DNA from: a virus
DNA length: 23,206 nucleotides
IMG/VR virus record: IMGVR_UViG_3300032331_000479
Coordinates: 1-23,206 of that record
Reading direction: 5' to 3' (one strand)
This document shows positions 1 through 23,206 of the stretch, piece by piece (positions within the stretch are counted from its first letter, which is position 1; each line of letters begins with the position of its first letter). The notes under the pieces are model-generated. The model was given only the letters and a program-made list of their open reading frames with translations. It did no database searches and was not told where the DNA came from. Position numbers and translations under genes: made by a program.

Positions 1-379
1 CAGCTTCCACTAGCTTACGTTGCTCTGCTACTTCGGTAGTTTTTTTCGTATAGTCAGCACCAAGCTGATAACCTTTAATCAATTCAGATAGAGGTACTTC
101 TTTTTCTTCCCCTGCGGCTTTAACTACATATGAAGGCTCTTCTTCTTGACTGTCATCTTCTTGTACTTCTGCTTCGTCATCAACTACTTCTTCTACTTGT
201 TCAGTTTCTTGTTGTGGCTCTGCTTCTTGTTCCGATGCTTGTTCAGCTTCCAGTTCACCTGCTCTTTGCTCCGTAGAGTTAGCTGGGGTGTCCATTAAAC
301 CTTCAAACGCATTGGCTGCTTGACTTACAGTAAGCGTGCCACTTCCAGAATCTTCTGGAGTCATGGTGTTTTCACTCAT
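1..379 (-). CDS. Scaffold-like head assembly protein (partial, N-terminus only)
   Basis: This leftward reading frame starts at ATG 379 behind AGGAAAATTAA and stays open to the window edge, so only about 126 N-terminal residues are seen. The visible part opens with MSENTMTPEDSGSG and continues into a very acidic, Glu/Gln-rich low-complexity stretch (roughly residues 38-75). It then becomes a more regular helical segment containing VPLSELIKGYQLGADYTKK. An acidic, disordered N-terminus placed just downstream of the portal gene is typical of podovirus scaffolding proteins, which guide procapsid assembly and are expelled or degraded. The role is inferred from position and composition. The ELIKGYQLGADYTKK-type segment recurs in phage scaffold-like proteins. 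The major capsid gene would be expected next, outside the window. Confidence 0.65.
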   Translation of the reverse strand, partial: MSENTMTPEDSGSGTLTVSQAANAFEGLMDTPANSTEQRAGELEAEQASEQEAEPQQETEQVEEVVDDEAEVQEDDSQEEEPSYVVKAAGEEKEVPLSELIKGYQLGADYTKKTTEVAEQRKLVEA

Positions 380-429
380 TTAATTTTCCTATATTACCTC
401 TATGGGAGGCGTACCAAATGTAGAATTAT

Positions 430-657
430 CTACAATATCTTAAATCGGTTCTCTGCAATTGCTTGACCTGCTGCAATAGCCTCAAGACTACCGATTAATT
501 CTTTAACTGCCGCTATCTTATGATAAGCGTGTTCTCTAATTTCTGTATCAGAAGCGTTAGAGTGTATAATTGTTTCCATATGTACATCAATGATTGATTT
601 TAATATTTCTTTAAAATCGTCATCATTTAAGATGTTTTTAATGTTTTGTGTATTCAT
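430..657 (-). CDS. Small hypothetical protein between portal and scaffold genes
   Basis: A 75-residue protein I cannot assign to a family. It looks mostly helical and mildly acidic (IKNILNDDDFKEILKSI, then IREHAYHKIAAVKELIGSL), with no membrane segment or cysteine motif. Its start overlaps the portal stop by four bases (ATGA), so translation is probably coupled to the portal gene. Small helical proteins at this place are common in P22-like podovirus head operons, so a virion-assembly role is plausible but not shown. The stop codon lies in a short perfect hairpin (TGTAGA-ATTA-TCTACA, 419-434). Confidence 0.6.
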   Translation of the reverse strand: MNTQNIKNILNDDDFKEILKSIIDVHMETIIHSNASDTEIREHAYHKIAAVKELIGSLEAIAAGQAIAENRFKIL

Positions 658-2726
658 TGTTTATTAGTTTGTAAATCCTTAATGTCTTTAAGAGATGCCA
701 TTACTGATTTTAATGAATCTGATTTAGATTTTTCTGCTTGTGCTTGAGCATCTGCTTGCAATTTCATTTCTTGCATTTGCAATTCAAGTTTTTTACGAGC
801 ATTATCTAATTCCATTTGCTGACGTTCTAAATCAAGTTTAGCTTGTTCAGTTTGTGCTCTTAATTGAGCTTTTTCACGTTCCACTTGTGCCAAGATTTGT
901 GTAGCTTGTACATTAGAATCTGGTTGTGGTTGTTGTGGTTGAGATAATTGTTGTGCTTGTTCTGGAGTAATTTCATTCATAAATCCAGAAGCATCTTTAA
1001 AGCCAGCCATGTGAACAAAACGTGCTAATGTATCTCTGTATTGTTTGATATTGACTAAAGGATTAGACAAACCATATTGTGTAATAATTTGTTCTTGTTT
1101 ACCTAAAATCATTTGTAATGTAGATAATTGGTCTGTTCTTGAACCGTTACCTAAACCTACATTGATAGAAATACCATATTCTTCTGACCATTCACGAGGA
1201 TTAAATGGAATATATTTGCCAGTAATGCGAATAGTTCTTTCTTGTTTTTGATATTTGCAAAGTAATCTAAATATAGATTGGAATAATGATTTAACACCTG
1301 TTTCTGCAAAGATACGAGCAATAAGTTCTAACTTACCGTTAGCAGCAGATGACATAGTTGATACTGCTGTAGCTGTAGTGTTTTGTAATGCGTTAGGGTC
1401 AAGACCTTGTTGTTGGTCAGATACGCCTGTACGTTTAGCTTGCACATTATCTAGGTATTCAAGCATGGGGAATGATTGAGAAGCATTAGATTGTACAGTT
1501 AATGGTACAAGTGCATTAGGATTCTTAATACGCACTACACCACCTGCTGTAGATGTGAGCAAATCATCAAGATTAACTTGACCTTCTACTGCACCTACAC
1601 GATAGTTGTTTGTTAGGTATAAATTATCTAACATTTGGCGTGTAATTGTAGACTTGATAAGTTGCAAGTCCATAGTTCTGTCTGCTAATGAGTTACCAAA
1701 GAATTTATGTGGTATTGGTAGTGGGCAAATAGAGTGGAATGGAATATAATCACAGTCTTCATCGCTTAAAATCTCACTAGATGCGTAAACAATCTTACGA
1801 AGTTCAGCAACGCCATCATTATTGTAGTCTACTTTGATATAACACTCATAAACTTCACACAATTGCATAGAGTGGTCTTGTGACATCATGTCAGTAGGCT
1901 GTTCACCACGAGTATAACGTGCAATTCTTTCTGGAGAAAACTCTAAAGCGTTACCAGTAGCTAAACCCTCAACAACTTTAGGGTCAAAACCCATTGCAAT
2001 TAATTCTGAACGAGTCATCATCTTACGATGTGCACAGAAATTAGATTCTTGAATGTTTCTAGCACGTTTAGATATAATAAATTCTTCTGGTGGTACATTT
2101 TCTACACGAACTGTACCATTACGAACAGTTTTTCTTAATTTAACATCATGTGTAGGTATAGGACTATTAGGATTTAAGTTTTCATCTATGTTTTCTTTAG
2201 AATCAACACTAATAATTTCTACTTCTGGGTCTTGCATGATAAGTGCAAGCTCATCATCGGTTAAACCTTTGTATGTTTCTTTAGTAATGTTTGTTTCATC
2301 ATCCCAATATACTTTAACAACACCTACTTTTTCAAGAAGTGCGTCTTTAAACCAGTTATGCAATACGCTAAAACCATCATTGTCTTTATAGAAGACGTGA
2401 TTAACATATGTAGTAGCTTGGTTAGCTAAAGCCTCATCGCCTTCTTTAACAGGGTCAAATTGAACAATGTTTTCAGAGGATGTAAATATACGGATAAGTT
2501 GTGGTAATGCACCATCAACAGCTTCTGCCACTTCACCAGTAACAACTTGAGATTTACCTTCTACTTCGTTACCATAAGGTCTGCGTAAGTAATACTCTAG
2601 TGCTTGTTGTCTTTCGCCTGTGGTTTCAGACTGAATAAAACCTAATGAGCTCCAGATTTCAGAATCTAGAATAGCTTTAAGTTTACTTTCATCCATTATA
2701 TAACCAGATTTATTTGCTTTTGCCAT
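654..2726 (-). CDS. Portal protein, P22-like
   Basis: This 690-residue protein forms the dodecameric ring at the capsid vertex through which DNA is packaged and ejected. The region around residues 343-375 (FFGNSLADRTMDLQ followed by STITRQMLDNLYLTNN) is a hallmark of the P22-type portal family. The length fits the same family, whose members are about 700 residues. The last ~90 residues are Gln/Lys/Glu-rich with strong heptad character, resembling the helical barrel at the C-terminus of P22 gp1. I chose ATG 2726. An upstream TTG at 2741 would add five residues and overlap the terminase stop. With ATG the gap is 2 bases and a weak GGATAG lies upstream. It sits directly after the large terminase, the usual order. 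Confidence 0.93.
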   Translation of the reverse strand: MAKANKSGYIMDESKLKAILDSEIWSSLGFIQSETTGERQQALEYYLRRPYGNEVEGKSQVVTGEVAEAVDGALPQLIRIFTSSENIVQFDPVKEGDEALANQATTYVNHVFYKDNDGFSVLHNWFKDALLEKVGVVKVYWDDETNITKETYKGLTDDELALIMQDPEVEIISVDSKENIDENLNPNSPIPTHDVKLRKTVRNGTVRVENVPPEEFIISKRARNIQESNFCAHRKMMTRSELIAMGFDPKVVEGLATGNALEFSPERIARYTRGEQPTDMMSQDHSMQLCEVYECYIKVDYNNDGVAELRKIVYASSEILSDEDCDYIPFHSICPLPIPHKFFGNSLADRTMDLQLIKSTITRQMLDNLYLTNNYRVGAVEGQVNLDDLLTSTAGGVVRIKNPNALVPLTVQSNASQSFPMLEYLDNVQAKRTGVSDQQQGLDPNALQNTTATAVSTMSSAANGKLELIARIFAETGVKSLFQSIFRLLCKYQKQERTIRITGKYIPFNPREWSEEYGISINVGLGNGSRTDQLSTLQMILGKQEQIITQYGLSNPLVNIKQYRDTLARFVHMAGFKDASGFMNEITPEQAQQLSQPQQPQPDSNVQATQILAQVEREKAQLRAQTEQAKLDLERQQMELDNARKKLELQMQEMKLQADAQAQAEKSKSDSLKSVMASLKDIKDLQTNKQ

Positions 2727-2728
2727 TG

Positions 2729-4000
2729 TTATACTATCCAATTTGTGTTTACGTTAATAGGTCTATTCCATTCTTCTGCAGGTGCATCGTTTAAACCTGT
2801 TGCAAGGTATCTAAAAGCGTCACTAGCGTGTGATGACCAATCATGTAATGGTCTATCATGGAAGACTGCTCTTTTCTCGTCATAGTGCCTACGATAGTTA
2901 CGAAGAGCATCTAAACCTTGTTTAGCTTTTGGGTCAAACCAACATCTAGGAATCATTCGTCTAACAGCTTGTATGCCATCAGCAACATTAAGACGAGGGC
3001 AAGTAATAATATGAAGTCCTGCATCTTCTAGAGTCTCCTTACGAGATTTTCCAGTGCCTAATTCACGAACTTCTACGTCATGTGGCAAAATATGCTCAAA
3101 GTGCATGTAGTCATTATCTTTTAACCACTGAACATAGTACTCTAAACCTTGACCATGATTTTCCATGTAGTCAATAAGACGTATTTCCTTACCAGTTAGC
3201 TGTGCTACCCATATTGCAGTAGAATCTGACATTCCCAAATCCCATGCAGTGTAACTTCTGCACAAATCATCACGAGGAATCTCGGTCATGTGTGCTTTTT
3301 CTTCAATTTCGTTTATTAATTTAGAGTAATATGACCCCTCTACAGGTGAATTAAATGAACATTCAAATTCTTGCATGAATTTGTCGTCACCCATTTCTAA
3401 TTTTGCTGCTCTTAATTCTTCTTCGTTAAGAAGTTTTGTATCAGAAGACTTAAATTCTAATAATTTCCATCCTTGACCCTCTGCTGCCCTATCTCTTAAG
3501 CCTCTAAAATGGTTATTTCCTTTTGGAGTACCCATTGCAACACAAAAACCTAATCGGTCTGTGAGTGCAGGTCGTACAATATCACTAAATACTGAAGGAT
3601 TTATGTTTCCTATTTCATCTATGACGCAACCATCGAGGTAAATACCTCGAAGTGAGTCTGGGTTATCTGCACCGTAAAGAGAGATACGTCTACCCATAAA
3701 GTCAACACGAAGTTCAGCAATGTTTACCTTTGCACCAAGAGGTCTAGTATAATTTACAAGGTAGTCCCATGCAATTCTCTTGGATTGATTGTATGTTGGA
3801 GCTACATAAGCATAACGTGGTTCTTTTTTAGTACAAGTAAGGGCACTATGTATAAGCTGATTTATGGCTGATACTGTTTTACCCATACGTCTATGTGCTA
3901 CCACTACCACAAAACGATTATCTCTTACAGCATTGTGTATAAGTTTTTGTGGTACTCGTGGTCTATAACCTGTATCTAATGTTTTGTTTTGCGACTCCAT
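2729..4000 (-). CDS. Terminase large subunit
   Basis: The 423-residue packaging motor and nuclease cleaves concatemeric DNA and pumps it through the portal. Visible motifs are Walker A AHRRMGKT (35-42), Walker B VIDE (126-129) and the coupling motif MGTPKG (156-161). The RNase H-like nuclease domain starts at TAWDLGMSDS (Asp254) and has a late acidic residue in HASDAFRYL (Asp394). Length and motif order are typical of a complete TerL. The perfect AAGGAG lies 12 bases before the chosen ATG, which is rather far. A closer ATG in another frame opens only a 15-codon dead end. The gene precedes the portal in a leftward packaging operon. Confidence 0.95.
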   Translation of the reverse strand: MESQNKTLDTGYRPRVPQKLIHNAVRDNRFVVVVAHRRMGKTVSAINQLIHSALTCTKKEPRYAYVAPTYNQSKRIAWDYLVNYTRPLGAKVNIAELRVDFMGRRISLYGADNPDSLRGIYLDGCVIDEIGNINPSVFSDIVRPALTDRLGFCVAMGTPKGNNHFRGLRDRAAEGQGWKLLEFKSSDTKLLNEEELRAAKLEMGDDKFMQEFECSFNSPVEGSYYSKLINEIEEKAHMTEIPRDDLCRSYTAWDLGMSDSTAIWVAQLTGKEIRLIDYMENHGQGLEYYVQWLKDNDYMHFEHILPHDVEVRELGTGKSRKETLEDAGLHIITCPRLNVADGIQAVRRMIPRCWFDPKAKQGLDALRNYRRHYDEKRAVFHDRPLHDWSSHASDAFRYLATGLNDAPAEEWNRPINVNTNWIV

Positions 4001-4031
4001 ATAGGGTCATCGCTCCTTAAGGTTTAATTTT

Positions 4032-4349
4032 TTATGCTAGTTCCGTTACGCAAAGTGTTGAAGCTGCTACAGTTGCATCTTTAATGTAAGCAATCTTATC
4101 ACCTGCATTAACTTTAAATATACCTACAGAGTTTGTAGGAATCATCATGCTTGTTGTAATTGATGCTGTTGGTGTTGCACCAAATGAAACATGGCAATGA
4201 CCAAGTGAGCAAGAAACTCTTACTAAAGTTGTACCTGTACCAAATGCTGTTGAAGCTGCTGTAGTATTACCTACTGAAAATACTTGTGATGTACTTGGTA
4301 CATAAGCATCTACTAAATTTTCATTATCATCAAATCTTATACTACTCAT
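4032..4349 (-). CDS. Small beta-rich protein, possible capsid decoration
   Basis: This 105-residue protein has a Ser/Thr/Ala/Gly/Val-rich composition and alternating hydrophobic residues (STSQVFSVGNTTAAS, then TTLVRVSCSLGHCHVSFG), which suggests a beta-sandwich. It lacks a signal peptide or membrane span. The composition and length resemble small capsid-decoration or cement-type virion proteins, and it lies among packaging genes. I do not recognise a named family, and the structural role is inference. It starts two bases before the stop of the upstream cysteine-rich gene and ends 31 bases before the terminase start. Confidence 0.6.
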   Translation of the reverse strand: MSSIRFDDNENLVDAYVPSTSQVFSVGNTTAASTAFGTGTTLVRVSCSLGHCHVSFGATPTASITTSMMIPTNSVGIFKVNAGDKIAYIKDATVAASTLCVTELA

Positions 4350-4351
4350 TG

Positions 4352-4822
4352 TTATTCTCCATTTGTATATTCGTTAGTGTCGTTTTCTTTATTACCATTT
4401 TCAAATTTAGCCATCATAAGCATTTTCTTTTGTGCTGAAGTAAGTGGCTTTTTAATTGGACCACCTACTAACCACGCAGAACAAGTTCTGTCAGCAGCAC
4501 ACTTAAAATCGAATAGTTCACAATAGCCTAGTTCAGCAGAAGCAATTACTTCTGGTGCATAAGACTCGTTTACAGGTTCATCACCTGCAACACCATGAAC
4601 AATACAATCCATCATTTCTGGAGTTTGGATAAAGGCAGAGCAGTTACCACAGCGTGATTGTTTAGCAATCTCTGGTGTAGTAGCCCATTCGTCTGCACGT
4701 TTAGCCCAAAATACTTTATCTTCTATATCTGGGTTTATTGGACCATAGCCTACGTTCTTAAATGCCCAATCTCTATGTTTGAGATTAAGTAAAATATCAT
4801 GTGTAGCTATAGGACATTTCAT
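4352..4822 (-). CDS. Conserved cysteine-rich phage protein
   Basis: A 156-residue protein with seven cysteines in a distinctive layout: Cys3, SRCGNCSAF (58, 61), MDCI (73), GYC (101), FKCAADRTCSAW (108, 114). The NLKHRDWAFKNVGYGPINP and CSAWLVGGP segments match, from memory, a widespread uncharacterised protein of aquatic phages encoded near terminase genes. The cysteine spacing suggests a bound metal or iron-sulphur cluster, but no known fold can be named from sequence alone. The start overlaps the stop of the upstream basic protein by four bases (ATGA), so the two are translationally coupled. The function is unknown. Confidence 0.7.
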   Translation of the reverse strand: MKCPIATHDILLNLKHRDWAFKNVGYGPINPDIEDKVFWAKRADEWATTPEIAKQSRCGNCSAFIQTPEMMDCIVHGVAGDEPVNESYAPEVIASAELGYCELFDFKCAADRTCSAWLVGGPIKKPLTSAQKKMLMMAKFENGNKENDTNEYTNGE

Positions 4823-5115
4823 TTCTTTTTATTCCTTGCTGAAATAGTTTTAGCTTTTGCTTTGGCATCTGATTTAGATGATGCACCCCAAGCCTTCAGA
4901 GATAGTAATAATCTTGTGGGCTCACCGTTAGGTTTATGTTCTGGTCCTGCGTTGTTACCCATACGAGCTAGGAATGATGCACGTCTAGGATTATCACCAG
5001 ACTTTACAGGTGCTTTTAAAGTACCACCTGTTTGAGCTTTGTAAGATGCACGACCTTTAGCGTTTAATCCGCCTTTAGGATTCTTTCCTTCTTTTTTTTG
5101 CCAAGCAGCACTCAT
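4819..5115 (-). CDS. Basic conserved phage protein (DUF6321-like)
   Basis: A 98-residue, strongly basic, Lys/Arg/Gly-rich protein. It contains KGRASYKAQTGGTLKAP followed by RRASFLARMG, a motif combination I associate with DUF6321, an uncharacterised family frequent in aquatic phage structural regions. The family shares this core, while the C-terminal lysine tail (SARNKKK) varies. The charge suggests binding to DNA or to an acidic virion protein, but this is inference. Start and stop both overlap neighbours through ATGA junctions, which places it firmly in the operon. Confidence 0.7.
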   Translation of the reverse strand: MSAAWQKKEGKNPKGGLNAKGRASYKAQTGGTLKAPVKSGDNPRRASFLARMGNNAGPEHKPNGEPTRLLLSLKAWGASSKSDAKAKAKTISARNKKK

Positions 5116-5258
5116 TTCTTTTTAGCTGTCTTTGCTGATTGTTTAAATGCTTTAGCAGTAGGAGCACCTTTAGTTCCTACCTTACGCATCTTCTCACCAG
5201 AACCTGCAGCTATCCTTTTTTGTTTAGCGTGTATGTTTGCGTATAATCCATTTTTCAT
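5112..5258 (-). CDS. Small basic conserved phage protein (48 residues)
   Basis: A 48-residue lysine-rich protein starting MKNGLYANIHAKQKRIAAGS and ending in PTAKAFKQSAKTAKKK. This small protein, with the LYANIHAK start and the GEKMRKVGTKGAPTAKAF core, recurs in many aquatic phage genomes beside the DUF6321-like gene. Its function is unknown. It overlaps both neighbours by four bases (ATGA at 5255-5258 and at 5112-5115), so its reading frame is well supported despite its size. A nucleic-acid-binding or virion role is suggested only by charge and position. Confidence 0.75.
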   Translation of the reverse strand: MKNGLYANIHAKQKRIAAGSGEKMRKVGTKGAPTAKAFKQSAKTAKKK

Positions 5259-5623
5259 TTTAAGTATTTTACCTTATAAATAGTTGAATCTATTAAGTCT
5301 GCAATCTCATCTACTAAATTTTGTAATTCTGAATCTTGTGGTAGTTTAGCACGAAGTTCTTTTACTACGGATGATAACTCTTCTAATTCTGCTAATTCGT
5401 TTTTATTAGGTAATGAGTAAAATTCTGCGTAATCTTCTAATTGACCATATTTGCCCATATATGCTTCTACAAAGTCATCTATACGTTCTTGAAGTCCTGT
5501 ATAAAACTCACCTAATGCAGAGTGTATAGAAAATGATTTAGTACGCCAATGGTTAATATGATTATTAGTGACAGCGTGTAGGCACATGAGTGCAAATACA
5601 GACGCAGTTTTTTTGTGTTCCAT
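5255..5623 (-). CDS. Dps/ferritin-like protein candidate (DUF5856-like)
   Basis: A predicted all-helical 122-residue protein. The segment NNHINHWRTKSFSIHSALGE is followed by RIDDFVEAYMG. This reproduces the Dps-type ferroxidase pattern: His25-Trp, His34, then Asp49/Asp50 and Glu53. I associate it with DUF5856, a short phage family resembling Dps. Dps proteins bind and oxidise iron and protect DNA. Here the protein is shorter than bacterial Dps (about 160 residues), so a mini-ferritin cage is uncertain. The gene lies between the terminase subunits, two bases after the preceding gene, and is coupled by ATGA to the next basic protein gene. Confidence 0.65.
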   Translation of the reverse strand: MEHKKTASVFALMCLHAVTNNHINHWRTKSFSIHSALGEFYTGLQERIDDFVEAYMGKYGQLEDYAEFYSLPNKNELAELEELSSVVKELRAKLPQDSELQNLVDEIADLIDSTIYKVKYLK

Positions 5624-5624
5624 A

Positions 5625-6083
5625 TTATCTACCTAGCAATCTTAATAGCATATTCATATCCATAGGGGGTTGCGTGTTGCGTGCAGACATACCACCTAAT
5701 TCTGGTAAAACGTTTTGCATAGTATTTTGTGGAGACGCATATGCACCAGAAGGTCTATATAAAGAATATGGTAAAGCGTTTTTAATGCTTTCCATTTTTA
5801 ATGCTTCTTGGTTAGACATATTGCCCATATTATTGTTACCGTATCCTGCTAGTCTTTGTGCTTCCATCATGCGTAATGCTTCTGCTTCAGATGGGCTACC
5901 TACACCAGTAGGTGAGCTACCCTTCATGTTAGACATCACACGCATAAGGTCTGCAGGTGTAGCTTCGCCTCGTGTGGGTGTGGCTGTTGTAGATGCACGT
6001 TTAGCGTATAAAACTGCTTGTTTCTCTGCGTCTGACATTTGTCCGCCAGACATAGAGTTAGTTATGTAATCTAGTAATCCCAT
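5625..6083 (-). CDS. Hypothetical Met/Asn-rich protein, possibly structural
   Basis: A 152-residue protein, low in complexity, starting MGLLDYITNSMSGGQMSDAE. It is rich in Met, Asn, Gly, Ser and Pro, with no clear domain, signal peptide or membrane helix. AGGA stands seven bases before the ATG. The N-terminus resembles short linker or virion-associated proteins of podoviruses, but I cannot assign a family. It is separated from the small terminase by an 84-base homopolymer-bearing gap and is followed two bases later by the Dps-like gene. Expression within the packaging operon is likely. Confidence 0.6.
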   Translation of the reverse strand: MGLLDYITNSMSGGQMSDAEKQAVLYAKRASTTATPTRGEATPADLMRVMSNMKGSSPTGVGSPSEAEALRMMEAQRLAGYGNNNMGNMSNQEALKMESIKNALPYSLYRPSGAYASPQNTMQNVLPELGGMSARNTQPPMDMNMLLRLLGR

Positions 6084-6167
6084 AATATATCCTATGTAAA
6101 ATTTACCCTACTGACGTTTCCTACGCAGAGAGGTTTTCGATTTTTAAAAAAAAGGGGTGGGGGGGTC
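6084..6167. other. Intergenic gap with G and A homopolymers
   Basis: This 84-base gap between the small terminase and the next gene carries eight As followed by GGGGTGGGGGGG (about 6147-6167), and a CCTACGCAGAGAGG element near 6119. In the leftward transcript this becomes a C-rich run, then eight Us, directly after the terminase stop. Homopolymeric or GC-rich blocks beside the small terminase are where packaging (cos/pac) sites often lie, but nothing here proves one. No hairpin strong enough for a terminator was found. Confidence 0.4.
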
Positions 6168-6650
6168 TTATTCTATTCCTGTAATGATTTTAACTTCTAC
6201 AGGAGAACCATCTGGGTTACCACTAATCTCATGTTGTGTTGATTCTTTCCATTTAGCACGAGACTTAAGCCAGAATATCATAGCAGTTGTGTTGCCTTCT
6301 TTAGCTTGTTTGAATAAGGTTTCAGCTACAGAAGCATTAGCCTCAATACGACCTTTGTCAAGCTCTTCTTTATAATACTTGACAAGTGTATCATGTGATA
6401 TATTTAATACGGAAGCTATATCTTCGTGGCGTGTCCCTACTGTAGATAAAGTGTAAACCTTAATTCGGGTGTCCGCATTTGGAAGGTGCGGGGGTCTTCC
6501 CTTTCCTACCTTGTCAGCTTCTGTCTCTATAGTCTCTATGTCTGTATGTATAGCGTCTATGTCTACCTCTATCATGTCAGTAGATAATACCTCATCGACT
6601 ATCACATCATTGACCATATTGTCAACAGGGTTATTCGTTTCATTATTCAT
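6168..6650 (-). CDS. Terminase small subunit
   Basis: The 160-residue DNA-recognition subunit of the packaging machine. After an acidic, Thr/Ile/Asp-rich N-terminal 45 residues comes a helix-turn-helix region, VGTRHEDIASVLNISHDTLV. The helical segment ANASVAETLFKQAKEGNTTA and IFWLKSRAKWKE follow, a combination characteristic of phage small terminases. The DNA-binding domain would select the packaging site on phage DNA, and the helical region forms the ring that recruits TerL. It is the first gene of the leftward packaging and head operon, reading away from the divergent regulatory region at 6651-6809. Confidence 0.85.
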   Translation of the reverse strand: MNNETNNPVDNMVNDVIVDEVLSTDMIEVDIDAIHTDIETIETEADKVGKGRPPHLPNADTRIKVYTLSTVGTRHEDIASVLNISHDTLVKYYKEELDKGRIEANASVAETLFKQAKEGNTTAMIFWLKSRAKWKESTQHEISGNPDGSPVEVKIITGIE

Positions 6651-6691
6651 TTAATACTTATACCTTTATATATATAACAGATTTATAGCTG

Positions 6692-6730
6692 TTTACAATT
6701 CGTTTACAATTACTTACAATCTTTTACAAT
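6692..6730. repeat. Four helically phased TTTACAAT repeats
   Basis: TTTACAAT occurs at 6692-6699, 6703-6710 and 6723-6730, with a one-base variant CTTACAAT at 6713-6720. The steps are 11, 10 and 10 bases, one DNA turn each, so all copies face the same side of the helix. They lie between the divergent small-terminase and early genes and immediately upstream of a candidate rightward promoter. This is the arrangement of a cooperative activator or repressor site. The binding protein is unknown. Confidence 0.6.
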
Positions 6731-6738
6731 AATAATAC

Positions 6739-6766
6739 TTGACAAGTTAATAGATGAGTTTAATAT
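6739..6766 (+). promoter_or_regulatory. Candidate rightward early promoter
   Basis: A perfect -35 TTGACA (6739-6744) is followed after 16 bases by TAATAT (6761-6766), which matches four of six consensus -10 positions. Transcription would start near 6773 and read the rightward cluster of tiny genes beginning at 6810. The TTGTCAA/TTGACAA palindrome at 6772-6787 lies on the predicted start. Confidence 0.5.
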
Positions 6767-6771
6767 AGGCA

Positions 6772-6787
6772 TTGTCAATCTTGACAA
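6772..6787. promoter_or_regulatory. Operator-like palindrome TTGTCAA-TC-TTGACAA
   Basis: A perfect 7-base inverted repeat with a 2-base spacer lies on the predicted start of the early promoter. The same TTGTCAA and TTGACAA arms recur in the divergent promoter region at 12945-12979, which hints at one regulator for both. The second arm could alternatively be a -35 element. Confidence 0.45.
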
Positions 6788-6809
6788 ATAACTATAAGGA
6801 TACTTAAAC

Positions 6810-7070
6810 ATGAAAGTCTCTAACATCGTAAACAATAGAAATAACATCGTTGCAAATCAATTCATAATTGAAGATGACAAGGCAACCTACTTCCAATCTT
6901 ATCGTTCTATCATAGTTAAGATAGAAAACGGACAGACTATCCTTGACCCTGTTTATTGGAACTATTCAAGAACTACTTCTAAACATAGAAGCACATTTCT
7001 TAATGAGTCAACCAAAGAGACTCAAAGGAAGATTAAAGAAGGTGTTTACATTCTAGCTAACTTAAACTAG
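6810..7070 (+). CDS. Conserved phage early protein (DUF8033-like)
   Basis: The first gene of the rightward block encodes an 86-residue soluble protein, with AAGGA upstream of the ATG. The stretch YFQSYRSIIVKIENGQTILD, followed by YWNYSRTTSKHRSTFLNE, resembles a small uncharacterised family seen in many phages and plasmids, which I tentatively equate with DUF8033. No catalytic motif can be seen. It stands alone behind the promoter at 6739-6766 and is followed by a terminator-like hairpin. It may therefore be the most strongly expressed early product. The function is unknown. Confidence 0.65.
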   Translation: MKVSNIVNNRNNIVANQFIIEDDKATYFQSYRSIIVKIENGQTILDPVYWNYSRTTSKHRSTFLNESTKETQRKIKEGVYILANLN

Positions 7071-7082
7071 TATATATGTTAT

Positions 7083-7109
7083 AGGGGGAATTTTAATAGA
7101 TTCCCTTTT
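7083..7109 (+). terminator. Intrinsic terminator-like hairpin
   Basis: AGGGGGAAT pairs with ATTCCCTTT (two G-U pairs, 9-base stem) around the loop TTTAATAG, and the stem runs into four Ts. It sits 13 bases after the first early gene and would terminate or attenuate transcription into the tiny-gene cluster. The U run is short, so termination may be partial. Confidence 0.5.
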
Positions 7110-7157
7110 ATAACTACGTTTAAATAATACTTGACAAATAAATAAGGAGTTATTACC

Positions 7158-7232
7158 ATGGATTTAATACTAATCATAGGCTTTTATATATTCATTAAAC
7201 TATTAATAACTATGTCAGACTTAAACGCTTGA
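7158..7232 (+). CDS. Tiny membrane peptide (24 residues)
   Basis: The product starts MDLILIIGFYIFIKLLITMS and is almost entirely one hydrophobic helix, so it is a probable single-span inner-membrane peptide. AAGGAG lies nine bases before the ATG. Its stop codon is embedded in a TTGACAA element. No family is recognisable. Similar tiny hydrophobic peptides in phage early regions are often host-modulating or simply uncharacterised. Confidence 0.45.
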   Translation: MDLILIIGFYIFIKLLITMSDLNA

Positions 7233-7253
7233 CAACATACAGGAGATAATATT

Positions 7254-7403
7254 ATGAAACTATCTATAACAGAACTAAAAGAGATTAAACAACAGCTTGA
7301 CAAAGGCTTGACCCTTTGCTTAACTCAAACAATATCATTAAATCAATATGACAACATTATTAAACAAATTGACAATTATATTAATAAGGAGATTAAACAA
7401 TGA
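7254..7403 (+). CDS. Small hypothetical protein (49 residues)
   Basis: A small Lys/Ile/Gln-rich, probably helical protein starting MKLSITELKEIKQQLDKGLT. AGGAG lies seven bases before the start codon. The stop overlaps the next start by four bases (ATGA at 7400-7403), supporting real, coupled translation. No known family or motif was recognised. It lies among similarly small early genes and may bind a host protein, but this is only suggested by the context. Confidence 0.55.
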   Translation: MKLSITELKEIKQQLDKGLTLCLTQTISLNQYDNIIKQIDNYINKEIKQ

Positions 7404-7486
7404 ATAACTTACTTATGCACTTTGTCTATGCTTTTATAGGTCTTATAAGCCTATATTCATGGGTTCTTTTACTATTCTTATTTTAA
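7400..7486 (+). CDS. Tiny membrane peptide (28 residues)
   Basis: The product starts MNNLLMHFVYAFIGL and continues as an uninterrupted hydrophobic helix to its FLF end, a probable single membrane span with almost no soluble part. AAGGAG of the preceding gene end (7387-7391 area) serves as its ribosome site. The start overlaps the upstream stop by ATGA, which is the main support for this very short gene. Confidence 0.45.
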   Translation: MNNLLMHFVYAFIGLISLYSWVLLLFLF

Positions 7487-7498
7487 GGAGACTTGACA

Positions 7499-7744
7499 AT
7501 GATTTTATCAGTATCAATTAACGCTTATCAGTATGAAGACTTAACTTCACACGATGCAAAAAGAAAAGTTATATATTGGCTTGACAATGACCCTCAAGAA
7601 TACGAAAGGGAAGATGGCACCTTTGGCTATTCTTATTATAGTGATTTAAGCCAAGAAGACGAACATATAATTATTGACCATTGCAATATGAATAATTATA
7701 GATTCGATAAGTATGGCAACCCTATACACCAATTAACACTTTAA
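7499..7744 (+). CDS. Hypothetical early protein, 81 residues
   Basis: An acidic, Tyr/Asp-rich soluble protein starting MILSVSINAYQYEDLTSHDA. ATG 7499 is preferred over the in-frame TTG two codons earlier because AAGGAG (7485-7490) is correctly spaced. The segment 'YEDLTSHDAKRKVIYWL' and a later FDKYGNPIH resemble a loose group of small phage proteins with a 'Y-x-(E/D)-L-S-x-x-A-K' opening. Members of that group are sometimes annotated as antitoxin-like. The resemblance is weak and I do not assign a function. A start codon inside the TTGACAAT element is unusual. Confidence 0.6.
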   Translation: MILSVSINAYQYEDLTSHDAKRKVIYWLDNDPQEYEREDGTFGYSYYSDLSQEDEHIIIDHCNMNNYRFDKYGNPIHQLTL

Positions 7745-7754
7745 GGAGAATCAA

Positions 7755-7940
7755 ATGTTAGCAAATACAATTATGCAAGGCTACACCAATAAAGACAAAG
7801 AAGGAAGACCATGCTTTGAATTAAGGCTTGATTTAATAGATACAAGCGAACTAGATACAATTATTGATGCCATTGACAAAGCGAACCAATTTGGAGACGC
7901 TATTCATTGGAATATCAAAATTGACCATGAATACATTTAA
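7755..7940 (+). CDS. Hypothetical early protein, 61 residues
   Basis: An acidic, Asp/Ile-rich soluble protein starting MLANTIMQGYTNKDKEGRPC with no recognisable domain. AAGGAG lies six bases before the ATG and just after the previous gene's stop. The predicted pattern (strand, helix IDAIDKANQFG, strand WNIKIDHEYI) suggests a compact alpha/beta fold. It belongs to the rightward string of small genes. The function is unknown. Confidence 0.6.
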   Translation: MLANTIMQGYTNKDKEGRPCFELRLDLIDTSELDTIIDAIDKANQFGDAIHWNIKIDHEYI

Positions 7941-7952
7941 GGAGAAAACACC

Positions 7953-8129
7953 ATGCAAGTAGAACTAGACTATATAACAGAACAATTACACGCTATCGAC
8001 ATCAATTTAGAAGATGTTAATAGAGGCATGACACCTAGTGGATACTTAACCATAAATTCGTATTTAGAAGATATGCGTTATAGACTATCCGAAATTACTA
8101 ATGAAATCTATACAATGGAGATTAAATAA
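7953..8129 (+). CDS. Hypothetical early protein, 58 residues
   Basis: An acidic, probably helical protein starting MQVELDYITEQLHAIDINLE. AAGGAG lies seven bases upstream of the start, directly after the previous stop. Its TAA shares one base with the next ATG (TAATG at 8127-8131), so the two are tightly coupled. Two helices linked by NRGMTPSGYLT could form a small hairpin or coiled-coil dimer. No family was recognised. Confidence 0.6.
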   Translation: MQVELDYITEQLHAIDINLEDVNRGMTPSGYLTINSYLEDMRYRLSEITNEIYTMEIK

Positions 8130-8356
8130 TGAGTGAATTACTTATGCTTCAACAGAAAAGACTTATAAACATTATTAAACATCAATTACAAGGTGCTATT
8201 GATGACGCCAATGAAGCCCTAGAAGATGACTTAACAGATGATTCAGAGGGTATTTATCAAGGGCGTTTAGAACTAGCTGAACATTTACTAGAACTTATCA
8301 ATAAGAATGAAGAACTAGATTCTATTGATAGAAAGGTTCAAGGTGCTTCAAAATGA
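8129..8356 (+). CDS. Hypothetical acidic helical protein, 75 residues
   Basis: A small protein starting MSELLMLQQKRLINIIKHQL, helical and acidic in its middle (DDANEALEDDLTDDSEG). A helical hairpin is likely, and no catalytic motif was seen. It overlaps the upstream stop by one base and the downstream start by four (ATGA at 8353-8356). The upstream gene ends in GGAG, which supplies the ribosome site. The function is unknown. The acidic charge would be compatible with a DNA-mimic or host-protein inhibitor, but there is no direct evidence. Confidence 0.6.
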   Translation: MSELLMLQQKRLINIIKHQLQGAIDDANEALEDDLTDDSEGIYQGRLELAEHLLELINKNEELDSIDRKVQGASK

Positions 8357-8577
8357 ATACATGCGAACTTGCTAGTAATTATGCTATTGACTTTTATATC
8401 TCTGATTTGGGCGATAATACCTATAATCAGTTTCATGACTCATTATGTGACAATGTTATTCCAGAAGATGTCTCTATATGGTCACCATTTGAAAATTGTG
8501 AAGCCGATGACTTACTAGGTCATATTCAAAACTTAACTGATGTATTTATTGCATTTCATAAGGAGGCATCAAAATGA
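8353..8577 (+). CDS. Hypothetical acidic early protein, 74 residues
   Basis: A very acidic soluble protein starting MNTCELASNYAIDFYISDLG, rich in Asp, Asn and Glu, with aromatic residues spread evenly. It has three cysteines but no zinc-type spacing. Both ends are coupled by ATGA overlaps with neighbours (8353-8356 and 8574-8577), and AGGAGG precedes the next start. No family was recognised. It may be a host-interaction protein, judged only from the context of small early genes. Confidence 0.6.
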   Translation: MNTCELASNYAIDFYISDLGDNTYNQFHDSLCDNVIPEDVSIWSPFENCEADDLLGHIQNLTDVFIAFHKEASK

Positions 8578-8780
8578 ACGCAGACGAAATTGAAGACAAC
8601 CACAATAAAAATTTAACAGAGTGTTTACATCGTATGTCATTAAAAGACGTTGACCATATTATTAACATTTTGTTATGGGAACAGGAACGAATGTCAAGAG
8701 ATGGTAAAAACTTATCTAAACAAGTTTTGCGTAATATTCTTAATTATTCTAGTGAAGGAGACCTTCAATGTACGTCTTAA
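8574..8780 (+). CDS. Hypothetical early protein, 68 residues
   Basis: A mixed-charge, probably helical protein starting MNADEIEDNHNKNLTECLHR. An AAGGAGG ribosome site precedes ATG 8574, and the start overlaps the previous stop by ATGA. The 3' end overlaps the next gene by 13 bases. No domain was recognised. The helical middle (SLKDVDHIINILLWEQERMS) is amphipathic and could mediate dimerisation. The function is unknown. Confidence 0.6.
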   Translation: MNADEIEDNHNKNLTECLHRMSLKDVDHIINILLWEQERMSRDGKNLSKQVLRNILNYSSEGDLQCTS

Positions 8781-8944
8781 ACACACAGGAACGCACCATA
8801 AAGCGTTTTTCTAACAAAGACCTATCACTATGGGTCAATGATTTAATAAAGTATAATAGAAGTCTTAAAAGTTATATCTTTATGGCTACTAAAAAAGAAG
8901 CTCAATTATTCATTCAAAAACAAATCAAAGGTAATAATGGATAA
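8768..8944 (+). CDS. Small basic hypothetical protein, 58 residues
   Basis: A basic, Lys/Asn/Ser-rich protein starting MYVLNTQERTIKRFSNKDLS, preceded by GAAGGAG seven bases before the ATG. It overlaps the previous gene by 13 bases and the next by 8, in different frames. Basic helices (WVNDLIKYNRSLKSY, TKKEAQLFIQKQIKG) would suit nucleic-acid binding, but no family is apparent. Its charge contrasts with the acidic products just upstream. Confidence 0.55.
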   Translation: MYVLNTQERTIKRFSNKDLSLWVNDLIKYNRSLKSYIFMATKKEAQLFIQKQIKGNNG

Positions 8945-9077
8945 AGATATTGAAAAACTAATAATTGATATTGTCTTTGGATTGATACTATTTACTATTT
9001 TTAACGTGCTATTTAAAATAATAGCATTTCTACTGCATAGACTATTTACGTTTTTTAGCTTGTCCACTCATAGATAA
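8937..9077 (+). CDS. Small membrane protein (46 residues), end of early operon
   Basis: This protein starts MDKDIEKLIIDIVFGLILFT and carries a long hydrophobic segment (about residues 9-42) broken by a Lys and a His-Arg pair. It is a probable one- or two-span membrane protein. The start overlaps the previous gene by 8 bases with GGTAATA upstream, a weak ribosome site. Its last 36 bases overlap, tail to tail, the leftward DUF6496-like gene. No family was recognised. Its existence rests on coupling and hydrophobicity. Confidence 0.45.
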   Translation: MDKDIEKLIIDIVFGLILFTIFNVLFKIIAFLLHRLFTFFSLSTHR

Positions 9078-9212
9078 AGCAATAGCAACAGCTTGTTTTT
9101 GGGAAGTCACCTTTTTAGGTGATTTTCCTATGTTTAGTGTGCCTTTTCCATATTCCTTCATTACTTTACTTACTTTAGCAATCTTACCAGCTTTGGTTGT
9201 AGGTTTTTTCAT
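9042..9212 (-). CDS. Small basic phage protein (DUF6496-like)
   Basis: A 56-residue lysine-rich leftward protein starting MKKPTTKAGKIAKVSKVMKE. The KVMKEYGKGTLNIGK part, then KVTSQKQAVAIALSMSG, follows the pattern of DUF6496, a family of small basic proteins common in bacterial and phage genomes. The family's function is unknown, and a nucleic-acid-binding role is suggested by charge. No good Shine-Dalgarno is evident (GGATAAAAT upstream). The gene is isolated from the larger leftward operon by a terminator at 9224-9252, so it needs its own promoter or terminator read-through. It overlaps the last rightward early gene by 36 bases. Confidence 0.65.
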   Translation of the reverse strand: MKKPTTKAGKIAKVSKVMKEYGKGTLNIGKSPKKVTSQKQAVAIALSMSGQAKKRK

Positions 9213-9223
9213 ATTTTATCCAA

Positions 9224-9252
9224 TAAAAAAGCCCTTTTATTTACAAGGGCTT
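9224..9252 (-). terminator. Intrinsic terminator of the leftward replication operon
   Basis: On the minus strand AAGCCCTT pairs with AAGGGCTT (8-base stem, 8-base loop) and is followed directly by a run of Ts (TTTTTTA). This is a classic rho-independent terminator. It lies 71 bases past the end of the Q-like gene and would stop leftward transcription before the DUF6496-like gene. On the plus strand no T run follows, so it is directional. Confidence 0.75.
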
Positions 9253-9322
9253 AAAGGTACTACGGAGATTATGGGCGAGACTATCCCAACAACCGAATTA
9301 TAGCATAAAACTTATACATCTG

Positions 9323-9649
9323 TCAAGCGACAATACGCTTTGAAGCCATAGTTAATAGGTTATCAAAGGCTAGTGCCAATTGAGTTTCATAATCATTGTA
9401 TTTGGAAGTTTTGAGGTATCTAGCATAAATAGCATCTTTTTGGTCTGGTTCAAGGCTAGATATGCAAGCATCTATCGTTCTAACGTTAGTCATGTCCATA
9501 TCTGATAGCATCTCTTCAAACGCATCACTTGTAGACTCTCCACCACTAATCATGCCTAGTGACTTGCTTGGATAGCCTAGTTTGGTATTAGGTGTGTGCA
9601 TCCATCTAGACCAATCATCAAGTATTTGTTTTAATCTATCTATGTGCAT
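9323..9649 (-). CDS. Q-like antiterminator / sigma-region-4-like regulator candidate
   Basis: A 108-residue protein starting MHIDRLKQILDDWSRWMHTP. The layout is an N-terminal DWSRWM helix, then GYPSKSLGMISGGESTSD, then CISSLEPDQKDAIYARYLKT and a final helix. This matches small phage late regulators of the antitermination-Q/RinA-like type. In these, a C-terminal helix-turn-helix resembles sigma-70 region 4 ('L-x-P-x-Q-x-x-A-I' followed by YL). Such proteins turn on late genes. It is the last gene before the terminator at 9224-9252, a usual position for Q. The exact family is uncertain. Confidence 0.55.
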   Translation of the reverse strand: MHIDRLKQILDDWSRWMHTPNTKLGYPSKSLGMISGGESTSDAFEEMLSDMDMTNVRTIDACISSLEPDQKDAIYARYLKTSKYNDYETQLALAFDNLLTMASKRIVA

Positions 9650-9967
9650 TTATTCCTCGCTTGAGTTTATATATATGCCTTTAATCCTGTCACTAAAGTC
9701 TGGCATAGGGTGAAATATTTCCTGCAATAATGAAGGTTTGACTTTTGAGAAGATGTGAAATCTAGCTTCTTTGTTTATATTGATTAATCCTAATGCGTGC
9801 ATATTATATAACACGCCTTGAAGTTTTCTAGCTTCAGTCTTCAATGCGTTTGCTATTTGTGGAATAGTTAAAGCATCGTCTTCAATTATTTCTAAAATAT
9901 GTATTCTAAATTTTTCTAGATTAACTGACTTACCATGCACTTGATATTGTCTTTCATGCGGTCTCAC
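9650..9967 (-). CDS. Winged-helix-type hypothetical regulator
   Basis: A 105-residue protein starting MRPHERQYQVHGKSVNLEKF. The central segment DALTIPQIANALKTEARKLQ, with GVLYNMHALGLININ after it, has the helix-turn-helix plus wing pattern of a winged-helix DNA-binding domain. A transcriptional or DNA-binding role is therefore likely, with the target unknown. It overlaps the nuclease gene upstream by four bases (ATGA at 9964-9967) and ends directly at the Q-like gene start. No closer family can be named. Confidence 0.6.
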   Translation of the reverse strand: MRPHERQYQVHGKSVNLEKFRIHILEIIEDDALTIPQIANALKTEARKLQGVLYNMHALGLININKEARFHIFSKVKPSLLQEIFHPMPDFSDRIKGIYINSSEE

Positions 9968-10278
9968 GATACATCCATCACTTTACATTCCCATTTTCTA
10001 CCGTTCTTGACCCACCCATGAATATGCACTTTAATACCGCTCTTACGAATCATTCCTATATTTTCACTATCAGCAATTTTCTTTGCCCTTGCTGACATAT
10101 TGCTAGCAGAGGTAGTTTGAACCGCAAGTATCTCACCTTCCTTAACTGCAAGTAAGTCTATGAAGCCAAACATATCCTGTCTTATTTTAGCGAAAGCGTT
10201 CCATCGTTCTGTAATTGCTACTAGGTATCCATCTGCTCTTAATTTCTTAAGGCTTAACTGCGTTGGGCTTGTCGCCAT
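9964..10278 (-). CDS. PD-(D/E)XK nuclease (VRR-NUC / resolvase-like)
   Basis: A predicted nuclease whose core reads KLRADGYLVAITERWNAF, then MFGFIDLLAVKEGEILAVQT. The catalytic pattern is Asp (FGFIDLLAV), then E-I-L-A-V-Q, equivalent to the E/Q-x-K line of PD-(D/E)XK enzymes, here with Gln-Thr. Phage relatives act as Holliday-junction resolvases or flap nucleases in recombination. I chose ATG 10278 (MATSPTQLSLKK) because relatives usually start a few residues before TPTQ. An upstream in-frame ATG at 10311 would add 11 residues. It sits with NinB and YbcO-like genes, supporting a role in recombination. Confidence 0.7.
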   Translation of the reverse strand: MATSPTQLSLKKLRADGYLVAITERWNAFAKIRQDMFGFIDLLAVKEGEILAVQTTSASNMSARAKKIADSENIGMIRKSGIKVHIHGWVKNGRKWECKVMDVS

Positions 10279-10447
10279 CAAATTGACTTTCGTTAGGTTT
10301 AGATACGCCATCTATAAAACGTTTTTCTACTTCACCTGTAGACTTGTTTAATTCGTATTCATAATCTTTTTTAAATATTTTATTCCAATTGTCTTCTGCT
10401 TCTTGTTCAGAAATTAACAATGGTCTTCTTGTAGAACCTTTACCCAA
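10247..10447 (-). CDS. Conserved small phage protein (MGKGS-type)
   Basis: A 66-residue protein starting MGKGSTRRPLLISEQEAEDN and continuing WNKIFKKD. The 'MGKGSxRRP...NWxxIF' opening recurs in many phage replication regions, in proteins of unknown function. The C-terminus is hydrophilic and Lys/Asp/Asn-rich. It overlaps the YbcO-like gene by eight bases and the nuclease gene by 32, so translation of the three is probably linked. The function is unknown. Confidence 0.65.
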   Translation of the reverse strand: MGKGSTRRPLLISEQEAEDNWNKIFKKDYEYELNKSTGEVEKRFIDGVSKPNESQFDGDKPNAVKP

Positions 10448-10733
10448 TTTTAATTAACTCCTTTTCAAATAACCAACCCATAGTTTTACGGTGAGCAGAT
10501 TCCCATGCTTCTACTCTTTCATTTTTGTTTAACTCTTTGTGATTGTCTATCATATCATGACATTGATAGCAAAGACTAGCGATACGATAATCATGAGCTT
10601 TAATTCCTGTGCCCTTGCCATCACGTTGTTGATTAGAATGAGCTGCACACACTGTTCCATCTTGTCTGCCACACATAGCACAAGGAAATTCACGAACTGC
10701 TTCTAAAAGTTTTTTGTTTCTATAATTACTCAA
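10440..10733 (-). CDS. YbcO-like nuclease (DUF1364, HNH-type zinc fold)
   Basis: A 97-residue protein with CAMCGRQDGTVCAAHSNQ, the GKGTGIKAHDYRIA stretch, and CYQCHDMID. This is the cysteine/histidine layout of the YbcO/DUF1364 family (E. coli DLP12 YbcO is a RecA-independent nuclease-like protein of lambdoid phages). The cysteines probably bind zinc in an HNH-like fold, and His residues (AAHSN, CHD) would be catalytic. It overlaps NinB by eight bases. Association with NinB and a resolvase is typical of lambda-type recombination cassettes. Confidence 0.75.
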   Translation of the reverse strand: MSNYRNKKLLEAVREFPCAMCGRQDGTVCAAHSNQQRDGKGTGIKAHDYRIASLCYQCHDMIDNHKELNKNERVEAWESAHRKTMGWLFEKELIKIG

Positions 10734-11079
10734 AACTCCATCCTAACTGACTAGCCCAACGTTCAATGTTTTCTTGATATTCTGTCATTTCTTTGGTATC
10801 AAGTTTTGTAGTAGATTTAATTAACTCAACAGGGTTGCCAGCTATCTCTGTTTGATAACGTAAAAATTTATATCCCATTAACTCATGAATTGTTTGTGCG
10901 TCTTCACCTAAATGATTAGCTACTGAACCATATAAAGCCCATAACCTTTCATTTTGTTCAAGACTTCTAACTGCCTTTTCTTCAGAAATATTTACTCTCC
11001 ATCGTTTAGTTAAATCAAGTGCTTTAATCTTTTCTAATAAACTCTCGTAATTGTATTTCGTTAAAACGAACCGAATCAT
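10726..11079 (-). CDS. ninB: NinB-like recombination protein
   Basis: A 117-residue protein with RSLEQNERLWALYGSVANHL, then TKLDTKEMTEYQENIERWAS. This is the recognisable signature of the NinB (lambda Orf) family. Orf binds single-stranded DNA and SSB and assists the loading of recombination proteins, replacing host RecFOR. Length fits the family well (about 140 in lambda). AAGGATGGAG stands eight bases before the ATG. It is part of the leftward replication/recombination operon beside YbcO-like and resolvase-like genes. Confidence 0.85.
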   Translation of the reverse strand: MIRFVLTKYNYESLLEKIKALDLTKRWRVNISEEKAVRSLEQNERLWALYGSVANHLGEDAQTIHELMGYKFLRYQTEIAGNPVELIKSTTKLDTKEMTEYQENIERWASQLGWSFE

Positions 11080-11194
11080 ATTTATTACTCCATCCTTTAG
11101 ACTTAAAAGTCACACCGTCATTAGATGTGGCTTTATAAATTATGTCATCACCAAATAATTCTTTACATTCTTTTATAAAATCATTTATTGTCAT
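11024..11194 (-). CDS. Small hypothetical protein overlapping ninB
   Basis: A 56-residue frame starting MTINDFIKECKELFGDDIIY. It overlaps the helicase stop by ATGA (11191-11194) and extends 56 bases into ninB in a different frame. The coupled start and the otherwise empty 111-base gap support a real gene. The long overlap and lack of a known family argue for caution. The product is a short hydrophilic protein with no recognised motif. Confidence 0.5.
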   Translation of the reverse strand: MTINDFIKECKELFGDDIIYKATSNDGVTFKSKGWSNKYDSVRFNEIQLREFIRKD

Positions 11195-12111
11195 CGTGGT
11201 GATTCTTTGTATCTTAATCCTTTAGGGTCAAACCAAAAAGAAAACTTACCTTCAAACTGATAATTACGCTGCTTCTGAACAAAGACCATAGCATCTGGAA
11301 TTTTCTTTAATTCATCTTCTGTCTTCTCATTGTTTTCTACTTCACGTTCTTTGTTTCTATTACGCCATACACATATGATGTTATCGCACAAATTTCTTAT
11401 GTGTGATGAGCCAAGAATATGAGTAGCATCTGGCACTTCTGATTCATCTGACATCTTTCTAGTATGTGCAACCAAGAATACATGAATTTCTAAATCTCTG
11501 CAAGTGACAGCAAGTCTATCTATAAACAACTTTTGCTTTTCATAATTGTCTTCTGAAATATCTGACATCTTCATGAGGGAGTCAATCACAAATACTTCTA
11601 CACCCAAAATGTGTTTACCCCAATACAATGTAGCAATCATATCTTCACTAGATGTTGAACCCATCTGGTCGTATATATATAATTTATCTTTTGCACGTTC
11701 ACAAAACTTTTCAATAAACTCATCTGTCGGTTCTGGTGAACCTAAAGTTTGTGTAATCATTCGTGCAAGTGTTAATACAGGTCTCATCTCTAAAGAACTT
11801 ACTAAACACTTTGTTCCTTGTGTCATTAAAGATAATATAACCTGTGACAGCCACATAGACTTACCATGACCAGACACACCTGTCAACACAGTCAACTCAC
11901 TAGGTCTTACCCTAAATGAATCTTCCGTTTTAATAAACCCCAATGTTTTACCACTATGTATTTCAGTATTAAAATATCGCAAGACATCGCCAGTAAATAC
12001 AGACGTATCCTTAACCTTAAACTCTGCATGAGCATATTCCTTTTGTTGGTAATAATCAGTAATAACAGACTGATTAACTGTTAATGATTCCATAGCATCA
12101 CCTAGATTCAT
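11191..12111 (-). CDS. DnaB-like replicative helicase (C-terminal ATPase domain)
   Basis: A 306-residue RecA-fold ATPase that would unwind DNA at the phage fork. It shows Walker A GVSGHGKS (78-85), the DnaB-type SSLEM strand (105-109), Walker B VFVIDSL (173-179) and the sensor-like VFLVAHTRK (211-219). There is an arginine-rich ILGSSHIRNLCDNIICVWRN region near 233-252. It is shorter than DnaB (about 470), lacking the N-terminal primase-interaction domain. Phage helicases of this kind are loaded by an O-like protein, encoded directly upstream (ATGA overlap). No primase was seen, so host primase is presumably used. Confidence 0.88.
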   Translation of the reverse strand: MNLGDAMESLTVNQSVITDYYQQKEYAHAEFKVKDTSVFTGDVLRYFNTEIHSGKTLGFIKTEDSFRVRPSELTVLTGVSGHGKSMWLSQVILSLMTQGTKCLVSSLEMRPVLTLARMITQTLGSPEPTDEFIEKFCERAKDKLYIYDQMGSTSSEDMIATLYWGKHILGVEVFVIDSLMKMSDISEDNYEKQKLFIDRLAVTCRDLEIHVFLVAHTRKMSDESEVPDATHILGSSHIRNLCDNIICVWRNRNKEREVENNEKTEDELKKIPDAMVFVQKQRNYQFEGKFSFWFDPKGLRYKESPR

Positions 12112-12698
12112 AGTGCGTTATCCCATACGTTTCGTTTAGGTGTATTATCATCTTCCCATCTCTCTTGGTTTATATAAGTTAATGGTGCAGGATTAAAACC
12201 TTCCTTCCATGACTTACTTTGTTTCATAGTTTTAACATGAGAAATTATCTTATCTGCAATCTTATCCAATTCTTTTCTTTGCCATTTAGTTTCACATGGC
12301 TTTCTACCTACTTTTCTATTAGCTGGATATTCTTTCCAAAAGTCATTGAATCTAGACAACGATATATCTGTCTCTCTCTCTGTCTCTGTAACCCCACTTT
12401 GCTTGCATGATGCTAGCATAATGCTATCATTCTCAATAAGCCATTGATTTAATACAACTAAATGTTTATTCAGCTCATCTTCTGACATTTGCAAGCGAAA
12501 TGCTAGCGTTCTGCTATCTGGCAAATTTCCATCAACATCTTCTGATGCAATTAACCAAATATTTATTAAAACCCATGCACTTTTACTATCTTTTAATGCA
12601 AACCAATCTGGATTTTTTAATAGGTCATTGTGTACTTTAATCCAAGGTGGACATCTATTATTATAATGCTGAAATTTCTTCCAATTTTTAGGCATCAT
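12108..12698 (-). CDS. O-like replication initiator
   Basis: A 196-residue protein with an N-terminal winged-helix region (WIKVHNDLLKNPDWFALK; LPDSRTLAFRLQMSEDEL). A linker follows, then a C-terminal FNDFWKEYPANRKVGRKPCE segment and FNPAPLTYINQERWEDD, typical of phage replication proteins that bind the origin and recruit helicase. A strong AAGGAG lies six bases before ATG 12698. The gene contains two pairs of short iterons and a polypurine tract, as in lambda O, where the origin is inside the gene. It is coupled to the DnaB-like helicase. Confidence 0.82.
   Translation of the reverse strand: MMPKNWKKFQHYNNRCPPWIKVHNDLLKNPDWFALKDSKSAWVLINIWLIASEDVDGNLPDSRTLAFRLQMSEDELNKHLVVLNQWLIENDSIMLASCKQSGVTETERETDISLSRFNDFWKEYPANRKVGRKPCETKWQRKELDKIADKIISHVKTMKQSKSWKEGFNPAPLTYINQERWEDDNTPKRNVWDNAL
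12411..12428. repeat. Iteron pair 1 (TGCTAGC / TGCTATC)
   Basis: TGCTAGC at 12411-12417 and TGCTATC at 12422-12428 are direct repeats stepping by 11 bases. The first copy is the centre of the perfect palindrome ATGCTAGCAT. Together with pair 2 it lies inside the O-like gene, so these are candidate initiator-binding sites. Confidence 0.6.
12501..12518. repeat. Iteron pair 2 (TGCTAGC / TGCTATC)
   Basis: TGCTAGC at 12501-12507 and TGCTATC at 12512-12518 repeat the same two motifs and the same 11-base step as pair 1, exactly 90 bases away. This pair encodes part of a winged-helix segment, so coding constraint partly explains one motif but not the repeated architecture. Confidence 0.6.
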
Positions 12699-12699
12699 A

Positions 12700-12894
12700 C
12701 TATTCTCCTTGAGGAATAGTTTCAGCTTGTCTACGCTTAACTAAAATCTCCTCAATTTGCTCAACTCGTTTTTTAGGAATATCTTTTGTTGGTTCTTTAG
12801 CCCAATATTGAATTGCTTGAATAGATATATCTAAAGCATATGCCATCTTACGTCTTGAGTTATTAAAGTGTGCTACAGCCTCTGTAAAGTTCAT
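12700..12894 (-). CDS. Cro-like repressor
   Basis: A 64-residue DNA-binding protein starting MNFTEAVAHFNNSRRKMAYA. The segment RKMAYALDISIQAIQYWAKE is a Cro-type helix-turn-helix, and DIPKKRVEQIEEIL follows the usual 'IP-x-x-R-x-x-x-I-E' ending. Cro proteins dimerise on operators between divergent promoters. Here the gene is the first of the leftward replication operon, with AAGGAG seven bases before the ATG and a promoter at 12923-12951. No CI partner is visible in the window. It probably controls both divergent operons, tuning early against late expression. Confidence 0.78.
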   Translation of the reverse strand: MNFTEAVAHFNNSRRKMAYALDISIQAIQYWAKEPTKDIPKKRVEQIEEILVKRRQAETIPQGE

Positions 12895-12922
12895 TTAAAT
12901 CTCCTTATTGAAATGAATAGCG

Positions 12923-12951
12923 ACTATAACACTTATTTAAAATCTTGTCAA
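12923..12951 (-). promoter_or_regulatory. Strong leftward promoter of the replication operon
   Basis: On the minus strand TTGACA (12951-12946) and TATAGT (12928-12923) are separated by exactly 17 bases, a near-consensus sigma-70 promoter. Transcription would start near 12916, about 22 bases before the Cro-like start. It is the mirror image of the rightward promoter at 12973-13001. Confidence 0.8.
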
Positions 12952-12979
12952 ATAATTATTTACAAATACTTGTTGACAA
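12945..12979. promoter_or_regulatory. Operator-like region between divergent promoters
   Basis: TTGTCAA (12945-12951) and TTGACAA (12973-12979) form an inverted repeat containing both -35 boxes. Between them lies ACAAATACTTGT, an imperfect palindrome, next to TTTACAAA, similar to the repeats at 6692-6730. A Cro dimer could cover both -35 boxes. Confidence 0.5.
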
Positions 12980-13001
12980 TAATAATAACTAGGAGTATAG
13001 T
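12973..13001 (+). promoter_or_regulatory. Strong rightward promoter of the recombination operon
   Basis: TTGACA (12973-12978), a 17-base spacer and TATAGT (12996-13001) make a near-consensus sigma-70 promoter. Transcription would start near 13008, leaving an 18-base leader with AGGAG before ATG 13026. The elements are identical to those of the leftward promoter. Confidence 0.82.
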
Positions 13002-13025
13002 GGCTTTTCAAGTTTAGGAGTGGAT

Positions 13026-13157
13026 ATGGATTTAAATAGATTTATAAGAATTGTCACCAATGAACGATTGCAAAAAAAGTTTACACAAAAGTTCTATTAT
13101 GTGGTAAAGTGGTTTGTAGTAATATTTTGGGGGTACATAATATGGCATCTGGTTTAA
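13026..13157 (+). CDS. Small membrane protein (43 residues)
   Basis: The first gene of the rightward operon. The basic N-terminus (MDLNRFIRIVTNERLQKKFT) is followed by a hydrophobic, aromatic helix from about residue 24 to the C-terminus, a likely single-span inner-membrane protein. AGGAG lies six bases before the ATG. It overlaps the next gene by 16 bases. No family was recognised. Its position directly behind the strong promoter implies early abundant expression, perhaps superinfection or membrane modulation, which is inference. Confidence 0.55.
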   Translation: MDLNRFIRIVTNERLQKKFTQKFYYVVKWFVVIFWGYIIWHLV

Positions 13158-13309
13158 AACATATAGCATTAATATTAAGTGAATTAGTTAGTGAATTAAA
13201 AGCAGATAATGATAAATGGGAGAAGGCAAATGAGCCAACAACAACATTACGACCAAGTAATGATGGAACAACACCAACAACAGGAGAAGCAAATGAGTAT
13301 ACACAGTAA
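13142..13309 (+). CDS. Hypothetical Thr-rich protein, 55 residues
   Basis: A small protein starting MASGLKHIALILSELVSELK, an amphipathic helix followed by a hydrophilic Thr/Pro/Asn-rich tail. ATG 13142 is chosen over a GTG at 13109 because GGGGG precedes it. The 3' end overlaps the Erf gene by 17 bases and contains its ribosome site. The tail repeats a GAGAAGGCAAATGAG-like block (13219 and 13282 areas), suggesting internal duplication. The function is unknown. Confidence 0.5.
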   Translation: MASGLKHIALILSELVSELKADNDKWEKANEPTTTLRPSNDGTTPTTGEANEYTQ

Positions 13310-13712
13310 ATTAATGAAAGCAAGACTTAAGTTACAAACAGCAGACCTTAAAAAGTCTGGTCATAATAAGTTTGCTGGATACAAATATTTTGAGTTAGGA
13401 GATTTTTTACCTACCATTCAAGAAATTTGTAATGAAGTAGGTATTTGTGGCACAGTAACTTTTTATACTGACATTGCAATTTTAACTGTAACTGATATAG
13501 ATGATGCTACACAATTTATTGAGTTTAAATGTCCTATGTCAAGTGCAGCTTTAAAAGGTTGTCATGATGTTCAAAATCTAGGTGCAGTTCAAACTTACTT
13601 GCGTAGATATTTATGGACTAATGCTTTTGAGATTGTAGAGCATGATGCTATTGATGCTAGTGCAGGTGCAGTTATTAATATGAAAGATACTAAAGCGGAG
13701 GACTTTATTTAA
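13293..13712 (+). CDS. Erf-family single-strand annealing protein
   Basis: A 139-residue recombinase. The opening KLMKARLKLQTADLKKSGHN, followed by KFAGYKYFELGDFLP, is the ERF family hallmark (P22 Erf and many phages). A GAVQTYLRRYLWTNAFEI helix and strand follow. It anneals complementary single strands during recombination and genome circularisation. AGGAGA lies five bases before ATG 13293. A longer start at ATG 13230 (MSQQQHYD) also has a GAGAAGG upstream and would add 21 Gln-rich residues. The C-terminal domain of P22 Erf is missing, as in many short relatives. It is paired with the exonuclease gene by TAATG. Confidence 0.88.
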   Translation: MSIHSKLMKARLKLQTADLKKSGHNKFAGYKYFELGDFLPTIQEICNEVGICGTVTFYTDIAILTVTDIDDATQFIEFKCPMSSAALKGCHDVQNLGAVQTYLRRYLWTNAFEIVEHDAIDASAGAVINMKDTKAEDFI

Positions 13713-14314
13713 TGGAACAACGCACAGAAGAGTGGTTTCAAGCACGATTAGGAAAAGTTACAGCTAGTCGTGTTGCTGATGTGCTTTCCAAGATAAAAAC
13801 AGGAGAGTCAGCATCTAGACGCAATTACAAAATTCAGTTAGTAAGTGAACGGTTGACTGGAGAAAAGCAAGAGTCTTATATTAATCAAGCTATGCAAGAT
13901 GGTATAGATAGAGAAGTGTTTGCTAGAGATAGATACGTTCAGCAGTTTGGAGAAGTAGAAGAGGTAGGATTTATACAACATCCTACTTTAGAAGCAGGTG
14001 CTAGTCCAGATGGTTTAGTAGGTGAGGATGGATTACTAGAAATTAAATGTCCAATGGGAACTACACATACTGAAACATTAATGACGCAAGAAGTACCAAG
14101 CAAATACATACCACAAATACAATTTCAGTTGCGTTGTACAGGTAGAAAATGGTGTGATTTTGTAAGTTATAACCCTATGTTTCCGCAGCATCTTCAAGTA
14201 TTTGTTAAGCGTGTAGAAGCAGATGAAGTGTATCAAATGGAATTAGATAAAGAAATAGAAGCATTTTTATTAGAAGTGCAAACTATCATTGATAGATTAA
14301 AGGAGATAAAATGA
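13712..14314 (+). CDS. YqaJ-type (lambda exonuclease-like) nuclease
   Basis: A 200-residue 5'-3' exonuclease of the PD-(D/E)XK superfamily. Visible: RTEEWFQARLGKVTASRVAD at residues 4-23, GASPDGLV with Asp100, and GLLEIKCP with Glu110-x-Lys112, the metal-binding catalytic line. KYIPQIQFQLRCTGRKWCDF completes the YqaJ pattern. It resects DNA ends to expose single strands for the Erf protein, whose gene it overlaps by one base (TAATG at 13710-13714). The pair forms a complete two-component recombination system. It ends with an ATGA overlap to the next gene. Confidence 0.9.
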   Translation: MEQRTEEWFQARLGKVTASRVADVLSKIKTGESASRRNYKIQLVSERLTGEKQESYINQAMQDGIDREVFARDRYVQQFGEVEEVGFIQHPTLEAGASPDGLVGEDGLLEIKCPMGTTHTETLMTQEVPSKYIPQIQFQLRCTGRKWCDFVSYNPMFPQHLQVFVKRVEADEVYQMELDKEIEAFLLEVQTIIDRLKEIK

Positions 14315-14523
14315 GATTAACAGAAGAGCAAAGACTTAAACTTATGATGGCTCATAGTGGATTAAAAGCCAGAGCTTTTTGGGATTTAGGTGAAGAAGGT
14401 CAAGTACCATATATGGAAAAATTAAATGCTGCAATAGATGAGTTAATTACAACAAATCCAGACGCATTTAGAGGTTCAGTAGTTAAAACACATTTTACTA
14501 GACGTAAAAACGCAGTTAGATAA
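14311..14523 (+). CDS. Hypothetical 70-residue protein of the recombination operon
   Basis: A small helical protein starting MRLTEEQRLKLMMAHSGLKA, with a basic C-terminus (KTHFTRRKNAVR) and no recognised domain. AAAGGAG lies before the ATG, which overlaps the exonuclease stop by four bases. Its position between the exonuclease and an SSB-like gene suggests an accessory role in recombination or replication. This is guilt by association only. Confidence 0.6.
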   Translation: MRLTEEQRLKLMMAHSGLKARAFWDLGEEGQVPYMEKLNAAIDELITTNPDAFRGSVVKTHFTRRKNAVR

Positions 14524-14538
14524 CTTAAGGAGAAAAGC

Positions 14539-14775
14539 ATGGCAGAACAAAAATATGATAATACAAACACATTTACATTATTTAAAAATGAGCAGGGAGA
14601 CAATCCTAAAAAACCAAACTATACTGGTTTAGCAAATATTGACGGTATTGAGTTTAGAATTGCAGGCTGGATTCGTGAAGGTAAAAGCGGTAAGTTTATT
14701 AGCGGAACTGTTCAATTAAAAGATGGTGATGTTAAACCTAAACAAGCAGCAATAAATGAGGATGTTCCTTTTTAG
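14539..14775 (+). CDS. SSB-like protein with acidic C-terminal tip
   Basis: A 78-residue protein starting MAEQKYDNTNTFTLFKNEQG with YTGLANIDGIEFRIAGWIRE and GKSGKFISGTVQL. This is a five-strand OB-like pattern seen in small phage single-stranded-DNA-binding-like proteins. It ends in NEDVPF, closely resembling the acidic DDDIPF tip by which bacterial SSB contacts partner proteins. It is far shorter than bacterial SSB (about 170). It follows the Erf and exonuclease genes with AAGGAG seven bases upstream, so coating the resected strand is a sensible role. The family assignment remains tentative. Confidence 0.65.
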   Translation: MAEQKYDNTNTFTLFKNEQGDNPKKPNYTGLANIDGIEFRIAGWIREGKSGKFISGTVQLKDGDVKPKQAAINEDVPF

Positions 14776-14785
14776 GAACACCCTC
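14758..14785 (-). terminator. Hairpin after the pqqA-like gene
   Basis: In the leftward RNA, GAGGGTGTTCC pairs with GGAACATCCTC around the loop TAAAAA (11-base stem, one G-U pair). It starts eight bases past the pqqA stop. No long U run follows, so it may be a weak terminator or an mRNA-stabilising hairpin. In the rightward RNA the same stem has one A-C mismatch and ends the SSB-like gene. Confidence 0.5.
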
Positions 14786-14793
14786 TCTAGGTA

Positions 14794-14865
14794 TTACTTG
14801 TTCATAACGTACATTGTAACTTCAAAGCCGAAACGCATTTCAGTTGCTGATGGTTTTGTCCACAT
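14794..14865 (-). CDS. pqqA: PqqA-like coenzyme PQQ precursor peptide
   Basis: A 23-residue peptide starting MWTKPSATEMRF and ending GFEVTMYVMNK. The family pattern, M-W-x-K-P then (E/D)-x-R-x-G-F-E-V-T-M-Y, is fully present. PqqA is the ribosomal substrate for PQQ. PqqE, with the chaperone PqqD, links the conserved Glu (here residue 15) to the Tyr (residue 19) in E-V-T-M-Y. Proteolysis and PqqB/PqqC then complete the cofactor of methanol and glucose dehydrogenases. Here pqqA stands alone, on the opposite strand to its rightward neighbours, with AAGGAG six bases before the ATG, its own promoter and flanking hairpins. The other pqq genes must come from the host. Both key residues and length (22-26 in the family) are intact. 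Confidence 0.9.
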   Translation of the reverse strand: MWTKPSATEMRFGFEVTMYVMNK

Positions 14866-14883
14866 GATTTGCTCCTTGTTTAT

Positions 14884-14903
14884 GACATACAAAATTGTTT
14901 GTC
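14884..14903. promoter_or_regulatory. Palindrome at the predicted pqqA transcription start
   Basis: GACATACAA and TTGTTTGTC form 9-base arms (8 of 9 pairs) around a 2-base centre. The repeat lies from about +1 to +20 of the predicted leftward transcript. It could be an operator for a repressor or a 5' hairpin protecting the short mRNA. Confidence 0.5.
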
Positions 14904-14909
14904 TAGCAA

Positions 14910-14938
14910 ATTATGCTGTTTTTGCGATACAAAAGCAA
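14910..14938 (-). promoter_or_regulatory. Candidate promoter of the pqqA-like gene
   Basis: On the minus strand TTGCTT (14938-14933) and CATAAT (14915-14910) are spaced 17 bases apart. The -10 matches five of six consensus positions and the -35 only three. The start would be near 14903, giving a leader of about 38 bases. A GCTGTTTTTGCGATACAAAAGC quasi-palindrome region overlaps the spacer (about 14915-14936). Confidence 0.5.
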
Positions 14939-14981
14939 GTATAAAACATTTATTTTACCCTAATGAAAATACGGAGACATT

Positions 14982-15344
14982 ATGGATTTTGATGATGATA
15001 TAGTAGATAATGATGACAATAGTCGCTTGACAGAATTACCAGAAGCCAAGTTATTATTAGCTATGCTTTACCAGACTATAGATGATGCTTTATATGTTCC
15101 CAAAAGAACCAAAGAAAATGCTACAGAAAAAACAGTGACATCTTTAAAATCTAAAAATAAATTAGCTTTACGAGACAAGATAGATGCTATACAATGGTTA
15201 TTTGATGATAATGATATTTATGATTTGTGTTGTGAATTAGCAGGAATGAATAAATATAATATTAGAAATATGATTATTGAAAAAATAGGTGCAGAACAAA
15301 TTCTTCCTTTAGTACATGGATTTTATCAACCAAATGGACATTAA
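14982..15344 (+). CDS. Hypothetical acidic phage protein, 120 residues
   Basis: A soluble protein with an acidic N-terminus (MDFDDDIVDNDDNSRLTELP), then LPEAKLLLAMLYQTIDDAL and AIQWLFDDNDIYDLCCELAG. A similar arrangement ('LPEA' helix, then 'WLF-(S/D)-D') occurs in uncharacterised phage proteins. No catalytic motif is present. ACGGAGA lies six bases before the ATG. It restarts the rightward gene series after the reversed pqqA and overlaps the hydrolase gene by 11 bases. The function is unknown. Confidence 0.6.
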   Translation: MDFDDDIVDNDDNSRLTELPEAKLLLAMLYQTIDDALYVPKRTKENATEKTVTSLKSKNKLALRDKIDAIQWLFDDNDIYDLCCELAGMNKYNIRNMIIEKIGAEQILPLVHGFYQPNGH

Positions 15345-15711
15345 TCATTTAGAATTAGACGTTGCTTGTTATGCTGCTGCTGTATATCATGAAGCAAATA
15401 CACAATCTTTAGAGGAAAAATTAGGTGTTATCAATGTCATTCGTAACAGGGTTAAATCTGGTCGTTGGGGTCGTGATGTATGTTCTGTTGTTTATGCTAA
15501 TGGTCAATTTATTGGGGTCACAGATGAAACTCATAAAGATGTGGATACAGAAATATTTCTTAAAACAGAACTTTTGGTACTTGATGCAGTTGTATTTAAT
15601 AAATATGCTAACCCAGTTGCAAATGCTTTATACTTTCATGATGATTCAATTCCATCGGTTAATAGATGGGGTAAAAAGAAAGTTAAAATAGGAAGGATGG
15701 TATTTTATTAA
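15334..15711 (+). CDS. SleB-like cell wall hydrolase
   Basis: A 125-residue protein resembling the SleB/CwlJ hydrolase_2 domain: CYAAAVYHEANTQSLEEKLG with the catalytic-type Glu in YHEA, then VINVIRNRVKSG and VCSVVYANGQFIG. These enzymes cut peptidoglycan glycan strands. No signal peptide is seen, so export would need a holin or occur after lysis. I chose ATG 15334 (MDINHLELD). An in-frame ATG at 15316 adds six residues, and neither has a clear ribosome site. The placement in the early or middle operon, away from the lysis genes, is unusual. A role in entry or late lysis is open. Confidence 0.78.
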   Translation: MDINHLELDVACYAAAVYHEANTQSLEEKLGVINVIRNRVKSGRWGRDVCSVVYANGQFIGVTDETHKDVDTEIFLKTELLVLDAVVFNKYANPVANALYFHDDSIPSVNRWGKKKVKIGRMVFY

Positions 15712-15941
15712 TGAAACCTATAGCATGGCTTGTAGAAGAGTTTGATAGCACAGGTAAACTTGTATGGTCTGGTTTAATGACTTCAGAACCCACAGAAATG
15801 TCATGGTTAAAAGACCTTAAATCTAAATTACATAATGTCACAATAACGCCATTAATCCCAGATACAAAAAATGTTGTAAAAGTAACTAATACTAAAAAAT
15901 ATGATAGTAAAAAATTAACGGAGGCAAACAGTGGACTCTAG
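15711..15941 (+). CDS. Hypothetical 76-residue protein
   Basis: A small protein starting MKPIAWLVEEFDSTGKLVWS, followed by a Lys/Thr/Asn-rich tail. The 'MKPIAW-x-V' opening occurs in several short phage proteins of unknown function. It overlaps the hydrolase stop by one base (TAATG) and overlaps the next, GTG-started gene by 11 bases. AAGGA lies upstream. No catalytic residues can be recognised. Confidence 0.6.
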   Translation: MKPIAWLVEEFDSTGKLVWSGLMTSEPTEMSWLKDLKSKLHNVTITPLIPDTKNVVKVTNTKKYDSKKLTEANSGL

Positions 15942-16077
15942 ACCACTCACGCAAGAACAAATTATAAAAGCATATAAAGATGCTTTTGGACATGGAAGTC
16001 AAGTATTAACATTAGAAAAAATATTTAAATTTGCAAGAATTATTGAACAATTACATGGAGTTAAGTATGAAACCTAA
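15931..16077 (+). CDS. Small hypothetical protein with GTG start (48 residues)
   Basis: A helical protein beginning (M)DSRPLTQEQIIKAYKDAFG and ending EQLHGVKYET. A perfect GGAGG lies eight bases before the GTG. The 'LTQEQIIKA' opening followed by a final amphipathic helix resembles small phage proteins of unknown function. It overlaps both neighbours by about 11 bases. It was easily missed because it lacks an ATG. Confidence 0.65.
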   Translation: MDSRPLTQEQIIKAYKDAFGHGSQVLTLEKIFKFARIIEQLHGVKYET

Positions 16078-16798
16078 TTTATTTATAGCGACTCCTATGT
16101 ATGGTGGATTATGTTATGGAACTTATATGGAGTCCATGTTAAGTTTACAAGCTCATTTAATTGTTAAAGATATAGATGCTTACTTTTCATTCTTATATAA
16201 CGAAAGCCTTATTACTCGTGGTCGTAATACATTAGTTAATGATTTCTTAAAATCTGATTGCACTCATATGATATTTATTGATGCTGATATTCACTTTAAC
16301 CCAGAGCACTTGTTTAAAATGATTGATTCAGATGTAGACATTATTTGCGGTCTTTATCCTAAAAAAGAAATTAACTTTGGCTCACTAGCATTTGCTATTA
16401 AAAAGAATGTACCAGAAAACCAATTAAAATACTTTACAGGTGAGTATGTAGTCAACATGGTAGGTGATGTTAAAGAAGAATTAGTGCCTTTAGACAAGCC
16501 TTTTGAGATTAAATATGGTGGCACAGGATTCATGGTTATTAAGCGTGATGTATTTGATAAATTAAAAGATAAATGCCCTAAATATATTCATAACATGAAT
16601 GATACTAATGACAATTCTAATTTAGGTAATGAAGTAGTAGAGTATTTTGCTACTAGCATTGATGAAGAGAAGAAACTATTGTCAGAGGATTATCATTTCT
16701 GTAAACTAGCTAGGGACAATGGCATTAAAGTATGGGGTGCAGCATGGGCACAGTTAGTCCATACAGGGACTTATCAATATAGTGGGAGACTTGTATGA
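16067..16798 (+). CDS. GT-A type glycosyltransferase
   Basis: A 243-residue protein starting MKPNLFIATPMYGGLCYG, with RGRNTLVNDFLKSDCTHMIF. The metal-binding DxD motif is FIDADIHF (Asp72, Asp74). It also has YGGTGFMVIKRDVFDKL and LLSEDYHFCKLARDNGI, the acceptor-side acidic residue expected in GT-A enzymes. It transfers a sugar from a nucleotide donor. In phages such enzymes modify phage DNA, virion proteins or the host surface. ATG 16067 is preferred over an upstream TTG because GGAG lies seven bases before it. No other sugar-pathway genes are visible, so the substrate is unknown. Confidence 0.85.
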   Translation: MKPNLFIATPMYGGLCYGTYMESMLSLQAHLIVKDIDAYFSFLYNESLITRGRNTLVNDFLKSDCTHMIFIDADIHFNPEHLFKMIDSDVDIICGLYPKKEINFGSLAFAIKKNVPENQLKYFTGEYVVNMVGDVKEELVPLDKPFEIKYGGTGFMVIKRDVFDKLKDKCPKYIHNMNDTNDNSNLGNEVVEYFATSIDEEKKLLSEDYHFCKLARDNGIKVWGAAWAQLVHTGTYQYSGRLV

Positions 16799-16902
16799 TT
16801 TACTTTTTTATAGTACCAGTAGCAATTTTATTATTAATGTTTATTGCAGCAGTAATTTCAGTAGAAATGAAAAAACATATAGAGGATGATTATGATAGAT
16901 AA
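16795..16902 (+). CDS. Tiny membrane protein (35 residues)
   Basis: A product beginning MIYFFIVPVAILLLMFIAAV, a single membrane helix, followed by a charged tail (EMKKHIEDDYDR). The ATG overlaps the glycosyltransferase stop by four bases (ATGA), with GGGAG seven bases upstream. It overlaps the next gene by 11 bases. A bitopic membrane peptide of unknown role, perhaps tethering the glycosyltransferase. Confidence 0.55.
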   Translation: MIYFFIVPVAILLLMFIAAVISVEMKKHIEDDYDR

Positions 16903-17122
16903 TGACTTGATTAATAATATAAATTCATATATTATAAGCAACAAATATGCAAGTAGAACAGAAGTAAGTCGTCATTTTAATATTGGATATAAAAAACTAA
17001 TGAAAATGCACGATGAAAAATTAATTAAGTTAAATCCAGCAATGAGTTTAAAAGTAGCATCATTAATGGCAAAAGCAGTAAGAAAACATAATTCTTTACA
17101 AAGGAGAAAAGAAAATGGATAA
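16892..17122 (+). CDS. Small HTH-type DNA-binding protein
   Basis: A 76-residue protein whose segment YASRTEVSRHFNIGYKKLMK reads as a helix-turn-helix. A helical, basic C-terminus follows (LMAKAVRKHNSLQRRKENG). ATG 16892 is preferred over an in-frame ATG two codons upstream because AGAGG lies six bases before it. It overlaps the next gene by eight bases. Its late place in the rightward operon and basic charge suggest a transcription regulator. The target is unknown. Confidence 0.6.
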   Translation: MIDNDLINNINSYIISNKYASRTEVSRHFNIGYKKLMKMHDEKLIKLNPAMSLKVASLMAKAVRKHNSLQRRKENG

Positions 17123-17393
17123 TGTAAATCATCCAAAGCACTATTTAGTAGGTGGAATTGAAGCAATAGATATTATTGCTAGTCGCTTGACTAAAGAAGA
17201 GTTTATTGGTTACTTAAAAGGCAATAAAATGAAATATGATTTAAGATATTCATTTAAAGCAAACCCTATTGAAGATATTAAAAAGGGTGAATGGTATGCC
17301 AATAAATTAATTGAAGTATTGCGTGATGAAGAGGCTATTAATCCTCCAGAGATTGCTGCTCAATTACAAAGAATTGAGATGGTTGACGATTAA
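17115..17393 (+). CDS. DUF3310 protein (T7 gp1.7-related)
   Basis: A 92-residue protein starting MDNVNHPKHYLVGGIEAIDI, then TKEEFIGYLKGNKMKYDLRY and NPIEDIKKGEWYANKLIEVL. This is the conserved DUF3310 sequence. In T7 the related gp1.7 is a nucleotide kinase affecting dTTP metabolism. Many phage members are shorter and untested, so enzymatic activity is not assured here. AAAGGAG stands ten bases before the ATG. It is the last rightward gene and overlaps tail to tail, by four bases, a leftward gene. Confidence 0.82.
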   Translation: MDNVNHPKHYLVGGIEAIDIIASRLTKEEFIGYLKGNKMKYDLRYSFKANPIEDIKKGEWYANKLIEVLRDEEAINPPEIAAQLQRIEMVDD

Positions 17394-17557
17394 TCGTCTA
17401 GTTCTGGCACTTCGGAATAAACGGAAAGTCCGTCACCACTAATTTCGATGTGACTTCCGTCATCTAGGACTATAATAAGCACGTCTTCACCGTAGTAGGA
17501 TTCTGCTTCTACTATCATTTTACCTACTATATGCTCACACAGTTTTTGAATATTCAT
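17390..17557 (-). CDS. Small hypothetical protein (55 residues)
   Basis: A soluble protein starting MNIQKLCEHIVGKMIVEAES, then a beta pattern (DVLIIVLDDGSHIEISGDGL). ATG 17557 with AAGGA seven bases upstream is preferred over longer in-frame starts, which would overlap the exonuclease. It ends in an acidic PELDD. It follows the exonuclease gene by eight bases and overlaps the rightward DUF3310 gene end. The function is unknown. Confidence 0.6.
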   Translation of the reverse strand: MNIQKLCEHIVGKMIVEAESYYGEDVLIIVLDDGSHIEISGDGLSVYSEVPELDD

Positions 17558-17565
17558 AATTTTCC

Positions 17566-18303
17566 TTATATGCTGATAGCGGACTCTTTGGACAACTGTT
17601 CCGCCTTCGCTGCTCGACTCCATGTCCCACATTGCTGGCATTGAAACCTCTGATAATGTCTAGTTGTAGTAATAGCAGTACCACGTTTTTGTAATTTGTT
17701 AGAACCGCAATTTGGACAACAAGCATTTGCGGAATACGCATTATGATTAGGATGGTTTTTAATCCATGCCTTAAATTTATCATAAACCTTTTCTAACAAA
17801 ACAACATCGTTTTTATTGTACTCTTCCATAACTTTCCATGCCTTACGGTCATCATTCATACATTTGACCCATAAAGCATGACCTTCATGTTCTGTTTTAC
17901 TACCTAATCCTAAAGCCTGTGATACATAGTCTAGTTTGTTAGAAACAAACCTAAATTGCCTTCTTGCTACTTGCAATAAATCTATCTGTTTAGAGGGTGC
18001 TGGGGGTGGCATACCAGAGAGTAAAAACTCCTTGTGTAGTATCGGTATGTCAAATCTAGAGCCATTATAATGAACTATGGCATCAGCTTCATCAAGAAGT
18101 TTATGCACAGAATCTAGCATTTTTTGTTTGCCAGATTTTTGTATAGAGTCAAACATAATTTTAGACTCTCCATACCATTTAGCTGCATAGCAAAGAGTAT
18201 AAGATGATTCTAACAATTGATTGATTGAAATGTTTTGGTCAAATATACCCCATACATGGGCTGTATTTGGTGCTACTTCAATATCTATAAGCAGTATCTT
18301 CAT
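17566..18303 (-). CDS. DEDDy 3'-5' exonuclease with C-terminal zinc ribbon
   Basis: A 245-residue nuclease of the RNase H-like, PolB-exonuclease type. Residues: LLIDIEVAP (Asp7, Glu9), HYNGSRFDIPIL (Asp85) and EEYNKNDVVL (Tyr162-x3-Asp166), the full DEDDy set. A C-terminal zinc ribbon follows, with CPNCG (196-200) and CQQCG (222-226). The polymerase domain is absent, so it is a free exonuclease that could proofread for or cooperate with the host replication machinery, or degrade DNA or RNA ends. It is the first visible gene after the lysis genes in the leftward block, with no promoter seen in the 27-base gap. Confidence 0.82.
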   Translation of the reverse strand: MKILLIDIEVAPNTAHVWGIFDQNISINQLLESSYTLCYAAKWYGESKIMFDSIQKSGKQKMLDSVHKLLDEADAIVHYNGSRFDIPILHKEFLLSGMPPPAPSKQIDLLQVARRQFRFVSNKLDYVSQALGLGSKTEHEGHALWVKCMNDDRKAWKVMEEYNKNDVVLLEKVYDKFKAWIKNHPNHNAYSANACCPNCGSNKLQKRGTAITTTRHYQRFQCQQCGTWSRAAKAEQLSKESAISI

Positions 18304-18330
18304 ATAACTCTCTGTTATTGTGATACTTGA

Positions 18331-18780
18331 TTATACACCAAGAAATAGTCGTTTCTCATCTAATCTACGGTTTTGTAAGCCTTTTAATATTTTACCGCCA
18401 GCTTTACAATACTTAACTAACGATTCCATAGCCGCTTCTTTATCGCCACGAAGCAACGCTTGACGGATGGTGCTTCGCTGAAATGTACCCAAGCCAAGAT
18501 TAAAGGAGAAAGATACAAGAGCATCAAACTCGCATTGTCGAAGAGGCACGTTAGGTAGCATCTTACATACTCCCAACTCGAAACGATTGAGGTCGGATTT
18601 AAGAAGTCCATTTATTTCATCATTTGTAAAAGTCTTATTCCAAGATTCAGGCAATGATTTACCATCACCGATAAGATGACCAACACCGACAGTCCACAAA
18701 CCAGCAGGGCAACGATAAGGCTTACTCCTAACTCCTTCATGATGTTTAATAAGCTGTATGCCAGCATTAGACACCTTCAC
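18331..18780 (-). CDS. GH24 lysozyme (endolysin)
   Basis: A 149-residue muramidase of the lambda/P21/T4 lysozyme type. Catalytic pattern: Glu15-x8-Cys24-x5-Thr30 in HHEGVRSKPYRCPAGLWTVG, the E-8-(D/C)-5-T motif. It also has GVGHLIGDG, and FDALVSFSFNLGLGTFQRS later. It cuts peptidoglycan to release progeny. I chose GTG 18780 behind GGGAGAAG. An in-frame TTG at 18819 is less likely. The start region overlaps the holin gene by 14 bases. No signal-anchor segment is seen at this start, so it would depend on a holin for access to the wall. Confidence 0.88.
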   Translation of the reverse strand: MKVSNAGIQLIKHHEGVRSKPYRCPAGLWTVGVGHLIGDGKSLPESWNKTFTNDEINGLLKSDLNRFELGVCKMLPNVPLRQCEFDALVSFSFNLGLGTFQRSTIRQALLRGDKEAAMESLVKYCKAGGKILKGLQNRRLDEKRLFLGV

Positions 18781-19267
18781 GTTTCTTCTCCCAAGTGCGA
18801 GAACCAAAATAAAAGCCAATGATACTAGATACTATTGACATTTCTTCATTTGAAAAAATAGTATCCATAGCTTCTGGAGTAAATCCACCAGTAGATTTAA
18901 CTGCCCAAATAAATCCTGCAACATCTACAAATACAAGTAAACCTACAAAAGTAAATGCTACAAACGGTCTTACACAAGCATTAAGAGTTTTAACCCATTG
19001 TGATGCGTTTTCTACAAGTTTAGCATCATGTGTGTATAATGCTTCACGTTCTTGTGCGTATGTTTCTGCATACGTTCCTTCTAATTCAATAGCAGCTTGA
19101 CGTTCTTGTGATTGAAAACCTTTTTCAGCCATAGCTAATGTTTGTTGATTTTGCAACATAGCCATTTCACGTTCATGCTTTTGGTCACCTTTTTGTTGAA
19201 AAAAACCTAACAAACTTGGTAATCCACTAGTGGCAAATCCTAAAATTCCAGAAATAATACTAAACAT
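18767..19267 (-). CDS. Holin candidate (3TM / GTA-release type)
   Basis: A 166-residue membrane protein. Residues 1-25 are an amphipathic or membrane-active segment (MFSIISGILGFATSGLPSLL), followed by a charged coiled-coil (about 28-90). Two membrane helices come next (RPFVAFTFVGLLVFVDVAGF and SIVSSIIGFYFGS), then a basic tail (RTWEKKREGV). This layout fits Holin_3TM-type proteins used in phage and gene-transfer-agent release. Placement directly before the endolysin supports it. Pore formation is inferred. Confidence 0.75.
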   Translation of the reverse strand: MFSIISGILGFATSGLPSLLGFFQQKGDQKHEREMAMLQNQQTLAMAEKGFQSQERQAAIELEGTYAETYAQEREALYTHDAKLVENASQWVKTLNACVRPFVAFTFVGLLVFVDVAGFIWAVKSTGGFTPEAMDTIFSNEEMSIVSSIIGFYFGSRTWEKKREGV

Positions 19268-19627
19268 TTATAGTTCCTTTGGGTCAAAGCCAAGATTATT
19301 GGCTATACGTTTTTGTAATTTTAAAAATAAACCTTTGTGACTTGTATATTTTTCAGTTTTTGGTGATTCTAAATAACATATCATATGTATAATTTCATGA
19401 CATAAAGTCTTCATAACCGTATCTAAATGACCACATTTTGCTGTGCTAATAGTTATAATATGTGGCTCACCTTGTTCTGGTGGTTCATATTGACCATACA
19501 TAGCAGGGTCATTAACAACTATAAAATCAACTTTATGTGATGGTGGTAATTTATATTCGTCAAATACAGGAAACTCTATAATCGCACTATATAGATTGGC
19601 TATATTGTTTTCTGTAATGAATGTCAT
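19268..19627 (-). CDS. SprT-like putative zinc metalloprotein
   Basis: A 119-residue protein with the zinc-protease motif in LCHEIIHMICY (His77-Glu78-x-x-His81) and a downstream SHKGLFLKLQKRIANNLG that could supply the third ligand. This is the SprT/SprT-like pattern. SprT-domain proteins include DNA-protein crosslink proteases. Phage versions are uncharacterised. It sits inside the lysis cassette between a membrane protein and the holin, with a four-base overlap at its start. It might process virion, lysis or host proteins. The substrate is unknown. Confidence 0.7.
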   Translation of the reverse strand: MTFITENNIANLYSAIIEFPVFDEYKLPPSHKVDFIVVNDPAMYGQYEPPEQGEPHIITISTAKCGHLDTVMKTLCHEIIHMICYLESPKTEKYTSHKGLFLKLQKRIANNLGFDPKEL

Positions 19628-20031
19628 TTATTGCTCAATGGATTCATTGTTGAACGTTTAACTGTATTTAATTTATCATCCATAGCATTTACAGTAGCTT
19701 CTAATTCTTTTCTTAATCCATTAACCATAGCAGAAGTTTCTCTTGAATTGGCAATAGCATCTGAAGCCTTTTCACCACTTCTAATAATAGAATCTGACAA
19801 CTGATATTGACGTTCTGTAGCAGCTTTCATTTGTATTTCAAGGGCATTAACTCGTTCTTGTATAGGAGCTAAAGTATCTACAGCTTCAATTGCCGAAACC
19901 ATCTTGTTGTAGAAAGTTATGCCTGCGTAAGCTCCTCCAGCTACTATCGGCAAGGCTATCAAAATCATCTTTAGAAGTGCCGAGCTGGATAAGTTCAAGC
20001 TGAAAGTTTTGTTTTTTTCCGATGTCATCAT
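19624..20031 (-). CDS. Membrane-anchored coiled-coil protein, possible spanin-like
   Basis: A 135-residue protein with a short N-terminal cytoplasmic part and a membrane helix at about residues 22-45 (LLKMILIALPIVAGGAYAGI). A long coiled-coil follows (SAIEAVDTLAPIQERVNALE; SETSAMVNGL region). This type II layout resembles an inner-membrane spanin (i-spanin), but no partner lipoprotein is evident. ATG 20031 is chosen behind AAGGA. Its first 146 bases overlap the C-terminus of the secreted Pro-rich gene in another frame. It overlaps the SprT-like start by ATGA. Confidence 0.6.
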   Translation of the reverse strand: MMTSEKNKTFSLNLSSSALLKMILIALPIVAGGAYAGITFYNKMVSAIEAVDTLAPIQERVNALEIQMKAATERQYQLSDSIIRSGEKASDAIANSRETSAMVNGLRKELEATVNAMDDKLNTVKRSTMNPLSNK

Positions 20032-20989
20032 TGAGTCCTTGTTCAAATTTAAAAGCGTCTGTTATCTGGATTTGTTGTATAATAGGTTTGTTTAGTATTT
20101 CTAATGAAAGGACAATTCCAAATCCATGTACAAGCTCTTTACCTTTTGGTATGTCAAGTTTAGGACTTTCTTTGCTTTCATTCTTTTGTTCAGTCTTTGG
20201 TGGTTCTTTTGGATTATCTTCTTTTGTTTTTGGTGTATCTTTCAATTCTTGTTTTGGTTGTTCAACCTTCGGTGGAGCTGATTCTACTTTAGGTGGCTCT
20301 GGTTGAGGCATAGGAGGCTCTGGAGCAGCTAAAGGATTAACCTCTGGCATAGGTGCAGGTGGAGGTGGAGCTGCTACTGGAGGAGGATTGTTAGCTGGAT
20401 TAAGTGGGCTACTAGGACTAACTGGTGAAGCTACGTTAGTAGGATTGGTAGCAGACTTAACGCAACTATCGCTAGTAGTAACCCAATCGCTATGGCTAGG
20501 GCTTCCATAAGGGTCTGGACAACTAATAATTTTAATTTGCGTAATACTTCCAACATAATCAGCTTGACAGGCTACTTGTCTAGTTTCAGTACTTGCTTGG
20601 CACGTTGGAGGGTCTTGAGTGCAATTGTCCGAAGTTTGAGTCCAAGCTGACCAAGCGTTTGCAGTACAATTAAAAGTCCTGCTTTGATTAATAGCACCGC
20701 TATAATGAGGTAATGTGCAAGCTGTGGTTTGATTTTCAACCAAGTCTGAACAAGTAGGTACTTTATACGCACCACATATTGGGTCATTTGGGTTATAAGA
20801 TACACACCAATAATCTTTAACTGCAATGATTGGGTCAATGCCATTACATACGAGAGACCCTTGAAGCATATATCCTTCAGGCGTTGGAGTATAGTTGCAA
20901 TACCAAGCATAAGCATTATTTGCCTTTGTTAGTGATAGAAGTAGTAATAGGCTCGTCAATAACAAGCGGTATTGTAAATGTTTGACCAT
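19886..20989 (-). CDS. Secreted cysteine- and proline-rich protein
   Basis: A 367-residue protein with a signal peptide (MVKHLQYRLLLTSLLLLLSL, likely cut after NAYA at about 28). It has two cysteine repeats of about 50 residues each, ending NAWSAWTQTSDNC and HSDWVTTSDSC, reminiscent of thrombospondin-like W-S-x-W repeats. A long Pro/Ala/Glu/Lys spacer follows (about 185-285), then a C-terminal domain ending QDGFGN. It is probably exported or outer-surface, perhaps an adhesin, spike or superinfection factor. No Shine-Dalgarno is obvious. The 74-base overlap at the start and the 146-base overlap at the end are unusually long. Confidence 0.65.
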   Translation of the reverse strand: MVKHLQYRLLLTSLLLLLSLTKANNAYAWYCNYTPTPEGYMLQGSLVCNGIDPIIAVKDYWCVSYNPNDPICGAYKVPTCSDLVENQTTACTLPHYSGAINQSRTFNCTANAWSAWTQTSDNCTQDPPTCQASTETRQVACQADYVGSITQIKIISCPDPYGSPSHSDWVTTSDSCVKSATNPTNVASPVSPSSPLNPANNPPPVAAPPPPAPMPEVNPLAAPEPPMPQPEPPKVESAPPKVEQPKQELKDTPKTKEDNPKEPPKTEQKNESKESPKLDIPKGKELVHGFGIVLSLEILNKPIIQQIQITDAFKFEQGLNDDIGKKQNFQLELIQLGTSKDDFDSLADSSWRSLRRHNFLQQDGFGN

Positions 20990-21410
20990 ATAGTTTTTTG
21001 AATGTATCTGGTTTTAGTTCATACCAGCCACGCTTTGCAGCATCACCAATAGAACCATTAATAGGACAAGGGCTACCACTTTGCAACATAGCTTCAAATA
21101 CTCTATCATCTTGACATAGGATAGAAACTGCTGCAACTTTAAGTCCTAAATCATTGAGTGTTTTAGCTAATTTAATACGTTCACAATTCATATCTTTTAG
21201 GACAGAGCCACCACTTACGCCAAACAAAGTTCCAGATACTGCACCAGAAACAGGTACAGCACAAACATCTTGGGAAAATGCTGACATACTAGGACTAATG
21301 GCTGAAGGTGGTGGTTGACCTTTATAGTTAATAGTAGTAGTATCAGCGTGTGCTGTGTGCACTAAAAATAATACAAGTATTACTATAGTTATCCATGATA
21401 ATATTTTCAT
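20916..21410 (-). CDS. Exported conserved phage protein
   Basis: A 164-residue protein with a signal peptide (MKILSWITIVILVLFLVHTA, cleavage near HADT). A conserved-looking region follows (FGVSGGSVLKDMNCERIKLA, then LGLKVAAVSILCQDDRVFEA and SGSPCPINGSIGD). I have a memory of similar proteins ('D-x-N-C-E-R-x-K-L') in other aquatic phages, uncharacterised. The cysteines fit a periplasmic disulphide protein. It follows the coiled-coil holin-like gene with a one-base gap. It probably acts in the periplasm during lysis or host modulation. Confidence 0.65.
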   Translation of the reverse strand: MKILSWITIVILVLFLVHTAHADTTTINYKGQPPPSAISPSMSAFSQDVCAVPVSGAVSGTLFGVSGGSVLKDMNCERIKLAKTLNDLGLKVAAVSILCQDDRVFEAMLQSGSPCPINGSIGDAAKRGWYELKPDTFKKLYGQTFTIPLVIDEPITTSITNKGK

Positions 21411-21411
21411 T

Positions 21412-21621
21412 TTATTTACCTAACCAATGATTAGCAATAAATGTCATAAATCCACCTATAGCAGAGGCTATAGCCATACCTGCCCAAAAACCACCTTTAG
21501 ATTTGTTAGCAAGTTCTAAAAGTAATTTAATGTCTGTTTCTAGATTTTCTACTTTGTCTTGCAAATTCTGAACTTGGGCAATAAGTTTGCCATATTGTAT
21601 TGGGTCTATTTCGTTGCTCAT
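21412..21621 (-). CDS. Small membrane coiled-coil protein, holin-like
   Basis: A 69-residue protein starting MSNEIDPIQYGKLIAQVQNL. An N-terminal coiled-coil (to about residue 40) is followed by one hydrophobic segment, WAGMAIASAIGGFMTFIANH. This is the pattern of XhlA-type and other small holin-associated proteins. It lies in the lysis region, overlapping the virion gene's stop by one base (TAATG). A role in holin function is an inference from topology. Confidence 0.6.
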   Translation of the reverse strand: MSNEIDPIQYGKLIAQVQNLQDKVENLETDIKLLLELANKSKGGFWAGMAIASAIGGFMTFIANHWLGK

Positions 21622-22994
21622 TATTGTCCTAATAAACTTTTTAAATCATCTGGGTTAGTAATATATGGTGCTAATAATCCAGCAGCATTTAATGGTGCAG
21701 TATTGCCTTGAAATAAATTAAGACCAGCATAAGGATTGCCACCAGTTTTAATTAAATTAGTAGCATTTCCTATATTTTGTTTTCCTAAAGCTGATGCAGT
21801 ATGCCTTGCAGCACCTCTTAATGTAGGTATTACAGCAGCACCTCCAATAGCACCTACTGGACCACCAGCAAGGTATCCAATCATAGCAGGAATACTCATA
21901 GATGCAACATTTTGACCAGTATTCATAATACTTTGCTCTGGTCTTCCAAATGCTCTTAAAGCATTTTCTATTCTTCCACCTTTTGCGGCTTGTTCAATTG
22001 CTTTAACTTCTTCTGGTGAAAATCCACGAAGTTTACTTTTATTCAATGCTAAACTTTTAAACTCTGCTCTTAACTTTGTAGCATAAGCAACATCATTATA
22101 TGGGTCAGTAGCTTTAATTTCAGCTTTTCTATATATTTCATCTAGTAATTCTGATTTTCTAGCTTGCTTCCATAATTCTCTAGCTTGTGGAACTAATTTA
22201 ATAGCTTCCACATCTCCTTGAACTGGAGCAACTAATTTAGAAGCATCTAATTTTTCCATAAAATCATCTAGTTCTTTTACAATATCTCCAGCAAACATTC
22301 TTTCAGAAGCATTGCCACTCATTTTAATGCCAGAAATACTTTCTCTTAAATCTTGCATTTTTTGTAATGTTTTGACAGAGCCACTAGCTTCATCTAATTG
22401 TTTAAGTGCATCTACAACTTGAGGTTGTCTAGCTTCACGAACTTTACTTCCAACAGTTGTTTTAACTTTATTTACAAATTGATTAAATGGTTCTGCTTGA
22501 ATAACAACACCAGCATCATCAATTTTTTTATAAATTTGAGATGCAGCACCTTTAACCTCTTCAGCAGTAGGTACTTTAGCTTTAATTTTTAAAGCCAATG
22601 ATGGTCTGTTAGGTAATAATGGTGTAGGTGCAATTTTAGATTCTTCAACTACATTTTGAACGTTTTGCAAATACTCTGGAGCAAGTTTACCACGAGGTTG
22701 ATATGTAAGTGCTTGTTGAACTTGTTCTGCAGTTTTTTCAGCAGTTCCTTTACCAAAATCTCCAGTAAATAATTCTTTTCCAACACCTGCAACGTTACCT
22801 GCAAATTGTCCTAATATGCCAGTACCTGCAGATAATGCAGCTTCTCCAACACCTAATGCTTTTTGACCTAATGTAGTAGGTTGTTGCTGATTTCTCATTT
22901 GGTCAGCAATGATAGCTAATTGTTGAGCATCTTGAGCATTTCCAGCAGCATCTGCAGCTTGTAGAGCTTTTAATACGTCATCATAGCTAGCCAT
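21621..22994 (-). CDS. Internal virion / DNA-ejection-type protein
   Basis: A 457-residue protein starting MASYDDVLKALQAADAAGNA, then DAQQLAIIADQM, an Ala/Gln-rich helical opening typical of podovirus ejection proteins. A Gly/Ala-rich, partly hydrophobic stretch (AGTGILGQFAGNVAGVG) follows, then a long helical middle. A second hydrophobic Gly/Ala segment lies near residues 365-395 (MIGYLAGGPVGAIGGAAVIP). Such proteins are injected with DNA and form a trans-envelope channel. It is coupled to upstream (TAATG) and downstream genes. The assignment is by composition and order rather than a unique motif. Confidence 0.6.
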   Translation of the reverse strand: MASYDDVLKALQAADAAGNAQDAQQLAIIADQMRNQQQPTTLGQKALGVGEAALSAGTGILGQFAGNVAGVGKELFTGDFGKGTAEKTAEQVQQALTYQPRGKLAPEYLQNVQNVVEESKIAPTPLLPNRPSLALKIKAKVPTAEEVKGAASQIYKKIDDAGVVIQAEPFNQFVNKVKTTVGSKVREARQPQVVDALKQLDEASGSVKTLQKMQDLRESISGIKMSGNASERMFAGDIVKELDDFMEKLDASKLVAPVQGDVEAIKLVPQARELWKQARKSELLDEIYRKAEIKATDPYNDVAYATKLRAEFKSLALNKSKLRGFSPEEVKAIEQAAKGGRIENALRAFGRPEQSIMNTGQNVASMSIPAMIGYLAGGPVGAIGGAAVIPTLRGAARHTASALGKQNIGNATNLIKTGGNPYAGLNLFQGNTAPLNAAGLLAPYITNPDDLKSLLGQ

Positions 22995-23206
22995 TATTTA
23001 TTTCCTAACCATTTGTTAATAAGAGCATCTGCATTAGGGATACCACCTGATGGACTATTTAAAGGAATATTTTTAGATGATACTGGTGCTTTATAAGAAC
23101 CACGTTCATATAATGGATTAAGTGTAAACTCTGCAGGTCTATAAACTCTAGTATAAGCATTATTTACACGCTTTTCTGTAACTTCCATTTCTTTATCAAG
23201 ACGTTC
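22994..23206 (-). CDS. C-terminal end of an unidentified virion gene (partial)
   Basis: An open frame runs in from the right edge and ends at 22994. An ATG at 23188 lacks a convincing ribosome site, and the frame is open upstream of it (reading ERLDKE), so this is more likely the last 70 residues of a longer protein. The visible part contains RPAEFTLNPLYERGSYKAP and ends KWLGNK. Its stop overlaps the next start by one base. It is probably a tail or ejection protein, judged by position only. Confidence 0.5.
   Translation of the reverse strand, partial: ERLDKEMEVTEKRVNNAYTRVYRPAEFTLNPLYERGSYKAPVSSKNIPLNSPSGGIPNADALINKWLGNK

Follow-up and report, generated by a model that had tools for sequence, protein, structure and literature searches.

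The predicted early promoter of the phage studied here is preceded by a tandem array of four short direct repeats, each about one helical turn from the next, and the same kind of array is conserved in most related phages and recurs in promoter register in unrelated ones. Judged from its sequence and placement, the array may well be, and on balance probably is, an activator site of the early promoter for a host regulator of the OmpR/PhoB family, with a separate repressor operator at the transcription start.

The window, i.e., the whole stretch of 23,206 nucleotides analysed, is a 23 kb virus record with a GC content of 34.7 % and represents a phage fragment. The nearest annotated relative of its portal protein belongs to MW202481 (Podoviridae record, Manatee Spring; 66 %), and that of Methylophilales phage Venkman is likewise related (58 %). 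The gene content is lambda/P22-like and includes a Cro-like protein, a replication initiator, a DnaB-like helicase, Erf, an exonuclease, NinB and SSB. Intergenic region 6651–6809 separates the leftward terS gene from a rightward run of small genes (Table 1); the terms early and late are used here on the basis of gene content and layout. Between the early genes, a 24-codon ORF (MDLILIIGFYIFIKLLITMSDLNA) with its own ribosome site is located at 7158–7232, and TTGACAA occurs 15 times in the window (6.7 expected), repeatedly just 5' of early start codons. On the minus strand at 9229–9326, a perfect TTGACA-18-TATAAT promoter followed by an intrinsic terminator was observed, which we take to be the lambda PR'-tR' layout. 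A weakly Q-like gene (9323–9649; Phage_antitermQ, E 0.017, below cut-off) has its 3' end where this promoter begins, and read-through from the promoter would run antisense across the early rightward operon and then reach terS. A like layout was seen by eye at ~10150–10290 of record L001.

Table 1. Features of the early promoter region (coordinates of the window)
Feature	Position	Strand	Remarks
Terminase small subunit (terS)	6168..6650	-	phrog_309; divergent gene; presumed late expression
Short inverted repeat AACAG...CTGTT	6676..6693	.	abuts array copy 1; script returned TATAA/TTATA for the window
Array of four phased half-sites	6692..6730	+	TTTACAAT (6692-6699), TTTACAAT (6703-6710), CTTACAAT (6713-6720), TTTACAAT (6723-6730)
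Early promoter -35, TTGACA	6739..6744	+	8 bp past last array copy
Early promoter -10, TAATAT	6761..6766	+	spacer 16; promoter 10/12 matches
Dyad TTGTCAA-TC-TTGACAA	6772..6787	.	over predicted start; putative repressor operator
First gene, early rightward operon	6810..7070	+	86 aa, phrog_21575

The original prediction of four repeats spaced by one turn just upstream of a TTGACA promoter was confirmed at 6692–6730 (start-to-start spacings of 11, 10 and 10; gap of 8 bp to the -35). Single octamers resembling TTTACAAT (at most one mismatch) are found at chance level across the whole window (69 versus 66.1 expected); the non-random part of the array is its tandem phased arrangement. The half-sites read TTTACA or CTTACA rather than GTTACA, and the array occupies a single place within the window. 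In many relatives, the -10 at the matching place reads TATTAT or TATGAT.

For the search in related phages that had been proposed as a check, 80 terS loci were gathered via the terS protein, independently of the motif, and 58 distinct usable upstream regions (hereafter rows; window included) were compared. Nine rows with identical first 200 bases had been collapsed, L049 and L055 were too short, and L069 (starting inside a gene) as well as L071–L081 (11 distant loci, aligned from residue 49 onwards) were left out of the count; no phased pair was seen in the upstream DNA inspected for the latter 11. The repeats proved to be conserved: 42 of the 58 rows carry two to four phased copies (15 rows with four, one with three and 26 with two), as compared to a mean of 0.07 of 58 rows with a chain of at least two copies in Markov-resampled upstream regions. 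By the test used, the array is absent from 16 rows, among them L003 with a degraded array and L047, which is cut. The array of L015 (GTTACAAT, GTTACAAT, ATTACAAT, TTTACAAT) is intermediate and links the GTTACA form with the TTTACA/CTTACA form. In six array-less rows (L039, L040, L042, L052, L053 and L059), the early TTGACA is closely preceded by a dyad, GTGAT-N11-ATCAC, which gives the impression that a different activator site has taken the place of the array.

In each of the 42 array-bearing rows, the copies are spaced by 10 or 11 and the last copy lies 7–8 or 16–18 bp from the next TTGACA-type early -35, i.e., at either of two positions separated by about one helical turn. Since this register is fixed while the distance between array and terS start varies from 34 to 208 bp, the array belongs to the early promoter and not to terS, which bears out its earlier assignment as a regulatory part of the former. 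An affiliation with a terS promoter was ruled out by ten rows (L021, L023, L029, L035, L038, L041, L046, L048, L054 and L060; terS start of L038 approximate) with an array 67–208 bp from terS yet in register with the early -35.

Beyond the terS family, the viral collection contains 47 stretches with the two-copy form GTTACAATTTGTTACAATTT (a 20-mer), with flanks that are often very different, and 84,980 cellular genomes (257 billion bases) contain 12, which are scattered across phyla and for the most part lie outside promoter register. The arrangement GTTACAAT-N2-GTTACAAT followed by TTGACA (pattern GTTACAATNNGTTACAATN{6,36}TTGACA) occurs in 44 viral stretches, as compared to four with the array turned round and one with the motif reversed. 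After deduplication by exact flanks only, the 34 gaps to TTGACA were 17 (18 times), 7 (eight times), 16, 18 and 28 (twice each), 25 (once) and 34 (once, in a cellular MAG). The TTTACAATNNTTTACAAT form was detected in 31 stretches, with gaps of 7, 7, 8, 8, 16 and 17 outside the family. Out of register are group K (gap 25) and isolate contigs with the TTTACAATNNTTTACAAT form (gap 26), in which the match lies inside long open frames. Fourteen of 16 hand-set phage groups outside the terS family are in register (one value per group), and phasing over the 16 groups yields a Rayleigh R of 0.82 at 10.5 bp (p 1e-5), a test independent of the gap bins, which were picked after the data had been seen. Distant proteins are common to groups A/B and G/I; the groups L176–L188 stood outside this protein comparison.

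When TTGACA was not required and the best-scoring promoter was taken instead, 46 of 65 other viral instances were in register (34/36 at a score of at least 10), versus 2/12 in cellular genomes (0/3 at a score of at least 10); these instances are not independent, and the score uses hand-entered weights. L091 and L095 possess homologous promoters with an array gap of 7 in one and 17 in the other, a difference of exactly 10 bp. Some in-register matches overlap open frames, the longest of 521 codons on the other strand of L164. Individual records harbour several sites: five in G283, three in G281, two in G280 and three in G282, where one site straddled the boundary between the pieces in which records were scanned and was found separately. 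The reversed motif had no match in a whole-record scan of G280–G283. By eye, four of the five G283 sites precede an in-register promoter; among the sites of the other records, not all do.

The element recurs in phages of 32–50 % GC. When the two-copy element was compared with annotated phage records, the 35 records retrieved at E up to 10 were taken to be chance matches; the longest match (H52; OR846639, an unannotated contig; 26/27 bases) is followed by no clear promoter. In a further set of viral contigs (L116, L084, L092, L105, L111, L118 and L119), an AAATCAA..CTTA-type inverted repeat adjoins GTTACAATTTGTTACAATTT, which has no obvious promoter after it, and L116 carries five GTTACAATTTGTTACAATTT copies within 8.7 kb. 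Among the open-licence PMC papers searched, none was found on a near-invariant tandem site in helical register across unrelated phages, nor on the 16-base string of the element. Tandem activator sites are a known kind of element; the sharing of a near-invariant one by unrelated phages was not found in this literature.

Information on hosts came from megablast searches, in which L114 matched Methylophilaceae phage P19250A. Together with the relation between the window and Venkman, this match ties two array-bearing groups to phages of Methylophilaceae/Methylophilales. No match was retrieved for L176, L158 and L091, and L195 yielded only a 46-base stretch, annotated as tRNA in one of two matches. 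Venkman, the nearest cultured relative, is devoid of the array, as is P19250A, the promoter of which is homologous to that of array-bearing L090 and L114. Because P19250A retains the core promoter without the array, and Venkman also lacks it, the array is an add-on module rather than a core promoter part. Venkman (L172) displays by eye other direct repeats of ~11 bp (TCTAGAGG-type) in two of its control regions, at ~6340–6400 and 38060–38150, and no TTTACAAT repeats; the ~11-bp repeats may be an element of like kind built on a different half-site.

Features read directly from the DNA are the tandem direct repeats, their fixed register to the -35 within and across phages, a strong orientation bias, several element copies per phage genome and the occurrence of the two-copy form at two positions one turn apart. 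In the proposed mechanism, the array would serve the early rightward promoter as a tandem run of direct half-sites (core T[TA]ACAAT), which recur at every helical turn on one DNA face and cover approximately positions -81 to -43 relative to the predicted start. Dimers of a response regulator of the OmpR/PhoB family would bind half-site pairs head to tail, and the bound regulator would help RNA polymerase, by a class I/II-type contact, to start transcription of the early operon as soon as the DNA has entered. The regulator would be that of the host, such that early transcription would be tied to the state of one of its two-component systems; the start dyad would be the operator of a separate repressor, which would shut the early operon off later. 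An activator rather than a repressor is suggested because all copies are located upstream of the -35. The array agrees with OmpR/PhoB sites in its tandem direct half-sites at a period of 10–11 bp (in the window and all array-bearing rows) and in its position upstream of, and in helical register with, the -35. Exact GTTACA-N4-GTTACA is present in the GTTACAATTTGTTACAAT form of relatives and other phages; the window copies have TTTACA/CTTACA instead.

No Trans_reg_C (OmpR-type DNA-binding) domain was detected in any of 32 phage records, with a control that matched in 10 of 14 named genomes; most of the records are fragments, so that a phage-encoded regulator could be missed. A host regulator is favoured by this result together with the lack of matches to the window's Cro-like, HTH and 105-aa proteins described below. 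On the cellular side, a host regulon with exact GTTACAATTTGTTACAATTT was looked for in the 84,980 genomes and not found; with the exact site that rare, a host activator would need weaker sites on its own genes. GTTACAN4GTTACA was only about two-fold over control in 274 genomes (92 places versus ~49, both hand-counted).

A regulator encoded by the phage itself, which would bind the array and time early or middle transcription, is possible though unlikely. The preponderance of the 20-mer in viral stretches (47, against 12 in 257 billion cellular bases) is what a phage-specific system predicts, two to five element places exist in single phage genomes, and the window encodes three candidate binders, namely the Cro-like protein, the small HTH-like one and a protein of 105 aa that gave a weak winged-helix match. 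Against this stand, besides the missing Trans_reg_C domain, the absence of a universal protein across the array-bearing groups compared (blastp; contigs partial) and the reasoning that a first-firing early promoter cannot easily await a phage product. Moreover, none of the three candidates had a match in the 15 unrelated array-bearing records searched; these protein searches covered 21 of the 32 records of the Trans_reg_C set, mostly the longer ones. The original proposal of the Cro-like and small HTH proteins as binders is therefore not borne out. Outside the window, the small HTH protein had a match only in G277 (30 % identity) and none in the array-bearing relatives MW202481, G275 and G276; despite its earlier label, it matched no HTH family.

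Likewise, the suggestion of one regulator common to the early promoter and the Cro/replication region did not hold. TTTACAAA is indeed present at the window's Cro region (12959–12966), but as a single copy of a kind occurring at chance level in the window, and it is absent between the two divergent promoters in six Cro control regions (L041, L046, L001, G275, G276 and G277); the G277 Cro is 97 % identical to that of the window. What recurs at the window's Cro region is TTGACAA, as -35 of the two divergent promoters. The dyad of the early promoter does not occur in the window's Cro region or in those of G275, G276 and G277, and Cro is hence not obviously its repressor.

UP elements and phased A-tracts act just upstream of the -35, and the repeats are AT-rich, phased at 10–11 bp and situated at this very place. 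It is nevertheless rather improbable that the array is merely an A/T-rich UP element or bent DNA, for which the polymerase alpha subunit or curvature would suffice without any activator. The C of TTACAAT is kept in the 42 of 58 protein-fetched terS rows (the core being fixed in the test), the same element is used in phages across the whole GC range given above, which curvature alone would not need, and copies are also located a full turn farther off (gap 16–18 or 28). Overlapping tandem promoters, in which TTTACA of one copy would serve as -35 and TACAAT of the next copy but one as -10, can be composed from the window (TTTACA-17-TACAAT, 6692–6720; TTTACA-16-TACAAT, 6703–6730; each 10/12), but are very improbable given that 26 of the 42 array rows have only two copies 10–11 bp apart, which makes such a pair impossible, and that the array holds register with a separate TTGACA promoter. 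Replication-origin iterons, suggested by short direct repeats in an AT-rich intergenic region with an adjoining inverted repeat, can practically be dismissed, as the element occurs at several places per genome in phages with the two-copy form rather than in one origin region (the window itself having one place) and, across phages, in promoter register and in one orientation.

The second part of the proposed activator-plus-repressor arrangement, the dyad over the start, had been described as a perfect palindrome; its 7-bp arms are perfect, while the two central bases are not self-complementary. TTGTCAA-tc-TTGACAA over the start was found in 22 of 53 rows (five of the 58 were left out, having no complete promoter or being too short), and other rows display GTAAAC-ataa-GTTTAC, GTAAA-N6-TTTAC or GTCAA-N6-TTGAC at the start. 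A position that stays the same while the half-sites vary is suggestive of a repressor operator of several specificities. Over the 53 rows, the longest inverted repeat is not rare by itself (mean shuffle fraction 0.26), and the case for the dyad thus rests on its recurring sequences. Arrays located within ~47 bp of terS are often directly adjoined by an inverted repeat, the arms of which differ but remain complementary (ACAGGA/TCCTGT, AACAAG/CTTGTT or TGACT/AGTCA); the case for this repeat is modest, since the longest arm beside the array averages 5.0 in the 42 array rows versus 4.1 in shuffles.

As a separate observation, sigma-54-like -24/-12 elements (YTGGCAYRN4WTGMT) were detected in 12 of the 58 terS-family rows (L022, L023, L031, L035, L036, L048, L054, L056, L058, L060, L061 and L062), versus a mean of 0.000 in Markov-resampled rows, and also in L096, L090 and, near 31700, L194 (KX815270). 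Those of the terS family point into the early operon and lie upstream of the array or early promoter; in five loci, among them L096 from outside the family, the element directly precedes the array. CTGGCACAGTCTTTGCTT of cultured phage P19250A recurs in L090 (by eye). To our knowledge, phage early regions would be an unusual place for sigma-54 promoters, and a literature search on sigma-54 and phage early genes retrieved nothing evidently related.

More tentatively than for the window itself, the distribution of the element raises the possibility that unrelated uncultured phages have converged on a near-invariant tandem site for a widely conserved host response regulator of the OmpR family, placed in promoter register, and that their early transcription is gated by it. 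If true, early phage transcription, and perhaps whether an infection proceeds at all, would be gated by an environment-sensing host two-component system, and in the corresponding intergenic region of relatives the array would be exchanged for, or joined by, a sigma-54-type promoter or another dyad in the manner of pluggable host-state sensors. A range of uncultured phages would then wire their first promoters to host signalling via a site recognisable by eye, the conditions of firing would become predictable, and a ready promoter-plus-enhancer part would be at hand for testing. Even without the identity of the protein, the shared phased element is a recognisable promoter signal that may be of help in marking operons in phages of mostly unknown genes.

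Several bacterial regulator sites resemble the array. TorR binds the four-decamer tor boxes of the torCAD promoter, which are likewise four tandem direct repeats spaced by about one helical turn upstream of a promoter, but differ in sequence and serve a bacterial operon. The Pho box of PhoB, with direct repeats of the CTGTCAT type (PMC4168254), was rejected as a candidate, as the window repeats read TTTACAAT and not CTGTCA. The WalR/VicR box of Firmicutes is a direct repeat of the OmpR/PhoB family, TGTWAH-N5-TGTWAH (PMC4168254), and the minus strand of window copies 1–2 reads TGTAAA-N5-TGTAAA; WalR/VicR is, however, a regulator of Firmicutes, whereas the nearest cultured relative of the window phage infects a Methylophilales bacterium. 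The AgrR box of Cupriavidus metallidurans, bound by a regulator of the OmpR family, has the half-site ATTACA (PMC7380067) and shares with the array a TTACA core, extra in-phase direct half-sites and the activator position, but its own core is an inverted repeat (6-4-6) and not a run of direct repeats. A further likeness is to enterobacterial OmpR sites and the RstA box, with the published consensuses GTTACAnnnnGTTACA for OmpR and TACATNTNGTTACA / TACAtntngtTACA for RstA (PMC7315122; PMC4117788); OmpR-P binds 20 bp composed of two tandem 10-bp half-sites (PMC7380067). Tandem direct half-sites, the TTACA core and the 10-bp period are common to these sites and the array, and the phage two-copy form (GTTACA-ATTT-GTTACA) is an exact match to the OmpR consensus and has a single mismatch to the RstA box. 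Unlike OmpR and RstA sites, the element is phage-borne, often identical in sequence and held in fixed register to a TTGACA-type promoter, with the half-sites TTTACA/CTTACA in the window.

Follow-up and report, generated by a model that had tools for sequence, protein, structure and literature searches.

A phage-borne pqqA gene with a putative Methylophilaceae PQQ regulatory site ahead of its promoter

Phage morons have their own promoter, lie in reversed orientation and are missing from syntenic relatives. In cyanophages, pstS of P-SSM2 and genes of S-PM2d are under PHO-box control by the host PhoBR, and the available text of the same report indicates that predicted boxes in phages can fail to bind (PMC10976474). 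A virus population from Lake Baikal, VP_266, encodes PqqA and methanol dehydrogenase; in the available text of that study it is predicted to be a methylotroph phage and its gene is read as an auxiliary metabolic gene (PMC7678222). In Pseudomonas, according to the available part of a third report, the pqq operon is activated by AgmR, a LuxR-type regulator (PMC12997753). Searches inside the papers on phages Melnitz, MEP401, MEP301 and Venkman found no mention of a pqq gene, and in the open-licence literature searched, neither a PQQ box nor phage use of one was described. Here we describe a viral pqqA gene that seems to use the switch of the host rather than one belonging to the virus.

The window, by which we mean the whole stretch of DNA analysed, is an entire virus record of 23,206 bases. 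At the locus of interest, genes for an Erf annealing protein, an exonuclease, a 70-aa protein and an SSB-like protein are followed by pqqA in reversed orientation and then by genes for a 120-aa protein and a lytic protein (Table 1). The lytic protein matches PHROG endolysins and is annotated as a lytic transglycosylase in the relative MW202481, the sole annotated phage record that is alike across the entire 2.9-kb stretch (72%). The remaining nine matches are Methylophilales or Methylophilaceae phages in which similarity to this stretch is limited to the pqqA segment. The initial annotation was correct in reading the short reversed frame as pqqA. Its translation, MWTKPSATEMRFGFEVTMYVMNK, matched the Pfam PqqA model (PF08042; E 3.2e-11, 43.3 bits against a curated cut-off of 21.1) and NCBIfam TIGR02107 (E 2.3e-10, 40 bits against a curated cut-off of 20); a PHROGs search with PqqA gave no match. 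Elsewhere in the window, strong divergent sigma-70-like promoters (12923-13001, TTGACA-17-TATAGT on both strands) lie beside a P22-Cro-like gene (12700-12894; Pfam match below the cut-off), and together these are probably the main early switch of the phage.

Table 1. Features of the pqqA locus, with positions in the window.
Feature	Position	Strand	Basis
SSB-like gene, convergent with pqqA	14539..14775	+	PHROG single strand DNA binding protein, E 4.1e-13
Hairpin that spans the SSB stop codon and lies 8 nt beyond the pqqA stop	14758..14785		RNA fold; retained in L216
pqqA, 23-aa PQQ precursor peptide	14794..14865, stop included	-	Pfam and NCBIfam models
Shine-Dalgarno AAGGAG of pqqA	14872..14877	-	Read from sequence
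Imperfect dyad on the predicted transcription start, candidate 5' stem-loop of pqqA mRNA	14884..14903	-	RNA fold, phage-wide folding excess
-10 CATAAT, 44 nt past the end of the PQQ box	14910..14915	-	Sequence; +44 is the modal host spacing
-35 TTGCTT, 17-nt spacer to -10	14933..14938	-	Sequence; kept in relatives
PQQ box, 17-bp palindrome, candidate regulator site; overlaps Shine-Dalgarno of divergent gene	14960..14976	-	Host-derived matrix
120-aa gene, divergent from pqqA	14982..15344	+	Variable in relatives, judged by spacing

Using tblastn, we found pqqA in MEP301, Venkman, MEP401, MEP402, P19250A and four Melnitz records, which are all nine of the Methylophilales or Methylophilaceae phage records returned, and in MW202481; the taxonomy holds further Methylophilales phage names outside these nine (MEP431-434, HIM624-A and others). 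The PqqA family model confirmed the gene in all seven records re-searched, six of the nine plus MW202481. The presence of pqqA in P19250A is contrary to a statement in the available text of PMC7678222 that this phage encodes none of the genes of VP_266. Five of the nine records have no annotation at pqqA. A hypothetical protein is annotated there in MW202481 and in the four Melnitz records, and in the two records inspected it lies on the strand opposite pqqA (L008, Melnitz-1, 74848-74943; MW202481, 2067-2195). This shows that the 23-aa pqqA is missed by gene callers. At least 120 viral contigs contained a matching PqqA pattern, and the totals of the pattern scans of viral and host genomes are lower bounds. 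None of the 221 viral loci examined contained pqqBCDE and only seven had a host match longer than 300 bp, which argues against these contigs being disguised host DNA. Two weak tblastn matches in Acinetobacter phage MD-2021a were excluded because the one inspected (L460, CAKLQF020000010.1, a record labelled Acinetobacter phage) adjoins ppk, pqqB and pqqC and is thus probably bacterial DNA that entered a phage collection.

Upstream regions of host pqqA genes share a 17-bp palindrome of the CTMATGAWWWTCATTAG type about 103 nt before the start codon. The host set comprised at least 120 stretches from Methylophilaceae pqqA loci, a few of them titled only Burkholderiales, Rhodocyclaceae or Betaproteobacteria. 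A matrix for this PQQ box was trained on 118 host pqqA upstreams alone, at least one of which (L332) resembles phage DNA in a genome assembly, judging from its upstream sequence, and phage sequences were then scored with it. In LSUCC0665, a complete OM43 genome, the extended matrix scored 31.6 bits at pqqA (a training member), 25.4 bits at a tandem pqqA pair and 17.0 bits at pqqBCDE, against a peak of 14.6 bits for the reversed-matrix control; one 16.5-bit site lay inside an ORF. With the core matrix, intergenic sites above 16 bits occurred only at these same three places, and the four other sites above 16 bits were all coding. PqqB, C and D of this genome were confirmed and PqqE was assigned by place and sequence. 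Methanol dehydrogenase was not supported as a regulon member, its best upstream site in LSUCC0665 scoring 8.0 bits.

We also read 30 pqqB loci from 60 family genomes searched. In all nine with a GC content of 0.40 or lower, pqqB is preceded by a box at a distance of 77-89 nt. Of the 21 remaining loci, one has a strong box (L456, 24.3 bits), two have borderline sites (L429, 10.6 bits, p 0.010; L427, 11.8 bits, p 0.020), and in most no box is present. Regulators found in LSUCC0665 include two GerE-domain proteins, each adjoining an ORF that resembles its kinase (by eye, from the ORF start), and one of the Fur family; the PQQ box resembles a Fur box. Tandem host pqqA copies separated by about 200 nt, the first of which differs (WTQP..VCN[RK]), were seen in L241, L244, L312, L322, L330 and at 875 kb in LSUCC0665. 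In that genome, two weaker box-like sites also lie adjacent to each other (686701 and 686724) ahead of a small predicted exported protein.

The window contains such a box, CTCCGTATTTTCATTAG on the minus strand, which was overlooked in the initial annotation and is the key element of the locus. It scores 18.2 bits on the plus strand and 13.9 bits on the minus strand and is the best matrix site in the whole window on either strand, the runner-up anywhere scoring 10.8 bits; the extra host half-site at +6 to +12 was not seen in the window. Among 153 unique phage upstreams, 118 scored above 6 bits (7.7% of shuffles), 95 above 10 bits (1.3%) and 68 above 12 bits (0.5%), with 35 below 6 bits. When only dissimilar upstreams were counted, 56 of 98 exceeded 10 bits (shuffles: mean 0.9, maximum 3) and 27 exceeded 14 bits (shuffles: 0.1). 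Melnitz-1 scored 19.4, Venkman 15.7, P19250A 13.0 and MEP301 9.9 bits; the box was not found upstream of pqqA in MEP401 (-0.5 bits) or MEP402 (3.8 bits). In 123 phage loci, the 20 kb before pqqA contained 36 sites that scored above 14 bits, compared with two in 941 kb elsewhere.

In hosts, a -10 element lies 43-46 nt past the box in 41 of 86 representatives (shuffles: mean 3.1, maximum 9), exactly +44 being the mode (34 of 86) and also the spacing in the window. In phages, 13 of 70 have the -10 at +43-46 (shuffles: mean 4.0, maximum 10) and 27 of 70 have it at +20-23 (shuffles: mean 4.2, maximum 13); four other spacing bins were close to or under the shuffle means. The typical short phage spacing, +21, brings the box about two helical turns nearer than the host +44, and such a difference would be the usual mark of an activator working next to or over the -35. 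Based on these observations, we consider it likely that the phage pqqA is an auxiliary gene for the PQQ precursor, driven by a promoter of host type that a putative host PQQ regulator would control.

The promoter itself, TTGCTT and CATAAT, shares 8 of 12 letters with the consensus and falls under the threshold of a promoter scan. Shuffles of 14866-14981 yielded a promoter of equal quality in 12% of cases and a palindrome as good as the dyad in 13%, so neither is significant alone. The -35/-10 pair is conserved among relatives, the -35 persisting across leader types A, B and C with a few variants (TTGATT in L164; TTGCTA in L157 and L161). The claim of an autonomous reversed transcription unit with its own predicted, 17-base-spaced promoter is thus supported by conservation. 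A second dyad, TTTTGTATCGCAAAA at 14920-14934, occupies the promoter spacer; its near matches elsewhere in the window are at chance level.

The initial annotation went further and described pqqA as a self-contained moron with a private hairpin, which would let it be expressed independently of the phage programme. The hairpin is real and far beyond chance (12 pairs, 4-nt loop, -20.4 kcal/mol, z -6.0), without a strong U run. Each of the 37 SSB relatives at or above 81% identity has a reversed pqqA directly past the SSB stop, and 13 distant ones (44-66% identity) have none there. Of 39 loci whose sequence reaches far enough ahead of the transglycosylase for the junction to be compared, 38 had pqqA, at about 157-186, 443 or 518-526 nt from the transglycosylase; judging by this spacing, the 120-aa gene is probably the variable part of the junction. 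The one empty locus, L216, keeps the order exonuclease, SSB, transglycosylase, 76-aa gene and next gene, and pqqA is absent throughout its 34,955-base contig. It retains the hairpin spanning the SSB stop; thus the hairpin is not private and belongs to SSB at least as much as to pqqA. Other hairpins occur downstream of pqqA elsewhere, in 74 of 112 dissimilar downstream regions (6 when shuffled), 32 of them followed by a T-rich tail (0 when shuffled).

Since 38 of 39 transglycosylase loci carry it, as do 37 of 37 close SSB relatives, pqqA appears to be a stable passenger and not a mobile one. A classical moron, independent of phage and host regulation, would account for the reversed orientation, the predicted own promoter and the single empty relative, which is a weak case of presence and absence among syntenic relatives. 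We regard it as improbable, since the hairpin is common to SSB, a host regulon box is present, and both neighbours are opposite to pqqA in just 58 of 128 phage contexts. The claim of expression independent of the phage programme is likewise unsupported, because it overlooks the host PQQ regulon site that the unit carries.

The dyad on the predicted transcript start had been proposed to answer to a host or phage regulator. It is imperfect, with 8 of 10 pairs, and its RNA fold in the window is modest (-5.7 kcal/mol, z -1.98). After the common -35, relatives of the window show three leader types, and elsewhere in phages unrelated sequences in the same position still pair as stem-loops. In the 40 nt before the Shine-Dalgarno, phage folding had a mean z of -1.47, with p at or below 0.05 in 38% of 98 representatives (11% in the control region); host folding had a mean z of -0.86, with p at or below 0.05 in 24% of 100 (15% in the control region). 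In L041, one dyad pair becomes U-G, so that RNA pairing is kept and DNA symmetry is broken. The promoter is therefore conserved as sequence and the palindrome as pairing, which points to a 5' mRNA stem-loop and not a shared operator. We consider it unlikely that the dyad is an operator through which a repressor, of phage or host origin, silences pqqA. In favour of an operator are the position of the dyad, its near-identity in 22 of the 202 phage records listed and the Cro-like protein encoded in the window (below the Pfam cut-off). Against it, other phages have unrelated stem-loops at this site, the U-G pair of L041 preserves only the RNA symmetry, and the window holds no second copy at up to three mismatches, including in the divergent promoter region near the Cro-like gene; the half-site pattern ACAAA-N4-TTTGT occurs there at chance level only, and the full dyad once. 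In several relatives (L131, L135, L137, L144, L145 and L164) the pqqA leader is longer, and two dyads resembling stem-loops follow one another from promoter to Shine-Dalgarno.

In the window family, the box has a degenerate left half (CTCCGTA) that coincides with the Shine-Dalgarno of the divergent 120-aa gene (14973-14976), and for this reason the family is not the cleanest example of the box. The same overlap would suit a box kept for the 120-aa gene, as its 5' leader and Shine-Dalgarno, with only a coincidental likeness to the host pqq site, but this is very unlikely given boxes in unrelated phages with different neighbours (Melnitz and P19250A, for example), the concentration of sites near pqqA and the +44 spacing shared with hosts.

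The peptide is consistent with a role in PQQ synthesis. The ExxxY pair targeted for cross-linking by PqqE is EVTMY in the window, and its E and Y are retained in 202 of the 202 phage records listed, a set whose search expression itself required them in that layout. Across 141 unique phage pqqA coding sequences, pN/pS was 0.14, indicating purifying selection. Together these results support a working PQQ precursor, and a host metabolic homologue under purifying selection would qualify as an auxiliary metabolic gene. That phage PqqA is instead a decoy or modified signalling peptide occupying PqqD/PqqE is highly improbable. In favour of a decoy, pqqBCDE is missing from all 221 viral loci and the residue at position 4 can be K, T or S (T or S in 11 loci among the close SSB relatives), but T is also the commonest host residue there, E and Y are kept under purifying selection, and a pqqA under the host PQQ box would be made alongside the enzymes.

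Returning to an auxiliary gene under host control, we propose that a putative host transcription factor for Methylophilaceae PQQ genes binds the box and helps RNA polymerase start pqqA 44 nt downstream; in other phages, where the box is nearer by two helical turns, it would coincide with the -35. The resulting short transcript would open with a stem-loop that probably protects the 5' end, and it would encode PqqA, the sole pqq product used one-for-one as a substrate. Because PqqA is consumed in this way, carrying the precursor gene alone makes sense. Together with host PqqBCDE, the phage peptide would keep PQQ, and hence PQQ-dependent methanol dehydrogenase, supplied during infection. More broadly, the evidence leans to some degree towards an undescribed Methylophilaceae PQQ regulon, with the palindrome before pqqA copies and pqqBCDE, under whose regulator several phage lineages separately placed pqqA, at host spacing or two turns closer, each with an interchangeable 5' stem-loop. 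If so, infection would increase the supply of PQQ precursor in line with the signal by which the host registers its own need for PQQ. Through methanol oxidation, OM43 and Methylopumilus connect algal carbon to CO2, and a near-universal phage pqqA tied to a host switch would mean that these phages tune methanol oxidation while they infect the cell. The PQQ box also offers a sequence handle for finding the PQQ regulator of Methylophilaceae.

Compared with described systems, the window pqqA resembles morons in its own predicted promoter, reversed orientation and absence from one syntenic relative, and differs from them in having no private terminator, being near-fixed in relatives and being tied to a host regulon site. 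Like VP_266, it is a case of PqqA in a predicted methylotroph phage; the available account of VP_266 gives no regulatory site, whereas a box is described here (PMC7678222). With the AgmR system it would share an activator devoted to the genes for PQQ biosynthesis, putative here, and the comparison of AgmR with the Methylophilaceae site and regulator is one of analogy. In contrast to the cyanophage PHO box as described in the available text, the box here is a predicted one with a putative regulator, appears to be undescribed, and concerns the PQQ/methylotrophy pathway and a 23-aa substrate peptide. As in those cyanophages, a metabolic gene of the phage would be governed from a host regulatory site that precedes its promoter.

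Follow-up and report, generated by a model that had tools for sequence, protein, structure and literature searches.

A complete gene for PqqA, the precursor peptide of the cofactor PQQ, is carried by a 23,206-base virus record (the window, meaning the whole stretch of DNA that was analysed), which represents part of the genome of an uncultured phage. The analysis shows that the conserved phage pqqA constitutes a small unit of its own, comprising an operator, a -10 box, a ribosome site, the gene and a hairpin, without PQQ enzymes. We consider it likely that phage pqqA is an auxiliary metabolic gene that adds precursor under the control that governs the PQQ genes of the host; its expression and its effects on PQQ and fitness are inferred.

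Identification of the phage pqqA gene

The coordinates of the locus are summarized in Table 1. Translation of the gene gives MWTKPSATEMRFGFEVTMYVMNK, with the stop codon next. The peptide matches the Pfam PqqA model PF08042 with 43.3 bits (cut-off 21.1; E=3.2e-11; 19 of 19 model positions) and the NCBIfam equivalog model TIGR02107 with 40 bits (cut-off 20), which places it over the curated cut-off that defines family membership, and it contains the Glu-x3-Tyr pair that becomes PQQ (Glu15 and Tyr19). The phage gene does not lie in a pqqABCDE operon, an arrangement that is typical of PqqA but not required; orphan copies are usual in Methylophilaceae, so that membership is not excluded. Ribosome sites resembling AAGGAG occur in nearly all related loci, and the hairpin lies directly past the pqqA stop and extends into the final part of the convergent ssb. 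On the sequence evidence, the window gene was confirmed as a full, real PqqA-encoding gene and not a chance frame. The preliminary description had claimed a complete PqqA with both crosslinked residues on the strand opposite to its neighbours, and had proposed a search with PqqA family HMMs as a check. The strong matches to both models bear out the first part, and the gene is indeed antiparallel to the ssb, exonuclease and Erf genes on its 3´ side.

Table 1. Features of the pqqA locus in the window
Feature	Position	Strand	Basis or remark
pqqA, 23 codons + stop, PQQ precursor peptide	14794..14865	-	Translation, HMMs, tblastn, relatives
Ribosome-binding site AAGGAG	14872..14877	-	Sequence; 6 bases before the pqqA ATG
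Terminator-like hairpin, 12 pairs, 6 G-C	14758..14785	-	1 found vs 0.2 expected
Palindromic operator TCCGTATTTTCATTA	14961..14975	-	13.7 bits; matrix derived from host pqqA promoters alone
-10 box CATAAT (5/6)	14910..14915	-	Exactly 53 bases after the operator centre; host-type offset
Weak -35-like TTGCTT (3/6)	14933..14938	-	Sequence only; 17-base spacer to the -10 box
ssb, single-strand DNA-binding protein, convergent neighbour	14539..14775	+	PHROG 18154
YqaJ/RecE-like exonuclease, context	13712..14314	+	PHROG 149

The convergent neighbours encode a single-strand binding protein, a YqaJ/RecE-like exonuclease and Erf, and terminase, portal and DnaB-like helicase genes lie elsewhere in the window. 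These phage genes, together with the cultured phages described below, satisfy the standard for a virus-encoded gene as opposed to host contamination. No RNA family and no tRNA were found in the window. Two unlike cell-wall hydrolases are also present, one of the Hydrolase_2 type (15316-15711, plus strand) and a phage lysozyme (18331-18819, minus strand). The host of the window phage is most likely a Methylophilaceae bacterium, as inferred from its relatives and its PqqA type, because the terminase shares 91% identity with that of MW202481 and 72% with that of Venkman, a phage of OM43 strain H5P1.

pqqA in cultured phages and virus contigs

A tblastn search of 50,697 phage records returned 12 that match the window PqqA. 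Ten of them, at 77–100% identity and E 3e-8 to 6e-5, are the nearest relative of the window, MW202481, and nine records of cultured Methylophilales/Methylophilaceae phages: Venkman, P19250A, MEP301, MEP401, MEP402 and four Melnitz records. The carriers are diverse, including the T4-like Melnitz, the Zobellviridae MEP401/402, Venkman, P19250A and MEP301, and the neighbours of pqqA differ among them. Each complete phage genome has one pqqA. In all nine records of cultured phages, the match lacks a pqqA annotation; in MW202481 and Melnitz, an ORF is called on the opposite strand across it. Most known phages of these methanol-consuming bacteria turn out to carry pqqA, and in nearly all of them it had been overlooked. 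Presence in every known methylophage is not claimed, as MEP431-434 and Venkman EXVC038S are listed in the taxonomy without records surfacing.

The remaining two matches, both named 'Acinetobacter phage MD-2021a', were rejected as host DNA. The one that was opened (CAKLQF020000010.1) has ppk and a host pqqBCDE operon around the match and resembles a host chromosome, contamination being likely.

PqqE was absent from seven complete phage genomes, and a search of 238 pqqA-bearing loci gave neither PqqB nor PqqE nor XoxF. The preliminary description had held that the phage carries only the substrate peptide and that genes of this size may be widely missed, and had proposed a tblastn search of phage genomes. 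Both points stood: the enzymes were not found in the genomes and loci searched, and the cultured records leave the gene unannotated (P19250A is even stated to lack such genes; PMC7678222). The frame, Glu15 and Tyr19 are retained in the related phages.

The abundance of the gene among IMG/VR contigs was estimated with a codon-constrained pattern for W-x2-P-x7-G-x-E-V-T-x-Y. At least 120 contigs match, and all 120 peptides listed are short PqqA-type ORFs. A narrower pattern, TEMRFGF with Arg encoded by CGC, catches 10 of those 120 and itself gives at least 120, which suggests that Methylophilaceae-type pqqA is present in about 1,400 contigs or more, a rough extrapolation from lower-bound counts.

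A second, alphaproteobacterial type of PqqA (GLEIN[SC]YACAE) gives at least 120 further matches, a few of them belonging elsewhere; those examples that were scored exceed the PqqA cut-off. By extrapolation from a sub-pattern that has 47 matches and catches 8 of 120, this type would be present in about 700 contigs. No match to it was found in the annotated phage records, and the operator described below was found upstream of none of 59 such loci. Examples lie between terminase and portal (L263, 859-912, plus strand) and beside the major head protein (L319, 11258-11311, minus strand). About 160 loci of this type were collected, many of them on marine virus contigs (a further one is L315, 4568-4621, plus strand), and in the examples checked the gene is embedded among terminase, portal or head genes on the same strand. 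Two loci (L296, region 11346-11399, minus strand; L350, 3365-3418, plus strand) encode PqqA-like peptides with a long Asp/Glu/Ser/Asn repeat tail, about 60–70 residues in total; the one tested scores just over the PqqA cut-off.

Phage pqqA is conserved as a coding sequence

The first, codon-constrained pattern fixes Glu15 and Tyr19, so that conservation of these residues in its matches is meaningless and was disregarded. The set from the narrower TEMRFGF pattern was used instead, as that motif covers residues 8–14 only and excludes residues 15–19. Of the 120 matches listed, three are unrelated sequences that match by chance; the other 117 all keep Trp2, Pro5, Glu15, Tyr19 and the stop at codon 24. 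At the codons left free by the codon-constrained pattern, dN/dS is about 0.14 with synonymous sites near saturation, and variation is about fourfold higher at third codon positions (0.28) than at first (0.08) and second (0.065) positions. The PqqA frame is the sole frame open in all 122 distinct sequences. Judged by these substitution patterns, phage pqqA is under strong purifying selection.

A host-type operator precedes phage pqqA

K-mer enrichment upstream of pqqA revealed one element common to phages and hosts. A matrix built from 92 non-redundant host upstream regions only gives the palindromic consensus TCATGA-WWW-TCATGA, and the same motif was recovered de novo from random starts. The operator is present in 87 of the 92 host regions at 9 bits and in 74 of 109 (68%) non-redundant phage pqqA upstream regions at 8 bits, whereas random stretches taken from these contigs have it in 3.6% of cases and the regions preceding 2,651 other phage genes in 4.6%. 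With the threshold raised to 12 bits, the operator is 264 times denser upstream of host pqqA than elsewhere, and 66 times denser upstream of phage pqqA. About one third of the phage copies have no recognisable operator. The window operator is modest by itself, as two sites of at least 13.7 bits occur within the 23 kb.

The -10 box lies at fixed distances from the operator. In hosts, it follows the operator centre by 53 bases (within 1) in 77 of 84 promoters; relative to the transcription start, the operator is then near -65. The phage promoters show a different preference, with the -10 box at +30 in 33 of 60 (operator near -42) and at +53 in 14 of 60. The +30 spacing is phage-specific, since it occurs in only 1 of the 84 host promoters. 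Shuffled sequences give about 9 per spacing class in both sets, so that for the phage +53 class the excess over chance is only modest. Among the cultured phages, the offset is +54 in Venkman, +30 in MEP301 and +29 in Melnitz (TATAAG) and P19250A (TAAAAA), both imperfect; the geometry of MW202481 is less clear, and MEP401/402 have a distant operator site only. When an operator scoring 13 bits or more and, at the fixed offsets, a -10 box matching in at least 5/6 positions are both required, 15% of phage pqqA genes qualify and none of 2,651 control gene starts. Phage pqqA satisfies the standard for a host PQQ-gene promoter with class I or class II activator geometry, namely an operator over background and a -10 box at a fixed offset. 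A plain sigma-70 scan upstream of pqqA gave no gain over shuffles (9.40 vs 9.17) because the -35 element is weak, and the signal emerged only after alignment on the operator.

Class I and class II positions are known from activators such as CRP, and the operator offsets are close to these. The spacing is thus activator-like, and a weak -35 element would fit an activator-dependent promoter; the putative activator role rests on spacing. AgmR-type response regulators are thought to control pqq in Pseudomonas (PMC12997753), and that the regulator of this operator is of the AgmR type is a guess. Methylophilus methylotrophus has three exact sites, one ahead of pqqB, one ahead of pqqA and one ahead of a gene for a solute-binding protein that neighbours a PQQ dehydrogenase. 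The operator is not exclusive to PQQ genes, because the two exact sites in another genome (G002) precede thiS and a pentapeptide-repeat gene; one-mismatch sites precede four pqqA genes in that genome.

Two further observations concern the operator region. Host pqqA promoters can carry an extra TCATGA half-site about 20 bases past the main operator (for example at loci L137 and L138), near the position of the phage class II operators. In the window (14961-14990), the operator shares bases with the ribosome site (CGGAG) from which the divergent gene at 14982 would be translated, and binding at the operator might also affect that gene.

The host pathway

pqqA is present in 149 of 150 Methylophilaceae genomes, with 1–12 copies, and PqqE exceeds the cut-off in 140 of 150. 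The family therefore offers both a host homologue and the rest of the pathway, as expected for an auxiliary metabolic gene. The window PqqA is of the Methylophilaceae type: the peptides that occur most often in phages also do so in hosts, and several phage peptides are exactly the same as host ones, such as WTTPAATEMRFGFEVTMYVMNK (21 phage, 59 host). Methylophilaceae have been described with 3–12 pqqA genes and usually a single pqqBCDE set (PMC4109929). Two of the genomes examined here (G003 and G119) hold 12 pqqA genes. Tandem pqqA pairs about 200 bp apart were seen at six loci of OM43-type hosts, and tandem copies differ in their C-termini (..VCNR/K vs ..VMNK).

PqqA supply is reported to be rate-determining in Methylovorus MP688 (Ge 2015, cited in PMC11317620). 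However, this limit may not be general, because one pqqA of Methylorubrum extorquens AM1 is reported to be non-essential, its orphan copies being unexamined (cited in PMC11317620).

The preliminary description had allowed that its reading would fail with a weak HMM match, with loss of the frame or of the Glu/Tyr pair in related phages, or with a host that lacks the pathway. None of these was the case, and the earlier interpretation is supported overall.

Discussion

The proposed route is inferred at each step. During infection, host RNA polymerase and the activator of the host PQQ genes would transcribe phage pqqA. Host PqqD/PqqE would then crosslink Glu15 to Tyr19 of the phage peptide, a role for which the match to host peptides, identical or nearly so, is indirect support. 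The rest of the Pqq enzymes of the host would complete PQQ. Each replicating phage genome would add a copy of pqqA and so increase the supply of a component that Methylophilaceae keep multicopy; an extra gene copy may raise supply because each PQQ uses up one PqqA while the enzymes turn over. More PQQ would sustain the PQQ-dependent methanol dehydrogenase (XoxF/Mxa) and thereby supply phage production with energy and carbon. Enhanced methanol oxidation in infection remains an inference without expression, PQQ or fitness data.

A functional PqqA could instead be kept because PQQ serves as an antioxidant, binds lanthanides or is needed by other PQQ dehydrogenases, which we regard as unlikely though still worth considering. 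Which use counts cannot be read from the gene, and orphan pqqA copies have been suggested to be linked to lanthanide uptake (PMC11317620). The operator of M. methylotrophus, however, stands at pqqA, at pqqB and beside a PQQ dehydrogenase gene, and methylotrophy is obligate or nearly so in the hosts. In such bacteria, methanol dehydrogenase is the main known user of PQQ.

The other readings fit the data poorly. With the substrate alone encoded, a competitive role is conceivable, in which the peptide would bind PqqD/PqqE as a decoy or inhibitor so that PQQ synthesis is blocked or diverted and host metabolism shut down; a decoy would not need the two crosslinked residues, yet both are kept in every true match listed, and many phage peptides do not differ from those of hosts, which makes this role very improbable. 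Equally slight is the chance that pqqA is a non-adaptive passenger, either a host promoter-gene cassette recently recombined into the phage or host DNA in a virus contig. The peptide and operator are host-like, IMG/VR contigs can include host DNA, and the Acinetobacter 'phage' matches are host operons. This reading is largely refuted by the presence of pqqA in cultured, complete phage genomes of unlike families, by strong purifying selection despite near-saturated synonymous sites, by the phage-specific +30 spacing and by the lack of PqqB, PqqE and XoxF on the loci searched. Use of the opposite strand, whether for an ORF or for an antisense RNA spanning the locus, is scarcely credible: annotators call antisense ORFs in MW202481 and Melnitz and 85% of sequences leave one antisense frame open, but the PqqA frame alone is open in all, variation falls at its third codon positions, and the ribosome site, operator and -10 box are all on its strand.

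The idea of a phage pqqA is not new; its breadth and host-type promoter appear to be. PqqA was reported in 2020 in the Lake Baikal virus population VP_266, likewise a methylotroph phage for which the same role was proposed (PMC7678222). That was a single report, and the representative genome also has a methanol dehydrogenase (PMC7678222); here, by contrast, no XoxF, PqqB or PqqE was found on the loci examined, and pqqA is widespread and has a host-type operator. The same study states that the isolate P19250A has none of these genes (PMC7678222), whereas pqqA was found here at 28085-28153 on its minus strand. The orphan pqqA genes of Methylophilaceae (PMC4109929) share the peptide, the operator and the arrangement as a single gene apart from pqqBCDE, but their operator is at +53 to the -10 box, whereas most operator-bearing phage copies are at +30. 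Virus-encoded pqqA, pqqD and pqqE were described from reservoir sediments in 2026 (PMC13188868); there pqqA is counted as a phosphate-solubilising gene, and we found there no methylotroph link and no promoter or peptide analysis. Our literature search, outside which most subscription journals and preprints fall, found no report of pqqA in cultured methylophages, of its breadth or of the operator. The single-subunit auxiliary metabolic gene psbA of cyanophages similarly replenishes a component that the infected host consumes fast. Unlike psbA, PqqA is neither an enzyme nor a subunit of a complex but a 23-residue substrate peptide, used one per cofactor.

A broader proposal seems to us evenly poised between right and wrong: that pqqA is common and nearly unseen in phages of PQQ-dependent bacteria, and that the methylophage cassette runs on an undescribed host PQQ activator with its operator shifted to about -42, a position rare in hosts. 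If so, viral pqqA would respond to the host's own methanol signal, perhaps with higher expression than the host copies. The alphaproteobacterial type, in this view, instead occupies phage structural operons.

The findings indicate that a very small gene, below the usual cut-offs of gene callers, can be a common trait of phages of OM43 and LD28, a major methanol-consuming group, and be overlooked even in cultured isolates. They connect phage infection with marine and lake methanol oxidation in a way that can be tested, for which cultured pairs are at hand (Venkman and Melnitz on H5P1; MEP301). The shared operator provides a route to the unidentified regulator of the PQQ genes of Methylophilaceae, and phage pqqA would be a case of a phage running a viral gene through host metabolic control.
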